A DNA stretch of 64,000 nt from Haloplanus salinarum (GTDB taxonomy: Archaea; Halobacteriota; Halobacteria; Halobacteriales; Haloferacaceae). Shown one piece after another: positions 1 to 64,000 of the stretch; position 1 is the first letter of the stretch; each line of letters begins with the position of its first letter. The notes below the pieces were generated by a model. It was not told the DNA's origin, did no database searches, and was given only the letters and a program-made list of their open reading frames with translations. The stretch is from assembly GCF_024498175.1 (NCBI RefSeq), contig NZ_CP101823.1, positions 1,302,001 to 1,366,000 of the forward strand. Direction: 5' to 3'. Both the position numbers and the translations under genes were made by a program.

Positions 1-263
<263 letters not shown>

Positions 264-267
<4 letters not shown>

Positions 268-644
268 GCGTCCCCACCTTCCTGTTCAGCGATGTAGCGT
301 TCGACAGCTCCCTTCGAGGCGCTTCCCGCTGTTCCGACGTAGTACGAGCCAGTCCACTTCACGCGGTCGGCGTAGCGTTGGTTGTACTTCCGCGCGGAGA
401 TGCCCTTGACCCAGTTGACGATGAGGGACGGGGCGTTCTTGGGTGGACTCCCGATGACCAAGTGTACGTGGTCGGGCATGACCTCCGACTCGGCCAGTTC
501 GAGGTCTTTGTCTTCACAGATTTTCGCGAAGATGGTTTCGAGACGTTCCTTCGTCTTCCCCGTCAGGTTCGAACATCGGTATTTTGGCACGAACACTATG
601 TGGTAGTAGAGTTCGTATTTCGCGTGACGGGTACTCTTCACCAT
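264..644 (-). CDS. tnpA: IS200/IS605 Y1 (HUH) transposase TnpA
   Basis: A 126-residue protein of normal length for the single-strand DNA transposase TnpA. The metal-binding HUH motif is His59-Val-His61 within PDHVHLVIG. The nucleophilic tyrosine is probably Tyr117 in the C-terminal helix (VERYIAEQ). Such enzymes act as dimers and cut and join single-stranded element ends at subterminal hairpins. The stop overlaps the start of tnpB, so the two would be co-transcribed. TnpA looks intact while its tnpB partner is frameshifted, so the element may still move although tnpB is broken. Confidence 0.93.
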
Positions 645-786
645 CTATGTATACTATCACGGTCGGACAGATTGAAGATTGCGTTGGAACCCCGTCTATG
701 CCATCGTTGGCGGTTGAATACTGTTGGTCGGCTTCATCCCCGTCCTGAAGGACGAGGCTTTCGCCTCGATTTTCCGTAATATCCGC

Positions 787-2181
787 TCAAGTATTACAGT
801 ACGTTGTATACTCTGCATCGAACTCTCGTGGCGGTGGTTGCTGGAATTGTGGACCCATGTCCTTCGATGTATAGGGGTTTTCCAACACGGTCAGTAACCT
901 CTTGAATTTGGATAGATACCGGGTTTCGAGATACTCATCCAGTGCCTCTTCAACTAGGTAGTTGCGGGGGATATACCGCGGATTGGCTTCCTGCATCAAC
1001 TCCTCATCCAGGCCGACAGCAGCCAACTTATTCCTAAGCCGTTCGAATTCTGCAGTTGCAAACGCTGGGTCATCAAACGTACCGGGCGTCTCTAATTCGA
1101 GGAACGTATTGGTATAGTCTGCGTTCGATTTGCGAAGCCACTCCAAGAATTCATCGACGAGTTCTTTCTCGCCATCTGAGTTGATCCCCAGTTTCCTCCG
1201 CATCATCGTGTAGTATTGCGCGTCAAATCGATCCTCGAACTCGTCTAGTTTGCCTTCGATTTCATCATACGTGAGCGCTGACTGTGTACACAGCGGTTGG
1301 AGTGCCTCTGCGAACCGTTCGAGATTCCACCGCAAGATGGGTCGCTGGTTTCCGAATGCATATCGCCCGTGCTTATCGATTGAGCTGAACACCGTCTCCT
1401 CATTATAGTAATTCATGAAGGCACAGGGTCCGTAATCAAATGTTTCTCCATCGATACTCATATTGTCCGTATTCATGACGCCATGAATGAATCCGACACG
1501 TAACCAGTCAACGACCATCTCGATCGACGACTGCATGACTGCATCGAAGAACTCTAGGTACGTACGATCTTTTTCATTTAATTGCGGGTAGTGCCGGTCA
1601 ATAACGTAGTCAGTGAATCGCCGTAGTTCGTCGGATGCCTGGCCTGCAACGTACTGGAAGGTCCCGTATCGAATGTGACTGTTCATCACTCGGACAAGGG
1701 TGGCTCCAGGTTCTGTCTGTCGTCGTTCGACTGCTTCGTCAGTTTCGACGACTGCCAGAATTCTCGATGTTTTGATGTTTAGATTCTGCATCGCATATGA
1801 ATACAGATACTCTCTGAGCATCGAGCTGACAGTTGCGTTGCCATCGCCTCTTCCGGAGTACGGCGTTCGACCGGACCCTTTCAGTTGAATATCGTATCTA
1901 TTACCATCGTGCACATGTTCGCCGAGTATCATCGCTCTCCCATCGCCCAAGACGGTAAAACTTCCATACTGGTGGCCTGCATATGCTTGGGCGATTGGTT
2001 CTTCCAAACGGTCCTGGCCTGCTAGAATCTTAGCATTGAGCTTCGTTATATCCAATCCAAGATCAGCACATAGCCCGTCATTAAGAACCAAAATTTTGGG
2101 ATTAGCGATACTTTTGGGCGTTACTCTCGAATAGAGGTTCGAGTCTAAATCCTTGTAAGTGGTATCAAATGAAAAGACCAT
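787..2181 (-). CDS. selO: SelO/YdiU family protein adenylyltransferase
   Basis: A 464-residue member of the SelO pseudokinase family, close to the usual bacterial length (about 480). Family landmarks are AGHQYG (68-73), LGDGRA (78-83), the glycine-rich KGSGRTPYSG-RGDG segment (101-114) and HGVMNTDNM...DYGP (233-252), which carries the metal-binding Asn/Asp residues. Characterised SelO proteins transfer AMP from ATP to Ser/Thr/Tyr of target proteins and respond to oxidative stress. It stands alone between the IS605 element and a repeat, with no operon partner. Its codon use is AT-richer than most neighbours, which may indicate transfer. Confidence 0.93.
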   Translation of the reverse strand: MVFSFDTTYKDLDSNLYSRVTPKSIANPKILVLNDGLCADLGLDITKLNAKILAGQDRLEEPIAQAYAGHQYGSFTVLGDGRAMILGEHVHDGNRYDIQLKGSGRTPYSGRGDGNATVSSMLREYLYSYAMQNLNIKTSRILAVVETDEAVERRQTEPGATLVRVMNSHIRYGTFQYVAGQASDELRRFTDYVIDRHYPQLNEKDRTYLEFFDAVMQSSIEMVVDWLRVGFIHGVMNTDNMSIDGETFDYGPCAFMNYYNEETVFSSIDKHGRYAFGNQRPILRWNLERFAEALQPLCTQSALTYDEIEGKLDEFEDRFDAQYYTMMRRKLGINSDGEKELVDEFLEWLRKSNADYTNTFLELETPGTFDDPAFATAEFERLRNKLAAVGLDEELMQEANPRYIPRNYLVEEALDEYLETRYLSKFKRLLTVLENPYTSKDMGPQFQQPPPREFDAEYTTYCNT

Positions 2182-2275
2182 TTGATTTCATATGTTGTCA
2201 TGTTGCTTGCTTCAAGAATCTTGTCTTTGGAAATATTAATCATCGATCGATTAGAGAGGTTCAAATTGGCGTGTA

Positions 2276-2367
2276 CTGCATAGACGCTCTGTATCGGTCA
2301 CGCCTCTACTGGCAGACGATGAGGAGATCGGAACGGCGGCGCTGCATACAGTGCGCGAATGCAGCAC
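2276..2367 (+). repeat. 92-bp interspersed repeat, copy R1 (upstream of hicBA)
   Basis: Starts CTGCATAGACGCTCTGTATC and ends GCTGCATACAGTGCGCGAAT followed by GCAGCAC. A second 92-bp copy with the same start and end motifs in the same orientation lies at 3002-3093, on the other side of hicBA. The last 25-30 bases recur in shorter form at 18.6, 20.4, 28.4, 45.3 and 50.7 kb. GCTGCAT...ATGCAGC forms a short palindrome inside the right end. It is probably a solo IS end or a MITE; no transposase belonging to it is present. Confidence 0.7.
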
Positions 2368-2419
2368 GGAGTCCACTATACACACCAGATTTATTCGACT
2401 CCCAAGTCTCTCTGGTGAT

Positions 2420-2704
2420 ATGAGTACAGACATCGACGACCCCGGCGACGAGGAGCCCACACTACCGGTCAACATTTCACTATCGCTTGGCGAGAGCGGC
2501 GACATGTGGGTCGCTCGTGACGAAGACACCGGTGTCACGTCACAAGGACAGACCCGAGAGGCCGCGCTCGAAAACCTTGACGAGGCCGTTGTCGGCTATC
2601 ACGGTGCCGGAGAGTCACCGAGCGACGAGGAGCTCCGTGCGATGGGGATTGACCCGAAACAGAACACCTCCGGGTCGCTGGACGAGTCTGACGTGTTCCA
2701 GTGA
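2420..2704 (+). CDS. hicB: HicB-family antitoxin
   Basis: A 94-residue acidic protein with the HicB core: an N-terminal strand region (VNISLSLGESGDMWVARDEDTGV) followed by SQGQTREAALENLDEAV, the conserved turn and helix of the partial RNase-H fold. HicB neutralises the HicA mRNA interferase and usually represses its own operon. I place the start at the ATG at 2420, where acidic coding sequence begins; an in-frame ATG at 2351 would add an improbable basic leader from inside repeat R1. The HicA gene follows after 4 bases. The gene order is antitoxin first. Confidence 0.88.
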   Translation: MSTDIDDPGDEEPTLPVNISLSLGESGDMWVARDEDTGVTSQGQTREAALENLDEAVVGYHGAGESPSDEELRAMGIDPKQNTSGSLDESDVFQ

Positions 2705-2708
2705 CCGC

Positions 2709-2963
2709 ATGGCACACGGACCGTTTTCCGGCAAGGAGATCGTGAAGGTGATGGTGAACAGCGGTATCTACGAGTGGGACCGAACGAACGGGGACCACGC
2801 GATTCTCCGCTGGGAACCGCCCGCAGACCACGATTCGGACGCGCGCACTGTTCCGGTCCCGCTGCATGACGAGGTCGATATGGGGACCTTGCGGAGCATC
2901 GCCGAGCAGGCCGGCGCAAAGGATTTCGAAGAATTCTGTGCGTGGATCGAGCGTAATAGTTAG
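2709..2963 (+). CDS. hicA: HicA-family mRNA interferase toxin
   Basis: An 84-residue protein with the dsRBD-like HicA fold: SGKEIVKVMVNSGIYEWDRTNGDHAILRW, where the His of the GDHAIL motif matches the catalytic His of the family, and a C-terminal helix LRSIAEQAGAKDFEEFCAWI. HicA toxins cleave mRNA independently of the ribosome. It is translated 4 bases after hicB and surely shares its transcript. The pair is flanked by the 92-bp direct repeats R1 and R2, which suggests that it moved as a unit. Confidence 0.88.
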   Translation: MAHGPFSGKEIVKVMVNSGIYEWDRTNGDHAILRWEPPADHDSDARTVPVPLHDEVDMGTLRSIAEQAGAKDFEEFCAWIERNS

Positions 2964-3001
2964 CTCATACTGGTCTGACGTGGTCCAGTGATGACTGACT
3001 G

Positions 3002-3093
3002 CTGAATAGACGCTCTATATCGGTCAACTCGTTATTGGCAGAAATCGAGTAATTAACGAAGGCTCTGCTACATAGACAGCGCGTATCTCGCAC
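3002..3093 (+). repeat. 92-bp interspersed repeat, copy R2 (downstream of hicBA)
   Basis: Same length and orientation as R1. The left end CTGAATAGACGCTCTATATC and the segment TTGGCAGA align with R1, and so does the right end, CATAGACAGCGCGTATCTCG then CAC. The middle is more diverged. With R1 it brackets hicBA (about 0.73 kb start to start). No further gene is seen between 2964 and 3221. Confidence 0.65.
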
Positions 3094-3221
3094 ACTACTG
3101 CGATCAGAACAGATCGGAAGAATCGGCCAATACGGAAAGCTGTGTAGTGCGTTGTGCGCCAACCGACTTCGTGAATTTTACAAATCGCCGTTAGTTGGCA
3201 CCCGATGAACGGGAGGCTGCT

Positions 3222-3728
3222 ATGACCGAGAGCTCCAGCTTCAGTATTGATGGGCCAGACACGCTTCGGGGTGCGTTGATACTTTTTATTGTGGGCCTTG
3301 GGATCACCGGTTACGGTGCGTACGACTATGTTCAGCAGTCCGATGCAATGCGGAATGCCGCTGAAGTTGATGCCACCATCACCGAGATGGATGTTGTAAC
3401 CGAAAGCTCCATTGGTGGAGCAGCAGGAGGCGAAATCAGTTACGAGCCTCGGGTCGAGTTCAGGTACAAATATCAGGGCACGACATACACCGGAACGAAC
3501 GTCTTTCCCGCTGATATCAACCCCGAATACGACAAGTCGAACGCCGAGGCAGTCATCGACGAGTATGAAGAAGGGGAGTCCGTCACCGCGTATGTCGATT
3601 CAACAGACCCGGATCACGCGTTCTTGAAGAACAAAACGTCGAACCAGCCGCTAATAGCCGCCGGAATCGGTGCTATGATTTCAGTTTTGGGAGCTGTATC
3701 GGCCCTGAAAAAGTACCGGACGAACTGA
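3222..3728 (+). CDS. DUF3592 membrane protein
   Basis: A 168-residue protein with a hydrophobic segment near residues 13-35 (LRGALILFIVGLGITGYGAY) and a second near the C-terminus (LIAAGIGAMISVLGAVSAL), enclosing an exported beta-rich domain. This is the DUF3592 layout; the function is unknown. The start at 3222 is preferred over an in-frame ATG at 3195 because GGGAGG lies just upstream and the signal-anchor follows directly. The gene ends 2 bases before the left end of IS6 copy 1, so its last codons could have been altered by that insertion. Confidence 0.75.
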   Translation: MTESSSFSIDGPDTLRGALILFIVGLGITGYGAYDYVQQSDAMRNAAEVDATITEMDVVTESSIGGAAGGEISYEPRVEFRYKYQGTTYTGTNVFPADINPEYDKSNAEAVIDEYEEGESVTAYVDSTDPDHAFLKNKTSNQPLIAAGIGAMISVLGAVSALKKYRTN

Positions 3729-3730
3729 AT

Positions 3731-4429
3731 GGTCGCGTTAACTTTGGCATCGATTCCACCAGACGGCGAGGGCTTGGAGCCACGATTCTGCGGTCGTCGG
3801 CTCCACGTGGTTGAACGTATTTGAAAACGAAGAGGTTCGTCGTTTTACTTCTCTAAATAGACGTTCGACAGCATTCCGATTGCCATGGAGTTCGTATCTG
3901 CAATCGAGGCCGTGTCGATCGAGGGCAGTTTTGAGCCACTGAGCATCGTCGACGAGAAACACGGCGGTTTCGACGTCGTGTTTCTCACGTAATTCACTCA
4001 GGAAGATTTCGGTGAGACCGGTCGTATACGTGCTAAAGAGCCGGATATGAAGGAATGTGTTCGTTTCAGGATCGATGGCGGCGTACAGCCAGTATTGCTG
4101 ATCGTTGATTCGAATCACAGTTTCGTCGAGTGCAACGTGATTCGGGCTCGCACCGCCTTCGGGCTGTAGATCGGCCTTCTGCACCCAGTTGTGGACGGCC
4201 GTTCGAGAGCGTTCGACACCTAACCTCTCAAGAATCGAGATGGTATTCGAAAGTGATAGTCCTGCCACGTGCATCTGAATACCGAGTCGCATCGCGAACT
4301 CGGGTGTCCGCTGACGCTCCACAAAATCTAATTCGATCCAGTCGCTATCGTCGCTGAGGCGTGTGATTTCTGGCATAGAGCACTACGAAATCATCACGCC
4401 TCACTCTTCACGCTTAACTTGACACGACC
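3731..4429 (-). mobile_element. IS6-family insertion sequence, copy 1
   Basis: A 699-bp element bounded by imperfect terminal inverted repeats: GGTCGCGTTAACTTTGGC at 3731 and, reversed, GGTCGTGTCAAGTTAAGC ending at 4429. The single transposase gene lies on the minus strand. It is nearly identical to copy 2 at 8340-9037. The 8-bp flanks differ (AACTGAAT on the left, GATGCCGG on the right), so there is no target duplication. For a replicative IS6 element this fits recombination or adjacent deletion after insertion. The right side cuts a minus-strand gene. Confidence 0.88.
3738..4376 (-). CDS. IS6-family transposase
   Basis: A 212-residue DDE transposase. An N-terminal helix-turn-helix region (AGLSLSNTISILERLGVERSRTAVHNWVQKAD) precedes the catalytic domain: Asp in LDETVIR, Asp in VDDAQW, and Glu in NAVERLFREVKRRT. 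It occupies nearly all of the IS and appears intact. It differs from the copy at 8347-8985 by only a handful of residues (for example N/D in PETNTF and E/K in LREKHD). The product catalyses replicative transposition through cointegrates. Confidence 0.93.
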   Translation of the reverse strand: MPEITRLSDDSDWIELDFVERQRTPEFAMRLGIQMHVAGLSLSNTISILERLGVERSRTAVHNWVQKADLQPEGGASPNHVALDETVIRINDQQYWLYAAIDPETNTFLHIRLFSTYTTGLTEIFLSELREKHDVETAVFLVDDAQWLKTALDRHGLDCRYELHGNRNAVERLFREVKRRTSSFSNTFNHVEPTTAESWLQALAVWWNRCQS

Positions 4430-4576
4430 GATGCCGGCACGAAAGAACTCTTCAGTCTCCGCGACCCGGTCCAGCAGTCGGCCAACGGCTTGGCGATACA
4501 TCTCCCGCATTTGTTCGATGGAGAGGTCTCGCACATGCTCGCGATGGGCGTGGCCGAGTGGTGTATAGACCGGCAC
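4430..4576 (-). pseudogene. N-terminal fragment of an unknown gene cut by IS6 copy 1
   Basis: From an ATG at 4576 the minus strand encodes about 49 residues (MPVYTPLGHAHREHVRDLSI...TEEFFRAGIG), then enters the IS6 terminal repeat at 4429. The frame closes inside the IS at 4394. The sequence looks like real haloarchaeal coding DNA, but I do not recognise the family. The C-terminal part is not found on the other side of the IS, in line with the missing target duplication and a deletion next to the element. Confidence 0.5.
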
Positions 4577-4656
4577 ACCACATCTGGATGCGTAGTGTGC
4601 CGAATATCTTGGCTTTACACTGAATCTGCCGGACTGTAACTCACCGGCCGCCGAAC

Positions 4657-4887
4657 TCAGTCTTCCAGTCCGAAATCTGCGAGCGAGTGTGTGTGATGCC
4701 AGAAGGCCACCACTTCATCGACATCGAACGTGAGGACACCATCGGTCAATTCGATCGTGATGACACCCTCTTCAATCTCCGTATCATGGAGATGCATCTC
4801 CAGTGGTTCGTCGAATTCTGAGACTGCGAGCATCAGTTCTCCCTTTGCATCGAGTTCCGATTGTAGCTCTGCTGTTTCTACTACCAT
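4657..4887 (-). CDS. Small acidic protein of unknown function
   Basis: A 76-residue, very acidic protein (MVVETAELQSELDAKGELML...) with alternating hydrophobic strands (GVITIELTDGVLTFDVDEVV) and a His-Thr-His-rich C-terminus. It looks like a small beta-rich domain. I do not recognise the family. The upstream region (4888-4960) is AT-rich and includes TATATATTAT, a plausible promoter. The gene is downstream of, and on the same strand as, the IS-truncated gene fragment's reading direction, but no operon is evident. Confidence 0.6.
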   Translation of the reverse strand: MVVETAELQSELDAKGELMLAVSEFDEPLEMHLHDTEIEEGVITIELTDGVLTFDVDEVVAFWHHTHSLADFGLED

Positions 4888-5131
4888 TGCATTAACTAAT
4901 GTAAGTTGTGGAAATGTAAATATATATTATCGTCTTCAAAATCCTATTTCGCCGTAACGTTTTATTACCTGGATTTTCGAGGGTATTCGTCCACCAGTAT
5001 CTATTGTCTTGGCCGGATCAGGCGAACCTGGCTTTGATGTGCGGCGTACTGCATTCGCGGGCAGTATCTTGCATTCATTACTAGTCTGGCATCCTTGATC
5101 TATGTGACCGCTCAGTCGACCACAGAGCGCG

Positions 5132-5515
5132 ATGGATCGTATTTCAACCCAGCCGGCAGATCCGGTCGGATATCTTGCGATTCTCGCGGCGTTGGTGACG
5201 GGCGTAATCCACCTCCTGTTAGGACCACGCGTGATGGGATTCAGTCAACTGATGGGAATCCTGTTTATTCTGAACGGGCTCGGGTTCCTCGGTGGGATCG
5301 CACTGTACGTCACATCGTACTGGCGTCGAGAACTGTATCTCGTAGCCGCCGGCTACGCCATTATCACGATTATCGCGCTATTTGCTTTCCAGGGCGTTAG
5401 CCTTGATGCATTCTACATGGGTAAGTCGCTTAATCACATGGCTGTCGGCTCGAAAGTTGCAGAACTCGTTGTCGCAGTCTGTGTTGGGTATCTGTACACC
5501 CAAACTACTCCCTGA
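5132..5515 (+). CDS. Small four-helix integral membrane protein
   Basis: A 127-residue protein with four predicted membrane segments: VGYLAILAALVTGVIHLLL, MGILFILNGLGFLGGIALYV, ELYLVAAGYAIITIIALFAF and KVAELVVAVCVGYLY. Similar small four-helix proteins are frequent in haloarchaea without known function. A short acidic/basic N-terminus (MDRISTQPADP) precedes the first helix, supporting this start. It converges on the redox operon that ends at 5589. Confidence 0.75.
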   Translation: MDRISTQPADPVGYLAILAALVTGVIHLLLGPRVMGFSQLMGILFILNGLGFLGGIALYVTSYWRRELYLVAAGYAIITIIALFAFQGVSLDAFYMGKSLNHMAVGSKVAELVVAVCVGYLYTQTTP

Positions 5516-5588
5516 CTACAGGTATTACCGTCCGAGTCCGCTCGAAGCCCCGGTCAGAACGTTGCTGTACTGGATGGAGATGCCGCTC

Positions 5589-5738
5589 TCAGTGATCGGG
5601 CCGTCGCTCACGCGTCACCTCAGCGATCCCAGCATTCGCGGAACAGCTGGGACAGGCATATACACGTCCGTTTTCGTCACCGAACACTCGCGCAAACTGC
5701 TCGGAAACGTGTTCGTCACAGGTTTCACAGACTGGCAT
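5589..5738 (-). CDS. Small CxxC-CxxC zinc-finger protein (haloarchaeal HVO_0649-like / DUF7563 type)
   Basis: A 49-residue protein reading MPVCETCDEHVSEQF... then YACPSCSANAG. Two CxxC pairs (Cys4/Cys7 and Cys30/Cys33) should bind one zinc ion. The pattern matches small one-domain zinc-finger proteins common in haloarchaea; the family name is from memory and less certain than the fold. It starts 22 bases after the DCC gene stops and is the last gene of the DPSL-ferredoxin-DCC operon, so it may bind a partner or nucleic acid in the same redox response. Confidence 0.75.
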   Translation of the reverse strand: MPVCETCDEHVSEQFARVFGDENGRVYACPSCSANAGIAEVTRERRPDH

Positions 5739-5760
5739 ATCCTGTGTCCTCCAGGGCTAT

Positions 5761-6243
5761 TTAGTGGGATCCTCCAGTCCTGTGGATCCGTCGAGCGTTT
5801 GCTGCGAGCGTCTGATACTCGGCAGCAGCAGCATTGAGCGAACGCGTCCCGTCGAGATTGGCTGGCTCCCGCTTCGCACCGGCGACGCCCCGCACCGCGT
5901 CACCGACGCGCTCGAAGTTGTCCGCGACGATATCCTGGACGAGCGTCGGGATCCCAGCACGGTCACACAGTTCGCCTGCAGCGGCCGGGCCGATCCACAG
6001 CCGGTCCGCCCTTCCGTCGACAAGTACCAGCGCGAACGGCGGATCGTCGAACTGGGCCGCGAGGAGCTGCTGTGCAGCGTCGTTGTTCCACTTGACGACG
6101 CCAATTTCGGGGAGCTGTCGGAGTGCCGTCGCTGCTGCCGAACAGAAAGGACACTCCCCATCAAAAATGAGGACTGCCTCGTAGGCTGGCTCTGCGTGAT
6201 CCGTGTCGACCGTTTCAGTCGACTGTGTATCATTCGTACTCAT
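5761..6243 (-). CDS. DCC-family thiol-disulfide oxidoreductase
   Basis: A 160-residue protein. After a 20-residue acidic tail comes VLIFDGECPFCSAAATAL, the DxxCxxC motif (Asp28, Cys31, Cys34) that names the DCC family, in a thioredoxin-like context. The rest (LVLVDGRADRLWIGPAAAGEL...) matches the usual family layout. The substrate is unknown. I choose the ATG at 6243; the frame is open further upstream, but the translation there is arginine/serine-rich and is a shadow of the ferredoxin gene. It starts 7 bases after the ferredoxin stop, indicating one transcript. Confidence 0.87.
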   Translation of the reverse strand: MSTNDTQSTETVDTDHAEPAYEAVLIFDGECPFCSAAATALRQLPEIGVVKWNNDAAQQLLAAQFDDPPFALVLVDGRADRLWIGPAAAGELCDRAGIPTLVQDIVADNFERVGDAVRGVAGAKREPANLDGTRSLNAAAAEYQTLAANARRIHRTGGSH

Positions 6244-6250
6244 GATCTGT

Positions 6251-6637
6251 CTACGAGTCCAATTTTGAGTTGCCGGGTGGCCGGTCGTTGGCCGCCCTGA
6301 ACTCCAGAAAGTCGTCGTACTGGTCGACGACGACGGTCGTATCGGTTCGTGGCTTCGCAGTGCAGGGCAGGATGTAGCCAGCCTCGTCGTCCTCGTCGTA
6401 GTACCGACGCGCGTTCGGGTGGACAACGTCGCCGTCGACGAGGCGGGCGGCACAGGTGGTACACCAGCCCTGCTGGCAGTCGGCCGGCAGCCACACACCC
6501 GCCGAACGCGCGGCCGTGAGGATCGTCTCGTCCGCGCCGACTTCGAGGTCGTACGTCTCACCGGCCTCGTCCAGCGACGAATCCTCGGGAACGACGATCG
6601 TGACAGTCCACGTTTCGTTCGACGATCGTGTCATCAC
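6251..6637 (-). CDS. Plant-type 2Fe-2S ferredoxin
   Basis: A 128-residue protein with the plant-type ferredoxin cluster motif CxxxxCxxC at Cys54, Cys59 and Cys62 and the fourth ligand Cys92 (GYILPC). The N-terminal YDLEVGADETILTAARSAGVWLP is the usual beta-grasp lead-in. It differs from the long canonical haloarchaeal ferredoxin by lacking the large acidic insertion. A second ATG one codon in (6634) is equally possible. Between a ferritin-like gene and a thiol oxidoreductase, it is a likely electron donor for iron release, peroxide detoxification or the DCC partner. Confidence 0.9.
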   Translation of the reverse strand: MMTRSSNETWTVTIVVPEDSSLDEAGETYDLEVGADETILTAARSAGVWLPADCQQGWCTTCAARLVDGDVVHPNARRYYDEDDEAGYILPCTAKPRTDTTVVVDQYDDFLEFRAANDRPPGNSKLDS

Positions 6638-6673
6638 AGGGGAAGATGGGGTTGGGAGCGCCGACGACCGGGA

Positions 6674-7333
6674 TCAGGCCGAGTCGTTGAACCGGTTGTT
6701 CGTCGAGTAGGGGGCGTCGCCCGGTTCGCCGCGGGCGAAGTGACCGGCCGGGTTGATCTCGTCGTCCCGTTCCTTGCTCAGTAGCTCGATGAACCAGGCT
6801 TCGTGGTCCATCTCCTCGTTGAGGATTCGCTGGGCCATGTCGTAGGTGCGCGGGTCGGCACCGCGAGTCATGTCACAGATCTCGCTCCATGTCCGGATGG
6901 CACACCGCTCTGCCTCCAGCAGCACCTCCAGAATATCCTCGACCTCCAGGTCGGACGTGTCGAACCCGCCGTTGTCGTCCATCGGCGTCGGCACTTCAGC
7001 GTCGGGACAGGACGCGCGATCCGCGAAGTCACGGATGTCGTTCGGAAGCGATCCCTCTAGCTCGTAGATCCGGGGCACGACCAGCTCGAAGTGGGCTCGA
7101 TCTTCGAGACGGGCGTCCTCGGTGATCTCCTTGTAGTCTTCCTCGCCGGCGAGGTGCATCCGGAGGTTCGTGTAGTAGTAGTACGTCGTGAACTCCGCCC
7201 CGATGGCATCGATCAGTTTCTCGCGGAGTTCCTCGGGGTCGACACCACGCTCGCGAATCACTTCGGCCCCGACTCGTTTGCTCGTGTCGCCCGGTTCCAC
7301 CGAACCGCTGCCGTGTTCTTTCCCGTCGGACAT
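6674..7333 (-). CDS. Ferritin-like DPSL protein (Dps-like / thioferritin)
   Basis: A 219-residue ferritin-like protein. Helix 1 ([21 protein letters not shown]) and helix 2 ([19 protein letters not shown]) supply the first Glu and the ExxH pair; [17 protein letters not shown] and [14 protein letters not shown] supply the second set. Conserved cysteines ([18 protein letters not shown]) resemble the cysteine pair beside the di-iron site of archaeal DPSL proteins, which remove peroxide and store iron in 12-subunit cages. The ATG at 7333 is preferred over one at 7387 that would overlap the promoter. It heads a four-gene operon divergent from an HTH_10 regulator. Confidence 0.87.
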
Positions 7334-7385
7334 CGCATTCCTACGTACTCCGGGAGTAGCAATCAAACTTGGTTTAGCAATAACC

Positions 7386-7406
7386 AACTATCTGTATCAA
7401 ATAGTT
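7386..7406. promoter_or_regulatory. Inverted repeat between the redox operon and HTH_10 regulator
   Basis: AACTAT-N9-ATAGTT, extended imperfectly to AACCAACTAT / ATAGTTACTT. It sits in the 123-bp divergent intergenic region, 53 bp from the DPSL start and 50 bp from the regulator start, so a protein bound here could cover both promoters. The surrounding DNA is AT-rich. Assigning it as the operator of the adjacent regulator is inference. Confidence 0.45.
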
Positions 7407-7456
7407 ACTTGAGTCCGAAATGACGGTGTTTTTGTCTTAGAAGTGATTAGCTTTAG

Positions 7457-8212
7457 ATGAAAATGACCGGTGAGGCCGTGAGGATCGACGAGACCCGTGA
7501 GTTCGAGTTCGTCCTCCAGTTCGAGTCGGGGACCGACGAGTTGATGGACATCTTCCGGCAGTACGAGAGTCTCTCACTGTGGTCGTCCGCGATTTTCGTG
7601 AATGACAATCATATGTGGCGACTCGATCACGCCAAGGGAACCGACGAAGCGCTGAGCGCGTTCGACGGGGTGTTCCTCGACGAGACCCGCTGTAACGAGT
7701 GCTTTGATGTCGACAATTGTGATACGGCGCGCTCGTATCAGGTCCTTGATCGTCAGGAGACGAGTCGAACGATCTACACCCTCCGTCGGGAGATCAAGAA
7801 ATGTCACTCACTCCCACGTTTTGTTCTCGATCACGTCCAAGAGGGGACCGTGTTCGAGTCCCGCCGCGTCGGCGACGAGTACCGCTGGCGCGTCCTCTTT
7901 CCTGGCGACTATCCGATCGGTGATGTGTATGACACGATGGAATCCCACCTTCGCGATGGAGTATCGCTCTCGGTATCGCACATCACCAGTGCCGGCAATT
8001 GGAACGCCACCGAGCGGATCGCCACGGACTTCTCGCCGGAGCACTGGCAAGTGTTGAAAACCGCAGTCACGCATGGTTACTACGAACGACCGCGGGAAGT
8101 GTCCGTCTCCGATCTGGCGTCAATACTCGACGAACCCCGTTCGACGGTCCAGTATCGGCTTCGGACTGCCGAAGACCGCATTGTGTCGCAGTTTGTCGAG
8201 CAGACACTCTAA
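7457..8212 (+). CDS. HTH_10 (bacterio-opsin activator-type) transcriptional regulator
   Basis: A 251-residue protein. The C-terminal 55 residues (LKTAVTHGYYERPREVSVSD LASILDEPRSTVQYRLRTAE) are the HTH_10 domain of haloarchaeal Bat-type regulators. The N-terminal 190 residues form a sensor-like region with a cysteine cluster (Cys in RCNECFDVDNC and in KKCHS) that could sense redox state or metal. It is divergent from the DPSL-ferredoxin-DCC operon and precedes cydAB, so control of oxidative or oxygen-limited functions is plausible. A deleted second copy lies just after cydB. Confidence 0.85.
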   Translation: MKMTGEAVRIDETREFEFVLQFESGTDELMDIFRQYESLSLWSSAIFVNDNHMWRLDHAKGTDEALSAFDGVFLDETRCNECFDVDNCDTARSYQVLDRQETSRTIYTLRREIKKCHSLPRFVLDHVQEGTVFESRRVGDEYRWRVLFPGDYPIGDVYDTMESHLRDGVSLSVSHITSAGNWNATERIATDFSPEHWQVLKTAVTHGYYERPREVSVSDLASILDEPRSTVQYRLRTAEDRIVSQFVEQTL

Positions 8213-8339
8213 TGGGGGCAATAGAAGGGAGATAGCTCCATATGCATTGATCGGTCTCAGCCCGAGCCACGTAGCAATCGTCCGGTTCTGACTCACCAGG
8301 TTCGTTCTAGTGGTATCTGAGTTTTCGTGTCGGTTCACG

Positions 8340-9037
8340 GGTCGCGTTAACTTTGGCATCGATTCCACCAGACGGCGAGGGCTTGGAGCCACGATTCTGC
8401 TGTCGTCGGCTCAACGTGGCTGAACGTATTTGAAAATGAAGAGGTTCGTCGTTTTACCTCACGAAATAGACGTTCGACGGCATTCCGATTGCCATGGAGT
8501 TCGTATCTGCAATCGAGGCCGTGTCGATCGAGAGCAGTTTGGAGCCATTGGGCATCGTCGACGAGAAACACGGCGGTTTCGACATCGTGTTTCTTGCGTA
8601 ATTCACTCAGGAAGATTTCGGTGAGACCGGTCGTATACGTGCTAAAGAGCCGAATATGAAGGAATGTGTCTGTTTCAGGATCGATGGCGGCGTACAGCCA
8701 GTACTGCTGATCGTTGATTCGAATCACGGTTTCGTCAAGCGCAACGTGATTCGGGCTCGCACCGCCTTCGGGCTGTAAATCGGCCTTTTGCACCCAGTTG
8801 TGGACGGCCGTTCGAGAGCGTTCGACACCCAACCTCTCAAGAATCGAGATGGTATTCGAAAGTGATAGTCCAGCCACGTGAATCTGAATACCGAGCCGCA
8901 TCGCGAACTCGGGTGTCCGCTGGCGCTCCACAAAATCTAATTCGATCCAGTCGCTACCATCGCTGAGGCGTGTGATTTCTGCCATAGACACTCAGAAATC
9001 AGCACGCCTCACTCTTCACGCTTAACTTGACACGACC
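8340..9037 (-). mobile_element. IS6-family insertion sequence, copy 2, with 8-bp target duplication
   Basis: A 698-bp element with the same ends as copy 1 (GGTCGCGTTAACTTTGGC and its imperfect inverse). It is flanked by a perfect 8-bp direct repeat, GGTTCACG, at 8332-8339 and 9038-9045, the duplication size usual for IS6 elements. This marks simple, recent insertion into the intergenic region between the HTH_10 gene and cydA. Confidence 0.95.
8347..8985 (-). CDS. IS6-family transposase
   Basis: A 212-residue DDE transposase almost identical to the gene at 3738-4376, with the same N-terminal HTH and catalytic residues in LDETVIR, VDDAQW and NAVERLFREVK. The ATG at 8985 matches the start of copy 1; an extra in-frame ATG two codons upstream (8991) is possible. 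It appears intact and, given the perfect target duplication, was recently active. Confidence 0.93.
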   Translation of the reverse strand: MAEITRLSDGSDWIELDFVERQRTPEFAMRLGIQIHVAGLSLSNTISILERLGVERSRTAVHNWVQKADLQPEGGASPNHVALDETVIRINDQQYWLYAAIDPETDTFLHIRLFSTYTTGLTEIFLSELRKKHDVETAVFLVDDAQWLQTALDRHGLDCRYELHGNRNAVERLFREVKRRTSSFSNTFSHVEPTTAESWLQALAVWWNRCQS

Positions 9038-9301
9038 GGTTCACGCGGAATCCCAACACCCGCATTCTGGGCTTCGCATTTAGATAGAGGATTGTTGGTG
9101 GAGAGCAGCCTGATGATTTTGTAAGAGCTGAACTACGCGATCGATCCTGAACTGGGGCGAAACCGGTTGACCGAGGAATCTCAGGGGACTCACCCGATGT
9201 ACGAGATCCCAACCAACAATCTACGCCACAAGAGCGTCGATGTAATCCATTTCCTCGCCATAATATAGTAATCGTCGCCTCTACAGATGAGCAAGGCGAG
9301 T

Positions 9302-9324
9302 GCCTCGGGGCTTGACCCCGAGGC
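9302..9324. repeat. GC-rich hairpin in the intergenic region before cydA
   Basis: GCCTCGGGG-CTTGA-CCCCGAGGC is a perfect 9-bp stem with a 5-base loop. Similar hairpins close IS605-type elements elsewhere in this window, so it may be an old element end; it could also act in transcription termination. The rest of 9046-9504 has no convincing gene. Confidence 0.5.
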
Positions 9325-9504
9325 GGTTCACACACCCAATTCTGTCGGGTTAGCGTTTACCAAACTAAAGTCAACATAAAGAAAACGAGCTTCCTCTGAG
9401 GTGTACGAAAACTACGGGTCTAGTAATCAAAGCTGTTGTGGTGAATGCTCCAACGTGGGATCCGTGGGGCTACTCATAAGCTATTGTGCCGTAGCGGAAG
9501 ATCG

Positions 9505-10953
9505 ATGGGTCCAATCACACTACTGGGTGCCATCGACCCAGGATTGGTGACGTTCCTCTCACCGGAACTCGCGAGCCGCATACAGTTCGGATGGACGATC
9601 TCCGTTCACATCATCTTCGCGTCCCTTTCGATCGGGCTCGCACCGTTTATTATCTACTTCACCTGGAAAGACGTGCGGACGAACGAGCAGCGGTATGCGC
9701 GATTGCGCTCGTTCTGGGTGAAGGTGTTCGCCGCCGGCTTCGTGATGGGTACAGTCACCGGGATTCCGATGAGCTTCCAGTTCGGTACAAACTTCCCACA
9801 GTTCGCCGAGGTAGCCGGTGAACTGATCGGCGGCCCGCTGGCCTTCGAAGCGAAGATGGCGTTCTTCTTAGAGGCCGTCTTCCTCGGCGTGTTGCTATAC
9901 GGCCGTGACCGCGTCAAAGACCGGACATACGTCCTCTCATCAGTGCTCGTCGGCTTCGGCGCCTGGCTGTCGGGGTTCTGGATCCTGATCGTCAACGCTT
10001 GGATGCAGACCCCACGGGGCTACGAGATGGTCACCCGCAACGGGATGGAAGTCGCCAAACTAACCGATCCGTTCGCCGCGTTCCTCACCCCGCGAATGCC
10101 CTGGATGTACGTCCATATGATGAACGCGTCGGTGATCTCGGTCGCACTGCTGGTCGCGGGCGTCTCGGCGTACATCGTCTGGAAAAAGCCCGACACTGAA
10201 GCCTGGAACACCGCACTCAAGCTGGCTGTCGTACTCCTGATCATCTCCGCACCGTTCCAAGCGGTCCACGGCGACGCCTATGGCCGCCACGTTGAGGACA
10301 CCCAGCCACAGAAGTTTGCCGCGATGGAGGCTCACTACGAGACGGGGCAGGCCGACCTACACCTGCTCGCGTTTCCGAAGTCACCTGAGGGACTCACCGA
10401 CCCGCGAGCCGAGAACCTTGTCACCGTGAGCCTCCCCGCAGTTGGGTCGTTCCTCGCCAGCGGCGGGGACTTCGACGCCGAGGTCATCGGACTGAACGAG
10501 TACGAGGAGAACCCCCCGGTAGCACTCGTGTTCTGGTCGTTCCGCTTCATGGTCGGGCTCGGATTCCTGTTCATCGGGTTGGCACTGTGGGGCGGTTACC
10601 TCATGTACCGCGGGCGGCTGTCCGACAGCACACGCTACCTGAAGGCGATGATCGCTGCATCGCCGTTCGGCTACGCTGCGTTGCTCACCGGCTGGTACGT
10701 CACCGAGATCGGCCGGCAGCCGTGGGTCATCCAGGGCGAGCTCAAGACGAGCGAGGCGGTGTCATCGACGCTCACCGGGGCCGAGGCGACACTGACCCTG
10801 GTTGCGTTCGTCGTGCTCTACGTCGGGCTGATACTGACTGCGCTGTACATCCTGAAGTGGCTGGTCCGGGAGGAACTCCGGTCACTCGGCCTCCGAGAGT
10901 CGAGTGGCGACCGCTGGCACGGCCCGATTCCGTGGGTGAGTAGCGATGACTGA
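9505..10953 (+). CDS. cydA: Cytochrome bd-type quinol oxidase subunit I
   Basis: A 482-residue membrane protein with about nine helices. Family signatures include the N-terminal RIQFGWTISVHIIFASLSIG with a heme-ligand His, GFWILIVNAWMQTPRGYEM, and GWYVTEIGRQPWVIQGELKT, the quinol-loop/heme-binding region. CydA carries hemes b558, b595 and d and reduces oxygen to water at low oxygen tension. The ATG at 9505 is chosen because GGAAG lies 7 bases upstream and the following sequence matches the family N-terminus. Its stop overlaps the cydB start by 8 bases, so the two are translated together. Confidence 0.94.
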   Translation: MGPITLLGAIDPGLVTFLSPELASRIQFGWTISVHIIFASLSIGLAPFIIYFTWKDVRTNEQRYARLRSFWVKVFAAGFVMGTVTGIPMSFQFGTNFPQFAEVAGELIGGPLAFEAKMAFFLEAVFLGVLLYGRDRVKDRTYVLSSVLVGFGAWLSGFWILIVNAWMQTPRGYEMVTRNGMEVAKLTDPFAAFLTPRMPWMYVHMMNASVISVALLVAGVSAYIVWKKPDTEAWNTALKLAVVLLIISAPFQAVHGDAYGRHVEDTQPQKFAAMEAHYETGQADLHLLAFPKSPEGLTDPRAENLVTVSLPAVGSFLASGGDFDAEVIGLNEYEENPPVALVFWSFRFMVGLGFLFIGLALWGGYLMYRGRLSDSTRYLKAMIAASPFGYAALLTGWYVTEIGRQPWVIQGELKTSEAVSSTLTGAEATLTLVAFVVLYVGLILTALYILKWLVREELRSLGLRESSGDRWHGPIPWVSSDD

Positions 10954-11941
10954 CCCGCTGTTGCCCGTCGATGCGTACCTCGTTAAGTCCCTGCCGGAGA
11001 TCTGGTTCGGCGCCGTGCTGTTCTCGTTGGGGATGTACGTCGTCCTCGACGGGTTCGACTTCGGTATCGGGATGCTGTACGCGACCCGGACGGACGAACG
11101 CGAGCGGGAGACATTCCTGGCGGCGTTCGGACCGGTCTGGGACGCGAACGAAGTGTGGATCGTCGCCTTCGGGACGATGCTGCTGGCGGCGTTCCCGCGC
11201 GTGTACTCGCGCTTGCTGGCGGACAACTATCTGCTCGCGCTCGGGTTCGTCCTCGCGTTGGTGTTCCGCGGACTCGGTCCGGAACTCCGCGAGCAGCGCG
11301 ACGACGAGCGCTGGAAGCGCTACACCGACTACGCTTTCATCGGCGGGAGCGTGTTTGCGCCGCTCCTGTTGGGGATGCTCGCGGGTCGCTGGCTGTTCGG
11401 CGGGGCGACGCTACCAGTGGCGTTGACTGGCGTCGGCCTGGTCGCCGTCTCGATAGTCACGGGGGCGGCGTTCCTCGCAGCCAGGACCGAGCCCGGTCTG
11501 GCATCGGAACTGCGACCGTACGGCATCGGTGCGACACTGGCGTACCTTGGCGGTGTGGTCGTGCTGCTGGGAACCGTCGTCCTGACCGCTTCGGGCGGCG
11601 CTGCCGACGCGGTGCTCTCGCTGCCCGTCGCTGCAGTCGTCGCTCTCTCGATCGCAGTCGGGCTGGGCGGGAGCGTACTGGCCAGACGCGGCCGGTACCG
11701 AGCCTGGCTCGCGAGCGCGCTGGCGCTGCCCACACTGTTGACGACCTTGGTCGCAATTCTGCTGTACCCGACGATTTATCCGCTGACCGGGCTGTTGGTT
11801 AGAGAAGCGGTCGTGTCGCCACTAGCGCTGAATCTCGTGACCGTCCTCGGGTTTCCGGTCCTGCTGTTGGTACTGTGGTACTTCAAGTTCCTCTACGGCG
11901 TGTTTAGCGGCCCAATCGAGGGTGGGGGCTACGGGGGGTAA
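10946..11941 (+). CDS. cydB: Cytochrome bd-type quinol oxidase subunit II
   Basis: A 331-residue polytopic protein with typical CydB features: EIWFGAVLFSLGMYVVLDGFDFGIGML near the N-terminus, FGPVWDANEVWIVAFGTMLLAAFP, and LADNYLLALGFVLALVFRGL. CydB supports assembly and stability of the oxidase but binds no heme itself. It overlaps cydA by 8 bases in another frame. No cydX-like small gene was recognised. A deleted copy of the HTH_10 gene begins about 40 bases downstream. Confidence 0.93.
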   Translation: MTDPLLPVDAYLVKSLPEIWFGAVLFSLGMYVVLDGFDFGIGMLYATRTDERERETFLAAFGPVWDANEVWIVAFGTMLLAAFPRVYSRLLADNYLLALGFVLALVFRGLGPELREQRDDERWKRYTDYAFIGGSVFAPLLLGMLAGRWLFGGATLPVALTGVGLVAVSIVTGAAFLAARTEPGLASELRPYGIGATLAYLGGVVVLLGTVVLTASGGAADAVLSLPVAAVVALSIAVGLGGSVLARRGRYRAWLASALALPTLLTTLVAILLYPTIYPLTGLLVREAVVSPLALNLVTVLGFPVLLLVLWYFKFLYGVFSGPIEGGGYGG

Positions 11942-11980
11942 CCCCACCAACCTCTCGTCGTTCCATTCTCCGCTCGGTAC

Positions 11981-12152
11981 TGGTGACTCTCCGATCGGGG
12001 ATGTGTACGATATGATGGAATCATGTCCTCGCGATAGTGTATCACTCTCGGTGTCACACATCGCCAGTGCCGGCAACTGGAACGCAACAGAGCGTATCGG
12101 CTTCGGACTGCCGAGGACCGCATTGTGTCGCAGTTTGTCGAGCAGACACTCC
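11981..12152 (+). pseudogene. Internally deleted second copy of the HTH_10 regulator gene
   Basis: Positions 11981-12090 match the HTH_10 gene near 7903-8020 (GATGTGTACGATATGATGGA, then AGTGCCGGCAACTGGAACGC). At a short shared ATCG sequence the match jumps to its last 60 bases (GGCTTCGGACTGCCGAGGAC...GAGCAGACACTC), so about 130 bp including most of the DNA-binding domain are missing. The similarity continues past the stop (GATAGTTCCATATGCATTGA). The N-terminal two-thirds are also absent. The two copies lie in the same orientation on either side of cydAB. Confidence 0.85.
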
Positions 12153-12200
12153 AGCTGGGGCCATCGAAGGAAGATAGTTCCATATGCATTGAGAACGCCG

Positions 12201-12234
12201 GTCTCAACTTCTGTGGGCTGGTGGAAGTTGAGAC
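12201..12234. repeat. Hairpin repeat, copy H1
   Basis: GTCTCAACTTC-N12-GAAGTTGAGAC is a perfect 11-bp stem. A diverged copy with the same loop sequence (TGTGGGCTG) lies at 16465-16497, and both follow ATGCATYGAGA. It is probably an IS end or MITE remnant, or a terminator-like structure. From here to 13020 the only other structures seen are the two hairpins listed next. Confidence 0.6.
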
Positions 12235-12811
12235 TACACCGGGTTTCGCGGGGCTGTGATGCGTGGTTTCGACCGAATCCGGTAGCCGAAACTGCTTCGG
12301 ATCGCGTTCTAAACGGGCGTTCTTATACGCCGAACAGGCGCAATACCACAGCGTTCACGCCGTGGATACGCGCCGTCACTTGGGAGAGAATCCACGTTCG
12401 ACAGCACTCCGAGTTTCGGAACATCGACGTTTAAGGACAGGCAGCCCTATTCATGGATAGGAATCGGTCGGAACGGAGCGGATTCCGTACCGTCCTTCGG
12501 AGGCGGCCTGTCCGCCCGCGTAACGAGGCAGTATCCGAAAGGGCAATCGGTGAACGCCACACCCTCGAAGGGTGTGCCCATGTGCCGACTGCTCAAAGCG
12601 GGTCAGACGATACCCCCGAGTCTGTTGACGCCTGCCGGCGTCCCCGTGGCACAAACAACACCGGGACGCCGTACATGGTCACGGATAGGGGTAACGGCGG
12701 CTTGGCACCGCCAGCAGTCCACCGGTCCGATACCGTGGGACTACCCGCGCCCGAAAAGGCTGGTAGTCCGGTGCTTGGGTTGCGAACCTGAAACTACCAC
12801 CGCTCGGGATT

Positions 12812-12831
12812 CCTCCGCGTAAACGCGGAGG
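12812..12831. repeat. Probable IS605/IS1341-type right end without its gene
   Basis: CCTCCGCG-TAAA-CGCGGAGG is a perfect 8-bp stem, preceded by CTCGGGATT and followed by AGGATGTCA. This layout resembles the right ends of haloarchaeal TnpB elements, where the hairpin also ends the guide (omega) RNA scaffold. The 350 bp upstream contain further short GC stems but no recognisable TnpB frame, so this may be a solo end. The assignment rests on resemblance only. Confidence 0.45.
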
Positions 12832-12952
12832 AGGATGTCAACGAGTCGTGTTCCTCGCGTCCAAACCAGGTTTCTGATACGACGCGTACGTCCGATTCCA
12901 GCCCAGCGAGCGAGGTCCGATCGTACAACGGTGTCGAGTCGTACACGGGCCA

Positions 12953-12972
12953 CTCAGCGTGCGAACGCTGAG
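12953..12972. repeat. Hairpin between an IS-end remnant and the tfx-like gene
   Basis: CTCAGCGT-GCGA-ACGCTGAG is a perfect 8-bp stem with a GNRA-type loop. It lies 49 bp past the stop of the minus-strand tfx-like gene, so it could act as a terminator or stabilise the transcript end. Confidence 0.4.
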
Positions 12973-13020
12973 CGACACGTCGAAAAACGGTTCGCTGAGA
13001 ATTACGAGCCGACGCCACAC

Positions 13021-13446
13021 TCAGAAATCCTCGGTGAAAACCCTCACCTCGCCTTCGTTAGTAATTCCGACATCAATAGTCGTCTTCAGTTCGTTCTGGT
13101 TCGTACACTCTTCAAGAACCCCATAGAGATGGGTATAGAGCTCTGGACGACAGTAAGCGATTTTGATACCAGCTTCGTCTGCGTGTGAATAGACGCTGGC
13201 AACCAGCTTATCGAAACTTGTCCCCGGAGAGACGGAAAACTGGATCGGCGACCGAATCGTCCGGGCGAGTTCTAATGTTCGACGAGCCTTTTCGATGTTC
13301 TGTTCTGCCGCTCGTTCGATAGCACTGATATTCGAGTCAGTTGTCCCCAGTCGGTCCGCAACTTCCTGCTGTGTCTGCCCTTGCTCTCGGAGTTCGAGCA
13401 CTTCCACCTGCCGCTCAGTCAATGTCGTCGATTCTGCAGAGGCCAT
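13021..13446 (-). CDS. Tfx-family DNA-binding regulator
   Basis: A 141-residue protein. The N-terminal LTERQVEVLELREQGQTQQE VADRLGTTDSNISAIERAAE is a sigma-region-4-like helix-turn-helix of the archaeal Tfx family. The C-terminal part (YSHADEAGIKIAYCRPELYTHLYGVL) is the Tfx ligand-type domain. Tfx was described in methanogens as a regulator of molybdenum-enzyme genes. Here it is divergent, with a 63-bp gap, from a tungstate/molybdate transporter operon, so regulation of that operon is a natural inference. Confidence 0.87.
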   Translation of the reverse strand: MASAESTTLTERQVEVLELREQGQTQQEVADRLGTTDSNISAIERAAEQNIEKARRTLELARTIRSPIQFSVSPGTSFDKLVASVYSHADEAGIKIAYCRPELYTHLYGVLEECTNQNELKTTIDVGITNEGEVRVFTEDF

Positions 13447-13464
13447 ATAGAGTCAAATAGATGT

Positions 13465-13490
13465 GTTTGAGATAAGCTTTTTTCTCAAAC
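13465..13490. promoter_or_regulatory. Candidate Tfx operator
   Basis: GTTTGAGA-N10-TCTCAAAC is a perfect inverted repeat centred in the 63-bp gap between the tfx-like gene and wtpA. Half-site centres are 18 bp apart, about 1.7 helical turns. It lies 19-45 bp from each start codon and would overlap both promoters. The AT-rich spacer TAAGCTTTTT may hold the wtpA TATA region. Confidence 0.6.
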
Positions 13491-13509
13491 GTTTCTCTAT
13501 CTCGTATGG

Positions 13510-14523
13510 ATGACTGAGGGATCTCCTACTGCGCGACGACGATTTCTCCTGACTGCTGGCACTGCGGCCGTCGCTGGTATTGCGGGCTGTACAAGTGGGA
13601 GCAGTCGAGATAGTAGCCAACCGACGACGGTTGCCATCCTCGCAGCTGGCAGCCTCCAGAATGCATTAGCTAACGGACTCAAGCCTGCTGTGGATGTCCC
13701 AGTTGAAATCGAGGCGCACGGCTCTGCAACGATCGCTCGGATGATCGATGAAGGGCAACGCGATCCCGATATCGTCTCGGTCGCCGACGTGGCGCTCTTT
13801 GAAGAGCCACTCTCACCGTCGTGGTATTCCCTGTTTACCAGCAACTCAGTCGTCATCGCGTACAATCCGGACACAGATGGCGGGGAACGTCTGGCCGATG
13901 CCGGAACCGAGCGTTGGTACGAACCAATGGTCAACGGGAACGTGAACATCGGACGAACCGACCCCGATCAAGACCCGCTTGGATATCGTACACTCTTCAT
14001 GCTCGAACTCGCCTCACGCTACTACGACGACGCATCGCGTCTCGGAGAACAGATCCTCCAACAAGAGCAGATCTATCCCGAAACATCGTTGATCAGTCAA
14101 TTCGAGACTGGTTCCATCGACGCCGCAATCGCCTACCGCAACATGGCTGTCGAACGCGATTACGAGTACATCGAGTTGCCGGACCAGATCAATCTGAGTA
14201 ATCCACGGTATGCCGAGGATTGGTACTCAACAACCTCGTACACACTGCCGAGCGGCCAGGAAATACGGGGCGGGCTCATCAGTTACGGCTCGACCATTCG
14301 GCACATGAGCGACGCTGCCGTTTCCGTGTTCGACATCCATACGACCGGGAGTTATCTCGAAGAGCACGGATTCCTCCTGCGCGATCAATTCCCTTCCTAT
14401 ACGGGTGACGTACCCCAGCGTGTCAGACAGGCAACCGACCAATCCAGCGAAAATCAATCCCGGCTCGGCGGATCCAACCAAGCATTATCGTCGACGGTCT
14501 CGGACATCACTGTCCTGGTTTGA
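13510..14523 (+). CDS. wtpA: Tungstate/molybdate ABC transporter, substrate-binding lipoprotein
   Basis: A 337-residue exported protein. RRRFLLTAGTAAVAGIAGC contains a twin-arginine motif and a lipobox ending at the anchored Cys. The mature domain has oxyanion-binding elements of the WtpA/ModA fold: AAGSLQ, GSATIARMIDEG, DIVSVADVALFE and DPLGYRTLFMLELASRYY. WtpA proteins bind tungstate and molybdate. The ATG at 13506 is out of frame and closes after three codons. The permease gene begins directly after the stop. It is divergent from a Tfx regulator. Confidence 0.87.
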   Translation: MTEGSPTARRRFLLTAGTAAVAGIAGCTSGSSRDSSQPTTVAILAAGSLQNALANGLKPAVDVPVEIEAHGSATIARMIDEGQRDPDIVSVADVALFEEPLSPSWYSLFTSNSVVIAYNPDTDGGERLADAGTERWYEPMVNGNVNIGRTDPDQDPLGYRTLFMLELASRYYDDASRLGEQILQQEQIYPETSLISQFETGSIDAAIAYRNMAVERDYEYIELPDQINLSNPRYAEDWYSTTSYTLPSGQEIRGGLISYGSTIRHMSDAAVSVFDIHTTGSYLEEHGFLLRDQFPSYTGDVPQRVRQATDQSSENQSRLGGSNQALSSTVSDITVLV

Positions 14524-15339
14524 ATGGCGACAGGTTCACACTCGGATCGATCGGGAACGGGGACGTTCGGGTTCGACTGGCTCAGCGTTGCGCTCGTCCT
14601 CGGGGGCGTGCTACTCCTGTATTACGTTGTGCCCCTAGTGTCGTTGTTTCTCTCGGTACCGGCCGGGGAGATTCTTGCTCGGATGAACAATCCGACCGTC
14701 GTGGATTCGGCGACGACATCGGTTATGTCAGCGTCGGTTAGCACAGTCATCGCCACCCTGTTCGGCTTGCCGCTCGCATACTGGCTCGCACGCACCGACG
14801 GGGCCGTAACGAAGATAGTTCTCGCAGTCGTGATCCTCCCGTTGGTGCTCCCCCCGACGGTCGGCGGAATCGTGTTGCTCACTGTCTTCGGCCCCAGCTC
14901 GCCGCTCGGTGAAGCCGCGGTTGCTGCTGGGTTCCCACTCACACGGTCGCTCGCTGGGGTGGTACTGGCCCAGACATTCGTCGCGTCGCCGTTCGTGGTC
15001 GTCACCGCGAAAGCAGCGTTCGAAAGCGTCGATCAGACGCTCGAATACGCCTCTCGCTCGCTCGGAAAGAGCCGATGGACGACCGCCCGTAATGTGACGC
15101 TGCCCCTTGCTGGCCCGGGGATTCTCGCTGGCATAACGCTTGCCTTCGCACGGGCTATCGGCGAGTTCGGCGCGACGATGATGATGGCGTACTATCCCCG
15201 GACGATGCCGGTCCAGATCTGGGTGGCGTTTATCGAACTCGGCTTGGACAACGCCTATCCGGTGGCGATAATGTTAGTACTGATCGCTGCCGCGGCCCTG
15301 TTGATTCTCAATACCGTTGCCTCGAACCCATGGGAATGA
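14524..15339 (+). CDS. wtpB: Tungstate/molybdate ABC transporter, permease
   Basis: A 271-residue polytopic protein of the molybdate/tungstate permease family. The cytoplasmic EAA-type loop, which contacts the ATPase, is EYASRSLGKSRWTTARNVTL followed by PLAGPGILAG, and AIGEFGATMMM follows. The ATG abuts the wtpA stop (TGAATG), and its own stop overlaps the ATPase gene, indicating tight translational coupling. Two copies would form the channel. Confidence 0.9.
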   Translation: MATGSHSDRSGTGTFGFDWLSVALVLGGVLLLYYVVPLVSLFLSVPAGEILARMNNPTVVDSATTSVMSASVSTVIATLFGLPLAYWLARTDGAVTKIVLAVVILPLVLPPTVGGIVLLTVFGPSSPLGEAAVAAGFPLTRSLAGVVLAQTFVASPFVVVTAKAAFESVDQTLEYASRSLGKSRWTTARNVTLPLAGPGILAGITLAFARAIGEFGATMMMAYYPRTMPVQIWVAFIELGLDNAYPVAIMLVLIAAAALLILNTVASNPWE

Positions 15340-16391
15340 CACTCGAACTCTCCCGACTTCGCAAAGTCTACGGCCAGTTCGACTTCGGCCCGGTGAACCT
15401 GACGGTCGAGGAAGAAGTACTCGCCGTCTTGGGACCGTCTGGCAGTGGAAAGACGACGTTCCTCTCGCTAATCGCCGGGATCACCGGTCCCGATTCGGGA
15501 TCGATTCAACTGGATGGGCGAGAACTGGTGGGCTTACCGCCCGAAGATCGACACGTGGGGATGGTCTTCCAGGAGGGGGCGCTCTTCCCACACATGACCG
15601 CCCGGAAAAACATCGAGTACGCGGCCACAGCCAGCCATTGCGTCGACGAACTCGCGACGCTTCTCGAATTAGAGGACGTGCTCAATAGAAAGCCTCCGAC
15701 CCTCTCCGGTGGAGAACGACAACGAGTGGCACTCGCACGAACGTTGGCGACTGACCCGGACGTGCTACTCCTCGATGAGCCGTTGTCGAGTCTCGACGCG
15801 CCGATTCGGAAACGGCTTCGAGATGAACTGCACAGTCTGTTCGAATCGCTCGAAATTCCGATTCTCTACGTCACGCATGACCAGCGGACGGCGACGGCAC
15901 TCGGTGATCGAATCGCTATCGTTCGGGATGGTGACCTCGAACAAGTAGGCTCGCCGTCGACGGTGCTCACTCGACCGACGAACCGATTTGTCGCCCGTTT
16001 TACCGGGAACGAGAACCTCTTTGATGGGACGGTGATCAACCAAACAACAGACGGAGCAACGGTTCGGTTTGGTGAGATCCAGTTCCAGACGACAGCGTCG
16101 GATATCCATACATCGACGGTGACGGTCTGTATTCATCCATCGCGGGTGGAAATCGAAGCCCCCTACATTGCCGACGGTGACCGAACGGAAAATACGGTCA
16201 CAGGAACAGTTGCTCGCTGGTTGAATGAGGGGAGCGAATACCGAATCGATATCGAGACTGAAACGGGATCGATCACTCTCACGGCGAACGTTCGTCCGCC
16301 GACGTTCGAACGACTAGCGCTTGAGAATGGCTCAGGGGTACAAGTACGGATTCCACAAGATTCGATACATTTGATTCCGGGGCGTGAATAG
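15330..16391 (+). CDS. wtpC: Tungstate/molybdate ABC transporter, ATP-binding protein
   Basis: A 353-residue ABC ATPase. It has Walker A GPSGSGKTT (near residue 36), Q-loop MVFQEGALFPHM, signature LSGGERQRVALART, Walker B LLLDEPLSSLD and H-loop YVTHD. A C-terminal TOBE-like region (about 230-353, VCIHPSRVEIE...) could sense oxyanion and regulate transport. The start is either the ATG at 15330 or the ATG at 15336, which overlaps the permease stop as ATGA. No further gene of the operon follows. Confidence 0.9.
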   Translation: MGMTLELSRLRKVYGQFDFGPVNLTVEEEVLAVLGPSGSGKTTFLSLIAGITGPDSGSIQLDGRELVGLPPEDRHVGMVFQEGALFPHMTARKNIEYAATASHCVDELATLLELEDVLNRKPPTLSGGERQRVALARTLATDPDVLLLDEPLSSLDAPIRKRLRDELHSLFESLEIPILYVTHDQRTATALGDRIAIVRDGDLEQVGSPSTVLTRPTNRFVARFTGNENLFDGTVINQTTDGATVRFGEIQFQTTASDIHTSTVTVCIHPSRVEIEAPYIADGDRTENTVTGTVARWLNEGSEYRIDIETETGSITLTANVRPPTFERLALENGSGVQVRIPQDSIHLIPGRE

Positions 16392-16464
16392 TTTCGAGCC
16401 GAATACTCACTGATTCGCGCTTGGCAGGCATCCGTAGAGAGAACCGTATGCATCGAGACGACCG

Positions 16465-16497
16465 GTCTCAATTACTGTGGGCTGTGGAAGTTGAGAC
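16465..16497. repeat. Hairpin repeat, copy H2
   Basis: GTCTCAATTACTGTGGGCTG then TGGAAGTTGAGAC. It matches H1 at 12201-12234 including the preceding CGGTCTCAA context; the stem is imperfect here (GTCTCAA...TTGAGAC pairs). It lies about 75 bp after wtpC and could influence transcript ends. The stretch 16392-17051 holds this repeat, MITE A and one more hairpin; I see no gene. Confidence 0.55.
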
Positions 16498-16728
16498 TTC
16501 GTTCAGAAGAAGGTGTAACGCGCAGAGACGTGAGTGCTGGAACGTAGCTACCGTGATTCTTCGACGAGAGCAGTCGTCGCGTTATCGACGATGTCATCCG
16601 CCAGACAACCCTGCCAGAAATCGATGTCCTCGTGGCCTGGATCCGTTCGATATCGCTGATTGTTCAACGAGTGTGTGCGCTCTACCTTTAGCAATCAGTC
16701 TTTTCCAAGGTGAGGTGGTCGCTGCCAA

Positions 16729-16814
16729 CTATAGTAGCGATTGAAAGTCATTACACAGCCGATCGCAGTACTGCGTACGGTCGGCTGTGCAAACAGTTTC
16801 AATCGCTACTATAG
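16729..16814. mobile_element. Palindromic MITE-like element, copy A
   Basis: An 86-bp element with perfect 18-bp terminal inverted repeats (CTATAGTAGCGATTGAAA at 16729-16746, inverse at 16797-16814). Inside is a second inverted pair (CACAGCCGA...TCGGCTGTG). Next to the ends it shares AAGTCATTAC on one side and ACAGTTTCAA on the other with the elements at 21350, 26486, 31641 and 59538. It has no coding capacity. Confidence 0.8.
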
Positions 16815-16851
16815 GGTCGACCGTGCCAATCCGGGGCTGGTGGTACCACTG

Positions 16852-16879
16852 TTGGGGGATAATCGTTGTTATCCCCCAA
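16852..16879. repeat. Perfect 11-bp hairpin upstream of vapBC
   Basis: TTGGGGGATAA-TCGTTG-TTATCCCCCAA. It starts 38 bp past MITE A and ends 172 bp before vapB. It could be a further element end or a protein-binding site; its position is far for a vapBC operator. Confidence 0.5.
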
Positions 16880-17051
16880 ATGGTGACCTACTCCGAACCG
16901 CCCGGCTACGTGACGATCACTGACAGTGCTCGACTCTCCCGTCCAGTCGTCTACGAGAGATTTTGACGGATTCGGGAACTACCACTTCAGTCGGGGAAGA
17001 TAGGTAGCACGGAAGATATTTAGTAGTACAAATTCTAACTGTAATACAGAA

Positions 17052-17342
17052 ATGTCTAGTAATACTGACGAGGGGGAAGTCATCCGCGTGTCCAAGAAGG
17101 GACAGGCGACGATCCCGAAGGAGCTGCGGGAACGGTTCGGTATCGACACGCCAGGAAAGGTACTCATCCACGAAGAGGACGGAAAGATCGTGGTCGAACC
17201 CCTCCCCTCGGTCGAAGAGATGCAGGGCGTCCACGCTGGTCGCTACGAGAAGGGGAAAGTCCTCGAGCATCTCCGGGAGATGAACGACGAGGACAAGAAG
17301 CTCGAACGTGAGCGCGATGAGCGACCCGAGCGGCATCAATGA
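17052..17342 (+). CDS. vapB: AbrB/MazE-type antitoxin (VapB)
   Basis: A 96-residue protein with a swapped-hairpin AbrB domain at residues 8-50 (VIRVSKKGQATIPKELRERF then GIDTPGKVLIHEEDGKIVVE), which binds DNA. A charged C-terminal tail (EHLREMNDEDKKLERERDER) probably wraps the toxin. It overlaps vapC by 4 bases (ATGA), the normal antitoxin-toxin order. AT-rich DNA with ATATTTAG about 30 bp upstream is a plausible TATA region; antitoxin autoregulation is usual for the family. Confidence 0.88.
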   Translation: MSSNTDEGEVIRVSKKGQATIPKELRERFGIDTPGKVLIHEEDGKIVVEPLPSVEEMQGVHAGRYEKGKVLEHLREMNDEDKKLERERDERPERHQ

Positions 17343-17782
17343 CGGATTACGTGTTCGACACAGAGCCGCTCATCGCGTATTTTTACGACGAACCCGGCGC
17401 TGCGGACGTAACCGAGCGGCTTCAGGCAATCGAAATCGAAGAGGCGAGCGGCGCGATCTCCCACGCCACGGCTACCGAAGTGGTGTACAAAATCGCGCGT
17501 CTCGAAACAGGCGACCCGAACCAAACGCCGCCTGGCAACGACGAGTTCGACACCGGGGAGGGGGACCTGCGCATTCTCCGCGGCTATGGGGTGACGATCG
17601 AGACGCCTTCTTGGAGTACTGTCGCCCGGATCAAAGGTGCAGGAGGCATCTCACTCGGTGATTCGTACGCTGCCGCGCTGGCGCTCGAGGAGGAGGCAAC
17701 ACTTGTCGTTGGAGCGGATCCGGAGTTCGGCGATCTGTCTGAGGATATCGACTTGCATCGAATCCGTGAAGAATTCGTTTAA
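17339..17782 (+). CDS. vapC: PIN-domain ribonuclease toxin (VapC)
   Basis: A 147-residue PIN-domain protein. Acidic active-site residues are visible in order: Asp7 in YVFDTEPLI, Glu in ATATEVVYK, Asp in ISLGDSYAAALA, and Asp in LVVGADPEF. These coordinate the metal for RNA cleavage. Its start overlaps the vapB stop. VapC toxins typically cleave tRNA or rRNA when the antitoxin is lost, which stabilises plasmids and islands. Confidence 0.9.
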   Translation: MTDYVFDTEPLIAYFYDEPGAADVTERLQAIEIEEASGAISHATATEVVYKIARLETGDPNQTPPGNDEFDTGEGDLRILRGYGVTIETPSWSTVARIKGAGGISLGDSYAAALALEEEATLVVGADPEFGDLSEDIDLHRIREEFV

Positions 17783-17878
17783 CACACACTGGACACCGAT
17801 TTTCGTCGCCTCGTCCGGGCAATAACCGTGCATTCGCTGGACAGCTGAGAGATCCTTCGTCTTGATGTACAACTTGTA

Positions 17879-18200
17879 TCACACTTTCTTGAAGTGGTCG
17901 TAGACGCGTTCGGTCGTCTGGAGGCTCCGGTGTCTAAGCCGATTTCGGACATCGTAGAGTGTGTGTCCCGCCTCTTCGTGGAGCATCCGGTAGGCGACGC
18001 TGTGACGGAGCGCGTGGGGTGTCACACCATCTGCATCGCCTCGACGCCCGTCGGACCTTCCACGGCTGAACGCCGGCGGCCTCAGCGACCGCGTGGAGCA
18101 TATACCGAACGCCCTGCCCGGTAATCCGATCGGCCTTCCGGGATGAGAAGTAGGTACGCCGCGCCACTACCAGACACAACTCCTGCTGGAAACAAAAACC
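17879..18200 (-). pseudogene. Tyrosine recombinase (XerC/phage-integrase type), decayed C-terminal part
   Basis: On the minus strand, three pieces in different frames reconstruct an integrase C-terminus: KADRITGQGVRYMLHAVAEA, then GVTPHALRHSVAYRMLHEEA, then LYDVRNRLRHRSLQTTERVY followed by DHFKKV. HxxR, the second His (RHRS) and the nucleophile Tyr in ERVYDHF are recognisable. At least two frameshifts (near 18040 and 17955) and loss of the N-terminal domain make it non-functional. It suggests that an integrative element once occupied this region. Confidence 0.8.
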
Positions 18201-18234
18201 GCTAGAAGGGGGCCCTTCTAAGCGCTGTTCCTCG

Positions 18235-18414
18235 CTACAACCACGGTGCCGTCGATGGTTCGTCGACATCTTCGTCCTCGGGGACCGGGCGCTCATGCAG
18301 TTCGAGCGCCTCAGCGAGATTTGCGAGGGCCTTAGCCCGTGTTTTCCCTTGACTCGCAACACCCGTCTCCTCGTCGCGGGCGACGCACCACTCATCTTCG
18401 AGGGTAAGTGTCAC
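18235..18414 (-). CDS. Orphan HicB-like antitoxin
   Basis: From a GTG at 18414 the minus strand encodes 59 residues (MTLTLEDEWCVARDEETGVA then SQGKTRAKALANLAEALELH...). The core WCVARDEETGVASQGKTRAKAL closely parallels HicB at 2420-2704 (WVARDEDTGVTSQGQTREAAL). A TAG lies in frame just upstream, so GTG is the only reasonable start. No HicA gene lies on either side. It may be a remnant or a free antitoxin able to neutralise related toxins. Confidence 0.65.
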   Translation of the reverse strand: MTLTLEDEWCVARDEETGVASQGKTRAKALANLAEALELHERPVPEDEDVDEPSTAPWL

Positions 18415-18613
18415 GTTGCCAGCATCGTCGGGATCACGGGCCTAGCTCACACTACCCACATTGTGGTTACTGCTGATATGCCTTCGAGAGGGGAGTCAAA
18501 CGCCGTGCTTGGAACATAACTGGCCCGGCTATTGACCTCAAAAATCCAGCTGAAAGGACGGACCTCTGTGGTCAGAGACCATTCGCGAGACGGATTGAAC
18601 TACAATTAGACGC

Positions 18614-18675
18614 CTCTGTTGAAATCCTCTGCGGCTGAACGGCGTGCTGCATAGAGGGCGTGTATGCGGGGTTCG
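18614..18675 (+). repeat. Interspersed repeat, copy R3
   Basis: CTGTTGAAATCCTCTGCGGC...GGCGTGCTGCATAGAGGGCG then TGTATGCGG. The whole stretch aligns with R7 at 50643-50707, and the end aligns with R1/R2. It lies about 40 bp beyond the stop of the amidohydrolase gene. No gene is seen between 18415 and 18713. Confidence 0.55.
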
Positions 18676-18713
18676 CGCCGGAGGGGGATACGAGGATCGG
18701 ACCGTTTTGCCGT

Positions 18714-19739
18714 TCAGCAGATAACGCGCCGAATATCGAGCGCTGTCGCCCGTCGGACCACCGCATCGACCGGATCCGAAACGCTAGAGAGGTTGTCCGA
18801 ATCGCCGTCGAGCACCAGCAGCGCGGCGCGGCGGTCCGGCTCGATGACGCCACAGTCGAGGCCGACTGCGTCGGCTCCAGCGGCCGTCGCCATCCGAAGC
18901 ACCGTCCGCGAGGGGAGGTCGAACGTCTTCGCGGTGTACTCCATCTCGCGGAACATCGAAGGTCCGTTCAGCATCACGTTATCCGTCCCGAGCGCCACGT
19001 CGGTGTACTCGAGCAGCGTCTCGACCGGCGGTCGGCCGACCCCGAGGACGCGGTTCGCACGGGGGCAGACCGCGATTGGGACTCCCTGGTCTGCGACCCG
19101 TTCCAGGTGATCGACTTCGGCGTGGACCATGTGGATCAGCAGATCCGGGTTCAGATCCAGCGCTGGATGGATGTCGGTGGCGTCAGGCTCGCCGGCGTGA
19201 ATGGCGAACGGGACGCCACGCTCTCTCGCGGCCGTTCGCTGGTCGGTGAAATCGCCGTCGTTAGCCCCGCTAGCACCGAATCCGTCGGCTATATCCAGGA
19301 CCGCAGGGTTCTCGCTTCCGAAGACGAAGTCCTCGATGTCGAGGCCCTCGGCGGCCTCGCGTAGCGTCCGGGTACCTTCGACGCCGAACTCGCGGAAGTC
19401 GAGGAAGGCGGCCGTTCCAGTTCGTTCCATGAACCGGAGCGTGCGATGCATCGCCTCGACCAGCGTCTCGCGATCGGCCGCCGCCAACCGTCGGTGTTTC
19501 AGGCTGTCGGGCGGGGCCACCGCCTCTTCAAGGCCGAGTCCGACGGCTGCTTCTTTAGCGACCGAGTCCCCGATGTGGGTGTGCGCGTTTACGAACGCCG
19601 GCAGGATGATGCGGCTCGGGTCGCCGTCGCGCTCAGGTATCTCATCGACGGCCGTGATACGACCTCCCTCCACGACGACCCGGCCGTGGATCGGCTCGAA
19701 CGACTGCCCAGCGAGGACGATTCCCTCGATCTTCTCCAT
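18714..19739 (-). CDS. Amidohydrolase-superfamily metal-dependent hydrolase (cytosine-deaminase/chlorohydrolase-like)
   Basis: A 341-residue amidohydrolase. Metal ligands appear in order: His-x-His in LPAFVNAHTHIGD, His in FAIHAGEP, His in MVHAEVDHLE, and Asp in LGTDNVML. A small N-terminal beta domain (GIVLAGQSFEPIHGRVVVEG) and its C-terminal continuation flank the TIM barrel. This group includes deaminases acting on nucleobases and related amidines; the substrate cannot be read from sequence. It is monocistronic. The frame ends ...RRVIC. Confidence 0.85.
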   Translation of the reverse strand: MEKIEGIVLAGQSFEPIHGRVVVEGGRITAVDEIPERDGDPSRIILPAFVNAHTHIGDSVAKEAAVGLGLEEAVAPPDSLKHRRLAAADRETLVEAMHRTLRFMERTGTAAFLDFREFGVEGTRTLREAAEGLDIEDFVFGSENPAVLDIADGFGASGANDGDFTDQRTAARERGVPFAIHAGEPDATDIHPALDLNPDLLIHMVHAEVDHLERVADQGVPIAVCPRANRVLGVGRPPVETLLEYTDVALGTDNVMLNGPSMFREMEYTAKTFDLPSRTVLRMATAAGADAVGLDCGVIEPDRRAALLVLDGDSDNLSSVSDPVDAVVRRATALDIRRVIC

Positions 19740-19983
19740 GCTACAGAGAGACTGGCGAGGCTATATGTGTCTCGTGGTGGTCGTGGGGGACGATCAAACG
19801 TCAGCCGTCTAGGAACCGTTCCCGGTTTTCTGCCGACTGTATCCTCTACATCTTGTACGCCGCTTCTGACACGGAATGGAGCGATCAATACGATTGTGAC
19901 GGATCGAGGGGACAATCTCGACAGCGACGGCTTGTGCAAGAAATCACAGTATTCATCGGATATGGAACGTATAACTTCTCCTG

Positions 19984-20316
19984 ATGACCCACGTTTCGAC
20001 GAGCGACTTAGTCGACAAACTTGAACAGGAAAACACGAACTACTTGGAAGTACTGAGCAAGGACGCGCTGAGCGTCGAACTTGCGCAGTACCCCAATCCT
20101 GAGCCAAAGACGACCCACAAAACTGACGAACTCTACTTCATCATCTCCGGGTCGGGGATGGTCCACGTTGAAGATGAGCGGTATGCTGTCGACGAGGGTG
20201 ACGTGGTCTATGTGGAACAGGGAGCCGAACACGACTTTTTTGACATCGAAGATAAAATCACGGCCCTCGTCGTCTTTGCGAGTGCGGAAGACTCCGTCCT
20301 CGGCCAAGGGCTTTGA
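19984..20316 (+). CDS. Small cupin-domain protein
   Basis: A 110-residue single-domain cupin. Motif 1 is roughly KTTHKTDELYFIISGSGMVHVE and motif 2 is DEGDVVYVEQGAEHDFFDIE, with His and Glu residues fitting a metal site (THKTDE and EH). The function is unknown; small cupins can be dioxygenases, isomerases or ligand sensors. It has no operon partners. ATATGGAACGTATAACTTCT just upstream suggests a short or leaderless promoter arrangement. Confidence 0.85.
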   Translation: MTHVSTSDLVDKLEQENTNYLEVLSKDALSVELAQYPNPEPKTTHKTDELYFIISGSGMVHVEDERYAVDEGDVVYVEQGAEHDFFDIEDKITALVVFASAEDSVLGQGL

Positions 20317-20399
20317 AGAGCTAATCTGCTCCCGCGAACAACTGCCGAACTCAGCCTCTAAATTGGTCGCGTCGCTACTGATAGCGATCGGGGACCTTG

Positions 20400-20437
20400 G
20401 TCAGCTCATGAATACAGCGCGTGTATCTCGCACACCA
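20400..20437 (+). repeat. Interspersed repeat, copy R4
   Basis: ATGAATACAGCGCGTGTATC then TCGCACAC matches the right end of R2 (CAGCGCGTATCTCGCACAC). Only this end of the repeat is present. Confidence 0.5.
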
Positions 20438-20559
20438 GTTTTAGCAGCTTTGTCGGATTTCAGCAGAGCCACGAACACCCATTGATTCAGGGTTACGATT
20501 CTGTATATTCGTCCACGATGTTTTCAATAGGCTCACCAACCGGGGGATATGAGTAACGG

Positions 20560-20685
20560 CTGGTTGGCCCGGCCCGTAGTCTTCCTGTCTGACCGCGAGA
20601 GCGGACGGTTCACACCGAGAGAACCGGGGGACTGCAAACCCTAATATCCCAGCGCTTGGGAATCCAACCACTTCAGGGGTGGGAA
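20560..20685 (+). other. Possible IS605-type right end / guide-RNA-like remnant
   Basis: The stretch contains consecutive short stems (CCGC-GAGA-GCGG; CGGTTCNNNCCGAGAGAACCG-like) followed by GGGAATCCAACCACTTCAGG then GGTGGGAAGAGGTCA. The last part resembles the hairpin plus GAGGTCA tail at the right end of haloarchaeal TnpB elements. There is no tnpB frame nearby. I see no protein-coding gene between 20317 and 20739. Confidence 0.35.
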
Positions 20686-20739
20686 GAGGTCAATCCACAA
20701 AGATGAACATATTTACTATTCAAGCTAGAATAATCGGGT

Positions 20740-21213
20740 ATGTACCGTGTCCTGCTCCCGATCGATAAGAGCGAAGTGCGAGCACGCGCACAGGTTGAGG
20801 CCGTTTTCGATATCCCAGTGGCCGCCGGTGACATCGCCGTTGATATCGTCCATGTCCACGAGGAGACGCCGACAAGTGACGCCCAGTGGGCCGCCGGTGA
20901 GGGCTTCAGCGATACTTTCACCGAGGAGATGGCCGAGGAGCTTCGCAACGTCGATCGCATTCCCTCGGCGGTAGAAACCGCTGTCGATCTCCTCGAGGGG
21001 AGCGACATCACGTTCACCGTTCACGAGCGGAGTGGCGAGCCAGCCGTGGAAATCCTTGAGTTTGCGGAGGAGCGTGACAGCAACGTGATCGCCCTCGGCG
21101 TGAGCGGCCGATCACCGGTCGGCAAGGTGTTGTTTGGCAGCGTCGCGCAGGCAGTGATTTTGGCCAGTGATCGGCCGGTGACGCTGGTACCCAAGGACGC
21201 GTCGGAGTCGTAG
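20740..21213 (+). CDS. Universal stress protein (UspA family)
   Basis: A 157-residue UspA-fold protein. MYRVLLPIDKSE is the first strand, and GVSGRSPVGKVLFGSVAQAV matches the GxxG-x9-G(S/T) ATP-binding loop, so nucleotide binding is likely. IVHVHEE and RPVTLVPKD complete the fold. It is monocistronic, with AT-rich DNA (ATATTTACTATTCAAGCTAG) just upstream as a likely promoter. Confidence 0.9.
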   Translation: MYRVLLPIDKSEVRARAQVEAVFDIPVAAGDIAVDIVHVHEETPTSDAQWAAGEGFSDTFTEEMAEELRNVDRIPSAVETAVDLLEGSDITFTVHERSGEPAVEILEFAEERDSNVIALGVSGRSPVGKVLFGSVAQAVILASDRPVTLVPKDASES

Positions 21214-21349
21214 CAGGACCGCTCCGATCCGGAGACGAAACTTCGAGTATTAGACGCGAGCGTGCACGAAATCGACGGAGTGACGACTACGACCCGGAGC
21301 ACACACAGTCGGCGGTCTGGGTAACACAGTCGTGATACTGAGCCGAACG

Positions 21350-21428
21350 ATACGGTTTATAAATCAGTACCGGTGGTTCGCCAAGACGGTCCGGCGACCC
21401 ATCCGGAAACCGTTGTGATACTCCGTAT
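21350..21428. mobile_element. Palindromic MITE-like element, copy E (degenerate)
   Basis: A 79-bp element: ATACGGTTTATAAATCAGTA then CCGGTGGTTCGCC...GGTCCGGCGACCCATCCGG, ending ATACTCCGTAT. It aligns over its whole length with copy D (59538) and copy C (31641), with several mutations breaking the stem. Its right end coincides with the last base of the stop codon of the minus-strand acyltransferase gene. Confidence 0.75.
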
Positions 21429-22345
21429 TAGGAGTCGGGCATGTCGTCCGCGTCCGGTGGTGTGAGGTTCCGCTGGAACTCGTCGATCCGTTCGACGTCA
21501 TCCGAGAGCGTGTACTCGATGTGGCGCTCCTCACGGTCGTCTTCGAGAGTCCCGGGGTCGTCAGTAACGGATTCCCAGCCTGGTTTGACCTTGACGCTCT
21601 TTGCCGGCGTCCCGACGGCGACATGATGGTTTGGGACGTTACCGTGGACGACCGATTTGGCGCCGACCATGGCGTTGCGACCAACGCGAGAGCCAGCACC
21701 GATCATCGAGTCGGACGCAAGACGGGCGTCGTCCTCGATAACGGTACGGTAGATCGATACGTCGGTCTGGTCGACGATATCGTGGCCGTGACTGTGAATG
21801 GTCGCCCCTTCCGCGATAGAGACACGGTTGCCGACCTCGAGTTCCCCCCGGTCGTCGAGGAGGACATCTCCATGGACGACCGTCCTGTCCCCCATCTCGA
21901 TGTTGTGGCCGTAAGAGAACGTGATACCATGGAACAGCTGAAGATCCTCACCCGCTTCGGCGAACAGGTGGTTCGCGATCATCTGCCTAAATGGTATTCC
22001 GATAGCAAGGTCGCGGGCCAGCGGAGACACGTCGAATCCCTTCCAGAGCCACTGGAGGGGCTTGGATTTCTGGAACTGTTCGGCATCTGTTTCCGCCCAG
22101 TGGTCGGCCTTCACGGTCACGCGACGGGGGTCGTAGGCGTCGAGCCTGACCTGTTCGTCAGTCGAGATTTGGTTTCCCGACTGCCATCGGTCGTAGACCC
22201 CACCGTCACCGTGGAGTCGGGCGAGGACTTCCTGGACGACGGCTGCGGTATCCTCGTTCGAGGCGAGGCGTGTATCGACGCTCTCGACGAACTGATCGAT
22301 TCGTCCCTGAACCTCGGGAGAGAGTGAAACCCGTCGCTTGGTCAT
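21428..22345 (-). CDS. Left-handed beta-helix acyltransferase-like protein
   Basis: A 305-residue protein. Residues about 130-245 show hexapeptide-repeat features of LbH acyltransferases (GHNIEMGDRTVVHGDVLLDD, LEVGNRVSIAEGATIHSHGH, SMIGAGSRVGRNAMVGAKSV, VAVGTPAKSVKVKPG). This is the layout of maltose/galactoside O-acetyltransferase relatives. The N-terminal 60 residues (RRVSLSPEVQGRIDQFVESV) look like a separate helical, possibly ribbon-helix-helix-like, segment. The acceptor is unknown. It is divergent from the SLC13 permease and its TAA meets MITE E. Confidence 0.82.
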   Translation of the reverse strand: MTKRRVSLSPEVQGRIDQFVESVDTRLASNEDTAAVVQEVLARLHGDGGVYDRWQSGNQISTDEQVRLDAYDPRRVTVKADHWAETDAEQFQKSKPLQWLWKGFDVSPLARDLAIGIPFRQMIANHLFAEAGEDLQLFHGITFSYGHNIEMGDRTVVHGDVLLDDRGELEVGNRVSIAEGATIHSHGHDIVDQTDVSIYRTVIEDDARLASDSMIGAGSRVGRNAMVGAKSVVHGNVPNHHVAVGTPAKSVKVKPGWESVTDDPGTLEDDREERHIEYTLSDDVERIDEFQRNLTPPDADDMPDS

Positions 22346-22395
22346 ATCGTGTTACGTGTTAACAGGGTAAGATATACATTACGACGAGAAATTTT

Positions 22396-22419
22396 TATAC
22401 AATATATCCGTATTGTATA
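22396..22419. promoter_or_regulatory. Inverted repeat in the acyltransferase/permease divergent region
   Basis: TATACAATA-TATCCG-TATTGTATA, a perfect 9-bp inverted repeat. It lies 50 bp upstream of the acyltransferase start and about 110 bp upstream of the permease start, in AT-rich DNA that includes AATTTTTATA. It could be an operator or could overlap the TATA box of the acyltransferase gene. Confidence 0.45.
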
Positions 22420-22528
22420 GTTCATAATACTCATCGCCCGAAGTGGGACCACCTACCCGATAGGTTACCCAACAGAGCGGGTGACTCGTGGCACAAAAAT
22501 TAATTAGTCGTCGTTTGACGTAATCATC

Positions 22529-24295
22529 ATGAAAGATCAATCGCTTCTGGAACGGGTATGGGAGTACTGTTGGCAACTCGACCGCCACACTAGGAACGCT
22601 CTCCGGATGCGCCCGACCGCACTCCTCGACTATTCGGACCTGACGCCGGAGGAGCGGGAGTTGGCCGAGAGACTCGCCACCGACGGCGGTCGCGACGAGG
22701 GGGAACAGGCGGCCGGCGGCGAGGGTGGCGGGGGTAATGACGATGGTGATGACGGGTCGGCGTTCGATGTCGGCGGCCAGTACGGCCGCCGGCAGAAGAT
22801 CGGGTTGGTCCTGGGCCCGTTGTTGTTCGTGGCGATCATGCTCGTGCCGACCCCCGAGGGATTATCGACAGGCGGGCAAGCAGTCGCCGCGACCACGGCG
22901 TGGGTGGCAGTGTGGTGGATCGGCGAGGCGATCCCGATCCCGGCGACATCACTGTTGCCGATCGTGTTATTCCCGCTTACCGGAGCACTCGACGTGGACG
23001 CGGCTACCGCACCATACGCTAATGATCTGATTTTCCTGTTCATGGGTGGGTTCTTTATTGCGATGGCGATGCAGCGCTGGGATCTCCACCGGCGCATCGC
23101 GCTCCGGACGATCCGGGTGATCGGTACCGGCCCGGAGCGCATCATTCTCGGGTTCATGGTCGCGACGGCGTTCCTCTCGATGTGGGTCTCTAACACCGCG
23201 ACGACGATGATGATGACACCCATCGGGCTCGCCGTGATCCTCCAGACGAGCGATATTATCGACCGGACCGGCGGGGACGTCCCGACCGCACAAGGCGAAT
23301 TCAAGTTCGGTACAGCGTTGATGCTCTGTATCGGCTATTCGGCCTCTGTCGGTGGCGTCGGGACGATCATCGGGACGCCGCCGAACCTCGTGCTGGTCGG
23401 TGCGATCGACGAGACGTTCAATCAGACGATCACGTTCGCCCAGTGGATGCTCTATGGCGTCCCGATTGCTGCCCTCGGGGTCGGGATCATCTGGGTGTAC
23501 GTCACTCGGTTCATCATCCCTCCGGAGATGGACAGCCTCCCCGGGGGTATGGATGTCATCGACGAGGAACTCGACGCGCTCGGATCGATGACGCGCGAAG
23601 AGAAACTCGTTCTCGTTGTCTTCACCGGGACGGCGGCCGCGTGGATCTCACGATCGTTCGTCCTCCAACCCTTCATTCCCGGTATCGCCGACAGCATGAT
23701 CGCGATTGCCGCCGCGCTGGTGCTCTTTCTGATCCCCGCTCGCGAGGAGGACGGCTCCTTTACTTTCCTGCTCGACTGGGAGACCGCCGTCAATATCCCT
23801 TGGGGGATCATCCTCCTGTTCGGTGGCGGGCTCTCGATCGCCGCCGGGTTCCAGGAAACCGGCCTCGCCGAGTGGATCGGTGGCCAACTCGGCGGTCTTG
23901 AGGGTGTCTCGATCGTGCTAGTTATGTCCGTCGTCGTCCTATTGACTATATTTATGACCGAAGTCACGTCAAACACCGCGACGACCGCGATGTTGATGCC
24001 GATCATGGCGTCGCTGGCGGTCGGACTCTCGGTTCACCCGTACGGGATCATGATCGCCGCCGCGACCGCCGCCTCCTTTGCGTTCATGTTGCCCGTTGCG
24101 ACGCCTCCAAACGCCGTCGTCTTCGGCACGGGATACATTTCCATGCCACAGATGGCCAAAACCGGGTTCGGACTCAACATCATAGGGATCTTCCTCGTGA
24201 TCCTACTGGCAATGACGTGGCTCCCGTTGATCTGGGGGATCTCACTCACTGAAATCCCCCCGTGGGCCGGGATGGTGGCTCCCGTGGTGTTCTGA
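22529..24295 (+). CDS. SLC13/DASS-family anion:sodium symporter
   Basis: A 588-residue permease. The two DASS sodium-site motifs are visible as SNTATTMMMTPIG and SNTATTAMLMPIM, with GVGTIIGTPPNLVLVG between them and MLPVATPPNAVVFGTGY near the C-terminus. These proteins import dicarboxylates, citrate or sulfate with sodium. An unusual 90-residue soluble N-terminus includes a Gly/Asp-rich linker (EQAAGGEGGGGNDDGDDGSA). It is monocistronic and divergent from the acyltransferase gene. The substrate cannot be set from sequence. Confidence 0.9.
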   Translation: MKDQSLLERVWEYCWQLDRHTRNALRMRPTALLDYSDLTPEERELAERLATDGGRDEGEQAAGGEGGGGNDDGDDGSAFDVGGQYGRRQKIGLVLGPLLFVAIMLVPTPEGLSTGGQAVAATTAWVAVWWIGEAIPIPATSLLPIVLFPLTGALDVDAATAPYANDLIFLFMGGFFIAMAMQRWDLHRRIALRTIRVIGTGPERIILGFMVATAFLSMWVSNTATTMMMTPIGLAVILQTSDIIDRTGGDVPTAQGEFKFGTALMLCIGYSASVGGVGTIIGTPPNLVLVGAIDETFNQTITFAQWMLYGVPIAALGVGIIWVYVTRFIIPPEMDSLPGGMDVIDEELDALGSMTREEKLVLVVFTGTAAAWISRSFVLQPFIPGIADSMIAIAAALVLFLIPAREEDGSFTFLLDWETAVNIPWGIILLFGGGLSIAAGFQETGLAEWIGGQLGGLEGVSIVLVMSVVVLLTIFMTEVTSNTATTAMLMPIMASLAVGLSVHPYGIMIAAATAASFAFMLPVATPPNAVVFGTGYISMPQMAKTGFGLNIIGIFLVILLAMTWLPLIWGISLTEIPPWAGMVAPVVF

Positions 24296-24402
24296 CCGGG
24301 TGCTCGGACTTTCTCACCTCGTATCACGTGACCGCTGTCGTCGATTGATCCACGGGCGACTCGGCGCGGACGACCCCGAGCAGTAACACCCCTGCAATTG
24401 AG

Positions 24403-24627
<225 letters not shown>

Positions 24628-24646
24628 CTAGGTAGCGAGGCGGATT

Positions 24647-26002
24647 CCCCGCCCCACCGTGGGCGGGGTTGAAGCCGACACTCGCTGCCACAATCCACGG
24701 ACTATTAACTACCTCTACTATCTATTGAAACTCGTGGCAGACGGCTACCTGAGGCGTACCGCAATCACCCGTCCTATCCTCACCGACGAGCAACAGGACT
24801 TGCTCGATGTCACCATCAACGAGTGGAAAGATGCCTGTAACATCAGCAGTCGCATCGGATGGGACACAGGTGAGACGCGGAAAACCTACCTCCAAGACCT
24901 CGCCTACGACACGGTGTTGGAGGAGACACACCTCGGGAGTCAGCACGCAATTCTCGCCACCCATCAGGCTGCAGCCGCACTCGATGGTGTCGACGCAATC
25001 GAAAACCTTGATGAACACTACAAAACGTCCCGACCGGAGTTCACCAGTAACACGGTGAAATACGATACCCGGACGATGACGCTGTTCGATGACGGGTCTG
25101 TGTCGCTTTCTACCGTCGAGGGTCGGATTCGGTGTGACCTGAACCTTCCCGACGAAGAAGACGGGTATCAACACGAATACCTCACCGATGACGAGTGGGA
25201 AGTAACAGAGTCTACGTTATCAAAGCGTGATGGCGAATACTACCTGCACCTCGGGTTTCGCAAAGACAAGCCCGAGAAACAGGTTGAAACACAGGGTGAC
25301 GACGAGGACAGGACAGTTCTCGGCGTTGACCTCGGTATCGTCAACATCGCTACCACCAGCACAGCGCACTTCGCATCAGGGAGAGAACTCAGGCACCGAC
25401 ATCGAGAGTTCGAGCGGATTCGCGGTAATCTCCAGCAGACTGGTACACAATCCGCCCATCGGACAATTCGGCAGATGAGCGGTAGGGAATCACGGTATCT
25501 CCGTGACCACCTCCATCAAGTCGCTAACCAGATTCTCGAAGAAGCACGAACACACGACTGTGAGTACATCGCTTTCGAGAATCTGAAACACATCAGGGAG
25601 CGTGCGCCGCCCGTCAAAGAGTTCCACCAGTGGGCGCACCGGCAACTCGTTGACCTCGTGGAGTACAAAGCGGAAGCCGAGGGGATTAGCGTCGAGTTTG
25701 TAGACCCGAAAAACACGAGTCGGCGGTGTCCCGAATGCGGGCATACGAGCAAGGGGAACCGAGTGCGACAGGCGGAGTTCGAGTGTGAATCGTGCGGTGC
25801 AACTCAGAATGCAGATTACGTGGGTGCGAAGAACGTTGGGTGGCGGTACGTCTGTCGCGGGCTACAGTCCTCGCGGCGGACGGGCGACAGTCAACTCGCC
25901 CTGAAGTCAGGAACGGTGACGCCGAATCGGGGATTCGTCCCGTCCGACTAACGCCGGCAGAGGTCGAGTTCACTGACAAGCCCCGCGCCACCGTGCGCGG
26001 GG
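24647..26002 (+). mobile_element. IS1341-type element (TnpB only)
   Basis: The element is framed by two related hairpins that share the loop CACCGT: CCCCGCCC-CACCGT-GGGCGGGG at 24647-24668 on the left and CCCCGCGC-CACCGT-GCGCGGGG at 25981-26002 on the right. It encodes only tnpB and no tnpA, so movement would need a transposase in trans. Exact cleavage sites are not determined. The right hairpin probably lies at the end of the guide-RNA scaffold, which in such elements overlaps the 3' end of tnpB. Confidence 0.75.
24734..25951 (+). CDS. tnpB: TnpB RNA-guided nuclease, intact
   Basis: From a GTG at 24734 this encodes 405 residues, the usual TnpB size. The RuvC triad is complete: Asp199 (LGVDLGIVN), Glu282 (AFENLKHI) and Asp361 (NADYVGAKN). 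A zinc finger with CPEC (332-335) and CESC (351-354) lies between the last two. Upstream in-frame codons extend to 24659 but run through the left-end hairpin, so I prefer the GTG, where the family N-terminus ADGYLRRTAI begins. TnpB cleaves DNA next to a target-adjacent motif, guided by RNA made from the element's right end. Confidence 0.92.
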   Translation: MADGYLRRTAITRPILTDEQQDLLDVTINEWKDACNISSRIGWDTGETRKTYLQDLAYDTVLEETHLGSQHAILATHQAAAALDGVDAIENLDEHYKTSRPEFTSNTVKYDTRTMTLFDDGSVSLSTVEGRIRCDLNLPDEEDGYQHEYLTDDEWEVTESTLSKRDGEYYLHLGFRKDKPEKQVETQGDDEDRTVLGVDLGIVNIATTSTAHFASGRELRHRHREFERIRGNLQQTGTQSAHRTIRQMSGRESRYLRDHLHQVANQILEEARTHDCEYIAFENLKHIRERAPPVKEFHQWAHRQLVDLVEYKAEAEGISVEFVDPKNTSRRCPECGHTSKGNRVRQAEFECESCGATQNADYVGAKNVGWRYVCRGLQSSRRTGDSQLALKSGTVTPNRGFVPSD

Positions 26003-26123
26003 CAGTTGACGCAGTGCTGCGTCAGTACTGTCCACGTCGAGTGCAACGTGGACGGTACGCCGCAACGCCGGCCCCGTCCAGTCACAGCGGTCCGATCCCT
26101 GAATACAAGGCCGTTGCCCCCCA

Positions 26124-26450
26124 ATGGAGTGTGTGAGTCAGGCTTCGGAATACCGATGCATCGGCTGTATGGAGGAGACTGTTATGCGTGAGTTCGACGT
26201 GTCACATCTGTCTCGGACCTGCCCGGTGTGCGGCGAGTTCGATCGATTCGTCAACACCGTCGTTGTCGAGCGATTCAATGCGCTGGCTGCGGACCCGCCG
26301 GCACACCTCCACTGGGAACAACTCGACCGCCTCCGGAAGTGGCTGATCGCCGAACGTCTCAGTCGCAAAGACTACTCGATCGATGACATCGAGGTGACGG
26401 TTGCCGAGGACGGGACTCCCGACGACAGTGGGGCCGACGCCAAAGCGTGA
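26124..26450 (+). CDS. Small zinc-ribbon-like protein of unknown function
   Basis: A 108-residue protein with two CxxC pairs, YRCIGC and RTCPVC, separated by about 17 residues, likely to bind one zinc. The rest is helical and acidic (WEQLDRLRKWLIAERLSRKD then YSIDDIEVTVAEDG). I do not recognise the family. The start at 26124 keeps both zinc pairs; an ATG at 26172 would lose the first. It lies between the TnpB element and MITE B. Confidence 0.6.
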   Translation: MECVSQASEYRCIGCMEETVMREFDVSHLSRTCPVCGEFDRFVNTVVVERFNALAADPPAHLHWEQLDRLRKWLIAERLSRKDYSIDDIEVTVAEDGTPDDSGADAKA

Positions 26451-26485
26451 TGTCCGAACCCCGCTCCGGTCGATGATCGGATAGT

Positions 26486-26567
26486 ATAGTAGCGTTTGTA
26501 ACTGTCCGCACACCTGATCGCATGACAGCGTGCGATCAGGTGTCAGATGACTTACAAAGGCTACTAT
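26486..26567. mobile_element. Palindromic MITE-like element, copy B
   Basis: An 82-bp element with 16-bp ends ATAGTAGCGTTTGTAA and TTACAAAGGCTACTAT (15/16 complementary) and a long inner stem (ACACCTGATCGCA...TGCGATCAGGTGT). It shares the end sequence ATAGTAGC with copy A and the subterminal TTGTAAGTCAT / ACAGTTACAA with copies C and D (opposite strand). It ends exactly where the truncated arsM sequence begins. Confidence 0.8.
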
Positions 26568-26768
26568 CGGCCGGAGCGCGACGCCACGCCGCCTCGGCTA
26601 CGATGCGGCCGGTGTCGCGTCGGTCACCGACGGCGTTCGCCGAGATGCGGCCCGGCGAGACGGTGCTCGATATCGGTTCCGGTGCAGGCTTCGACGGCGT
26701 CCTCGCTACGCTGGAGGTCGCCCCGAACGGCGATGTCGCGGGTGGTCCCGAATCCGCCCGCAGCCGGG
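26568..26768 (+). pseudogene. Fragment of an arsenite methyltransferase gene (arsM-like)
   Basis: Two pieces in different frames read [13 protein letters not shown] and [20 protein letters not shown] then [15 protein letters not shown]. The second is the SAM-binding motif I of ArsM-type methyltransferases. The N-terminus, the arsenic-binding cysteines and everything after motif I are missing, with a frameshift between the pieces. It is cut by MITE B on the left and by the end of msrA on the right. Confidence 0.7.
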
Positions 26769-27395
26769 TCACCCCGATGCATGCTGGTCGGGGGCTGGCA
26801 GATCCACCTCAATGTCGACATCGTGTCCCGCCACGTAGCCGTTCAGCTTTGCCGCAATGGGGGATTCACGGATCTCCTCGTCAGTGTATCCAGCCTCCTC
26901 GAAGGCACTCAGGAACGACGATGCCGAGCGAAGCCTGTACTTCTGGTGGTAGTCCTCCGCCGGGTAGAACCGTGAGAGCCGCTCGAGACGCGTCTCGACG
27001 CCGTCAGCAGTGTACCCGCTCGCCGCGAGTACCGTGTCGACCGCCGTCCGTCGGGTGGCCGTCGACGCGAACACGACGTTTTGATACTGCGTTTTGCGTG
27101 GCTGTGTCTGCGGATCGTGTTGCTGAAACACGTCTTCGACGAGATCACGGTACGTGACGATGTCCGGATCGAAGTCGACCTGAATCACCTCGGTATGATC
27201 TCCCAACGAGTGATAGGATGGGTCGGGCTTCGTCCCACCAGCGTACCCGACGCGTGTGCGGACCACGCCGTCCATGGCACCGAACCGCGCATCGGGACCC
27301 CAGAAACACCCGAGGCCGAACGTCGCCGTGTCAGTCGTCTCCCGGTCGGCCGCCTGTGCATCGTATTCGCGTATTGTCGCTGGTGTGAGCGTCAT
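26769..27395 (-). CDS. msrA: Peptide-methionine (S)-S-oxide reductase
   Basis: A 208-residue MsrA. The catalytic motif GCFWG places the nucleophile at Cys30, and [20 protein letters not shown] then [13 protein letters not shown] and YYxxEDYHQKY-like [11 protein letters not shown] match the family. No C-terminal resolving cysteine pair is present, so recycling may rely on another thiol. MsrA repairs oxidised methionine. The ATG at 27395 is preferred over one at 27476 that would add an arginine-rich leader. It fits the oxidative-stress theme (DPSL, UspA) of this half of the window. Confidence 0.92.
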
Positions 27396-27691
27396 TGGGT
27401 TGAGCCGTCTGTAGAGTCCGCGGACCGCCCGTCCTGGACTGAGTCGCATCTCACTACGTATTATGGGCGCATACACTAATGCTGGGCGCTGCGACGATGT
27501 GTTTGGCGAGACGCATCATAGATGAGTGTATAACTGACCGTTGAGCAACTCGCGTGGGGACGAATCGGTAGCGACTAGTTGGACTTCCGTTGTGAAGCCC
27601 TAACTCTTCGTGTTACTGGGTCTATCGGGCGTCTCCAACAGTTCAACGGCGAAACGGCACTATTTTTCGCGTGTGAACCGATCACATCCAC

Positions 27692-27829
27692 GTGGCAGAA
27701 TTACTGATTCTCTTGGGGTTGCTGGTAGTGTTCGTCGGGTACAATATCGGCGGGTCATCGACCGGAGTTGCCTTCGGACCGGCGGTCGGCAGCCGTGCCG
27801 TTAGAAAAGCTACCGGCGGAGTACTGTTT
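27692..27829 (+). pseudogene. N-terminal fragment of an inorganic phosphate permease (PiT family)
   Basis: From a GTG at 27692 the translation ELLILLGLLVVFVGYNIGGS then STGVAFGPAVGSRAVRKATG matches the first helix and conserved GxNxGxxxxGxAxG(P) region of PiT phosphate permeases. After about 46 residues the frame runs into the antisense end of the UspA gene. The remaining 340 or so residues are absent. Confidence 0.7.
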
Positions 27830-27879
27830 TCACTCCTCAGGGAACACCACGTCCGTCCATCGGTCCCGGTCGCAGCCAC

Positions 27880-28299
27880 TCATCGAGCGACGATTACGGG
27901 AACGGGCGAGTTGCGGAACACTTTCTGAGCGACGTTCCCGACGACCAGTCGATCGACTAACGAGCCCCCGTGGCTCCCGATGACGACCGCATCGAAATCG
28001 TCGGCGCTGTTCAAAATCGCCCGAGCTGGATTCCCCAATCGTACTTCGGTAGCGAGTTCGACATCGTACTCGGCGGCAAGTTCCGTGGCGTCGTCGAAGA
28101 CTTCCTCTGCGCGCTCCTCTGCGGCCGCTTCGATATCCTCCTCGAGAGCGAGTGACGTGGCTACTGTCCCCCAAGGTGACGGTTCGCCCACGACGTGCAA
28201 GACCGTAATCTTCGCGTCAGGATGGTTTTCAAGGACGTACCTAAGCGCTTGTTGCGCCATCTCCGAGCCGTCCATCGGAACGAGGATTCGTGAGATCAT
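27880..28299 (-). CDS. Universal stress protein (UspA family)
   Basis: A 139-residue UspA protein of standard single-domain size. MISRILVPMDGSEMAQQAL starts the fold; VVIGSHGGSLVDRLVVGNVA QKVFRNSPVPVIVAR carries the GxxG-x9-GN(V/S) nucleotide-binding loop. The ATG at 28299 is chosen because the fold starts there; an in-frame ATG at 28389 would add 30 unlikely residues. It is convergent with the pitA remnant, whose remaining sequence is interrupted next to its stop. Confidence 0.91.
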   Translation of the reverse strand: MISRILVPMDGSEMAQQALRYVLENHPDAKITVLHVVGEPSPWGTVATSLALEEDIEAAAEERAEEVFDDATELAAEYDVELATEVRLGNPARAILNSADDFDAVVIGSHGGSLVDRLVVGNVAQKVFRNSPVPVIVAR

Positions 28300-28429
28300 C
28301 GTCCTAACTACGGTCAGAATTCCCATAAATGGTGGTTCGCTCGTCTCTGGATGCGTGACGTAACGACCAAGTACCGAACTCAGACTCAAAGTCGACCACG
28401 CCTGTGCTGAGAATGACCTGGAGTTTCGT

Positions 28430-28466
28430 TCAGCGCTCGCTACATAGAACGCGCGAATCTTGTAGG
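28430..28466 (+). repeat. Interspersed repeat, copy R5
   Basis: GCTCGCTACATAGAACGCGC then GAATCTTGTAGGGG aligns with the right end of R2 and R7. It lies in the 344-bp space between the UspA gene and the gene at 28644, where nothing else is apparent except a TATA-like TTTATTATC about 25 bp before that gene's start. Confidence 0.5.
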
Positions 28467-28643
28467 GGAGTCCGTCGGCAGGCTAGGCAAGTCACTGTCC
28501 ATCCCGGGACTGGGAGTGGTGCTCGCGAGGATGTGTCCGCGGAGCGTGTCGGGGAGGGGCGATCTATCGATTACCACGTCACCCGAACCCCTTCCCGTGG
28601 AATCTCTACGGGGCTTTATTATCGTGTCCGCTCTATCATCGGT

Positions 28644-29114
28644 ATGACACTCGACGTATCCATCCCGGAGCCACCCGATCTCTCGAACCGGGGCCGACCG
28701 AGCAGTTTCGACTGGGAGGAATCTGAAACCCTCGGATCCGAGGACTTCTACCGCGAGGACCTCGAGAACTTCCTCCAAGACGGCGCGTGGCGTGAGGGAT
28801 TCGAGGAGTGGGCGGAGTACACGGATCTCGACGAGGAGGAGTTCCGAGTCGTCGACGACCTCGACCTGTTCCAGGCCTTCGACTTCTATCGTGATCCAAC
28901 CGACGACCACCTCCGCTTTGACGCTCCGACAGTACCTGAGGACTGGCGCGAGCGCGACGTGACCGAATCGCTCGATTCGAGTTCGGTCTCGGCCATCAAC
29001 GGCGAGTTGGATGATCTCGGCCGGGCGGTCCACGAGACGCTACAGAACTATCTCCAGCGGACCCGCGAGGCCTCCGACCGGGACGAGGAACCCTTCGGCG
29101 AGCGCGACGAGTAG
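28644..29114 (+). CDS. Acidic soluble protein of unknown function
   Basis: A 156-residue, very acidic protein (MTLDVSIPEPPDLSNRGRPS...) rich in Asp/Glu with alternating helices (EDFYREDLENFLQDGAWREG, FEEWAEYTDLDEEEFRVVDD). It contains no cysteine and no membrane segment. I do not recognise the family, but its codon usage and composition are those of a genuine haloarchaeal gene. The ATG at 28644 follows a TATA-like TTTATTATC at a leaderless distance; upstream in-frame codons to 28404 have unlikely composition. Confidence 0.65.
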   Translation: MTLDVSIPEPPDLSNRGRPSSFDWEESETLGSEDFYREDLENFLQDGAWREGFEEWAEYTDLDEEEFRVVDDLDLFQAFDFYRDPTDDHLRFDAPTVPEDWRERDVTESLDSSSVSAINGELDDLGRAVHETLQNYLQRTREASDRDEEPFGERDE

Positions 29115-29177
29115 AGCGAGGTACCGGCGGAGCGCGGTCGGTAGTAGGGTGGGGGAAGGAAAGAATGGCGGACGGCG

Positions 29178-29390
29178 GTGGTCCGGGCGTCGGTGGGAGT
29201 CAAGAAGCTCCGGAAGGCGGTTCGAAATCCGACCCGTCGCTACCGCCACCGAACACTGCGCGTGAACTGCGTCGATCCGAGTCGTGCTCCCGAGCCATTG
29301 GCGACTCGGGAGGACCTCTCGATCCAAGCGGTCTACACCCAACAGTGGGAACCGAAGACCAGCAACAATCCGGTCACTGTCGTCAGGTAA
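29178..29390 (+). CDS. Short ORF, doubtful
   Basis: A 70-residue frame (GVKKLRKAVRNPTRRYRHRT then LRVNCVDPSRAPEPLATRED...). The LRKAVRNPTRRYR segment is reminiscent of the N-terminus of sulfatase-like or glycosyltransferase proteins, but the rest does not follow any family I know. It could be a chimeric remnant. It lies in the otherwise empty 29115-29519 stretch. Confidence 0.25.
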   Translation: MVRASVGVKKLRKAVRNPTRRYRHRTLRVNCVDPSRAPEPLATREDLSIQAVYTQQWEPKTSNNPVTVVR

Positions 29391-29519
29391 CGCCGACTGT
29401 TTCAATACACGCCACCCATCACCGCGGCCAGGCTCGTCCCGTGAACTCCCGGTGTAACCGCCCGATAGTGATTATCGACCAGTACATCCAACTACCACCA
29501 TGATTGTTAGCATATATTG

Positions 29520-31334
29520 ATGGCCGCAGTGACCGTTGGGACGCTCCTCATCTTTCTGATTATTTTCGTCGCTTTCGTTTTGTTCGTCACCGAGCCGGTC
29601 CCGATCGACGTCACAGCGATCGGGATCATGGTCACGCTGATGATACTCGGTCCGTGGACGGGCGTTTCGCCGCGCGAGGGCGTCTCCGGCTTCTCGAACC
29701 CCGCAACGATCACGATTCTCGCGATGATGATCCTGAGCGAAGGCGTCCGGCGGACGGGTGCGATTCAGCGTCTCGAAAAGACGGTCGCCTCCTACACGGG
29801 CGAGAGCGAACACAAGCAACTCGGCGCAACGGTCGGGCTCGTCGGCCCGCTCTCGGGAATTATCAACAACACCGCTGCCGTGGCCGTCTTGTTGCCGATG
29901 GTGAGCGATCTCGCTCACGAGCACGGGACATCGCCGTCGAAGTTGCTCGTTCCCCTCTCCTACGCGTCGATGGCTGGTGGGATGCTCACGCTCATTGGAA
30001 CATCCACAAACCTTCTGGCCAGCGACGTGGCGAGTCGACTCGCCGCCGACTATCCCTCCTTGCACGCGTTCTCGATGTTCGAGTTCACCCACCTCGGGCT
30101 CGTGGTGTTTCTCGTCACCGGGCTGTACCTCCTTACGGTCGGGTACTGGCTTGCTCCGTCCCACGTGACGCCCCGAAGCAAGCTCGAAACAACACAAAAA
30201 GAGGAGTTTCTCACCGAGGTGATCGTGGGGAAAGAATCACCGTTCATCGGCTCGACGATCCGGGAAGCGCTCGAAGAGGTCGACTTCGAAGCGAACGTCA
30301 CTCAACTGATTCGTGCTGGTACCTATCATCGAGAGCCGAGACTGTCGATGACGATACGGGAGGGGGACACCTTCACGATCCGGCTCACGGAAGACGCGTT
30401 ACGGACGCTACACGAGGTAGAGGGGATCGAGTTCGTTCCGGAAGTCATGCCGCCAGGTGGGCTCGATGCGCTCGGCCCCGGGCAAACGCTCAGCGAAATC
30501 GTCGTCACCGCCGGGTCGGATCTCGTCGGCGAAACGGTCGAGTCGTCACGGTTTCAAGACCAGTATCAGACGGCTGTGCTGGCCATCCGCCGTGGCGGTG
30601 AGACCGCCTACGAACGCCTCACGGAGTATCGAATCCGTCCGGGCGACCTGCTCCTCATCGAGTCCGAACCGGACACTGTCGACCGACTCGCCGACGATCC
30701 GAACGTGATCGTGGCTGGCGAACTCGCCCTCCAGCAGTTCCGGTCGTCGAAACTCCCACTCGCAGTCGGCGTTGTACTCTCAGTCATCGGCTTGGCAGCC
30801 CTCGGAATTCTCCCGGTCATGGTCGCCGCGCTCGGCGGCGTCCTCGTGATGATCGTAACCGGGATCGTCAAGCCAGCGGAGGCCTACGAGGCCGTGCAGT
30901 GGGATGTGATCTTCCTCCTCGCCGGCGTCATCCCGCTCGGCAAAGCGCTGTCGGAGACGGGCGGTGCCAATCTGCTCGGTACGCTCGTCGTCTCGACGGC
31001 TGAGTTCTTGCCCGCGATCGCCGTCCTCGGACTGTTCTATCTGCTGACCGCTGCGATTACTAACCTCGTTAGCAACCAGGCCAGCGTCGTGTTGCTCATC
31101 CCCGTCGCTGTCGACGCGGCCGCCAAGTTGAACGCCAACGCATTTGCCTTCGTTCTTGCAGTCACGTTCGCCGCCAGCACCGCGTTCATGTCGCCGGTTG
31201 GGTATCAGACCAACCTCTTCGTCTACGGGCCCGGTGGATACGATTTCGGTGACTACATCCGAGTCGGCGGGCCCCTCCAGGTGATCTTGGCCGTCGTCAC
31301 GACGCTCGGGATCGCCGTTTTCTGGGGGGTCTAA
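29520..31334 (+). CDS. SLC13-type (ArsB/NhaD superfamily) permease with two TrkA-C domains
   Basis: A 604-residue protein. Membrane helices at the N-terminus (TLLIFLIIFVAFVLFVTEPV...) and C-terminus enclose a soluble region of about 200 residues with two TrkA-C (RCK_C) repeats (about 225-300 and 315-395). Conserved membrane motifs are SGIINNTAAVAVLLP, TLIGTSTNLLASD, ITNLVSNQASVVLLIP and TAFMSPVGYQTNLFVYGPGG. This is the bacterial YfbS/SLC13 layout; substrates are probably anions such as dicarboxylates or sulfate, gated by a ligand on TrkA-C. ATG at 29520 preferred over TTG at 29517. Confidence 0.88.
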   Translation: MAAVTVGTLLIFLIIFVAFVLFVTEPVPIDVTAIGIMVTLMILGPWTGVSPREGVSGFSNPATITILAMMILSEGVRRTGAIQRLEKTVASYTGESEHKQLGATVGLVGPLSGIINNTAAVAVLLPMVSDLAHEHGTSPSKLLVPLSYASMAGGMLTLIGTSTNLLASDVASRLAADYPSLHAFSMFEFTHLGLVVFLVTGLYLLTVGYWLAPSHVTPRSKLETTQKEEFLTEVIVGKESPFIGSTIREALEEVDFEANVTQLIRAGTYHREPRLSMTIREGDTFTIRLTEDALRTLHEVEGIEFVPEVMPPGGLDALGPGQTLSEIVVTAGSDLVGETVESSRFQDQYQTAVLAIRRGGETAYERLTEYRIRPGDLLLIESEPDTVDRLADDPNVIVAGELALQQFRSSKLPLAVGVVLSVIGLAALGILPVMVAALGGVLVMIVTGIVKPAEAYEAVQWDVIFLLAGVIPLGKALSETGGANLLGTLVVSTAEFLPAIAVLGLFYLLTAAITNLVSNQASVVLLIPVAVDAAAKLNANAFAFVLAVTFAASTAFMSPVGYQTNLFVYGPGGYDFGDYIRVGGPLQVILAVVTTLGIAVFWGV

Positions 31335-31448
31335 CGAAGGTTGCAACGATTATTCATGTGAAATCCCGGGGCGACGGTCCCAAGATAGTATCCGAACTCG
31401 AGCGATGACTGGGAAATATTCGTACAATCGCATAGACTGTATTGCGGT

Positions 31449-31622
31449 GTGGGCCGTGACCGACAGTCCGTTTCGGTCTCTCTCCGGTCGGAACTCGGTG
31501 CCCGTCTCGACAGGCTCGTCGAGGATGGTGTCTTCGGGTCACAGTCGGCGGCGCTCCAATATGGCGCTCGGCTCGTCGTTCGTGAAGAGCATCTGGAACC
31601 CTGCTATCGGATTAGGCGGTGA
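31449..31622 (+). CDS. Small ribbon-helix-helix (CopG-like) protein
   Basis: From a GTG at 31449 this encodes 57 residues: RQSVSVSLRSELGARLDRLV then EDGVFGSQSAALQYGARLVV. The pattern (strand QSVSVSL, helix LGARLDRLV, turn, helix SQSAALQYGARLVV) is a CopG/MetJ-type RHH DNA-binding domain. It could be an antitoxin or autoregulator without a visible partner, or the remaining N-terminal part of a longer gene, since the end (LEPCYRIRR) is unusually basic. MITE C follows 18 bp after the stop. Confidence 0.5.
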   Translation: MGRDRQSVSVSLRSELGARLDRLVEDGVFGSQSAALQYGARLVVREEHLEPCYRIRR

Positions 31623-31640
31623 CATGGCTTTCGTGGACTG

Positions 31641-31722
31641 ATACGGATTATTGTAACTGGTTGCCGGTGGTTCGCCGAGACGGTCCGGCGAACCACCGGT
31701 AATGACTTACAATAAACAGTAT
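31641..31722. mobile_element. Palindromic MITE-like element, copy C
   Basis: An 82-bp element, ATACGGATTATTGTAACTGG...GACTTACAATAAACAGTAT, with a perfect inner stem CCGGTGGTTCGCCG...CGGCGAACCACCGG. Reverse-complemented, it is nearly identical to copy D at 59538-59618. It lies between the RHH gene and the next gene's upstream region. Confidence 0.85.
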
Positions 31723-31847
31723 GAGTGGGTGTCCTGTCACGTCAAGAGCGATTCAGTAATCTGGAGAGTTACTTCCGAACGCCGTGTGATCCTCCTGTTC
31801 CCATAACTTACCTGTCTGGCGACTCAACCGTTCTGTATCCTCTCAGT

Positions 31848-32270
31848 ATGTCTCCAGTAGATGCTACTCGACCGGCTCCCGACGACACACAAGGCCATCC
31901 ACCGATCCAGTGCGAGGAGTGTGAATCCGCTCTCCACAGCCACGACGACCACAGCGTTTCGTTCCTGCTTCTGGATCAGCTTACCATCCCCATCGTCGGT
32001 TGCGGGGACCACGTCGACCAGTTCGTTTCTATCTGCGGGCTCACTACTACTGGTAGAGCAGATATCATAGCGCATCGACCGGCCGGAGGTATCCGCTGCC
32101 CCAGCTGTCAGCTCACACACTACAATCCCCATCAACCAGTAATCCCGATCCAAACCGGAGCAGTCGCCCTCATGGCCTGCCCACAGCACCAAACAGAAGT
32201 TTTCAATCGCTTCCAATCGGGGCTGGAAACACAGCAACAGCTGACGACTTCCATCGATATCTCTCAGTAG
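31848..32270 (+). CDS. Cysteine/histidine-rich putative zinc-binding protein
   Basis: A 140-residue protein with several metal-ligand-like motifs: QCEECESALHSHDDH, VGCGDHVDQF, RCPSCQLTHYNPH and ACPQH. The spacing suggests two zinc sites. I do not recognise a named family. I place the start at the ATG at 31848, because the in-frame extension to 31725 lacks haloarchaeal composition and would begin immediately at MITE C. Confidence 0.6.
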   Translation: MSPVDATRPAPDDTQGHPPIQCEECESALHSHDDHSVSFLLLDQLTIPIVGCGDHVDQFVSICGLTTTGRADIIAHRPAGGIRCPSCQLTHYNPHQPVIPIQTGAVALMACPQHQTEVFNRFQSGLETQQQLTTSIDISQ

Positions 32271-32737
32271 ATCCGTCGGAATCGTCCCCTAGAGAGATAA
32301 CACAACACCGGCGACGGGCCCGATCTCCACCCGTTCGAGGAACCCTCAATCGATACCGTCCGACTCTGCCTTCCCCACCATACTGCCCACTTCGCCGCGT
32401 GGCCGCCACCCGCGAAGCCGCCGCTTCGAACGCAGCTATCTACTGGCCATGTCGTGATGGCAGGGGGGTATTAGGATGAGGGACGGATTCGGACGTCCGG
32501 GATGGCGTGCCGACAGAAAGTGCGTGTCCAGGGAGAGACTGGCAGGGGGTGCGACGATGGTAGCGACCGGGGATCACACGCACCTTGCCCGGGGCGGCAC
32601 GCGTCCGGACAGGCTCCGCTAGCGCCACGATTCATACCAGTATTCTGGTGCGAATATCGAACGGCTCGGGGTCGCTCTGGGGTGGTGACTGCCGACGAGC
32701 CCCATCGATCGTTCCGACAAGGGAGATACGAGCTTCT
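32271..32737. other. 467-bp stretch without a recognisable gene
   Basis: GC-rich sequence between the zinc-binding protein gene and the end of the ParA partner gene. Short frames exist on both strands but have arginine/proline-rich, non-acidic translations. I see no repeat, hairpin or IS end that stands out. Confidence 0.4.
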
Positions 32738-33139
32738 TCATCGATTCTTCATCCCGTATCCCCATCGCTGGAGCACAGCCTCCGGAGTCGTCCCCTCGCC
32801 GCCGGCTACCAACATTGCCTCGACGACGTCCGTCTTGTAGATGGCTTCGTCGAATCGATCTTCGACACTGTCCATCGTTTCTTCGATCAACTCCTCCGTA
32901 GCGGACTGGAGGAACACTGGTTGCTGATTTCGACCCTGCTTGACCGAGTCGCGCCGGTATTTGTAAGGGAGCGTCTGAGTCTGGGTCTGCGGTCGGGGCG
33001 TTGTCTCCCTCTCTTCCGCAGTCGATGATTGGGATGGCTTCTCGTCGTCTGCCGGCGCGTCGTTTCCGTCGGGCATCTCGTCGGACTCGTCCAGCGGGCT
33101 GTCGTCTGCAAACGGATCGTCGCCAGCACCGGACTTCAT
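32738..33139 (-). CDS. ParA-partner protein (putative ParB/centromere-binding or accessory protein)
   Basis: A 133-residue protein. The first 55 residues are acidic and disordered (DDPFADDSPLDESDEMPDGN); the second half is helical (QSATEELIEETMDSVEDRFDE then AIYKTDVVEAMLVAGGEGTT). Its ATG overlaps the parA stop (ATGA on the minus strand), the usual position of the small partner gene in plasmid parA operons. No canonical ParB motif is visible, so the partner role is inferred from position. The C-terminal helices could form a ribbon-helix or dimerisation domain. Confidence 0.65.
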   Translation of the reverse strand: MKSGAGDDPFADDSPLDESDEMPDGNDAPADDEKPSQSSTAEERETTPRPQTQTQTLPYKYRRDSVKQGRNQQPVFLQSATEELIEETMDSVEDRFDEAIYKTDVVEAMLVAGGEGTTPEAVLQRWGYGMKNR

Positions 33140-33975
33140 GCTGGAGCCTCCACGGTCTTTCGCAGGTGATCGGCGAGTGTCTCCAAGCGCTCCAGCGTCT
33201 CTAGTTCGTAGTCCCTCCGTCTCTCCCGATGTTCCTCGACATACTTGAACGCGGAGCACTGCTGTCGCCAACACCCCTCGAAGAGCGACCCACGCTCTTT
33301 CAGTATCACCGGGATGTCGTACTCACGTGAGCGCAGCTCGTCGAGCATGTCCTGTTGGTCGTTGGTCCCTTTGAATCGGTTTGGGACGATAGCAAGCACG
33401 CCCACGTTGATGTCGAGGTTCTCCTCGAGCCCGGGGACGAGATCCTCCAGTCCGTCGACCGACTTGCGCCCCTTCCCGGACGGTTCGAACGGGACGAGGA
33501 GCGACCGCGTGGTGTGTATAGCGTTATACAATTTAACGTCCGCCGTCGCTGGTGGGTCCACGATCAGTGTGTCGTATCGGTCGTGGACGTCGTTCTCTCG
33601 GAGGACACGAAGCAACTGGACGTTCCGATTCCAGTTCTCGCCGAAGTCGTTGGCCTCCTCTTCACGCCTGGCGAGATGCTTGTTGAGACGTTCGAGGCTG
33701 TTGTGAGCGGGGATGACGTCGACCTCCTCACTGGATTCGATGAGGTCCTCGAAGGGGCCCCGCTTCCGTTCGACCATATGCCGAACCAGCGAGTCGGCTT
33801 TGGGATCGTCCCTATGTTCGCCCACGTCCAAGAGGTGCGAAACCGATGCCTCCTGTGGATCCAGGTCCACGACGAGCACGTCCCGACCGTCCCGTGCGTC
33901 GGCGACTGCCAGATTGGCCGCGAGCGTGGATTTGCCCACCCCACCGGCCTCCGAGTATGTCGTGTAGGCTAACAT
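33136..33975 (-). CDS. parA: ParA-family partition ATPase
   Basis: A 279-residue ParA/Soj ATPase. The deviant Walker A is AGGVGKST (residues 10-17) after MLAYTTYSE, followed by VLVVDLDPQEASVSHLL (Walker A' region) and TLIVDPPATADVKLYNAI (Walker B). It lacks an N-terminal HTH, so it is of the short plasmid (type Ib) or chromosomal kind. ParA moves replicons along the nucleoid with a centromere-binding partner. The ATG at 33975 is preferred over 33990. An iteron array lies about 45 bp upstream and may be its centromere and/or operator. Confidence 0.92.
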   Translation of the reverse strand: MLAYTTYSEAGGVGKSTLAANLAVADARDGRDVLVVDLDPQEASVSHLLDVGEHRDDPKADSLVRHMVERKRGPFEDLIESSEEVDVIPAHNSLERLNKHLARREEEANDFGENWNRNVQLLRVLRENDVHDRYDTLIVDPPATADVKLYNAIHTTRSLLVPFEPSGKGRKSVDGLEDLVPGLEENLDINVGVLAIVPNRFKGTNDQQDMLDELRSREYDIPVILKERGSLFEGCWRQQCSAFKYVEEHRERRRDYELETLERLETLADHLRKTVEAPA

Positions 33976-34017
33976 GAGCGTAGCAAGCAACGGGTAGATT
34001 ATAAAACTAAGTCAGAC

Positions 34018-34079
34018 GGTATAGCTAGGAAGTATAGCTAAATGGTATAGCTATACAATACGACTATAAGGTATAGCTA
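34018..34079. repeat. 13-bp-spaced iteron array upstream of parA
   Basis: Copies of (G)GTATAGCTA start at 34018, 34031, 34044 and 34070: steps of 13, 13 and 26 bp. A degenerate copy (AATACGACTA) occupies the missing 34057 position. Each unit contains the near-palindrome TATAGCTATA. The array begins 43 bp upstream of the parA start. Direct repeats at this place are typical parS centromeres that also act as the par operon operator. The rest of 34080-34385 shows no gene. Confidence 0.75.
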
Positions 34080-34385
34080 TTCTAATGAACGAGATAATAT
34101 AACTATTCGATCCAGTCATTCAGTACAGTGGGGGCGTCCGTTCGTGAGTCGAGCGGACTACTATTGGGAGCGTTCGGGAACGTTCTGAGTGAAGTCCGTC
34201 AACCGTTTTCGGTACTACTCGGTCGGGTGAGGTCGTATGCGGTGCCAGTTGGATGGGCTTCGGCGACTCTGCTGAAGACCAGTAGGTCACGGACTGAGTG
34301 TGCGGATAGCGTCGGCTCGGATCCGTAACTGTCGGAAAAATCGAGATGGTTGTCTGTCGCTGTGAACGACAGCCGTATCTCGGTA

Positions 34386-34592
34386 TTACTGCCGGACGAC
34401 GTTCGCCGCGCGAGGCCCTTTGGGTGAGGACTCGATATCGAACTCGACTTCGGTACCTTCCGTGAGGTCCTCGCCGCCAACGTCCTCCATGTGGAAGAAG
34501 ACGTCTTCGTCGTCGTCGAGGTCGCCGTCGTCAGTCGAAATGAAACCGTAACCGCCTGTGTCGTTGAAGAAATCAACCGTACCGTTTGCCAT
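34386..34592 (-). CDS. cspA: Cold-shock-domain protein
   Basis: A 68-residue single cold-shock domain. MANGTVDFFNDTGGYGFIST contains RNP1-type GYGFI and the following DVFFHM is RNP2-type; EGTEVEFDIESSPKGPRAAN VV completes the five-strand barrel. Such proteins bind single-stranded RNA/DNA and act as RNA chaperones. It lies between the par and Orc1 genes, with an upstream TATAACC near 34620. Confidence 0.95.
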   Translation of the reverse strand: MANGTVDFFNDTGGYGFISTDDGDLDDDEDVFFHMEDVGGEDLTEGTEVEFDIESSPKGPRAANVVRQ

Positions 34593-34746
34593 TACATACG
34601 AACGGAGGGGCGGCTACGGTATAACCTTTCCGAGGGTCGAGTACCACGACTCCATTCGCAGGCCTGCTGAAGTATCAGTTCAGCCGCGGAGAGATGAAAC
34701 AAGGAGGTCTGGATGAGCGTTATAGCCTCGCTAGTCGGCACGAGCG

Positions 34747-35190
34747 TTAGATTTGGCCGACGACGTCTGCGAACGCGAAGTTATCCCGTGCTTCAGTAAT
34801 TTCGATCCGAACCCGGTCCCCTGGACTGGTGTTCTCGACGAATACGACGTAGCCAGGAGGAATCCGTGCGATACCATCCCCTTTCTCACCGATATCCTCG
34901 AGTTCGACTTCTCGGATCTCGCCTTCATCTACAGGTGGCTGATCCAACACCTCACTGTTATTCGGTTGCTGCTGTGTCCCCGACACGTGACCCGTAGCAC
35001 CGGATGAATTGCCACCCACCTCGACGGCTCCGACCTCGCTAGCGTCGAACAACGCCACTCTGTATCTCTTCCCCTCCTCCAACGATCCTACCTCGATTTC
35101 CTGCTCTGGGATCTCCAAGGTGTACGACCCATTTCGGCTCGTTACCCGACTGGTGAACATGCACAGCAACGAATCTAAAAACTCCATCAT
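34747..35190 (-). CDS. TRAM-domain RNA-binding protein
   Basis: A 147-residue protein. The C-terminal 60 residues (EGEIREVELEDIGEKGDGIA RIPPGYVVFVENTSPGDRVR IEI...) form a TRAM domain, an OB-like RNA-binding fold common in archaeal stand-alone proteins. The N-terminus has a short hydrophobic, Cys-containing start (MEFLDSLLCMFTSR) and a beta-rich segment, with a Gln/Asn/Ser linker before the TRAM domain. Archaeal TRAM proteins act as RNA chaperones, like the nearby cold-shock protein. The ATG one codon later (35187) is also possible. Confidence 0.88.
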   Translation of the reverse strand: MMEFLDSLLCMFTSRVTSRNGSYTLEIPEQEIEVGSLEEGKRYRVALFDASEVGAVEVGGNSSGATGHVSGTQQQPNNSEVLDQPPVDEGEIREVELEDIGEKGDGIARIPPGYVVFVENTSPGDRVRIEITEARDNFAFADVVGQI

Positions 35191-35682
35191 CGACGGTATC
35201 CCTCCGCACGATTAAAAACGGTGTACGGTTTTGAAGGTACCTTTCTTGGGTGGACGAGCAAGGTAACAAAGAACAGCGCACAGACCCGAGTACCTCCTAC
35301 AGTTCGCGATCATCCGCATCGTGAACGAAAGAGAAACTGTTGACGCTCGGAACACGGCAGTATCGGTTCCTACCTGCTCCGAACGATCGACGGGGGTGTC
35401 AGAAGCCAGGATCGAATGTAGAGGGTTACCACTCGTCGAAACACATCGATAGAGCTGTGTCTCGGTGTTAACTAACAATGGATATTGCCACCGCCATCTG
35501 TTGGTTAAAGACGCCGCGGTATTTCCGGAACTTCCGAAAAGCCCCCCTCTCCCCAGATCCACAAATTCCGCGAATTGAGTTCCTAACGAGCAGTATTTGA
35601 TGACGGCACGATGGTATAACGGATGCTTCCGGAAACCACCCGCACACGTTTTTGTGGATCGCATCGAAAACCTCTCTCGTCT
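35191..35682. other. Candidate replication origin region beside orc1/cdc6
   Basis: A 492-bp gene-free region directly upstream of the Orc1/Cdc6 gene, the usual place of an archaeal origin. It holds the inverted repeat at 35468-35508 and two TTCCGGAA motifs (near 35525 and 35633). A TTTTTG-containing AT-rich box at about 35650 fits a TATA element for a near-leaderless orc transcript. Origin function is inferred from position. Confidence 0.5.
35468..35508. promoter_or_regulatory. Replication-module inverted repeat, site 1 (upstream of orc1/cdc6)
   Basis: TTAACTAACA-N21-TGTTGGTTAA. Half-sites are 31 bp apart centre to centre. The same arrangement recurs at 38219 and 42333. It lies 174 bp before the Orc1/Cdc6 start. 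It could be an ORB-like origin element or an operator. Confidence 0.7.
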
Positions 35683-36711
35683 ATGATCCACGATGCTCGC
35701 GTCCTCCGGGCTGGGTTCGTCCCTCGAGAAGTCGAGCATCGCGACGCCGAAGTCAACCACCTTTCCAGCGTTCTCGAGCCCATCACGAACGGGGAACCAG
35801 CCGACACAGCCATCGTCACCGGGCCCAGCGGCGCCGGCAAGACCTGCATCTCGAAGTTCGTCACTGAACGGCTCCGCGAGGAGGTCCTCGACGTCCAGAC
35901 GACCTACGTCAACTGCTGGCGAAACTACACCCGGTTCCGTACGCTCTACCAAATTCTCGACGACCTCGGCGCCACCATTGACATCCACCGACAGTCGACG
36001 CCCCACGACGAACTCGTCGATCGGCTTCAGCAGCACGACGGCCCGCGAACGGTGGTCATCCTCGACGAGGTCGACCAGCTGGAGGACCCCAGCGTCATTT
36101 ACCATCTGCACAGCCTCCCACAGTTCGCAATCATCTGTATCGCGAACAAGGAAGAGGAGCTGTTCGGCCGCGTCGACGACCGCCTCGTGAGTCGGCTCCG
36201 TTCGAGCGAACACGTCCGGATGGACAAATATCACGACGAGCAACTTTTCGACATTCTGAGTGCGCGTGCGAAATGGGGGCTCGACGAGGACGTCATCACC
36301 GACGACCAGCTCTACCGGATCGCCGATGCAGCCGCCGGCGACGCTCGCCTCGCAATCGGCATCCTTCGAACAGCTGCCAGCAAGGCCGACCGCGAGAACC
36401 ACGAGCACATCACCGACGGCATCCTCCTAGACGCCGCCGAGAATGCCCGAGCCCAGATCAAGCAGAAGAGTCTTGACTCGCTCACGCCGCACCAGCGCGT
36501 CGTCTACGATATCGTGCGGGAGCACGGTCCGGTCGGGCCGAGCGAGATCCACGAGCGCTATTCCGAGGAGGTCGATGACCCCCGGACGAAACGGACTGTT
36601 CGGACGTACCTTTCGAAGATGGCACAGTACAACCTTCTCGAAGCGGAGGGAACGAGTCGGGATCGAGAGTACTCGCTCGTCGATTCGGCAGCGGCGTCGC
36701 CGATGCAGTGA
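35683..36711 (+). CDS. Orc1/Cdc6-family replication initiator
   Basis: A 342-residue AAA+ initiator. It has Walker A GPSGAGKT (47-54), Walker B VVILDEVDQL (124-133), sensor/ADP-contact region GDARLAIGILRTAASKAD and a C-terminal winged helix (LTPHQRVVYDIVREHGPVGP then SEIHERYSEEV). Length is a little below chromosomal Orc1 proteins, typical of plasmid or accessory paralogs. It should bind origin repeats and load MCM. The ATG at 35683 is preferred over one at 35623. It is the marker gene of the replication module. Confidence 0.93.
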   Translation: MIHDARVLRAGFVPREVEHRDAEVNHLSSVLEPITNGEPADTAIVTGPSGAGKTCISKFVTERLREEVLDVQTTYVNCWRNYTRFRTLYQILDDLGATIDIHRQSTPHDELVDRLQQHDGPRTVVILDEVDQLEDPSVIYHLHSLPQFAIICIANKEEELFGRVDDRLVSRLRSSEHVRMDKYHDEQLFDILSARAKWGLDEDVITDDQLYRIADAAAGDARLAIGILRTAASKADRENHEHITDGILLDAAENARAQIKQKSLDSLTPHQRVVYDIVREHGPVGPSEIHERYSEEVDDPRTKRTVRTYLSKMAQYNLLEAEGTSRDREYSLVDSAAASPMQ

Positions 36712-36836
36712 CCGGAAAGGGTCGCGTACACACATCCCGCAGGTAGTCAATCTAGGCGGAAGTTCTATGTATTGGTATCTTGATAGAGATAGCTAGAAGC
36801 GAAAAACGACAGCGCGAGTAAGAGGCAATTTCAATA

Positions 36837-37514
36837 ATGAATGAGTTAATGGATGCCACCGCTGCGAAAATTGTGTTAGCAGTCCAGCGTGGCGATTCTA
36901 TCAACCGTATCGCGAGCAAGATCGACGTCTCGTACTCGTGGGTGTACGACTGGGTTGAGCGGTTAGATGATGCGGAGGTTATCGCTAATACCGATAATGG
37001 AATCCAGATCGTTGATCACGAGATGCGCCAGCAGTACGCCGAGATGATGGCTGCGTTGTACAGCCGCGACACCATCGCTCAGAAGGACGCGTACGTCATT
37101 CCACACTTCGCCGGAATGGAGTTCGCGTACACGGAAATTGACGCGGCATACGTCTGGACACACGGCGGCTTTCAAATCGCACGGAGCCACGACGACTATC
37201 CGGTGTTCATCGAAGTGCACGACCGTGACATCGAACGGTGGATTGCGTTCTTCGAGCAGTTTGGCGTCGACACGACGATCAACGAGCGCCCGGACGCCAG
37301 CGACGTCAACGGGAATGTTCACTATGTGTTGTTCCCGAAGACCAACGGTATCGACGCCGAGTGGGTCGACGGCAACCCCGCCATCCCGGTGGACGACGCC
37401 ATCGACCAGATGATGGAGAACCGCCCGGCGTACGAGCCCGCCTTGGAGATTATCGCCGACGAGTACGACAGGGATATCGGTGCGTCGCACCACAGCGCGA
37501 TGGGCACGACCTAA
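36837..37514 (+). CDS. Winged-HTH protein paired with a nucleotidyltransferase (putative antitoxin)
   Basis: A 225-residue protein. The N-terminal KIVLAVQRGDSINRIASKID then VSYSWVYDWVERLDDAEVI is a winged helix-turn-helix. The remaining 160 residues form a mixed domain (YVIPHFAGMEFAYTEIDAAY then VWTHGGFQIARSHDDYPVFI). It is followed 13 bp later by a nucleotidyltransferase gene, the layout of AbiEi/AbiEii-like or related toxin-antitoxin pairs. The antitoxin role is inferred from this context. A TATA-like TTGATAGAGATAG lies about 55 bp upstream. Confidence 0.72.
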   Translation: MNELMDATAAKIVLAVQRGDSINRIASKIDVSYSWVYDWVERLDDAEVIANTDNGIQIVDHEMRQQYAEMMAALYSRDTIAQKDAYVIPHFAGMEFAYTEIDAAYVWTHGGFQIARSHDDYPVFIEVHDRDIERWIAFFEQFGVDTTINERPDASDVNGNVHYVLFPKTNGIDAEWVDGNPAIPVDDAIDQMMENRPAYEPALEIIADEYDRDIGASHHSAMGTT

Positions 37515-37527
37515 CAGAGGCGATGAA

Positions 37528-38214
37528 ATGAGTCTTGCCGAGCGCCAATCCGAACTTATCGACACACACCGCGCGGTACAGGACGCCGAACTGCCGTATG
37601 TTCTCGTTGGCGGCTGGGCAGTTTCCGCGTTCCAAACCCGGTTCACGACCGATATCGACACCGTGATCCCGGACACTACACTCGACGACTACGACACTCT
37701 CCTTCGTGACCTCGGATACGAGAAACAGTTCGAGCAGGATGTCTCGAACGAGTACGATGGTCGAATGATCCAGTACGCGAAACCGGTCGGAGAGAACGAA
37801 GTCAAGTTCGAGGCACTCGTGGATGCGATGGGGTGTCGACAGACGGACGCAGAGTGGTCATATCGCTATCTCCACGAACACAGTACGATCGAATCACTCG
37901 ATGTCGCCGAAGGCCTCGACGGGCGAATCCCGGAACCGGCACTGTTGTTCGCGATGAAACTCCACAGCGGTCGGAAGGCCGATAGCCGTGACCTGGTCGT
38001 GATCAGTTTGCGTGCGGACTTCAACCGTATTGAGCGACACGTCCATCGTGGCGACCCCGAGAAGCTCAAGAGGCAGATCGAAATGGTGCTGGATCGACTC
38101 CAGCAGGAGGAGTTCGAAGACTCGTTCAAAGGTGTCTTCCGACAAGAAGAGCTGCCAGCAGACGCGATTAACAACCTTGTTTCGTTCCTGTCCGAGCAGC
38201 GAGATCAACTGTAA
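37528..38214 (+). CDS. Nucleotidyltransferase of AbiEii/MNT type (putative toxin)
   Basis: A 228-residue protein. LPYVLVGGWAVSAFQTRFTT DIDTVI contains the GG-W...DxD nucleotidyltransferase motif, with the third acidic residue likely in KFEALVDAMG. FAMKLHSGRKADSRDLVVIS matches the AbiEii/AbiGii-type C-terminal signature (Kx...R..KD..D). Family toxins transfer nucleotides to tRNA or proteins. It follows the wHTH gene after 13 bp. The pair sits between Orc1/Cdc6 and the RecA-like operon and may serve plasmid maintenance or phage defence. Confidence 0.82.
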   Translation: MSLAERQSELIDTHRAVQDAELPYVLVGGWAVSAFQTRFTTDIDTVIPDTTLDDYDTLLRDLGYEKQFEQDVSNEYDGRMIQYAKPVGENEVKFEALVDAMGCRQTDAEWSYRYLHEHSTIESLDVAEGLDGRIPEPALLFAMKLHSGRKADSRDLVVISLRADFNRIERHVHRGDPEKLKRQIEMVLDRLQQEEFEDSFKGVFRQEELPADAINNLVSFLSEQRDQL

Positions 38215-38218
38215 GATA

Positions 38219-38258
38219 TTAACCAACAGGCGACACGGAGCACCAGTTTGTTGGTTAA
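38219..38258. promoter_or_regulatory. Replication-module inverted repeat, site 2
   Basis: TTAACCAACA-N20-TGTTGGTTAA, perfect half-sites, 30 bp centre to centre. It lies directly after the nucleotidyltransferase stop and 167 bp before the RecA-like gene. Confidence 0.75.
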
Positions 38259-38384
38259 GTAACCAGCGCCGTCTGAACCCGGTCCCTAGAAACGTTCTCG
38301 GAAACAGTCGGAACAGCCGCAGAAAGTCGACGACAGAGGATGGGGCAGTATCTGTCTCATGTCTTCCCTGAAACGCGGAAGCGA

Positions 38385-38400
38385 CACGCCGCGGCTTATC
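38385..38400 (+). promoter_or_regulatory. Shared promoter box of the RecA-like operon
   Basis: CACGCCGCGGCTTATC; 15 of 16 bases match CACGCCACGGCTTATC upstream of polB (42477-42492). CTTATC would serve as a TATA box about 25 bp before the ATG at 38425, giving a leaderless transcript. Confidence 0.55.
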
Positions 38401-38424
38401 GGGACCGTGGACGACTAATCGAGT

Positions 38425-39360
38425 ATGGGTGAACACGCAACGTCGAACCGATTGGCGGTGGATCAGCCGACACGGGGCGCTGACCGCAATCGGTCCCTTG
38501 CTGACCAGGCCGATCCGGCTACGGACGAGATGCTGTTGCCGTCCCTCGACGACGGCATCACGCTGCTCGACGTCAAGGGAGGGCGCGGCGTCCCGATCCT
38601 GCAGTCGCTCGTACTCGACCATCTCCTCCTGCACAACGGGCCCGCCTTCTGGGTCGACGCAAATAGTCACGCGACGACGACGACACTCGCCCAGATCGCC
38701 CCTAGCCAGCGGTTGCTCGACCGAATCCGCGTGGCACGCGGATTTACCGCCTACCAGCACTACGGCGCCGTCTGTGATCTCCCGACGGCAGTGAACAAGT
38801 CGATCCAGATGTCCACCACCGACGCCGGGGCGGCCGGTCGAGGAGACCCGAGTCGTGACGAGGACACCTCTCACCACACGCCCGCCCTCATCGTCGCGCC
38901 GGCCGTCGACACCCAGTACCGCGCCGACGATACCCTCGGCGAGACCCACGCCAAAACCCTCCAGGCTCGAACGCTCACCCGATTGGCTTCCTACGCCGAC
39001 GGGTACGACGTTCCGGTGCTCGTCACCCGGGCGCAGCGCGACGGCTTCACCGAACCGGTCGCGACGGTCGCCGACCACCACCTGGAGTGCGAGCAGACCC
39101 GGATGGGGCCGCGGATCGTCGGCGAGGACTTCGAGACGCTCGTCTTTCCCGTCGACGACGGCGCGTACTACCAGACGACGTTCGCGTACTGGCGGCGGTT
39201 GCTCGCGGCGCGGGCCGCGCAGGTCGGCGCGGAACCGACGACGCCGGCGCCGACCCCGGAGGACGTCGGAACGGGCGTCACAGCCGAGAATGAGACCGTG
39301 TCGGCCACCGCGGACCCCCTGCTCGATGCGTGGACGGCGAGCGGTTCGGGAGGGCGGTAG
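38425..39360 (+). CDS. RecA/RadA-superfamily protein with degenerate Walker A
   Basis: A 311-residue protein with a RecA-like core: ITLLDVKGGRGVPILQSLVLD then HLLLHNGPAFWVDANSHATT, and later ALIVAPAVDTQYRADDTLGE and LTRLASYADGYDVPVLVTRA. The position of the P-loop reads GGRGVPIL where GxxxxGKT is expected, so the Lys-Thr pair is missing and ATP hydrolysis is doubtful. An acidic tail follows. The next gene starts 2 bases after its stop and the exonuclease overlaps that one, so the three form an operon under inverted-repeat site 2. A recombination-mediator role is inference. Confidence 0.68.
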   Translation: MGEHATSNRLAVDQPTRGADRNRSLADQADPATDEMLLPSLDDGITLLDVKGGRGVPILQSLVLDHLLLHNGPAFWVDANSHATTTTLAQIAPSQRLLDRIRVARGFTAYQHYGAVCDLPTAVNKSIQMSTTDAGAAGRGDPSRDEDTSHHTPALIVAPAVDTQYRADDTLGETHAKTLQARTLTRLASYADGYDVPVLVTRAQRDGFTEPVATVADHHLECEQTRMGPRIVGEDFETLVFPVDDGAYYQTTFAYWRRLLAARAAQVGAEPTTPAPTPEDVGTGVTAENETVSATADPLLDAWTASGSGGR

Positions 39361-39362
39361 CG

Positions 39363-39683
39363 ATGGGGCGCACGAACCCGACGTACCGAGACGCCCTCCG
39401 GGCCATCGAGGAGCGCTGGGCGGCGTTCCGCCGGGCACTGCGGCGTCGCGACCAGCCGCGATTCGACCGGCTGTTCGAGTACGCCCGCGAGCACGCCGAC
39501 GCGAGCGGGCTGATGAACCACCAGAACCCGCTGTTGCCGGCGCTGCTCAGTATCGATATCGAACAGGAGGCTCGCCTCGACGACCACGAGGAACGCCTGG
39601 TGGAGCTCGAGCAACGGCTTTCGGAACCTGTGGGCGAACAGCAGCAATCGTCCGCCGACGGTGACACAGGAGGTGTGGAATGA
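39363..39683 (+). CDS. Small coiled-coil protein in the RecA-like operon
   Basis: A 106-residue helical protein: YRDALRAIEERWAAFRRALR then RRDQPRFDRLFEYAREHADA, and a heptad-rich LDDHEERLVELEQRLSE. It resembles a haloarchaeal family of uncharacterised proteins found beside PolB-type polymerase genes (possibly DUF8156; name uncertain). It starts 2 bases after the RecA-like stop and overlaps the exonuclease gene by 4 bases (ATGA). It may bridge the two proteins. Confidence 0.72.
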   Translation: MGRTNPTYRDALRAIEERWAAFRRALRRRDQPRFDRLFEYAREHADASGLMNHQNPLLPALLSIDIEQEARLDDHEERLVELEQRLSEPVGEQQQSSADGDTGGVE

Positions 39684-40324
39684 CCGGGTCGACGACGATT
39701 GCCTTCGATATCGAAACGACGGGATTTCAGGCCGATGATGAACTCACAGTAGTTGGGTTCGACTCGGCGGTCTCGTCGCGAGTGTTTCTCCATACCGAAA
39801 CGGCACCACAAACAGGCCTCGCAGATCGGCTCAACGACACACTCCGGACACCGGTACAGCTCTCACTCCACGACAGCGAACAGGAACTCCTGAACGAACT
39901 GGCGACGTTTGTCACGTCGACACTCACCCAACGTGATGCAAAGCTCGTTGCGTACAACGGTGAGCGGTGGAACGGAGGATTCGACCTCCCGTTCCTTCGC
40001 ACACGGCTCTGTACGCACGGGATCGAGTGGCCGTTTGGCACGTTGCCATACGTCGACGTGATGGACGTCTTCGAGACACGCTTCAATACCAGTGAGGATA
40101 CCTTGGATGGCGTCTATGGCGAACTGATTGGTTCACGGTTGAACAACCTCGATCCATTCGACGATAGTGGAACGGCAGTCACAGCCTGGGAAGAAGGCGC
40201 GTATGAACGCCTTCTCACGCACAACGTCGCCGATATCCGACGAACAAGAGCGCTGATGGAACTCGCAGAACGATATTGCTCGAAATCGGATTTCTCGATG
40301 AAGTCACTCGAGCCAATCGTTTGA
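39680..40324 (+). CDS. DEDD-type 3'-5' exonuclease (RNase H-like)
   Basis: A 214-residue stand-alone exonuclease domain. Exo I is IAFDIETTGF (Asp/Glu), Exo II is LVAYNGERWNGGFDLPFL (Asp of FDLPFL), and Exo III is LLTHNVADIRRTRAL (Asp). Where DEDDy enzymes have a Tyr four residues before the last Asp, here the sequence is THNVAD with His nearby, nearer the DEDDh style. It resembles the proofreading domain of family-B polymerases. It overlaps the coiled-coil gene and shares the regulatory repeat with polB, whose own exonuclease motifs are missing. Confidence 0.82.
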   Translation: MTGSTTIAFDIETTGFQADDELTVVGFDSAVSSRVFLHTETAPQTGLADRLNDTLRTPVQLSLHDSEQELLNELATFVTSTLTQRDAKLVAYNGERWNGGFDLPFLRTRLCTHGIEWPFGTLPYVDVMDVFETRFNTSEDTLDGVYGELIGSRLNNLDPFDDSGTAVTAWEEGAYERLLTHNVADIRRTRALMELAERYCSKSDFSMKSLEPIV

Positions 40325-40512
40325 GGTCGCGAGTGAACGACCCTACTCTTCTCGCTGATTGCGGTGATGGAGTGGAGTGCAATAGGGACGACCACGCTGA
40401 TGAACGCCTACATCATGAGTCTACTAGTAGAGTAGCGCTGCAGACATGTATCACCAGCTGGATGCGCTCACCATTGCTGCGATCTACATCCACATACTGG
40501 GAGATTGCTTAG

Positions 40513-40851
40513 TCAGGGGTCAATCTGTGGTTCGCTGTTGAGCTCGCAGAGATATGCTATTGCGGCGACACCGACGTGGATTCCGTAGACGTAGTCATCG
40601 TCGCCGAATGCCTCTCGACCAGCCATTCGATGGGTTACTCCCTTGGTGAGTGATAGACGGATAGCCTCCTTGACGGCGGCTTCACCGGCGTATTCAACGG
40701 CGCCTCGAACGTACTCGTCGAAGTGACTATCTTGGTGGCCAGATGGCCGTGGATCAGCAGCTCGGTCAAGCGCGAGGGATACGACTTCTTCAATAGAAGG
40801 ATGTACTGGATTGCCAGTGTTCTCTTGGACACGATACACCTCACCAGGCAT
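40513..40851 (-). CDS. Hypothetical protein
   Basis: A 112-residue mostly helical, acidic protein (VHPSIEEVVSLALDRAADPR, FDEYVRGAVEYAGEAAVKEA then IRLSLTKGVTHRMAGREAFG, VYGIHVGVAAIAYLCELN). The last helix is hydrophobic but short. I do not recognise the family. A long frame on the opposite strand (40723-41103) is less acidic and probably spurious. The 40325-40512 and 40852-41141 gaps contain no clear gene. Confidence 0.55.
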   Translation of the reverse strand: MPGEVYRVQENTGNPVHPSIEEVVSLALDRAADPRPSGHQDSHFDEYVRGAVEYAGEAAVKEAIRLSLTKGVTHRMAGREAFGDDDYVYGIHVGVAAIAYLCELNSEPQIDP

Positions 40852-41141
40852 GGTGATGAATACGTCAGGCCATGGTATAAGCCCAACTGGAGTATGTGGG
40901 ACTCAAGCAAGGAGTTCGAGGATCAGCTTCGTAGGATCTGTTGGGTCGTTCTAACTGGGTTCTCTATATCTAATTGTCTTTACGGCCGACCGTTTGAACC
41001 GACTCCAAGAGAAGAAAGCGTACTCGAGTGTCGGTCTGTTCCGTTCTGTGGGACCCATCGTAGGTCCTTAGCGTACCGTTGTAGGTTGCGAAATGCGTTG
41101 TAGCCGGGTTGGAAGTGTAGGAGTCTTCCCTGCATTCTCGT

Positions 41142-41630
41142 CTACGGCGGATTTTCTGCGTCGTTGAGCCCTTCGAAGGTTCCGTTCGTGTAGGCGTAGC
41201 GCCACCGTTGGAGAATCGCTCGCGTGACCAGTGGGGCCTCACGCACAGTGATACAAGATGGCTCAACAGGACGACTTGGAGCATCAGGTGGTGGATGAAA
41301 GTGTCGTGTCGGTGCATCCGGTTTCGGATGACAGTCGAATCGAAAATCCCGCCCCTGGGTGTCCGTGTAGTGCACAGCGTAGTTCCCAGCCAAGCTCCAC
41401 CGAATATCTATACGCGCTGTTGATGCCGCTTCAACGCCGTCAGACAGGTCAACCGAAAGCGTCTGTGGGTTCAGGGGATCGTCCAGTGAAGCCTCCTCAA
41501 CCAGCGGCTCTTGATTGATGACCAGATCTCGGATCTCTCGTAACGCTCCGGCATCGATCGGTCCGAACACCTCTGCCTGTTCGGCTGGCTGACTATCCTG
41601 AGAAGGTTCCACATCCTCGTCGCCGGTCAT
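41142..41630 (-). CDS. TumE-like protein, putative toxin of a wHTH pair
   Basis: A 162-residue protein. The core ARIDIRWSLAGNYAVHYTDT then QGRDFRFDCHPKPDAPTRHF HPPPDA resembles TumE/DUF6516-type toxins, which share R-x-D-I...Y-x-x-H-Y and an H-P...H-F-H-x-P-P motif. Its start overlaps the stop of the upstream wHTH gene by 4 bases, as in a toxin-antitoxin operon. Family assignment is by motif from memory, so moderate. The C-terminus (VTRAILQRWRYAYTNGTFEG) is helical. Confidence 0.62.
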   Translation of the reverse strand: MTGDEDVEPSQDSQPAEQAEVFGPIDAGALREIRDLVINQEPLVEEASLDDPLNPQTLSVDLSDGVEAASTARIDIRWSLAGNYAVHYTDTQGRDFRFDCHPKPDAPTRHFHPPPDAPSRPVEPSCITVREAPLVTRAILQRWRYAYTNGTFEGLNDAENPP

Positions 41631-42241
41631 ACGACGATCGATGAGTCACTGTTACCATCGTCGTCAGTATTGGTGCCAGTGAGATGACCGGTGCGGGTTG
41701 CCTCAGCAATCGCGAGTGTCGCTTGTGCCAAGGCGAGGTTGCGGCGAGTGGTTTGCCATTCTCTGAGCAGCGCACCTTGGTCGCTGTCGGTGTCTTCGAT
41801 GTCCAGTTCCCGAGCGAGTTCCTCGGGTGAGTCAACATCGTATTCGGTACGCCAGTCCTGAATCTGTGCTTTCAGCTCGGCGATGCCAGATGCGATCTCT
41901 TCGGGTGTTCGTTCCGCAAGTAGCGACTGTGCATGCTCGGTGACGATACCCGTTTCTGACCGGCGGTACAGCGTCGTCTGGCCGTCCTGTGCTGTCGTCA
42001 CTTCACCGGAATCCATGAGCGTCCGCAGGTGCTTTCGTGCGGTCGTCGGCGAGACACGAGCACGATCAGCAATCTGTGCTGCAGACGTCGGATCGTAAGT
42101 CCGGCGAATGATTCCATAGACTCGTTCGAAGGGCGTCGTGTCCTCAACCCATTCCTCTTCGACCACGTCGTTTATGTCACGTTGTTCGGCACCGCCGTCA
42201 GGACGTACTCGGTTGGGTGGGGTCGTCTCCTCAGACATCAT
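41627..42241 (-). CDS. Winged-HTH regulator paired with the TumE-like gene
   Basis: A 204-residue acidic protein. Residues about 35-95 (FERVYGIIRRTYDPTSAAQI then ADRARVSPTTARKHLRTLMD SGEV) form an ArsR/TrmB-like winged helix; the C-terminal half is helical (ALLREWQTTRRNLALAQATL AIAEATRTG). This resembles haloarchaeal wHTH proteins of the DUF7342 type that precede such partners. It probably represses its own operon. It is divergent from polB, across the intergenic region carrying inverted-repeat site 3. An ATG one codon in (42238) is possible. Confidence 0.75.
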   Translation of the reverse strand: MMSEETTPPNRVRPDGGAEQRDINDVVEEEWVEDTTPFERVYGIIRRTYDPTSAAQIADRARVSPTTARKHLRTLMDSGEVTTAQDGQTTLYRRSETGIVTEHAQSLLAERTPEEIASGIAELKAQIQDWRTEYDVDSPEELARELDIEDTDSDQGALLREWQTTRRNLALAQATLAIAEATRTGHLTGTNTDDDGNSDSSIVV

Positions 42242-42332
42242 ATGCTAACCCACGGAAGGCAAGTATAATAATTCTCGGGCCAGTATATTGGTTTGTAATC
42301 CATCGGAACACGGAGTGTCTTCACCAACCATT

Positions 42333-42371
42333 TTAACCAACAAATACGACTATTCCAGAACTGTTGGTTAA
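42333..42371. promoter_or_regulatory. Replication-module inverted repeat, site 3
   Basis: TTAACCAACA-N19-TGTTGGTTAA, perfect half-sites, 29 bp centre to centre. It lies in the 294-bp divergent space, 91 bp from the wHTH start and 164 bp from the polB start. It is followed by ATTCCGGAAGTC, similar to ATTTCCGGAACTT after site 1. Confidence 0.75.
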
Positions 42372-42476
42372 GCCGAGATTCCGGAAGTCATCTTGGAAAA
42401 GACCACAGACACGCAAAATAGGACAAATACCCCGGTAGCGATGTCTTCGAAGTCGTCCTCTGAATTATGGAAACAC

Positions 42477-42492
42477 CACGCCACGGCTTATC
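42477..42492 (+). promoter_or_regulatory. Shared promoter box upstream of polB
   Basis: CACGCCACGGCTTATC, 15/16 identical to the box before the RecA-like operon. It is preceded by GGAAACAC, echoed by GGAAACCACC before the orc gene. CTTATC as TATA element predicts a transcript start about 20 bp before the ATG. Confidence 0.5.
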
Positions 42493-42535
42493 TAGGACTG
42501 AACCGTTTCGTTCAATCGAGACGTGACAATCCCAA

Positions 42536-44686
42536 ATGCCGTTCACAATCGATATCTTAGACGACGACCGCGTCTTGGAGTGGGAGGCAACCGCCGACGG
42601 CGCCGTCGTGACCGAGCGCGATGACTACACGCCACGCTTCTACGTCGCCGCTCGCGACCCTGATGCCGACCTCGACCTCACGACCATCCAGTCCGTGTAC
42701 GACCAGCACCCGGACGTCGTCACGACCGAGATGGTTACGCGACGCCCCGGCTTTCGACGGGACGAGGAGACCGTTCTCGCGGTCGACGTCGCCCACATCG
42801 ACCGCGTCGCCCCACTCGCCCGGCAAGCGCGCCAACTGTCGGACCATCCAGTCGGGGATCTCGTCTGCTTCAACGTCGACTTCTCGCGGGAGTTCCGGTA
42901 CTGTCTGGAGACCGGCGTCGATCCGACGCCGGCGAGCGAACTGTCGACGCTCCGGCTCGGCGTCCCGGTGACCGAAACGAGCGACGACGTCTACGGGGAG
43001 GTGTCCGTCGCCGGCGACACCGTCACCGGCTCGCCGACGGATCTCCTGACCGCCGTCCAAGGGGCGCTCGACGCACACGATCCGGACGTCCTGGTCTGCT
43101 CGACGAGCGAAATCGTTCCGACCCTGTACGAGATGGCGACCGAGGCCGGTGTCGACGACTTCTCGCTGAGCCGGTGGCCCGACGTCGACTACCAGCAGCT
43201 CGCGAGCCGGTCGACGTACTCGAGCTACGGTCGCGTCGGTCACTCTCCGGCGCGGTACAACGTACCCGGCCGCGTGATCGTCGACGAGAGTAACACGTTC
43301 TTCTACGGGGAGACGAACCTCGACGGCGTCCTCGACCTCGTGTCGCGCTCGAAGAAGCCCGTCCAGGAGCTCGCGTGGGCGTCGATCGGGAACGTCCTCA
43401 CCGCGATCCAGATCTGCGAGGCCCACGACCGCGGCGTCCTCGTCCCCTGGAACTCCTGGCGCCACGAGTTCTACAAGCCGATGGGGACGCTCCACGACGC
43501 CGACCGCGGCGGCTTCATCTTCGCGCCCGAGGTCGGCCGCCACGAGAACGTCCACGAACTCGACTTCTCCTCGTTGTATCCGAACATCATTCGTACCCGG
43601 AACGTCTCGCCGGACGTCATCCGGTGTGACTGCCACAGCGACCGCGACGACGTCCCCGGGCTCGGATACTCGATCTGCGACGAGCGGGGCTACCTCGTCG
43701 ACGTGCTACAGCCGATCATCGACGCGCGCGACGAGATCAAGGCGGCCATCCGTCGCGAGAAGGAACGGGACGACCCCGACGAGGACCGACTGACGGAACT
43801 CGAGGGGCGGTCGGGAGCGTTGAAGTGGATCCTCGTCGCCTGCTTCGGGTATCAGGGATTCAGCAACGCGAAGTTCGGCCGCATCGAGTGCCACGAGGCA
43901 ATCAACGCGTTCGCTCGCGAGATTCTGCTGACGGCGAAAGGGCGGCTGGAAGCCGGCGGCTGGCGGGTCGTCCACGGCATCGTCGACTCCATCTGGGTGA
44001 CCCCGGACCCCGACGTCGACGACGATGACCGCGATGACCTCGAGATGCTCGCGACGGCGATCACGGAGGACGTCGAGATTCGACTCGAACACGAAGCCCA
44101 CTACGACTGGGTGGCGTTCGTGCCGCGACGGGAGAGCGACGCCGGCGCGCTGACGAAGTACTTCGGCAAAGTGGCTGGCGACGGCGGGTTCAAGATCAGA
44201 GGGATCGAAGCCCGGCAGCGCTCGACCCCACCGTTCGTCGAGGCGGTCCAGCGGGACTGTCTCGAACGGCTCGACGCGACTCGATCCCCGGACGCCGTAC
44301 TCGACCGTCTTCAGGACGCGATCAAGCGCCTCCACGCTGGGACGGTGCCGGTCGAGCAACTCGTCGAACGGAATCGTGTCTCCAAGCCGCTGGAGGGGTA
44401 TACGCAGAACACGCGGAACGTGGCCGCGTTAAAGCGGGCTCGGGAGCAGGACCTCGCCGTCCACCCGGGACAGGATATCGAGTACGTGGTCGTCGACGAC
44501 GAAAAGACCTCGCGAGAGCGGGTTGCATTAGTTCACGAGGAGATCGGGTCGTACGATGCGTCGTACTACGAGACGCAACTCGTCCGGGCGATAGGGAGTC
44601 TCCTCTCTCCGTTTGGGTGGGATCGAACGGACATTCAACAGGAACTCTCGGGGGTCCGTGAGCCGGAGCTAACCGATTTCGGGTGA
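42536..44686 (+). CDS. polB: Family-B DNA polymerase, haloarchaeal plasmid type, exonuclease motifs lost
   Basis: A 716-residue family-B polymerase. Motif A is HELDFSSLYPNII (Asp343). Motif B is ALKWILVACFGYQGFSNAKF (Lys430), where the usual NSxYG reads ACFGYQG. Motif C reads VVHGIVDSIW instead of YGDTDS, keeping only the second Asp (Asp484). The N-terminal 330 residues hold no D-I-E Exo I motif, so proofreading is probably absent. Such variants are common on haloarchaeal plasmids; polymerase activity is likely altered. It is monocistronic, with the inverted repeat and promoter box shared with the RecA-like/exonuclease operon. Confidence 0.9.
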   Translation: MPFTIDILDDDRVLEWEATADGAVVTERDDYTPRFYVAARDPDADLDLTTIQSVYDQHPDVVTTEMVTRRPGFRRDEETVLAVDVAHIDRVAPLARQARQLSDHPVGDLVCFNVDFSREFRYCLETGVDPTPASELSTLRLGVPVTETSDDVYGEVSVAGDTVTGSPTDLLTAVQGALDAHDPDVLVCSTSEIVPTLYEMATEAGVDDFSLSRWPDVDYQQLASRSTYSSYGRVGHSPARYNVPGRVIVDESNTFFYGETNLDGVLDLVSRSKKPVQELAWASIGNVLTAIQICEAHDRGVLVPWNSWRHEFYKPMGTLHDADRGGFIFAPEVGRHENVHELDFSSLYPNIIRTRNVSPDVIRCDCHSDRDDVPGLGYSICDERGYLVDVLQPIIDARDEIKAAIRREKERDDPDEDRLTELEGRSGALKWILVACFGYQGFSNAKFGRIECHEAINAFAREILLTAKGRLEAGGWRVVHGIVDSIWVTPDPDVDDDDRDDLEMLATAITEDVEIRLEHEAHYDWVAFVPRRESDAGALTKYFGKVAGDGGFKIRGIEARQRSTPPFVEAVQRDCLERLDATRSPDAVLDRLQDAIKRLHAGTVPVEQLVERNRVSKPLEGYTQNTRNVAALKRAREQDLAVHPGQDIEYVVVDDEKTSRERVALVHEEIGSYDASYYETQLVRAIGSLLSPFGWDRTDIQQELSGVREPELTDFG

Positions 44687-44869
44687 CCGAGCAGCGAGTG
44701 ATTTCAACATGGATTCACGGTCACACTCCCCGTCATCGATGTGTAAAACCATGGGGAGAGGGAGTTAGAGAGCACGGCAATAGCGCCGCGGGTACGATAG
44801 TCGCTGTCGGACGATACTGAGACCGCTACATCGCTCCCAGTTGATTTTCGTTGTCGCCACGACACAGTG

Positions 44870-45050
44870 TCACACCACGAACAAGAACAGGATCGTAACT
44901 GCTGTCCCGGCGATACGGACTATCACTACGGTGCCGACGGCCATTCCGTCGGAGCCACTGATCCTCTCGGCCCAAGCCAATCCCATCAGGCCAACGGTCC
45001 CAAGAGAGATGAGGACGACGCCGACGGCTCCGACGGAACCAAACTCGGCG
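44870..45050 (-). pseudogene. Possible remnant of a two-helix membrane protein
   Basis: One minus-strand frame reads AAEFGSVGAVGVVLISLGTV then GLMGLAWAERISGSDGMAVG and ends TVVIVRIAGTAVTILFLFVV with a TGA at 44870. It looks like a small two-helix haloarchaeal membrane protein. There is no start codon: a TGA precedes SRGIDRGRAAEF, so a frameshift or loss of the 5' part is likely. The rest of 44687-45343 holds only repeat R6. Confidence 0.45.
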
Positions 45051-45267
45051 GCACGACCGCGATCGATACCGCGGCTTCATGTCGTCGGATCAAAACTTCT
45101 TCGCCGAGCAACTGTTCGAGATTTGCGGGTGTGGTGACCGCACGGCCGGAGAGGGACAACGGCGTTCCACATCGAGAACCGACTAGTAGATACGAGTCTG
45201 CGGTCGACCAGCAATCAGTGCCGATTCGCCGAATCGAACTTCTCGGTGTCTGATACGATTGTGGAGG

Positions 45268-45300
45268 GCTACTGCATACAGCGCGCGAGTTGATTAGGGG
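45268..45300 (+). repeat. Interspersed repeat, copy R6
   Basis: GCTACTGCATACAGCGCGCG then AGTTGATTAGGGG matches the right end of R1 and R7. It lies about 45 bp past the end of the beta-propeller gene. Confidence 0.5.
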
Positions 45301-45343
45301 ACGATCACCGCTCGACACGGGGCTGCTGACAGGGTGACGTACC

Positions 45344-47557
45344 TCACTGGGGCGCTGGACCGAGGACGTACACGGTCCCGGACTCCCCGCCGGCGAACAG
45401 GTAGTCGTCAGCAATCGCTGGCGGCGTCGTCAACGGTGCATCGTACGTCCACGAGATAGTTCCATCACTCGGGTCGAGTGCGAGGAGACCCGTCTCGTAC
45501 CCGATTCCGTAGAGCATCTCGTCACCGATGACCAGGAGCAAGTCTCCGCCGACAGCAGTTTGCCAGCGTCCGGTTCCATCGCTCGCGTCGAACGCGTAGA
45601 CGGTATCGTCCCCGGACGTGTACACCGTTCCCTCGCGGGCGACAGGTGGCCGATTGGACTCGCCAGTGGGGGTGGCCCACTGTTCCGTTCCCTCGGCCGA
45701 ATCGAACGCCCGCAACGATGATCCCATGTGAACGAGGACGGTGCCGTCGACGAGTATCGGTGGAGATTGGACGACCCGTTGCTCGGTGGATGTGACCTGC
45801 CACAGTTCGCTTCCGTCGGACACGTCGAATGCCCTGAGATCACCGTTTGCGCCAGTGTATACGGCGGCGTCGTCGGCCGCGGTTTTCAGGGCGATGAATC
45901 GTGTCCCACCGGCCTGTTCGACGTCGGCGCGCCACGCCTCCGTCCCGTCGGCGGCGTCGACGGCGGTTAGCGTCGGCGAGAAGTTTCCGACGTAGACGGT
46001 TCCGCCATGGAGGGTCGGCGACTGAACCTGCCCTCCGACGTCGAACGTCCACCGTTCGGTCCCGTCGGACACGTCGAACGCGTACAGGGTTCCTTCCATG
46101 GTCCCGACGTAGACGGTGTCTTCGTCGACTGCCGGCGTCGTGCGAATGTGCCCATCCGTTCGAGCGGACCAGCGGATTGCTCCCGTGTTGGCCGCCAGTG
46201 CGTAGAGGTAGTTGTCGTCGCTGCCGACGAACACGGTGTTGCCGACGACTGCTGGCGGCGAGACGTTCTCGGTGGTTCCGAACCGCCATCTGACCGAGCC
46301 ATCGACCAGATCGAGTCCCGTCACACCGGTCGACACCACCCCGTCCGTCACCGCAGGGGTCACGCCACCGCTGTCCGTCGCCCAGCGACGATCACCGGTT
46401 GTGGCATCGTAGGCGTGGAGTGGTCCGCCAAGGCCGACGACGACGTCGTCGTCCGCGACGACGAGGGGAATCTGTCGGGGCGGCCCACTGGTGAAGTTGT
46501 ACGTTTCCGTAATCCCAGTTCGCCACTCCACGCTCCCGTCGGCGGGCGCCAGGGACAGTACAGCAGCAGTGAACCGTTCTGTATCCGTCGGTACTGCAGT
46601 GGGCGTGTCGGTGCTCTCCGAACGTGGCGTCTCGGTTCGGGGACCGGCGTCGTCGGTGAGGGTGGTAACGTACACTGCGTCGAGTGTCACCTCCGGCGAC
46701 GCAGCGACCGGGGCGTCCGTTTGACGCTGCCACTGTCGGTCCCCACCGTCGGCGGCGAGTGCGACAAGACGCGTCCCCACGCCGAGATAGACGTTCCCGT
46801 GTCCGAGAGCGGGGGCAAACGTCGGCTCGGGACCGACGGAGGCACGCCACTTGCGCCGTCCGGTCTGGGCGGCGAAGGCGATCACGCTCCCCGACGCGAG
46901 GCCAACTGTGACGACATCCTCACCGACGCCGGGGGGTGTCACCGCAGGTTCGTCCAGCGGTTGTCGCCACGCTGTCGTCCCCTCCCCGAGCAGAATCGCT
47001 CGAATCCGAGACTCCGTCGCGACCACGACCCGACCGTCAGCTACTGCGAGTCCGACCGCTGGGTCTTCGAGCGGGAGAGTCCAGCGTCGTTCGCCGGTCT
47101 GGCCCCCGATCCCGAGCAACTTCTGGTCGGCGGCGGCAACGACCGTTTCCGCCATGGCTACCGGGGCGACGTCCGTGTTTACGCGCTGTGATCCGCTCCA
47201 CAGGACCCTGCCGTCCTCAGCATCCCGGGCGTAGAGGGTCCCGCTTCGCGTCACGACGACGAACGTACCGGCAGCGGCCGCTGGTGCGGTCGCAGGCGCT
47301 CCGGCAGTCGTCGTGCGAGTCCAGTACTCGACTGGCTCGTGGATCGGTCCCGGGTCGTCGATGGCACCGGTGTTACCCGCGTCGTGCTGATACTCCCGCC
47401 AGGTTCCGTTGAGGGGGGCTAGCTCACCCGAAGGCGAGGTAGTTGTGGGACCTGTTCCCGTCGGGGTGTTGGTCCCCGCGTTCTGCGACTCGGTGCCACA
47501 GCCAGCGAGGGATCCGACACCTGCCGCACAGAGTGCGAGATACCTGCGACGGTCCAT
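45344..47557 (-). CDS. Secreted PQQ-like beta-propeller repeat lipoprotein
   Basis: A 737-residue exported protein. MDRRRYLALCAAGVGSLAGC is a twin-arginine signal with a lipobox. After a Thr/Ser-rich linker come many repeats of the PQQ/Trp-docking type (DGRVLWSGSQR, TGERRWTLPL, DGTERWTFDVGG, DGTEAWRADV, TGAIRWSARTDG, DGTISWTYDAP), enough for one eight-bladed propeller plus extra blades. No dehydrogenase active-site residues are evident, so a scaffolding role at the cell surface is likely. It shares orientation with the lipoprotein-like gene at 47689 but has a 131-bp gap. Confidence 0.88.
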   Translation of the reverse strand: MDRRRYLALCAAGVGSLAGCGTESQNAGTNTPTGTGPTTTSPSGELAPLNGTWREYQHDAGNTGAIDDPGPIHEPVEYWTRTTTAGAPATAPAAAAGTFVVVTRSGTLYARDAEDGRVLWSGSQRVNTDVAPVAMAETVVAAADQKLLGIGGQTGERRWTLPLEDPAVGLAVADGRVVVATESRIRAILLGEGTTAWRQPLDEPAVTPPGVGEDVVTVGLASGSVIAFAAQTGRRKWRASVGPEPTFAPALGHGNVYLGVGTRLVALAADGGDRQWQRQTDAPVAASPEVTLDAVYVTTLTDDAGPRTETPRSESTDTPTAVPTDTERFTAAVLSLAPADGSVEWRTGITETYNFTSGPPRQIPLVVADDDVVVGLGGPLHAYDATTGDRRWATDSGGVTPAVTDGVVSTGVTGLDLVDGSVRWRFGTTENVSPPAVVGNTVFVGSDDNYLYALAANTGAIRWSARTDGHIRTTPAVDEDTVYVGTMEGTLYAFDVSDGTERWTFDVGGQVQSPTLHGGTVYVGNFSPTLTAVDAADGTEAWRADVEQAGGTRFIALKTAADDAAVYTGANGDLRAFDVSDGSELWQVTSTEQRVVQSPPILVDGTVLVHMGSSLRAFDSAEGTEQWATPTGESNRPPVAREGTVYTSGDDTVYAFDASDGTGRWQTAVGGDLLLVIGDEMLYGIGYETGLLALDPSDGTISWTYDAPLTTPPAIADDYLFAGGESGTVYVLGPAPQ

Positions 47558-47688
47558 AGGTCGTGTCGTGACGACGGCTAAAAGTATTTTCAGATGAATA
47601 TAATGCTCGTTTGACTATCCGAGGGAGTCGGGTGGAGACACGTTGGCTGTAGGCGGTAGTTGGAGCACGCCGCCAGTCGCCACGACCG

Positions 47689-48513
47689 TCAGCAGGCGTT
47701 CGTCGTGCCCGTTGCGTTCGTCTCCTCGTCGGTTGCCCACGCTGGCCGCTCGAGGGACGGGGAAGTGTCGTCGAAGGCAAACGTCGTTCGTGACTCCGTC
47801 GAACTGGAGTGCAGCACCGTGGATAGCACGTAGTGAGCATACGTCTCGCCCCGTGTCTCCGTCCACGAGACGTTCGCCGAGGTGACCGTCCCCGTCTCGT
47901 CATCGACACGGACGGTCCCCGAGGCGTCGGTGAGTCGGTACACGACGCGACTCTCGTACCAGCCGGATTGTGGCTCGTACGTCGTCACGCCCGTCGAGTC
48001 CGTCTCCGTCGTCTCGTATGCGGCCACCCGGAGGTTGTTGACGAAGACCGATGCCGTTCCGGACACCGGCTCCGACGCGGAGGTCGTCTCGGACTTGGTG
48101 ACGAACGTGACGCAGTTTCCCGCCCGGGATTCACGGAGGATGGTCCGATCCTCGTCCTCGGTGAGTCGCGCTCGACGCTGCTCGGCGGCATCGACTCCCT
48201 CGACGGTGAGCCGCCGGTAAATCGGCCCGCTCGGGGGATGATATTCTTCGGAGACGACGCCGTCGTCGACCACCTTTTGATACCAGGCACCGTCGGTGGT
48301 CACGGCGCCATCGAACGCGAGCCGTGTCTCCCCCTCGACGGCGATGCGTCCTGTCGCGCTGAACGCGTCCGCATCGCCGACTGTGAAGCGTTCGCCAGCG
48401 GAGTTCGCCGTGTCTGGTGAAGACGTGGTGAACGGATACAGGACGGACAGGACGAGCCCGAAACACACCACTGCGAGCACCCCGATCGTGAGACCTGCTG
48501 TACGTTCCCGCAT
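47689..48513 (-). CDS. Membrane-anchored exported protein of unknown function
   Basis: A 274-residue protein with an N-terminal signal anchor (LTIGVLAVVCFGLVLSVLYP) and an extracellular beta-rich domain with paired strands (TGRIAVEGETRLAFDGAVTT, GWYESRVVYRLTDASGTVRV). The composition and layout resemble haloarchaeal lipoprotein-type families such as DUF7537, but no lipobox is seen. The protein ends ETNATGTTNAC. Function unknown. Confidence 0.68.
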   Translation of the reverse strand: MRERTAGLTIGVLAVVCFGLVLSVLYPFTTSSPDTANSAGERFTVGDADAFSATGRIAVEGETRLAFDGAVTTDGAWYQKVVDDGVVSEEYHPPSGPIYRRLTVEGVDAAEQRRARLTEDEDRTILRESRAGNCVTFVTKSETTSASEPVSGTASVFVNNLRVAAYETTETDSTGVTTYEPQSGWYESRVVYRLTDASGTVRVDDETGTVTSANVSWTETRGETYAHYVLSTVLHSSSTESRTTFAFDDTSPSLERPAWATDEETNATGTTNAC

Positions 48514-48645
48514 TCTTGCGTGCCCGAGCTACCGGGAGATAGCTATTAAACGGCGTGGCTCGCACCAGCTCGTTCTTTGAGGGATGTGAACCCGACGATA
48601 GAACGACGAGCCACTAATTTATAGCTGTGGTCACCATGCCGACAT

Positions 48646-49191
48646 ATGCGAGAATACGATCAAGCAATCGGACGGATTGCGGCGTGTTGTTCGGCCGTCG
48701 GAGCGAGGTTTCGAGGGTTTCGGAACCAGCATGGCCAACAACTGATCGAAGTCAATCACCGGAACGGCCTGTTCACGCTGGTAACGTCGCCGAACGATGG
48801 ATACTTCCGAGCGATCTCGATCCGAAAACTTTCGAATATCGAGGATTTCGACATCACGCGTAGTGAACCCATCGTCGACGTCGAAAACGAACTGACGGAC
48901 CTGTTTGACGAACTCCAAACGGCCAATATCCGTATCGAATACTTGACTAAAACTGACGAATCGACGGGAGTCGAATATTTCGACGGATACCAGACGACCA
49001 AGCCACTGTATGTGTTCGAGGACGGATTCGGCGCGAAAGCGTTCGACGAGTCACTGGCTGAACTCGATCAGATCAGCCGAAAAGCGTTCAACCGAACCAT
49101 CCAGCAGTTGGATATCGATATCGATCGACCGGAGGAGACCGCTGGAAGCGAAGAACAGCCTCAGGAATCCTACGGCCGAGCGTTTCATTAA
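48646..49191 (+). CDS. Hypothetical protein
   Basis: A 181-residue soluble protein (MREYDQAIGRIAACCSAVGA...). The middle is beta-rich (LIEVNHRNGLFTLVTSPNDG YFRAISI) and the C-terminus helical (SLAELDQISRKAFNRTIQQL DIDIDRPEE), with an acidic tail. I do not recognise the family. The start follows a short AT-rich stretch (CTAATTTATAGCTG) about 25-30 bp upstream, suitable as TATA. Confidence 0.62.
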   Translation: MREYDQAIGRIAACCSAVGARFRGFRNQHGQQLIEVNHRNGLFTLVTSPNDGYFRAISIRKLSNIEDFDITRSEPIVDVENELTDLFDELQTANIRIEYLTKTDESTGVEYFDGYQTTKPLYVFEDGFGAKAFDESLAELDQISRKAFNRTIQQLDIDIDRPEETAGSEEQPQESYGRAFH

Positions 49192-49628
49192 TGTCCGAGG
49201 GCTTCCGATCTATTCGGAGTAGTTCTGCGTCATATCGTCATGAATCGAGCTACAGACGACGGTCGGCCAGGATAGACGCCGAAGAGGGCGGCGCTGGTCT
49301 TCCAGAACCTATCTCGGTCCGCTGGATCGGTCGTTTTCGTCGACGAAGACGTGACTCCCTCACCGGAGACGTACGTACCGGTTCGCCCATCGAATTCCGG
49401 GGCCGTGACGAGTTTGTAGAGCCGCCGTGTGCCTCCCCGTCGAGTGGTCCCGATGCTAGGGCTGATCGCCGTCAGCTGGGATCTTTATCGACGGGGAGCC
49501 TGAATCCTTCATAGTCAACGACCCCGCCCCGACGCTCGCTACGTTCGAAGACGGGGATTCCGCGCTACCGTATCAGTTGAAACTCCCGTGCCGTCTCACT
49601 CGTCCCTGTCTCGATGAGATGGCAACAG
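49192..49628. other. 437-bp intergenic stretch with a possible IS605-end hairpin
   Basis: No convincing gene. Around 49520-49560 the minus strand reads GGAATCCCCGTCTTCGAACG then TAGCGAGCGTCGGGGCGGGG TCGTTGAC, which resembles the hairpin and tail at the right end of TnpB elements. This would be another solo end. The remainder is featureless. Confidence 0.4.
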
Positions 49629-50528
49629 TCATTCGACGATAATCGCTCCTTTCTGGCCGAGTGCTCTGTGGGGTTGACAGGCGTAGCGATACGTGCCGGA
49701 CTGCTCGAACGTGTGTTGGAAGTTGACACCGGATTCGTGGGTCACCTGCCCGGAGTGGATGTCGGCGTTCAGGAACACCACGTTGTGCCCCCCGCCGCTT
49801 CCGGTCCACTTCCACTCGACCGTCGTGCCCGTCGAGATCTTCAGGACTGGCGGGTCGAAGGCGAGATGCCCCCTGTTGCCTCGTGACCCGACGGTGACGC
49901 TCGCCACGTCGGAACCGGTTCGATCGACCACCGTGCCGTCGAAGTTACTGCTGTCGACGACCCACATGTCGACGGTCTGGTTCCCCGTCGACGGCGGTTC
50001 TCGAACGATCACGGCGCCACGCATTCCCTCCTCCCGGTGCGGTTCCGAGACGAACGGATACGTTCCCGGTTCCTCGAAGATGTAGTGATAAGCCGTCCCC
50101 GGTTGGGCGTTCGGTCGACCGCTGTCGAACGTCCCACCAAGCGCGACGACGTTGTGGAGGCCGCCGTGACCGGTCCAGTCCCAGGTCACCTTCGTCATGG
50201 GAGCGACTTCGATCACTGGGGGATCGAACGACAACCCGTCCTCGACCGGGTGGCCGACGTCGATGGTCGGTTGGGCGCCAGGCCCGTATCGAGGCGTCTC
50301 TTCTCGGTACCCGTTGGCATTCGTCAGCCAGTCGTCGGTCGACTCGGGTGGCGTCAGAGTCGCCTCTGTGGCGGTCGTCGCCGTGGTTTCGGGAGTGGTC
50401 GTACTTGTCGGCGATGTGGTGTTCGGAGTGTTTGCTCTGCGATTTGTTGTGCTACAACCGGCGACCGCTACGATACCAGCGATAGCGGTACTACGGAGGA
50501 TGTGTCTGCGGGTTGGGGACCGTTGCAT
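49629..50528 (-). CDS. Two-domain halocyanin-like lipoprotein with altered copper ligands
   Basis: A 299-residue exported protein. RRHILRSTAIAGIVAVAGC is a Tat signal with a lipobox (Cys25), followed by a Thr/Ser-rich linker and two cupredoxin domains (about 85-176 and 200-299). Domain 1 has His125 (LHNVV), His164 and Met169, but the copper Cys position is Ser161 (FVSEPH). Domain 2 has His248 (GHNVV), Cys284 and His287 (YACQPH), but the axial Met is Gln292 (LGQKG). So domain 1 should not form a normal type-1 site, while domain 2 resembles stellacyanin. Probable electron carrier at the membrane. Confidence 0.88.
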   Translation of the reverse strand: MQRSPTRRHILRSTAIAGIVAVAGCSTTNRRANTPNTTSPTSTTTPETTATTATEATLTPPESTDDWLTNANGYREETPRYGPGAQPTIDVGHPVEDGLSFDPPVIEVAPMTKVTWDWTGHGGLHNVVALGGTFDSGRPNAQPGTAYHYIFEEPGTYPFVSEPHREEGMRGAVIVREPPSTGNQTVDMWVVDSSNFDGTVVDRTGSDVASVTVGSRGNRGHLAFDPPVLKISTGTTVEWKWTGSGGGHNVVFLNADIHSGQVTHESGVNFQHTFEQSGTYRYACQPHRALGQKGAIIVE

Positions 50529-50642
50529 TGCGGTTCGTAAGTCGGGAGAACGTCAAACCAACGCCGATGATGCTTCCCCAGTACTGGGAGTACCCCCATA
50601 CCTACATATGTCGGAGAGATGTAGTTTCATGGTTCAGTGGCT

Positions 50643-50707
50643 CCGTTGAAATCCTTGGAACCTGATCGAACTGGCGTGCTGAATACAGCGCGCGAATGCA
50701 ACACGGG
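50643..50707 (+). repeat. Interspersed repeat, copy R7
   Basis: CCGTTGAAATCCTTGGAACC...CTGGCGTGCTGAATACAGCG then CGCGAATGCAACACGG. It aligns with R3 over its full length and with the right end of R1. It lies in the space between the halocyanin promoter and the HalOD1 gene. Confidence 0.55.
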
Positions 50708-50812
50708 GTCGGTGGGGAGTAGCACGGACGGGCGACATGCTACGGAACCAATCGGGATCATGTCGGTCTTTCACACAGTACTCTAATAAGCTATCATCCC
50801 TCAGAAGGAAGT

Positions 50813-51154
50813 ATGAATCCAGGAAATCTAACTATTTATCGCGGGTGTACGCCAGTTCTCGATTCTCGTTACGAGGAAGACGGATCACGAACGCCGGCGG
50901 AGGCAGTCGTTGAAGCCGTAGCGGAAGCGGCCGATGTTGATCCATTGGAACTGCCACCTTTGCACGACTGCGTCGAACCCGATGCTCTAAATAAACTCTT
51001 CCAGCATCAGGGTGGTTCCGGTACTACCGAGACCGTCCTCAGTTTCAAGATGAAGAACTGGAATGTCTTTATCCGCGACGATGGGTGTATCCGCGTGTGT
51101 GACGGCACCCGGCCTACTGACCCGACACCCGTTTTCACCTCTCCGACAGTGTGA
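50813..51154 (+). CDS. HalOD1 output-domain protein
   Basis: A 113-residue protein whose central part (AEAVVEAVAEAADVDPLELP then PLHDCVEPDALNKLFQHQGG, VLSFKMKNWNVFIRDDGCIR VCD) matches HalOD1, a small haloarchaeal output domain of signalling pathways. Here it is a stand-alone protein without a receiver or sensor. TCTAATAAGC about 30 bp upstream is a likely TATA box. Confidence 0.88.
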   Translation: MNPGNLTIYRGCTPVLDSRYEEDGSRTPAEAVVEAVAEAADVDPLELPPLHDCVEPDALNKLFQHQGGSGTTETVLSFKMKNWNVFIRDDGCIRVCDGTRPTDPTPVFTSPTV

Positions 51155-51163
51155 ACTACCCCA

Positions 51164-51206
51164 CCCTACTCGCTCACGGCTTTCGCCGTTCGCTCCTTGA
51201 GGGTAG
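51164..51206. repeat. Nested hairpin after the HalOD1 gene
   Basis: CCCTACTCGCTCACGGC-TTTC-GCCGTTCGCTCCTTGAGG then GTAGGG. An inner stem CGGC/GCCG and an outer stem CCCTA/TAGGG bracket unpaired arms. It looks like an IS605-type element end and may also terminate transcription of the HalOD1 gene. Confidence 0.4.
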
Positions 51207-51419
51207 GGGCTTAGCGCCTATATCCAGCTAAACAGCACCGAACGATCCGCTAGAAGGGTGGTCGTTCGGTGAGAGGAAACCACGTTCGAGCTGCGGTAGC
51301 GTTCAGAGTCGCTGATTCCATGCGAAGGCGGATGCTTGTGGCCAGCTTTCGGCGGTATTCGGTTCGACGTGATCGGACGTATTTGAAACTTGATTATTTC
51401 TTTATTTTATTTTACAAAG

Positions 51420-51880
51420 GACACGTTCGACGGCATGCCGATGCCCGCGGCGTTCATACTGGAATCGGAGCCCTGAGCGGTGGCAAGCAACCACGGTACT
51501 TGATCAACGAAAACGATCGCGTCGACGACGTGTTTCCCGTGAAGTTCAGGGGGGAATATCTCGGGTAGCGCCCGTGATCTCGTCGGAACTAGTCGGATGC
51601 GGAGCCGGACGATCGGTGTCGGAGTCGACGGGGGCGTACAGCCAATATCGTTCATCACCGTTTCAGCAACCGTAACATGATTCGGATCAGCACCGTCCGT
51701 CGGCCGTAAATCAGGCTTCTGCATCTAGCCGTGAGTGGTAGAACGACAACGCTCGGCACCGACTCTTAAAAAATCAATAATGTATGTGAGAATGGTAATT
51801 CCGCCAAACGGAGCGGGATTCATCGCCGGCTCGGGTGTCGCCTCACGCTCGGGAAGACCCTACTCGAAGGGGGTCGTTAC
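51420..51880 (-). pseudogene. Decayed IS6-family transposase
   Basis: Minus-strand pieces align with the intact IS6 transposases: REREATPEPAM...GITILTYIIDFL, then VGAERCRSTTHG, a TAG stop, then MQKPDLRPTDGADPNHVTVA ETV (compare VQKADLQPEGGASPNHVALD ETV). The DDE Asp in DETV has become Ala-Glu. Later parts (ELHGKHVVDAIVFVDQVPWL) match the region around VDDAQWL. Stops and frameshifts rule out function. The surrounding 51207-52183 contains nothing else recognisable. Confidence 0.78.
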
Positions 51881-52183
51881 TACCGATGAGACGGACGGTT
51901 TCTTCCATGCTGTCGAAATTCACCTCGCCCTATCCTTGAACCTTATCCGAACACCGCCTCGCTGTGTTGTTCAGTTTGTATCGGGTCTCAAGGGGCGATT
52001 TCTCGACCGACGTGTGCGCTCGTGGGAGGTAAGATGCCCGTCAGATCCCGGTGGTCGCGACGCGGTCACCGCTCTCGTGAGCGCCCGGGGGGTGTTCGAA
52101 GTTCCGACGACGCGTTCGAAACGGGTGGAGGAGCCGTAAAACAGCGACGCTACCTCGTGGACGATGCGGGGGCTCGACCGGAC

Positions 52184-53707
52184 TCAGTCGTCGGCCTGTA
52201 CCTCATTCCGTTCCTGGTAGGTCCCTTCGAGATCAGCGAGTTCCCGATCCTGCAGATCGTACACGAACTCCTGCACACGATCCTGATCGGGTTTCTCGGT
52301 CACGAGCGAGGCGCCGATCATAACGGCGGTACAGGCGACGAGTCCCGGAACGCCGACCCACAGGCCGAACGGGACGGCCGCATCGGCTACGTTGTAGTAG
52401 ATGAGTACGACCAGACCGACTGCGAGACCACTGACGGCACCCTGCCAGTTGGCACGGGGCCAGAAGAACGCGGCCAAGGCCGGGGGGACGAGCAGTGCGT
52501 AACCCGGAACTGCGAGCGAGACCGCGATTTCGACGAGTAGTCCCAGATCGATGAGCGAAATCCCGAGGGCGACGACGCCGAAGATCCCCGAGAGCACCTT
52601 GGAGTACCGCGAGATCGTCTTCTCGGGGTAGTCCGTGCCGACGAGTTCCGAGTAGACGTCCCGAGCACCGATCGAGCCCATCATGAGGATCATCGAGTCG
52701 GCGGTCGACATCGCGGCTGCAACCGCCGCGGCCATCAGAAGCCCGAAGAGGGGACCTGGCATCTCAAGGATGTACTGTAGAATGACGGTATCGGGGTTCG
52801 AGAGCCCCGGGAACGCGATCAGTCCCGCGTACGCGATGATCATCGGGAAGAAGGTGAGCAGTCCGATCGCCGCGAGTGACGAGCCGAATCCCATGCCCCA
52901 GAGCCCGGAGACACGTTTCGCCGAGTAGTACCGCTGCCAGATGAACGGCCAGACCGACTGTGAAAGACCGAACCCGACGGCGGCCGTGTAGAGGTACAGC
53001 GGGTCCATCGTCAACTGGTTCGCGTATTCGACGGTCCGGGAAACCCGCCCGAACACGCTCGTCGGCGTCGTCCACAGGACGTACGCCGAGACGACGATGA
53101 GGCCGACCCAGATCAGGATCGCCTGTAGTGCGTCGCTGTAGGCGACACCGCGCATCCCGCCGATGGCGATGTAGACGGCCATCACGATACCGATGATTAC
53201 CGCCGCGAGTTCGCGGGAGATCATGCCCTCGGTGAGAACGTTCAACACCAACCCCATCCCGGTGAACTGGATCGTCACGTAGAACACCGTGAACCCGATC
53301 GAGATGAGTGCGATCAGGACGCGCAACGACGAACTGTCGGCGAAGCGTTCACAGAGCAAGTCCGCCGGCGTCACGTAGTCGTTCCCGCGTTTACTCATCC
53401 GCCAGACGCGTTCGCCGATGATGACGAGGGCCGGGAGGTCGATGAATGCGACGCTGCCGACAAGCACGATGCCGGAAATGCCGGAACTGTACGCGATGCC
53501 ACCACCACCGAGGAAGGTGAACGCCGAGAACGCCGACGCGATCATCGTCAAAAAGACGACGAAACTGCTCAGCGACCCACTCGCGACGAAGTAGTCGCTG
53601 ACGGACAGTTCCGTCAGTCTGCTGCCGTATTCGGCCAGCGCCAACAGGACGATGAGGTAGATGGCGGTCACCGCGAGGCCGGCGTACATCCACGCCGTCG
53701 TTACCAT
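52184..53707 (-). CDS. Sodium:solute symporter (SSS family)
   Basis: A 507-residue polytopic protein with about 13 helices. Family features are LSVSDYFVASGSLSSFVVFL TMIASAFSAFTFLGGGGIAY, QFTGMGLVLN, GGMRGVAYSDALQAILIWVG and AAAVAAAMSTADSMILMMGS, which includes the conserved sodium-site Ser/Thr region. SSS carriers import sugars, amino acids, carboxylates or compatible solutes with sodium. The ATG abuts the stop of the small membrane protein gene, so they are co-transcribed. Its place beside hydrolase genes suggests uptake of their substrate. Confidence 0.91.
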   Translation of the reverse strand: MVTTAWMYAGLAVTAIYLIVLLALAEYGSRLTELSVSDYFVASGSLSSFVVFLTMIASAFSAFTFLGGGGIAYSSGISGIVLVGSVAFIDLPALVIIGERVWRMSKRGNDYVTPADLLCERFADSSSLRVLIALISIGFTVFYVTIQFTGMGLVLNVLTEGMISRELAAVIIGIVMAVYIAIGGMRGVAYSDALQAILIWVGLIVVSAYVLWTTPTSVFGRVSRTVEYANQLTMDPLYLYTAAVGFGLSQSVWPFIWQRYYSAKRVSGLWGMGFGSSLAAIGLLTFFPMIIAYAGLIAFPGLSNPDTVILQYILEMPGPLFGLLMAAAVAAAMSTADSMILMMGSIGARDVYSELVGTDYPEKTISRYSKVLSGIFGVVALGISLIDLGLLVEIAVSLAVPGYALLVPPALAAFFWPRANWQGAVSGLAVGLVVLIYYNVADAAVPFGLWVGVPGLVACTAVMIGASLVTEKPDQDRVQEFVYDLQDRELADLEGTYQERNEVQADD

Positions 53708-53956
53708 CTACCGATCACCCCCCTGGCCGGCGGCGCCGAACACTTCCCGGAGGTTCGGCTTCTCCAAGTAGTACCACGCGAAGGTGCTGTTGATGGCGAA
53801 CACGGAGATCATGATCCCGAGCAGTACGACCCAGGTCACCGGGAGACCCATAATCAGCCCCGCCGGGGACTGGTAGTAGTACAGGTAGCCCAGGAACACC
53901 GCGTTGCTTATCAGTATGAACACGACCCACCAGCGCCGGATCTGTGATTGCTTCAT
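53708..53956 (-). CDS. Small two-helix membrane protein, SSS partner (DUF3311-like)
   Basis: An 82-residue protein with two membrane segments, VVFILISNAVFLGYLYYYQS and VTWVVLLGIMISVFAINSTF AWYYLEKP. Small DUF3311-type proteins are often encoded directly before SSS symporters and are presumed subunits. Its TAG is followed immediately by the symporter ATG. A GTTATAGTTAAC box near 53987 is a plausible promoter on the minus strand. Confidence 0.75.
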   Translation of the reverse strand: MKQSQIRRWWVVFILISNAVFLGYLYYYQSPAGLIMGLPVTWVVLLGIMISVFAINSTFAWYYLEKPNLREVFGAAGQGGDR

Positions 53957-54147
53957 AACTTCGATACATATGCTACGCTCTACCGTGTTATAGTTAACCC
54001 CGGTTTGGAGTCACATACCTGAACCGCCTCGCGAGCGTGACTATCGATACCCCCGCTCGAAGACGAGTGAGAGCGTCGTATCGGTTGTTTCGAGTAGCCG
54101 GCTGTCGCGGTGGAATCTTTTTATCCCTGCCAGTACACATTCGGATT

Positions 54148-55326
54148 ATGACATTCGGTAGGTCGGAGTTCGAAGCTCGATACGAGCGCCTCCGGACGGC
54201 GCTTCGGGAAACCGGGATGGACGCGGTGCTGGTCACGAATCCGGAAACCGTCGAATATCTGGGTGCCGGCGCGGGCTTGGATCTCGCGTGGTACCGTCAG
54301 TTCTCTCGATCGATCGATTTCCCAACCATCGCCGTCGTTCCGGAGACTGGAGTCCCGACGCTGATCGTACACAACGTCTTCGAGGACGTCGTCCGACAGG
54401 CGACCGATGGGGCGTGTGAGCTTCGAACGTACTACGAGGGGGAGGCCCGGTCGTACGTCCCGCCGACAGTCGACACGCTGACCGATATCTGCCCGGCAGA
54501 GCCGAACGTCGGCATCGAGATCGGGGCGGGGACCACCACGGATCTGAAACTCGGTATGCCGCTGGGGGCGATGCAGGCGATCCAGGAGCGACTCCCACAC
54601 GCCGAGTTTCTCGACGCGGGCGACGTACTGCGATCGGTTCGGATGGCAAAGACCGACGCCGAACGCAGTTGTATCCGTCGTGCCACCGCCGCGATCGACG
54701 CCGCCTTCGAACGCGTGTTCGCGGAGATCGAACCCGGAATGAGCGAGACCGACGTCGTCGCCATCTGTAATCGACTCGTCAGCGAACACGGTGCGCGTCC
54801 GGTCTGGACGCTCGCGTGTACGAATCCGTTCGAGATCCTCCCTCGCCCCGACGTGACGCTCGATCCGGGTGACACGCTCTTTCTGGACATCGGGGCGACC
54901 GTCGGTGGGTACCACTCGGATTACAACCGGATGGCCGTCGTGGGAGAGCCCTCGGCCGAACAGATCGAGCACAACCGGATGGCCGCCGCGGTGACGAACG
55001 AACTCGCCGACGCCGTCGAACCGGGAACGACACCGGCCGACATCGTGGATCTCTGTCGGGCCGAGTACCGCTCTCGCGGCCTCGGCTCCACGCTCGGGCT
55101 GACATCCGAGACGAAGATCGGACACAGCATTGGCCTCACGCTCTCGGAAGCGCCACAGTTGACGGGGTACGACGAAACGACGCTCGAACCGGGGATGGTG
55201 CTCTGTATCGAACCGGCCGTGCTGACGGACGAGGCGTTTTTCATGTCCGAGCAGATCGTCATCGTCACCGATGACGGGGGCGAAATCGTCTCGAGTGCCG
55301 ACCAAGAACTAGCGTCGATTACGTAG
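54148..55326 (+). CDS. M24-family hydrolase (creatinase / Xaa-Pro dipeptidase fold)
   Basis: A 392-residue protein. The N-terminal creatinase_N domain (about 1-150: GMDAVLVTNPETVEYLGAGA...) precedes the pita-bread domain. Metal-type ligands are present: Asp in LFLDIGATVGGYHSDYNRM (two Asp), His in IGHSIGLTLSEAP, Glu in CIEPAV and Glu in MSEQIVIV, so metal-dependent hydrolysis is likely. The family includes prolidases, creatinase and ectoine hydrolase. The ATG at 54148 follows a TTTTTATCCC TATA box about 27 bp upstream. It converges on the DUF1989 gene and probably serves the same pathway. Confidence 0.86.
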   Translation: MTFGRSEFEARYERLRTALRETGMDAVLVTNPETVEYLGAGAGLDLAWYRQFSRSIDFPTIAVVPETGVPTLIVHNVFEDVVRQATDGACELRTYYEGEARSYVPPTVDTLTDICPAEPNVGIEIGAGTTTDLKLGMPLGAMQAIQERLPHAEFLDAGDVLRSVRMAKTDAERSCIRRATAAIDAAFERVFAEIEPGMSETDVVAICNRLVSEHGARPVWTLACTNPFEILPRPDVTLDPGDTLFLDIGATVGGYHSDYNRMAVVGEPSAEQIEHNRMAAAVTNELADAVEPGTTPADIVDLCRAEYRSRGLGSTLGLTSETKIGHSIGLTLSEAPQLTGYDETTLEPGMVLCIEPAVLTDEAFFMSEQIVIVTDDGGEIVSSADQELASIT

Positions 55327-55330
55327 GCGC

Positions 55331-55942
55331 TCAGAAATTGGTCCCGACCGGCACGCCGTCGGGGACACGGATCTCGATTCCCGTTGGTCCACCTTCGTTG
55401 AGTATCGAATCACCGGTGCACGGTGCGACGCCGACGATAGCGTCGCGCTCCGCACGAAGCTCTGCAGTGTCGCCCGGCTCGGATGGGGGTTCGCGGAAAT
55501 CCAAGTAGCGGTGATCCGTGATCGTCACCGCAGTGAAGAGGTTCATCACGTCCTGGACGCGAGCGGGGTCGATCCCGTACGGTTCCAAGACCTCCTGAAG
55601 GTTGCCGCGACAGCCGATCTCGTCGTCCTGCCCGTAGTACTCGTCGACGATCCACGCGTTGCAGGGAGCGAGCAGGAGGTCATTTATTCCACAGTCGTCG
55701 TGGACGAGTGTCGCGATCGGTTCCCCGTCGGTCGTATAGAGGCTGTCTCCCTCCTCGAAACGGACCTTTCCCGTTCGTCGATAGGTGTACTTCGAGGAGA
55801 ACGCCGCCGTATCGTCGTCCGACTTTGGGAAGACGGTCACGTCGACTGCCTGTCCGCCGTGGGTGTCGATGACGTCGAACGATTCGCCGGCCGCAAGTTC
55901 GAATGCCGCGCCGGACTTCGCTTCGATATGTACTGATTTCAT
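55331..55942 (-). CDS. DUF1989 (urea-carboxylase-associated) family protein
   Basis: A 203-residue DUF1989 protein: AAGESFDVIDTHGGQAVDVT, RFEEGDSLYTTDGEPIATLV HDDCGINDLLLAPCN, and a later NLFTAVTITDHRYLDF. Conserved Cys and His residues (DDC, APC, APCTGD) fit a zinc site. Relatives in bacteria (CgdA/CgdB, urea-amidolyase-associated proteins) act as carboxyguanidine deiminases. Its ATG overlaps the ureohydrolase stop by 4 bases, so the two are translationally coupled and likely act on the same guanidino/ureido intermediate. Confidence 0.85.
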   Translation of the reverse strand: MKSVHIEAKSGAAFELAAGESFDVIDTHGGQAVDVTVFPKSDDDTAAFSSKYTYRRTGKVRFEEGDSLYTTDGEPIATLVHDDCGINDLLLAPCNAWIVDEYYGQDDEIGCRGNLQEVLEPYGIDPARVQDVMNLFTAVTITDHRYLDFREPPSEPGDTAELRAERDAIVGVAPCTGDSILNEGGPTGIEIRVPDGVPVGTNF

Positions 55943-56889
55943 GCGTCGTGACCCGTGTCCGTCGTCGATGTGTCGAGAGCTGCACAGAGTGCCTCGAACA
56001 TCACGTTCGCGGCGAGGATCGCGGTCGATCCCGACTGGTCGTCGTACGGGGGCGCCACCTCGACCAGATCGAACCCGATGAGATCCACTGCGTGAAGCTG
56101 GCGGGTGAGCGTGAGGATCTCACGCGAGGTGAAGCCCCCCGGCATCGGCGTTCCGGTGCCGGGCGCGTACGCCGGGTCGACCGAATCGATATCGATCGTA
56201 GCGAACACGGGTCCGTCGACGACCTCCTCGATCCGATCACCCAGGGCGTCTAATCCGAGGGTCGTCGCCTCGGTAGCCGTGTAGGATTCGATTCCAGCGG
56301 CCTCGAACCGTTCGACGTCTTCGGGGCCGTAGAGTCCCCCTCGCTCGCCGATCCGTATCGACGTCTCGGGATCGATCAGTCCCTCCTCGATCGCGTAGTG
56401 GATGGTCGTCCCGTGATTGTGATCGCGTCCGAAGTACTCCGTCCACAGATCGGAGTGAGCGTCGAACTGTACGAGCGAGACGGGGCCGTACTTCTCCGCG
56501 ACCGCTCTGAGCACCGGAAGCGTCGTCGAGTGGTCGCCACCGGCGAGTACGGGGATGACCCCGTGATCGAGAACGGCCCCGATCCGTTCCTCTATCGCCT
56601 CGAACGTGTCCTCGATGTATCCCGGCACGACCGGCACGTCGTCGTGATCGACGATCGTGAACTCGTTCAGATCGGTGTCCGTTTCGGGATTGTACGGTTT
56701 GAGTAGCGTCGAGGCCTCCCGGATCGATCTGGGGCCGAATCGCGCGCCCGGCCGATAGGATGTCGCGTCGTCGAACGGGACGCCGAGAAACGCCGCGTCT
56801 GCCTCCGTCCCCCCGAGGTCGTAAACGTGTGGCTTCCGCATAAACGTCGCCACACCGGCGAATCGCGGAACCGACTGCGGATCAATCAT
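55939..56889 (-). CDS. Ureohydrolase (agmatinase/guanidinobutyrase/guanidinase-like)
   Basis: A 316-residue ureohydrolase. The bimetal-site motifs are complete: VLAGGDHSTTLPVLRA, VQFDAHSDLWTEYFGRDHNHG and FATIDIDSVDPAYAPGTGTP. The N-terminus DLGGTEADAAFLGVPFDDAT SYRPGARFGP is typical of agmatinase-type enzymes. These hydrolyse guanidino compounds to urea and an amine. The ATG at 56889 is chosen; the open frame extends to 57108 but is Arg/Ser-rich there. It is divergent from the IclR gene, its likely regulator. Confidence 0.91.
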   Translation of the reverse strand: MIDPQSVPRFAGVATFMRKPHVYDLGGTEADAAFLGVPFDDATSYRPGARFGPRSIREASTLLKPYNPETDTDLNEFTIVDHDDVPVVPGYIEDTFEAIEERIGAVLDHGVIPVLAGGDHSTTLPVLRAVAEKYGPVSLVQFDAHSDLWTEYFGRDHNHGTTIHYAIEEGLIDPETSIRIGERGGLYGPEDVERFEAAGIESYTATEATTLGLDALGDRIEEVVDGPVFATIDIDSVDPAYAPGTGTPMPGGFTSREILTLTRQLHAVDLIGFDLVEVAPPYDDQSGSTAILAANVMFEALCAALDTSTTDTGHDA

Positions 56890-57148
56890 CGGCGATGATC
56901 CCGTCGTGGCCGCGATCCCGTTTGCCCGTCGCTTCGACAGTCGGACGAACGAACGTCGACAGTGTGAACGACAACGCCATCCTCTACTGCTACCGAGTGA
57001 CGGTCGGATAAGTTTGTTGCCGCTGTCCGAACGGGACCACGTGCCGGCGCGCCCCGGGAGAGCACGTTCGGCGCTGGATCCGGTCGGCAGCGATTCCCAC
57101 GGGGGCACGCCGACGGTACCGAAAAGCGCCTCACAGTGCTCGCCGAAA

Positions 57149-57175
57149 TATAAGTTTGGTTATAACAAAGTATAA
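57149..57175. promoter_or_regulatory. AT-rich promoter/operator region of the IclR gene
   Basis: ATATAAGTTTGGTTATAACA then AAGTATAAG contains two TATAAG boxes around GTTATAAC. It lies 28-54 bp before the IclR start and about 260 bp before the divergent ureohydrolase gene. It is likely the IclR promoter and may include an autoregulatory site. The 56890-57148 part shows no gene. Confidence 0.45.
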
Positions 57176-57202
57176 GATCGTATCGGGGTCTCTAGGGGAG
57201 TG

Positions 57203-57994
57203 ATGGACAACGAAACGCCGAGAACGATCCAATCGGTGGAGAGAGCCTGCGCGATTTTAGAGAAGATCCACCAGGATCGGGAAGTAACGTTGACGGATTT
57301 GGCCGAGGACATCGATCTCTCGCTGGGCTCGCTCCAAACGTACATGAACACGCTCTGTCGGTGTGGATTCGTCGTGAAGGAGAGCCGAACGTACAGTCTC
57401 GCCCCGCAGTTTCTCATTTACGGCGAACAGGTACGGAACACGCTCCCACTCTACCACGTCGGCCGAAAAGTGGTCGACAACATGGCACACGAAACGGGGT
57501 ACAACGCCCACCTCATCACCGATCACAACGGGCGAGAGGTGACGTTGTACCAGTCCTTCGGTGAGGATTCCGTCGGCACCGACCTGTACATCTGGCACCA
57601 GGCCAAACTGGAGTGGCAACTCCACTGGTCCGCGTCCGGGAAGGCGATTCTCGCTCACCTTCCGGAGAAACAGGTACGAAGCGTCATCAGTGAAAACGGC
57701 CTGCAGCGACGGACACCACACACGATTACCGACGAAGAGACGTTGTTTACGGAACTCGAACGAATCAGGGAACAAGGGTACGCGTTGAACGACGAGGAGG
57801 AGATATCCGGGCTCAGGGCGGTTGCTGCACCGATTCACGATCAACAGGAGCGGTTACTCGGATCCGTGAGTCTGTCCGCTCCGAAATCGGAACTCCCCGA
57901 CGACCGGTTCTACGACGAACTTCCGAACTACGTTATGAACAAAGCCAACATAATCCAGGTGGAACTGCAGGCCAGGGACGTCAACGAGGAGTAG
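57203..57994 (+). CDS. IclR-family transcriptional regulator
   Basis: A 263-residue regulator. Residues about 8-70 (RTIQSVERACAILEKIHQDR EVTLTDLAEDIDLSLGSLQT YMNTL) form the IclR winged HTH. The C-terminal effector domain (ETGYNAHLITDHNGREVTLY... WHWSASGKAILAHLPEKQV-like) is complete, with GKAILA and DDEEEISGLRAVAAPI. IclR proteins sense catabolic substrates. Lying between the ureohydrolase/DUF1989 operon and the M20 gene, it probably controls this cluster. A GTG one codon upstream (57200) is possible. Confidence 0.91.
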   Translation: MDNETPRTIQSVERACAILEKIHQDREVTLTDLAEDIDLSLGSLQTYMNTLCRCGFVVKESRTYSLAPQFLIYGEQVRNTLPLYHVGRKVVDNMAHETGYNAHLITDHNGREVTLYQSFGEDSVGTDLYIWHQAKLEWQLHWSASGKAILAHLPEKQVRSVISENGLQRRTPHTITDEETLFTELERIREQGYALNDEEEISGLRAVAAPIHDQQERLLGSVSLSAPKSELPDDRFYDELPNYVMNKANIIQVELQARDVNEE

Positions 57995-58362
57995 GGATAT
58001 CGCCGCAAAATCGCTGAGAGAGCCGATAGCACGATCGGAATCGGCGATTTCGCTCGTCGGGAATAACGAACATATGGTTGTTAGATTCATTCGGTTCGTA
58101 GGGCATCATACCGGGTCATACGAACGGTTATTCGAGTTGACCGTACTGCCCTGCGGGTATTCGTAACAATTACAACAATTTTTTGAGTATATCAAAGCTA
58201 AACCGCAGCGGCCACACGGTGTGCCATCCACTCCGTCACCACTCCCTATACAGGGGTGGGTCTCACGGCCGACTGGTTCGTCCCTGGACCCGGGATATCG
58301 GGCACGTCGTGTCGTGGTCTCGGAGAAAGGTTTAACTCCTGCCGTGGTATCCGTTGACGTGT
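57995..58362. other. Intergenic region with the M20 promoter
   Basis: A 368-bp gene-free stretch. It contains an AT-rich segment ACAATTACAACAATTTTTTG near 58168-58187 and, 25-30 bp before the M20 start, AGGTTTAACTCC as a TATA box. CGAACGGTTATTCG near 58120 is a short imperfect repeat. Nothing else stands out. Confidence 0.4.
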
Positions 58363-59538
58363 ATGTCCGAAACCGGAGCGCGGAGTAGCGAGTTGGTCGA
58401 GCTTGTGTCCGATCTGGTCAGCATCGAATCGGAGAACCCACCGGGAAACGAGAAACCGGCCGCCGAGTTCGTCGCAAACTGGTTCGAGGAGGAGGGTATC
58501 GAAGTGGAGACGGTCACCAAGCCGTTCGAGGACCGTCCACAGGTCGTCGCGCGGGTCGGCTCTGGCGACCCCACGCTGGTGCTAAACGGACACACCGACG
58601 TCTATCCGGCGGGTGATCGGTCGGGTTGGGACCACGATCCGTACGGGGCAGAGATCGAAGACGGGAAACTCTACGGTCGCGGGAGCGTCGACATGAAACT
58701 GGGTCTGTCCCTGGCGATGCTCACCGCGAAGAACCTGAAACCGGAGATAGAGTCGGGAGAGCTCGACGGATCGATCATCGTCCACGCGCCCATCGGACAG
58801 GAGACCGGGGATCCGGGAACGCTCGCGCTCATCGAGGAGGGGTACGCCGGGGACTATGCAGTGGTGTTGGAACCGACCCAGATGGAGACGGTCACCTCGA
58901 ACAAGGGGCTCGCCTGGTACGATATCACGGTCAACGGCGAGCCGGGACACTCCGCACGCCCGGACTCCGGAGTCAACGCGATCGAAGAGGCACACCCGCT
59001 CATCGGACGACTACTGGAGTACGACGCGGAACTGCGAGACCAGGATCACGAATTGGTCGGGCCGGGATACGCCAACCTGACACAGATCGAGGGTGGCCTG
59101 ACGGGCAACATGATCCCCGAGAAGATGACGCTGCGCATGGAGCGTCGGTTCTTCCCGAGCGAGACGGTCGAAGAGATGGACGAGGAGGTCGGCGCCCTCC
59201 TCGAGGAGATCGCCGCCGACAACGACCTCGACATCGAGTGGGAACGCGTGAGTTCGTACGAATCGACTGACGCACCGGTCGATTCGTACCCTGCTGAAGT
59301 GTTTCGGAACCACTCCAGCGACACCGCCGGCGTCTCGACGGAGCCAGCAGGGCGTCCATGGGCGGCCGATACGCGTTGGTTCATCAACCACACCGACGTG
59401 CCAGCGATCACGTGGGGGCCGGGGGACAGTGCCCAGTGTGGCCGTTACGACGAACATTTCGACATCGACGAGGCCGAAACTGGATTGGAAATCCTCCAGG
59501 ACGCGGCCCGAGAGATTATCACCACGGCCGAGGACTGA
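58363..59538 (+). CDS. M20-family metallohydrolase (ArgE/DapE-like)
   Basis: A 391-residue di-zinc hydrolase. LVLNGHTDVYPAGD supplies the first His/Asp, YGRGSVDMKLGL the bridging Asp, IGQETGDPGT the general-base Glu, VVLEPTQ the next ligand and GRYDEHFDID the final His. A lid domain lies at about 180-300 (NGEPGHSARPDSGVNAIEEA). The family removes acyl groups from amino acids (ArgE, DapE) or cleaves dipeptides. The ATG at 58363 fits a near-leaderless start 29 bp after TTTAACTCC. Its TGA shares the final A with MITE D. Confidence 0.9.
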   Translation: MSETGARSSELVELVSDLVSIESENPPGNEKPAAEFVANWFEEEGIEVETVTKPFEDRPQVVARVGSGDPTLVLNGHTDVYPAGDRSGWDHDPYGAEIEDGKLYGRGSVDMKLGLSLAMLTAKNLKPEIESGELDGSIIVHAPIGQETGDPGTLALIEEGYAGDYAVVLEPTQMETVTSNKGLAWYDITVNGEPGHSARPDSGVNAIEEAHPLIGRLLEYDAELRDQDHELVGPGYANLTQIEGGLTGNMIPEKMTLRMERRFFPSETVEEMDEEVGALLEEIAADNDLDIEWERVSSYESTDAPVDSYPAEVFRNHSSDTAGVSTEPAGRPWAADTRWFINHTDVPAITWGPGDSAQCGRYDEHFDIDEAETGLEILQDAAREIITTAED

Positions 59539-59618
59539 TACTGTTTATTGTAAGTCGTACCGGTGGTTCGCCAGCGTGGTCCGGCGAACCACCGGTACAC
59601 AGTTACAATAATCCGTAT
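59538..59618. mobile_element. Palindromic MITE-like element, copy D
   Basis: An 81-bp element, ATACTGTTTATTGTAAGTCG...CAGTTACAATAATCCGTAT, with inner stem ACCGGTGGTTCGCC...GGCGAACCACCGGT. Nearly identical to the reverse complement of copy C. Its first base is the last base of the M20 stop codon. As a 14-bp GC-rich stem right after a gene it may act as a terminator. Beyond it, 59619-60090 has no convincing gene; a 61-codon frame at 59845 is doubtful. Confidence 0.85.
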
Positions 59619-60090
59619 GAGGAGCCACCTCGTGTCGTCCGAACCGTCCGATCCCACGAAGCCGCAGACGGGGTTCGTCGCCGTAGCGAGGTGAGCGCGA
59701 CGACTTGTCATACAAGCCAACTGATTGCTAATCTGATAGGTGTGGTCGTTCTCGATATGACGCTACAGACGGGTTGATGCGACCAAGGCCGGGATCGCGC
59801 GGAATCCGTGTCGACCGACACCTCGGAAGCCCACCACGGCGAAGATGACGGCACAGCGATCCCGCATCGACGACGAACTGGCGACACTCGTCGACAAACT
59901 GGCATCGCGTGGGACCGGGAATCCGACCGGCAAGGAGCGGCGGGCCACCGACCCCGTGCCTGTCGTGGCGAACGGGACTCCTCGCCAACGTTCGGCGAGT
60001 GAGAGAGCTCGCATCTCGACGCACCGATAACAAAAGGAACCCGACAACGTCGTCGCGTATCTTTTTCCGGGTCGGTCGCTTCGTATGTGT

Positions 60091-61209
60091 ATGAACGATA
60101 CCGAACCGAGTCCCCCCGATAAACCGTCCGTAGAGGCGGTACTCGACCGTGTTCGAACACACGAGTTCCATCCCGTCGATGAAACGAACTTTACGGTCGA
60201 TCGGACGCTCGAGAAGCACGGTATAGCGGATCTCGACGACGACGATTGGCGAGTCCGACTGCTCGCCGTCCGCGACCTCGTCCGAGTCGGCGACACGAAC
60301 GCGTCCGACGTCGCCGTTGGGCTCGAGGACGACGACGTGCAGGTACGCTACGTGTGTGCAACGGCACTGGGGATTCTGCGAGCCCGGAGCGCGATCGAGT
60401 CGCTCGAACGGGTGGCCTGTCAGGATCCGAACGCGCTGGCGCGGTCGCAGGCGATGATCGCGCTGGGACAGATCGGTGCCACCCGGTCACTGGATCTACT
60501 CCGTGACCGGTACGCGAACGACGATTCGAAAGAGGTCCGCCATCGAGCCGAACTCTCGATCGACCGCATCGAAAAGGGCGCAGTAGCCGAACGCGAGGTG
60601 GAGGCTGCGTATCGAAATCTCGATGAGGACAGCTTCGAACAGCTGGCAGTCGGTGAGGCCGCGCCGCCGTTCGAACTGCCGGATACTGACGGGGGGACGT
60701 GGAACCTCGAGGACGCAATCGAAGACGGCGGGTGGACAGTCCTGATCTGGGTGTTCGCCGACTGGTGTCCCGTCTGCCACCGCGAGTTCGACGAACTGAT
60801 CGAACGTCGCGATGAGCTGGTGGAGGCGGACATCGACGTGGCGACGATCGAATGTCACGGCCGCTATCGCAGCCGAGTGATGGTCGGCCGGGAGTTCGAA
60901 CCCGAGTACTGGTTCGCCGAGGAGTCGTTCACCGAGTCGTACGCGGAGCAGATCTGGTGGCCCCACCTCCTCGACCGTGCGGGAGCGGTCGGTGCGAAGT
61001 ACGGCGTCGATCCGACGGCGTACGCCGTCCACGCCGAGTATATCAACCGTCCCTCGACGATCATCATCGATCGGACCGGAACCGTCCGTTTCGCGTATTA
61101 CGGAACATTTTGGGGGGATCGTCCGTCCATCGAGGACATCCTGGAAATGATCCGGTCGGAGGAGTTCGATTTCGAGCATCCGGAACGACGGCGGGTGACG
61201 TCCGGGTGA
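60091..61209 (+). CDS. HEAT-repeat and redoxin (thioredoxin-fold) fusion protein
   Basis: A 372-residue protein. Residues about 45-165 are HEAT-like repeats (DDDWRVRLLAVRDLVRVGDT, DDDVQVRYVCATALGILRAR, NALARSQAMIALGQIGATRS). Residues about 185-365 form a peroxiredoxin/TlpA-like redoxin domain (APPFELPDTDGGTWNLEDAI) with the catalytic CPVC at WVFADWCPVCHREFDELIE, and a C-terminal GTVRFAYYGTFWGDRPS typical of AhpC/TSA-like folds. No signal peptide, so cytoplasmic. The HEAT part probably docks partners. ATG at 60091 fits a TATA (ATCTTTTTC) near 60062; 60085 is possible. Confidence 0.85.
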   Translation: MNDTEPSPPDKPSVEAVLDRVRTHEFHPVDETNFTVDRTLEKHGIADLDDDDWRVRLLAVRDLVRVGDTNASDVAVGLEDDDVQVRYVCATALGILRARSAIESLERVACQDPNALARSQAMIALGQIGATRSLDLLRDRYANDDSKEVRHRAELSIDRIEKGAVAEREVEAAYRNLDEDSFEQLAVGEAAPPFELPDTDGGTWNLEDAIEDGGWTVLIWVFADWCPVCHREFDELIERRDELVEADIDVATIECHGRYRSRVMVGREFEPEYWFAEESFTESYAEQIWWPHLLDRAGAVGAKYGVDPTAYAVHAEYINRPSTIIIDRTGTVRFAYYGTFWGDRPSIEDILEMIRSEEFDFEHPERRRVTSG

Positions 61210-61250
61210 CACACCACGCTAGTGGAGCGCGCGAAACCAGTGTGGGGCGA

Positions 61251-61518
61251 GAGCGAACACCCGGCCCCGAGATGACGCTCGGTATTCGGATGAGTTTGGC
61301 TACGTTATCACGTTGATACACTACCTCAGATGTTGATAATTCGAACATCACTCGTTCGCGAGAAACGGTCCATGATCGGGGACGGAAGACCGGTCAGCGG
61401 CAAAGAGCCGAATCGGACCACGGTTGCCGAAACGGTGATTCGCAGCGACGAACAGCAGTTTCGGTACGCTGCCGGGATTCCGAAACCGATCGAAGGACCC
61501 CGTTCGGAACGTGGGTAA
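61251..61518 (+). pseudogene. Second decayed IS6-family transposase
   Basis: Plus-strand pieces ERTPGPEMTLGIRMSLATLS (compare QRTPEFAMRLGIQMHVAGLS) and, in another frame, NRTTVAETVIRSDEQQFRYA AG (compare NHVALDETVIRINDQQYWLY AA) identify an old IS6 transposase. The intervening HTH region has frameshifts and the 3' half is missing. The rest of 61210-61937 shows no gene apart from the rdfA promoter. Confidence 0.72.
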
Positions 61519-61937
61519 CCACGAGGCCCGATTTCATCGGACCCCCCTTCGACGAACCGCGAGGGAAACACGGATCGAATCGGTCGTCGTTCCCGTCGAT
61601 AGGCCGGAGGGTATTTTCAGCGGGGTTCGGTATAACCAAACTATTCTCAACTTACATTTCCGGGGATATATATCGTAGATTTTCGGTAGCGGTCCGAGCA
61701 ACGGACACGATGTGTGAGGGTCGAGCTATTGTGGGTGGTCGGAATCCAGCGATGCGGTCCGACCGTTCACGGTGATATGATTCGGAGTGGTGAACAATAA
61801 GCCGGATAGATCGTTCGATTCGTCCGAACACGCGAAGAGGATGGACGTTCAAGCCGCGATCGTCTCGTTCGGTACCATCGCGCTACCGAGGCATGTTGCA
61901 TTTATTTTATATACTTGGATCACGCATCTCGCGTGCA

Positions 61938-62573
61938 GTGACTGACGACGAGCACTCCGACTCGGAACGGAAATCGAGCAAAGTGGCCCGGCTGATCAAC
62001 GAGTACGGCCTCGGCGACTCGTTCGGTGATACACTCGAACGGCTGTGGACCGCCGATGGTGACCAACGTGAGAGTCTCCGCGATCTCGCGGATCGGTTCA
62101 ATCGGCGGCTCCTCGAGACGAACCTGCAGGCCGCCGGCGCGTCGACCGTCGACGGGGAACTCGAAAACCTCTATCGCCTCCTCACCGACGACGACGTGAG
62201 CAGCGGGATGCGGACGGAAGCACGTGCACGCCTCGAACGCGAGGGTGTCGAGATCGATCGGCTCGAGCGTGATTTCGTCACGTACCAAGCTATCCGGTCG
62301 TACCTGACCGAGTATCGTGGTGCGGAGTACGAACGACCATCCGAGAGCGAACGAGCCGATTCCGTTATCGAAACGATCCAACGTCTTCAGTCCCGACTGC
62401 GATCTATCGCCGAGGAAGGCTTGGAACGATTGCGCTCGACTGACAGACTCACGCTCGGTCGCTTCCGCTTGTTCGTCGACGTGGATGTCCTTTGTGAGGA
62501 GTGTGGGGCCCAGTATGGCGTCGTCGAGTTGTTCGAACGGGGCGGCTGTGACTGTGACCCCGACGAAGAATAG
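61938..62573 (+). CDS. rdfA: Rod-determining factor RdfA
   Basis: A 211-residue RdfA-family protein. SSKVARLINEYGLGDSFGDT LERLW, SLRDLADRFNRRLLETNLQA AG and YRLLTDDDVSSGMRTEARAR LEREGVEIDRLERDFVTYQA match the family core; CEECG...CDC at the C-terminus may bind zinc. In Haloferax, RdfA is needed for rod shape. I choose the GTG at 61938: TTTATTTTATATAC at 61899-61912 lies 25-38 bp upstream as a TATA box, so an ATG at 61893 would lie upstream of the transcript start. It meets the SMC-like gene stop to stop. Confidence 0.88.
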   Translation: MTDDEHSDSERKSSKVARLINEYGLGDSFGDTLERLWTADGDQRESLRDLADRFNRRLLETNLQAAGASTVDGELENLYRLLTDDDVSSGMRTEARARLEREGVEIDRLERDFVTYQAIRSYLTEYRGAEYERPSESERADSVIETIQRLQSRLRSIAEEGLERLRSTDRLTLGRFRLFVDVDVLCEECGAQYGVVELFERGGCDCDPDEE

Positions 62574-64000
62574 CTAGATCTCCGTCACTTGCGTGTGGTT
62601 GTCGTCGAGCGCCTGTGCGTCCTCGGGGAGCAAGGCGACGACGAGAAACTCCGCGTAATCGGCAACGTATTCGACTAGTGTGGCGATGCGCTCGGAGTCG
62701 ATCGCCTCCAGCGAGTCCAACAGCATGAACGGCACCGTCTCGTACACTTCGTGGACGAGATAGCCCGCGAGTGCGAACACCAAACCAGTTACCTCGCGTT
62801 CGCTCTCCGAGAGGTGATCGATCGTATCCTCGAACGTGGCGCCGCTGTCCGTACTCCGGACGATATGGAGTTCGAACATGGTTTTCTCGACGTTCCGACG
62901 ACCCTCGCGAACGGTGCGTTCGACTCGCTCGATCCAGATTCGTTCGAGGTTCTCGTAACCGAGGATATCGAGCACGGTCTCCATATGATCGTTGAACTCC
63001 GTGACGGCGTTCTCCTCGATCCGATCGATCTGCGTCCGGAGCTCTCGAAGCTCCGTGTTGATCTCGTCGCGCTGGGAACGGAGTTGCTCTTCCTCGGTCA
63101 GTCGGTCTTCGATGCTGCTGATCCGTTCCGTCACATCCTCGAGGTCGGATTCGAGTCGACCGAGTTCGAATTCCAACTGGTTCGCTTCTTTGTGTAGTCC
63201 GAGGATATCGTCGAAGTCCTCGGTCTCCAAGGTCTCGATTTCCGCTTCGAGGTCCTCGATGTCGCCGTTAAGTTGGTCGCGTTGCTCCCGCAGCGTCTCG
63301 AGTTGTGTTTCGCGATCCTCGATTTCGACCTCGATGTCGTCGAGCGTTCGCTCGAGGGTTTCCTTGCGCTGCTGTTGTTCCCGGTACGTCTCGCGTTCCT
63401 CTTTCAGTTGACTCAGCTCGGATTCGAGCGTCCGGATCGTCTCGAGTTTCTCCTGTCGAATCTCCCGAAGTTGGTCGAGCGTGGTCGTGATTCGATCGGT
63501 CTCGACGGAGGTACCGCAGGTCCAGCAGACCACCGTCTCGTCGACGAGAGCGTCCGTCACGGCACCATCCTCGTCGTCCAAGTGTTCCGTGACGACCCCG
63601 GTCTCCTGGAGTTGATCCTCGTTGAACTGGATGACGTCTTGGAGATCACTCACCTCGCGTTCGAGTGTCCCGATTCGCTCCCGCAGTCGCTCGATCTCCT
63701 GGTCGAGTTCGGCGTGTTCACCCATCGGCTCGTCGGGGAGCTCCTCGAGGTCGGTCTCTATCTCCCGCTGCTCGGCCGTGAGCGACTCGATGCTGTCCTG
63801 CTGGAGATCGATATTCGAGCGAACCCGCTCTAGCTCCGATCGCTTCTCGCGCAGATCGTCGAGTCGTGATTCGAGTTCCTGTTTCTCCGCCCGTGTCTTG
63901 TCGATGTCGGCGTCCAGTGCTTCGATCTCCGCCTCTTTGTCCTCGAGCTCCGCACGCTTCGTCTCGATATCGTCTTCGAGACGGCTACGCTTCCTTTCGA
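62574..64000 (-). CDS. Archaea-specific SMC-like ATPase (Sph-type), C-terminal part
   Basis: About 475 residues of a larger protein whose N-terminal head lies beyond 64000. Long heptad coiled coil runs through most of it, interrupted by a zinc-hook-like CWTC (63512-63535) flanked by VDETVV and GTSVETD. The C-terminal head shows the ABC-type signature HLSESEREVTGLVFALAGYL and Walker B-like PFMLLDSLEAID. This matches haloarchaeal SMC-like proteins encoded beside rdfA (Sph3 in Haloferax). The two stop codons abut with no gap (TAG then CTA). Confidence 0.87.
   Translation of the reverse strand, partial: ERKRSRLEDDIETKRAELEDKEAEIEALDADIDKTRAEKQELESRLDDLREKRSELERVRSNIDLQQDSIESLTAEQREIETDLEELPDEPMGEHAELDQEIERLRERIGTLEREVSDLQDVIQFNEDQLQETGVVTEHLDDEDGAVTDALVDETVVCWTCGTSVETDRITTTLDQLREIRQEKLETIRTLESELSQLKEERETYREQQQRKETLERTLDDIEVEIEDRETQLETLREQRDQLNGDIEDLEAEIETLETEDFDDILGLHKEANQLEFELGRLESDLEDVTERISSIEDRLTEEEQLRSQRDEINTELRELRTQIDRIEENAVTEFNDHMETVLDILGYENLERIWIERVERTVREGRRNVEKTMFELHIVRSTDSGATFEDTIDHLSESEREVTGLVFALAGYLVHEVYETVPFMLLDSLEAIDSERIATLVEYVADYAEFLVVALLPEDAQALDDNHTQVTEI

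Follow-up and report, generated by a model that had tools for sequence, protein, structure and literature searches.

A toxin–antitoxin locus, hicBA, lies between two diverged copies of one repeat in the window (the whole 64,000-nucleotide stretch of Haloplanus salinarum DNA analysed here), which raises the question of whether hicBA travels, where the travelling piece would end and what would move it. Haloarchaea exchange genes heavily. In this study, we arrive at a reading that we consider likely from comparison of sequences: hicBA would be one module of a haloarchaeal site-specific recombination system, with 29-bp cores as sites, a recombinase that we call IntH (a name coined in this analysis) acting in their spacers, and mini-elements serving as portable sites. 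Such a dedicated module-shuffling system, if true, would offer a concrete mechanism for part of haloarchaeal gene traffic and would explain toxin–antitoxin pairs such as hicBA at unrelated places. Coordinates are collected in Table 1.

Table 1. Positions of cores, repeat parts and associated genes in the window
Feature	Start	End	Strand	Remark
SelO	787	2181	-	upstream DNA ends at R1 LH core, joined to different sequences in different genomes
R1 LH core	2273	2301	+	11-7-11 imperfect palindrome; left arm common to SelO-flank sites of other genomes
R1 centre	2302	2338	+	37 bp of mini-element
R1 RH core	2339	2367	+	left end of hicBA module
hicBA gene module	2341	3006	+	extent of 91% identity with Halorubrum ezzemoulense megaplasmid NZ_CP034941.1
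hicB antitoxin gene	2420	2704	+	Pfam DUF7387; homologous plasmid genes annotated HicB
hicA toxin gene	2709	2963	+	PF07927, E 7e-12
R2 LH core	2999	3027	+	right end of hicBA module; G005 synteny breaks here (window 3026)
R2 centre	3028	3064	+	37 bp
R2 RH core	3065	3093	+	left end of next module
RH core	18644	18672	+	left end of second array
Amidohydrolase gene	18717	19739	-	between cores
LH core	19830	19858	+	second array
Cupin gene	19984	20313	+	module in five other genus genomes
LH core	20342	20370	+	RH at 20405, 63 bp on
RH core	20405	20433	+	
LH-centre-RH element	28371	28465	+	degenerate
RH-only core	45269	45297	+	
RH-type core	50676	50704	+	preceded by GGCTCCGTTGAAAT tail

The hicBA module and its ends

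The HicA toxin domain adjoins the antitoxin gene, and the 91%-identical plasmid genes are annotated HicB and HicA; hicBA is a predicted toxin–antitoxin pair. With HicAB type II systems it has in common a toxin of the HicA family and a linked antitoxin gene, whereas here the antitoxin domain is that of Pfam DUF7387 and its gene lies upstream of hicA.

An earlier note on this DNA had described 92-bp repeats, equal in length, same-oriented and diverged, at 2276-2367 and 3002-3093 with hicBA between them. We found nearly the same limits for R1 (2273-2367) and R2 (2999-3093), with both hicB and hicA bracketed. The two copies share an orientation and align without gaps at 62/95 identical positions (~65%), made up of 24/29 in LH, 19/37 in the centre and 19/29 in RH. 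Each repeat consists of two 29-bp imperfect palindromes, the cores LH and RH, with 37 bp between them and their starts 66 bp apart; a core is an 11-bp arm, a 7-bp spacer and a second 11-bp arm. The LH core approximates GTGCTGAATAC-n7-GTATCGGTCAC and the RH core GTGCTGCATAC-n7-GTATCTCGCAC, and 15 repeat copies fit one ungapped alignment of 97 columns. No Rfam family matched at E ≤ 1, and we dropped the idea of an RNA element.

The ends of the moving piece are best seen in Halorubrum ezzemoulense Fb21, which belongs to another haloarchaeal family. Its megaplasmid (606,697 bp) carries hicBA with 608/666 positions identical to window 2341-3006, and beyond this interval no similarity between window and megaplasmid was found. 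The match starts inside the R1 RH core and ends inside the R2 LH core, in the LH arm, so that the module ends are the same in the two families, and at its left the Halorubrum copy has a single core without the whole repeat. Within the genus, the sister G005 is 98.8% identical over window 776-3026 and then diverges inside the R2 LH core. That these breakpoints fall inside the 29-bp core points to site-specific rather than homologous recombination. Taken together, the comparisons indicate that the hicBA module is mobile, as proposed in the earlier note, which had a toxin–antitoxin cassette moving between repeat copies; the part of that proposal that does not stand is its whole-repeat ends, the piece having the R1 RH core as its left end and the R2 LH core as its right.

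Across 30 hicB loci in the genus, the full R1-hicBA-R2 form occurs in two (G000 and G005) and a third, in G004, is flanked by two RH cores, one at either side; five others have one or two cores nearby without such a bracket, and 22 have none. Thus the unit sought in relatives does exist, and the other outcome foreseen, a clean empty site, was seen in 0 of the loci examined. Repeats elsewhere were not always without hicBA, and the R1 site has other occupants.

Cores, arrays and the SelO site

Parts of the repeat had also been noted elsewhere in the window, in agreement with our finding that cores recur at 18644, 19830, 20342, 20405, 28371, 28437, 45269 and 50676, with weak cores at 5046 and 23310. 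A degenerate RH pattern matched the window six times against 0.08 expected. In the regions fetched from genus genomes, a palindrome model gave 173 matches above 13 bits, compared with 4 in shuffled sequence; these regions were picked because they carry matches, and the density is not a genome-wide one. The repeat model itself had matches (E ≤ 1) in 12/12 genus genomes, numbering 5 to 57 per genome and 50 in that from which the window comes; no more than 150 candidates were scored in any one genome.

An oriented scan of ~690 kb, again fetched because it carries matches, gave 146 non-overlapping elements (30 LH+RH, 51 LH-only and 65 RH-only) and 0 in shuffled sequence. Neighbouring elements less than 2.5 kb apart lie on one strand in 63/76 cases. 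A grammar in which a gene unit starts with RH and ends with LH fits 40 of the 63 same-strand steps (RH to LH 16, RH to full 11, full to LH 9, full to full 4), while 23 break it, in some instances because one half is obscured by an indel. Of 93 pairs of neighbouring cores spaced 150-2500 bp, 66 alternate in orientation and 27 do not, whereas random orientations gave a mean of 46.6 and no more than 61 in 2000 draws; the close core pairs alternate in all 40 of 40. Homology between fetched regions likewise tends to end at the cores: 96 of 646 ends, a count in which reciprocal matches appear twice, lie no more than 40 bp from the centre of a core, a zone that makes up 1.73% of the bases.

Neighbouring cores enclose one or two genes. 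These can face either way (31 along the unit, 20 opposed to it), and the same modules recur in unrelated contexts. Fifty of 58 listed unit open reading frames (two hicBA loci excluded), together with HicA and HicB of the window, gave 52 proteins that match 49 Pfam families. Among them are cupins (6 proteins), universal stress proteins (3), kinase domains, PPK2, creatininase, low-molecular-weight phosphatase, PemK/MazF with MazE, DUF433 with DUF5615, HicA and one DDE transposase domain. In G005, G007, G008, G009 and G011 there are copies, 87-92% identical, of the window's cupin module (19829-20374), and their ends lie at or near cores. A second toxin–antitoxin cassette is found in G008 (L123 7663-8478), where a MazE and PemK/MazF pair sits between two full elements of a compact array, as the second module downstream of an intact IntH. 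At several array ends (L126, L133, L136, L141, L077 and window 50610-50704), tails resembling GGCTCTGTTGAAAyCCTCAGnnnCTGATAG precede the RH core or follow the LH core in inverse form, and a second type of tail has CTAGTAG and other conserved blocks. The module model proposed below does not explain the conserved tails (GGCTCTGTTGAAA...) at some array ends.

Different joins at a single core were found upstream of SelO. Alignment of the SelO loci reaches the core in 14 loci, which to the right of it cluster into 9 sequence classes; one class joins G000/G005 with G007 solely through a 61-bp mini-element match of 75%, and counted apart these give 10 joins. Averaged over pairs of 9 representatives, ungapped identity is 0.71 both in arm 1 and in the 30 bp leading up to the core; it then falls to 0.53 within the spacer and 0.31 within arm 2, and past the core it is 0.25-0.27. 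Further upstream it is 0.40-0.49, which we ascribe to indels, since gapped identity there is 84-100%. The identity thus breaks at the spacer, where tyrosine recombinases exchange strands. In one relative (G008) the R1 site is occupied by IntH. We had also considered the whole 97-bp repeat as the mobile end and dropped this, since both the Halorubrum copy and the joins beside SelO implicate the core instead. SelO, too, has the behaviour of travelling DNA: it was found in 26 of 170 family genomes, and what is joined at the core upstream of it varies. On its other side, window 1-776 and the DNA upstream (L075 8945-10776) hold an insertion with a Y1 (IS200-like) transposase that interrupts homology to G005.

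The IntH recombinase and a proposed mechanism

IntH is a catalytic-only tyrosine recombinase of ~234 aa (PF00589 49.9 bits, cut-off 27.1), whose catalytic residues we take to be R, K, HxxR, W and Y, assigned by eye. It is present in nine named records, from Salinibaculum, Salinadaptatus, Halorientalis, Halobellus, Halonotius, Haloquadratum (two), Halogranum and Haloarcula, at 76-97% identity. In the class, relatives at E ≤ 1e-40 were found in 44 of 242 genomes, with an identity of ~70% or more in some 20 of these, and 36 plasmid records match; relatives in phage records are halovirus integrases, including PhiCh1 Int1 at 44.7%. A search of PDB sequences returned a designed protein as the sole match, which we discounted.

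The linkage of IntH to cores is close. In a first set of loci, a core lies 33-102 bp after the gene end in 13/14, the fourteenth being a fragment that abuts a core; in a second set, of at least 72% identity, which overlaps the first by a few loci, the same holds in 18/21, with no core called just downstream in the other 3. Among relatives below 58% identity, such a core was called in 0/9. Frequently there is a second core, ~773-796 bp ahead of the gene end, and, judged by eye, the stretch conserved among IntH loci has its limits in the spacers of the two cores. These positions suggest that IntH is the enzyme acting on the cores. Among the genus regions fetched, those of G000 (one copy) and G008 (two) alone had intact IntH, and broken copies were found in G007 and G009. 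A relic of a different tyrosine recombinase (window 17891-18040, minus strand; PF00589 24.5 bits, below cut-off) lies beside the second array (18644-20433), and DNA related to it lies in ~210-aa integrase genes of several genus genomes.

Enzymes of the tyrosine recombinase family bind two inverted arms and exchange strands in the short spacer that separates them. The 29-bp core, with two inverted 11-bp arms and a 7-bp spacer, would be the working site of this kind, and oppositely oriented cores, which tend to alternate, would bound gene modules and spacer modules in turn. A gene module would run from an RH core through one or more genes to an LH core, as for hicBA, and a spacer module from an LH core to an RH core, with either 37 bp between them (R1, R2) or the integrase gene. 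IntH, carried between two cores, would recombine cores within the spacer and so bring about insertion, removal or exchange of modules. What the sequences show directly is the anatomy of the sites, their alternation, where modules end, the return of modules in unrelated contexts, the various right-hand joins at one core and the association of IntH with cores; IntH as the enzyme, the order of strand exchange, circular intermediates and how the mini-element arose are inferred.

How the paired cores of a repeat arose may be judged from their arms. Conservation across 27 distinct full elements is higher in the inner arms (13.0 and 13.9 bits) than in the outer arms (8.9 and 8.7 bits). Outer arms resemble one another more closely than shuffled pairs do, and the same is true of inner arms (p 0.019 and 0.0009). 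Both features fit the insertion of an LH-centre-RH piece into a palindromic target that it splits, the outer arms being the target halves. The two arms of one palindrome do not match above shuffled pairs (p 0.13 and 0.43). A hairpin kept through compensatory changes within the palindrome was dropped, because pairing between arm positions is not more frequent than expected for independent columns. The left end of the mini-element (GTATCGGTCACGCCGTTACTGA) is nearly that of one IntH subgroup, and its right end matches IntH element ends weakly, by eye. The likeness at the left end leads us to read the 97-bp repeats R1 and R2 as int-deleted mini-elements of the IntH element, which probably serve as portable sites. 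Two such mini-elements would leave a gene between two cores, and core exchange could then move the gene.

On a broader scale, we lean towards a class-wide haloarchaeal platform for cassette exchange, a counterpart of integrons or dif modules that may have originated independently, in which the minimal, invertase-related IntH would itself be a module, miniature 66-bp site modules would tag the genes beside them as cassettes, and a shared pool of cassettes (toxin–antitoxin pairs, cupins, SelO, stress and signalling genes) would move between genera, chromosomes and plasmids. The 29-bp core together with IntH would then provide a sequence handle with which to list cassettes in any haloarchaeal genome.

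Alternative explanations and known systems

Nevertheless, the sites could be real and IntH a passenger, with a host XerA-like enzyme or the ~360-aa integrases at work. Several PF00589 genes of ~350-370 aa lie within 3 kb of cores and, among the core matches listed, 10 of 133 PF00589 genes lie within 1.5 kb (1.5 expected) and 15 of 133 within 3 kb (2.7 expected), a test in which the lengths of several contigs are approximate, which is supportive only, and whose result shared genomic islands could also give. Cores also occur in genomes without detected intact IntH: five sampled genus genomes (G001, G003, G004, G006 and G009) have cores yet no IntH match at E ≤ 1e-40, and recombinases other than IntH may therefore act there. 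As a general account we regard this as unlikely, since IntH alone is seen core-bounded at fixed distances on both sides.

A true integron, with IntH an integrase of the IntI type and the 97-bp repeat an attC site folded as single strand, seems improbable to us. It would account for the pairing of inverted simple sites around a central spacer, for the diversity of genes in the arrays and for an integrase next to a site. The matching of LH and RH arms across the element reported above is likewise what folding needs, and the insertion model predicts the same. Against it, IntH scores 22.4 bits with the integrase_gron model, for which the cut-off is 265; single-strand folding gave z-scores of -1.61 to +0.51 (eight folds, six elements); gene directions are mixed, as counted above; and the arrays are dispersed over the genome and not gathered on one platform, with IntH lying between two cores.

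Very improbable, in our view, is that homologous recombination between dispersed, otherwise inert repeats swaps the enclosed genes. The repeats are indeed dispersed and same-oriented within arrays, and G000 and G005 differ across R2. Yet R1 and R2, at just 65% identity, would make a poor substrate, identity decays within the 7-bp spacer of the 29-bp core in which the breaks fall, and the left boundary of the Halorubrum copy is one core with the remainder of the repeat absent.

Least probable of all is a composite transposon or MITE pair driven by a transposase of the DDE or Y1 type, which the IS240-like gene (3738-4376) and the Y1 gene (264-644) close by and the inverted IS-end-like tails at some array ends might suggest, but R1 and R2 are direct and not inverted, the ends of the adjacent IS240-like element are unlike the repeat, module ends are cores on both sides and in different families, and it is IntH, not the nearby transposases, that is consistently core-bounded. 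Direct kinship of the repeat with this IS240-like element was dropped for the same difference in their ends. The loci examined yielded no clean empty site in which a target duplication could be read.

Returning to the core/IntH reading, the nearest described system is that of the dif modules of Acinetobacter plasmids, joined here by a dedicated predicted recombinase. The accessible part of one account describes pdif modules as small and often toxin–antitoxin, with alternating C and D modules shuffled between replicons, and presents these plasmid modules as confined to Acinetobacter (PMC13141974). Both systems have modules bounded by oppositely oriented, asymmetric short sites of alternating orientation (here 66/93, and 40/40 for close pairs). 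They differ in the site, which in Acinetobacter is a XerC site, a 6-bp spacer and a XerD site and here an 11-7-11 core with its own sequence, and in the setting, as Acinetobacter dif modules lie on Rep_3/OrfX plasmids and are moved by XerCD, whereas those described here lie on haloarchaeal chromosome and plasmids. In addition, the recombinase gene is here itself a module, and tiny 37-bp modules lie between genes. Exchange of the dif-module kind would thereby become testable outside Acinetobacter, with a linked candidate enzyme.

Integrons, including those of archaea, also combine arrays of diverse gene cassettes with a tyrosine recombinase and recombination sites, and the portion of text available places archaeal integrons in metagenome-assembled genomes of nine phyla (PMC9668308); in that same portion, the strings 'Halobacter' and 'haloarchae' had 0 matches (PMC9668308). 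In contrast to integrons, IntH is by model score not an IntI, genes lie both ways, no stable attC-like fold was seen in the six elements folded, and there is no single platform with an attI. A further relation is to Int1 of the haloviruses PhiCh1 and PhiH1, an IntH-related integrase with flanking inverted repeats; as far as the available part of the source goes, PhiCh1 Int1 lies in an invertible tail-fibre region and the integrase is flanked by inverted repeats (PMC6210493). Int1 differs in switching viral tail-fibre genes, and cores of the present type accompany none of the nine IntH relatives below 58% identity. In the accessible text of a review on archaeal tyrosine recombinases, 'cassette' and 'miniature' are absent (PMC8371274). 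By title or opening of abstract we found no published description of a haloarchaeal core/IntH system, subscription papers and preprints being outside this coverage.

The window also holds other repeated DNA. An ~80-bp repeat (GTACCGGTGGTTCGCC...) at 21349-21431, with related copies at 31661 and 59557 and dozens across the genus genomes, is a separate dispersed family. Two similar IS240-like insertion copies lie at 3731-4430 and 8340-9038 (95% over the first 300 bp), and a duplicated segment, 81-91% identical, lies at 7895-8250 and 11973-12192.

Follow-up and report, generated by a model that had tools for sequence, protein, structure and literature searches.

A conserved 13-bp repeat array upstream of haloarchaeal parA genes as a candidate plasmid centromere

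What does a cluster of short repeats, spaced 13 bp apart and lying just ahead of a parA gene, do in the haloarchaeon Haloplanus salinarum? A sequence-only reading of the 64,000-nucleotide stretch analyzed here (the window) had proposed a plasmid centromere that doubles as an operator. The appearance of archaeal centromeres has been listed as an outstanding question (PMC5120986), and we found no description of a haloarchaeal array of this kind or of a haloarchaeal plasmid centromere in the open-access literature, subscription papers being outside the scope of the search. The results below indicate that the array is very probably the cis-acting site, and a candidate centromere, of a partition cassette formed by ParA and a small partner protein. 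The relevant features of the window are as follows.

32738–33139, minus strand: partner protein of 133 amino acids, a candidate centromere-binding protein; its start overlaps the end of parA by 4 bp
33136–33975, minus strand: parA, 279 amino acids (Pfam AAA_31, 8e-20; CbiA, 1.9e-16)
33999–34012, minus strand: predicted parA promoter, BRE/TATA-like CTTAG-TTTTATAA, called from sequence, with a similar TATA position in about half of the loci compared
33999–34128, minus strand: 13-bp-period array, candidate centromere and operator, from the array fit and shuffles
34018–34079, plus strand: core of the array, with four exact matches to GTATAGCTA at 34019, 34032, 34045 and 34071
35623–36711, plus strand: plasmid-type Orc1/Cdc6 gene situated 1.5 kb away from the array; most relatives are without it
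42536–44686, plus strand: family-B DNA polymerase gene in a plasmid-like segment; also found near parA in a genome of another species, G289

Exact matching confirmed the four reported copies at steps of 13, 13 and 26 bp, their distance of 43 bp from the parA start codon (ATG at 33975) and the degenerate fifth unit at the skipped register position (34054–34066, 5/9 match). No other 9-mer reaches four copies inside 80 bp anywhere in the window and, with up to one mismatch, GTATAGCTA had 11 matches there compared to 2.6 expected, a count reached in none of 100 shuffles. The periodicity score at 13 bp was 32.3; 400 dinucleotide shuffles peaked at 8.0, and none of the other periods between 8 and 21 scored above 3.9. 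The register runs past both of the originally reported ends: the best-fit array (33999–34128) comprises ten units, four of them perfect and several degenerate, with a near-perfect unit at 34093–34105 (7/9) and a lower end (33999–34014) that is uncertain because it overlaps the promoter. With a fit score of 36.6, against 6.5 for the next best stretch, the array is unique in the window, and the exact 9-mer has only two more single copies elsewhere in the 3.45-Mb genome. A palindromic core had been claimed for every copy; all four do share TATAGCTA, including the 6-bp palindrome TAGCTA, but the full 10-bp palindrome TATAGCTATA is present in the third only (34046–34055). Two other readings were discarded: the array has no Rfam match that would indicate an RNA element, and no relative was found in viral contigs or phage records.

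Comparison with the upstream regions of related parA genes, which the sequence-only reading had suggested as a check, revealed clear conservation, so the lack of conservation named there as a refuting outcome was not observed. We found ParA relatives in 231 plasmid records and in 243 of 391 Halobacteria genomes, and the loci compared here extend to ParA identities of ~39%, giving 108 distinct haloarchaeal parA-upstream regions. The strongest repeat lag was 13 or 26 bp in 101 of these 108 regions, with a mean self-match at lag 13 of 0.447 compared to a median of 0.239 (20 MAD) and echoes at 26, 39 and 52. Control DNA, taken either from beyond 330 bp upstream or from downstream, was nearly flat and had nothing notable at lag 13. 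Individual arrays comprise up to ~19 units. The repeat motif differs between classes of loci (TAGCTATAC in class A, to which the window array belongs when read in the parA sense, and GTTCATTA, TAGATnnGTnTCT, CAAATGTT, AACTgnntAGT and CTGTTACAG in others) while the period stays constant; the lag-13 signal against flat controls therefore reveals a period that is conserved where the sequence is not. Class A (r = 0.94) and class D show strong dyad symmetry, which is marginal in classes C, E and F and lacking in B, so a symmetric dyad was rejected as a general feature of the arrays. Because dyad strength varies by class, the constant element is the direct 13-bp repeat and not the palindrome.

We grouped the loci by a short segment of the partner protein that lies ahead of its first predicted helix. 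Six segments were distinguished (QxPxFL, RVPLFL, TVQLHLQ, RLTFFVH, QFFLR and ELHVR), each group having one 13-bp motif, with those of groups A and E related (r = 0.74). From the DNA motif alone, the partner segment class was predicted correctly at 81 of 82 loci (leave-one-out, five larger groups). Shared descent is the obvious confound and was controlled by matching ParA identity: motif correlations within groups were 0.67, 0.65 and 0.73, compared to 0.33, 0.33 and 0.42 for other pairs, at ParA identities of 50–60, 60–70 and 70–80%, respectively. Likewise, the partial correlation of motif with partner given ParA was 0.32 (0 of 999 permutations), and that of motif with ParA given partner was 0.14. 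This covariation is the pattern that a co-evolving protein and its DNA site would leave, and it falls short of proving binding. Because the repeat changes its spelling in step with the small partner protein, the array very probably serves as the handle for distributing these plasmids between daughter cells. In the three genomes for which two cassettes were fetched from different contigs, the cassettes of each pair differ in class (L080/L102, D/E; L060/L121, A/C; L079/L111, D/B), as expected if the classes correspond to incompatibility groups.

The layout of the partner is common to the family: an N-terminal MKxGxGDDPFA peptide that is conserved in relatives, an acidic linker modeled at low confidence, and a domain at the C terminus. 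The overlap between its gene and parA is 1–4 bp in nearly all loci, 94 of which yielded a usable call of the partner, and the partner gene is thus probably co-transcribed downstream of parA. AlphaFold modeled the domain as an extended segment followed by helices at residues 79–96, 102–115 and 119–125 (pLDDT mostly >90), suggesting a disordered tail joined to a strand-helix-helix domain whose predicted order of elements is that of ribbon-helix-helix proteins. Homology to that fold was not borne out: searches of Pfam, NCBIfam and the PDB returned no known family, hhalign gave a probability of 4% against RHH_1, Foldseek found no significant structural match for the predicted fold, and profile matches among PDB chains at E ≤ 10 included no segregation protein. 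A ribbon-helix-helix fold was thus confirmed by none of these sequence, profile and structural comparisons. Across 120 genomes of the phylum, the family was seen solely in haloarchaea.

The other gene of the cassette encodes a Soj-like ATPase of the ParA/MinD superfamily, as judged from PDB matches to Soj and from the Pfam domains AAA_31 and CbiA. Its Walker P-loop, SEAGGVGKST (window 33925–33955), has alanine where the deviant Walker A motif (KGGxGKT/S) has its signature lysine, and the same substitution (SEAGGVGKT) is found in 103 of 107 haloarchaeal ParA relatives. An invariant Lys168 elsewhere may take over the role of the missing residue. Since the signature lysine is absent, we class the cassette as a variant, not a plain member, of Walker-type (type I) partition.

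Between the array and the ATG lies a BRE/TATA-like element, CTTAGTTTTATAA, which directly abuts the repeats and places TATA 30 bp ahead of the start codon, so that the parA transcript is probably leaderless. A TTTA[TAG] element 28–33 bp ahead of the ATG recurs in about half of the 108 loci, at exactly 30 bp in 40 of them. The array might therefore be a transcriptional operator and nothing else, with the partner or ParA repressing parA through it and the centromere located elsewhere; operons of this type are usually autorepressed, and the array adjoins the TATA box with a preferred spacing, which in class A puts the last half-site 20 bp ahead of TATA in 19 of 29 loci. We nevertheless consider this improbable, as the longest upstream arrays extend far past the promoter and plasmids with parA carry additional copies in other intergenic regions. 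Moreover, eight Haloarcula-type loci retain only two units at the promoter and carry an array of 12–16 units 90–160 bp downstream of the partner gene, away from the promoter, and because of these long downstream arrays we rejected a pure operator as the whole story.

On the Haloarcula plasmid pHH400, the downstream array was fitted with 20 units covering 23757–24016; it is absent from pNG700, where an IS6 transposase gene lies behind the partner. Both megaplasmids (pHH400 as L186 and pNG700 as L187 among our loci) have a tyrosine recombinase gene directly upstream of parA, at a distance of ~100 bp. The exact class-A pair TAGCTATACN4TAGCTATAC occurred 17 times in the 391 genomes, compared to none for the reversed control; 11 occurrences were upstream of parA, one was just downstream of a partner gene, three were elsewhere on a parA-bearing contig and two were left unassigned. 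Three loci (L169, L170 and L176) have intergenic class-A arrays of 2–5 units on the same contig as parA, at distances of 9 to ~245 kb, and most distal copies are likewise limited to 2–5 units. These remote arrays are possible secondary centromere sites.

The window spans bases 1,302,001–1,366,000 of a 3,450,905-bp single-contig genome (99.96% complete), so the cassette is chromosomal and not, as had been supposed, on a free plasmid. Its surroundings nonetheless resemble a plasmid: positions 32738–44686 hold parA, orc1/cdc6, the family-B polymerase gene and an RNase H-like gene, and a related block in reverse order is present in G289, the chromosome of which likewise carries both the cassette and homologues of the polymerase block. 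Apparently, and most naturally, the segment is an integrated plasmid-like element. Nearby, at 24659–25951, is an IS605 OrfB/TnpB-type gene with a Cas12f1-like TNB domain.

With a plasmid-type orc1/cdc6 only 1.5 kb away, the repeats could instead be iterons bound by a replication initiator, or Orc1-binding boxes of an adjoining origin. This is extremely improbable, since a relative of the window Orc1 was found near parA in only 1 of 17 context sequences, no such repeats lie upstream of orc1 in the window and the motif tracks the ParA partner. The annotated orc1/cdc6 gene of pHH400 lies 21 kb away from parA; it is probably cdc6K, to which the unique oriP of that plasmid has been genetically tied (PMC3936714). 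Replication iterons were therefore rejected, orc1 not being linked to the array in relatives.

The chromosomal location and the degenerate units inside the array also fit another reading, in which an integrated plasmid is decaying here and this copy no longer has a function. We regard this as rather unlikely: parA is intact and evolves under purifying selection (dN/dS of 0.057 against the chromosomal copy in G289), and the partner, the gene overlap, the promoter and four perfect units are all intact as well. Some of the selection may, however, have acted on free plasmids. The cassette in this genome has apparently been kept under selection. Active partition by the chromosomal cassette may still be vestigial, its array being partly degenerate. 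Decay of this one copy is compatible with a centromere function for the family, because it concerns only the chromosomal copy.

The interpretation of the array as centromere and operator of a ParA system is thus strongly supported by the conserved period, the motif that tracks the partner and the arrays downstream of the partner gene, but not in the plasmid location assumed for this copy. Under this interpretation, dimers of the 133-residue partner would bind adjacent 13-bp units in a row along the DNA, successive units lying ~86° apart around the helix, and the partner-coated array would form the nucleoprotein segrosome that acts as the centromere. With the TATA box lying directly against the array, we propose that the bound partner would also repress transcription of parA and its own gene. 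The N-terminal MKxGxGDDPFA peptide could then contact ParA-ATP on the nucleoid and so pull the replicons apart.

More broadly, the evidence somewhat favors the view that haloarchaea have a centromere class of their own. Such a class would combine a helically phased 13-bp array, a previously undescribed partner family known so far only from haloarchaea and a recognition code held in one short partner segment; its at least six specificities would serve as incompatibility groups of co-resident plasmids, and some chromosomes would have kept it after plasmid capture. If true, this would provide a centromere for a cassette present in the majority of Halobacteria genomes examined, and also carried by plasmids of laboratory strains (pNRC200, pHME132 and pHH400). 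It would likewise provide a partner–DNA recognition code that can be read off the sequence, and a means of predicting which plasmids are incompatible.

Several known systems share parts of this design. Like pSM19035 delta/omega and TP228 ParF/ParG, the haloarchaeal cassette has a Walker-type ParA, a small partner with a disordered N terminus (here predicted) and tandem repeats at the promoter, which in those plasmids are both centromere and operator. The small ribbon-helix-helix partners of bacterial type I systems use shorter repeats of 7–8 bp, such as the heptads of pSM19035; unlike these, the haloarchaeal period is 13 bp, the partner has no detectable homology to theirs and ParA is without the signature lysine. 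Tandem iterons of a similar period, 12 bp, form the centromere of the type III TubRC system of pBtoxis, which in contrast employs a tubulin-type motor and a winged-helix adaptor. Among archaea, the partition cassette of the Sulfolobus plasmid pNOB8 is likewise built around ParA and has its site upstream. Its AspA-ParB-ParA system comprises three proteins, and the winged-helix AspA binds a single 23-bp palindrome and spreads from it (PMC5120986), whereas the haloarchaeal cassette has two proteins and an extended array of direct repeats. The chromosomal SegAB system of Sulfolobales is similar in having a small DNA-binding partner whose gene overlaps that of the preceding ParA-type ATPase, with binding sites located directly ahead of the ATPase gene (PMC12284271, PMC5120986). 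SegB is a ribbon-helix-helix protein, and its site is also 13 bp long, the palindrome TCTAGASTCTAGA, found both near and far from segAB (PMC12284271, PMC5120986). The haloarchaeal partner matched no segregation protein in the PDB-chain profile search, and whereas SegB sites are isolated palindromes dispersed over the chromosome, the haloarchaeal sites form a tandem array phased at 13 bp.
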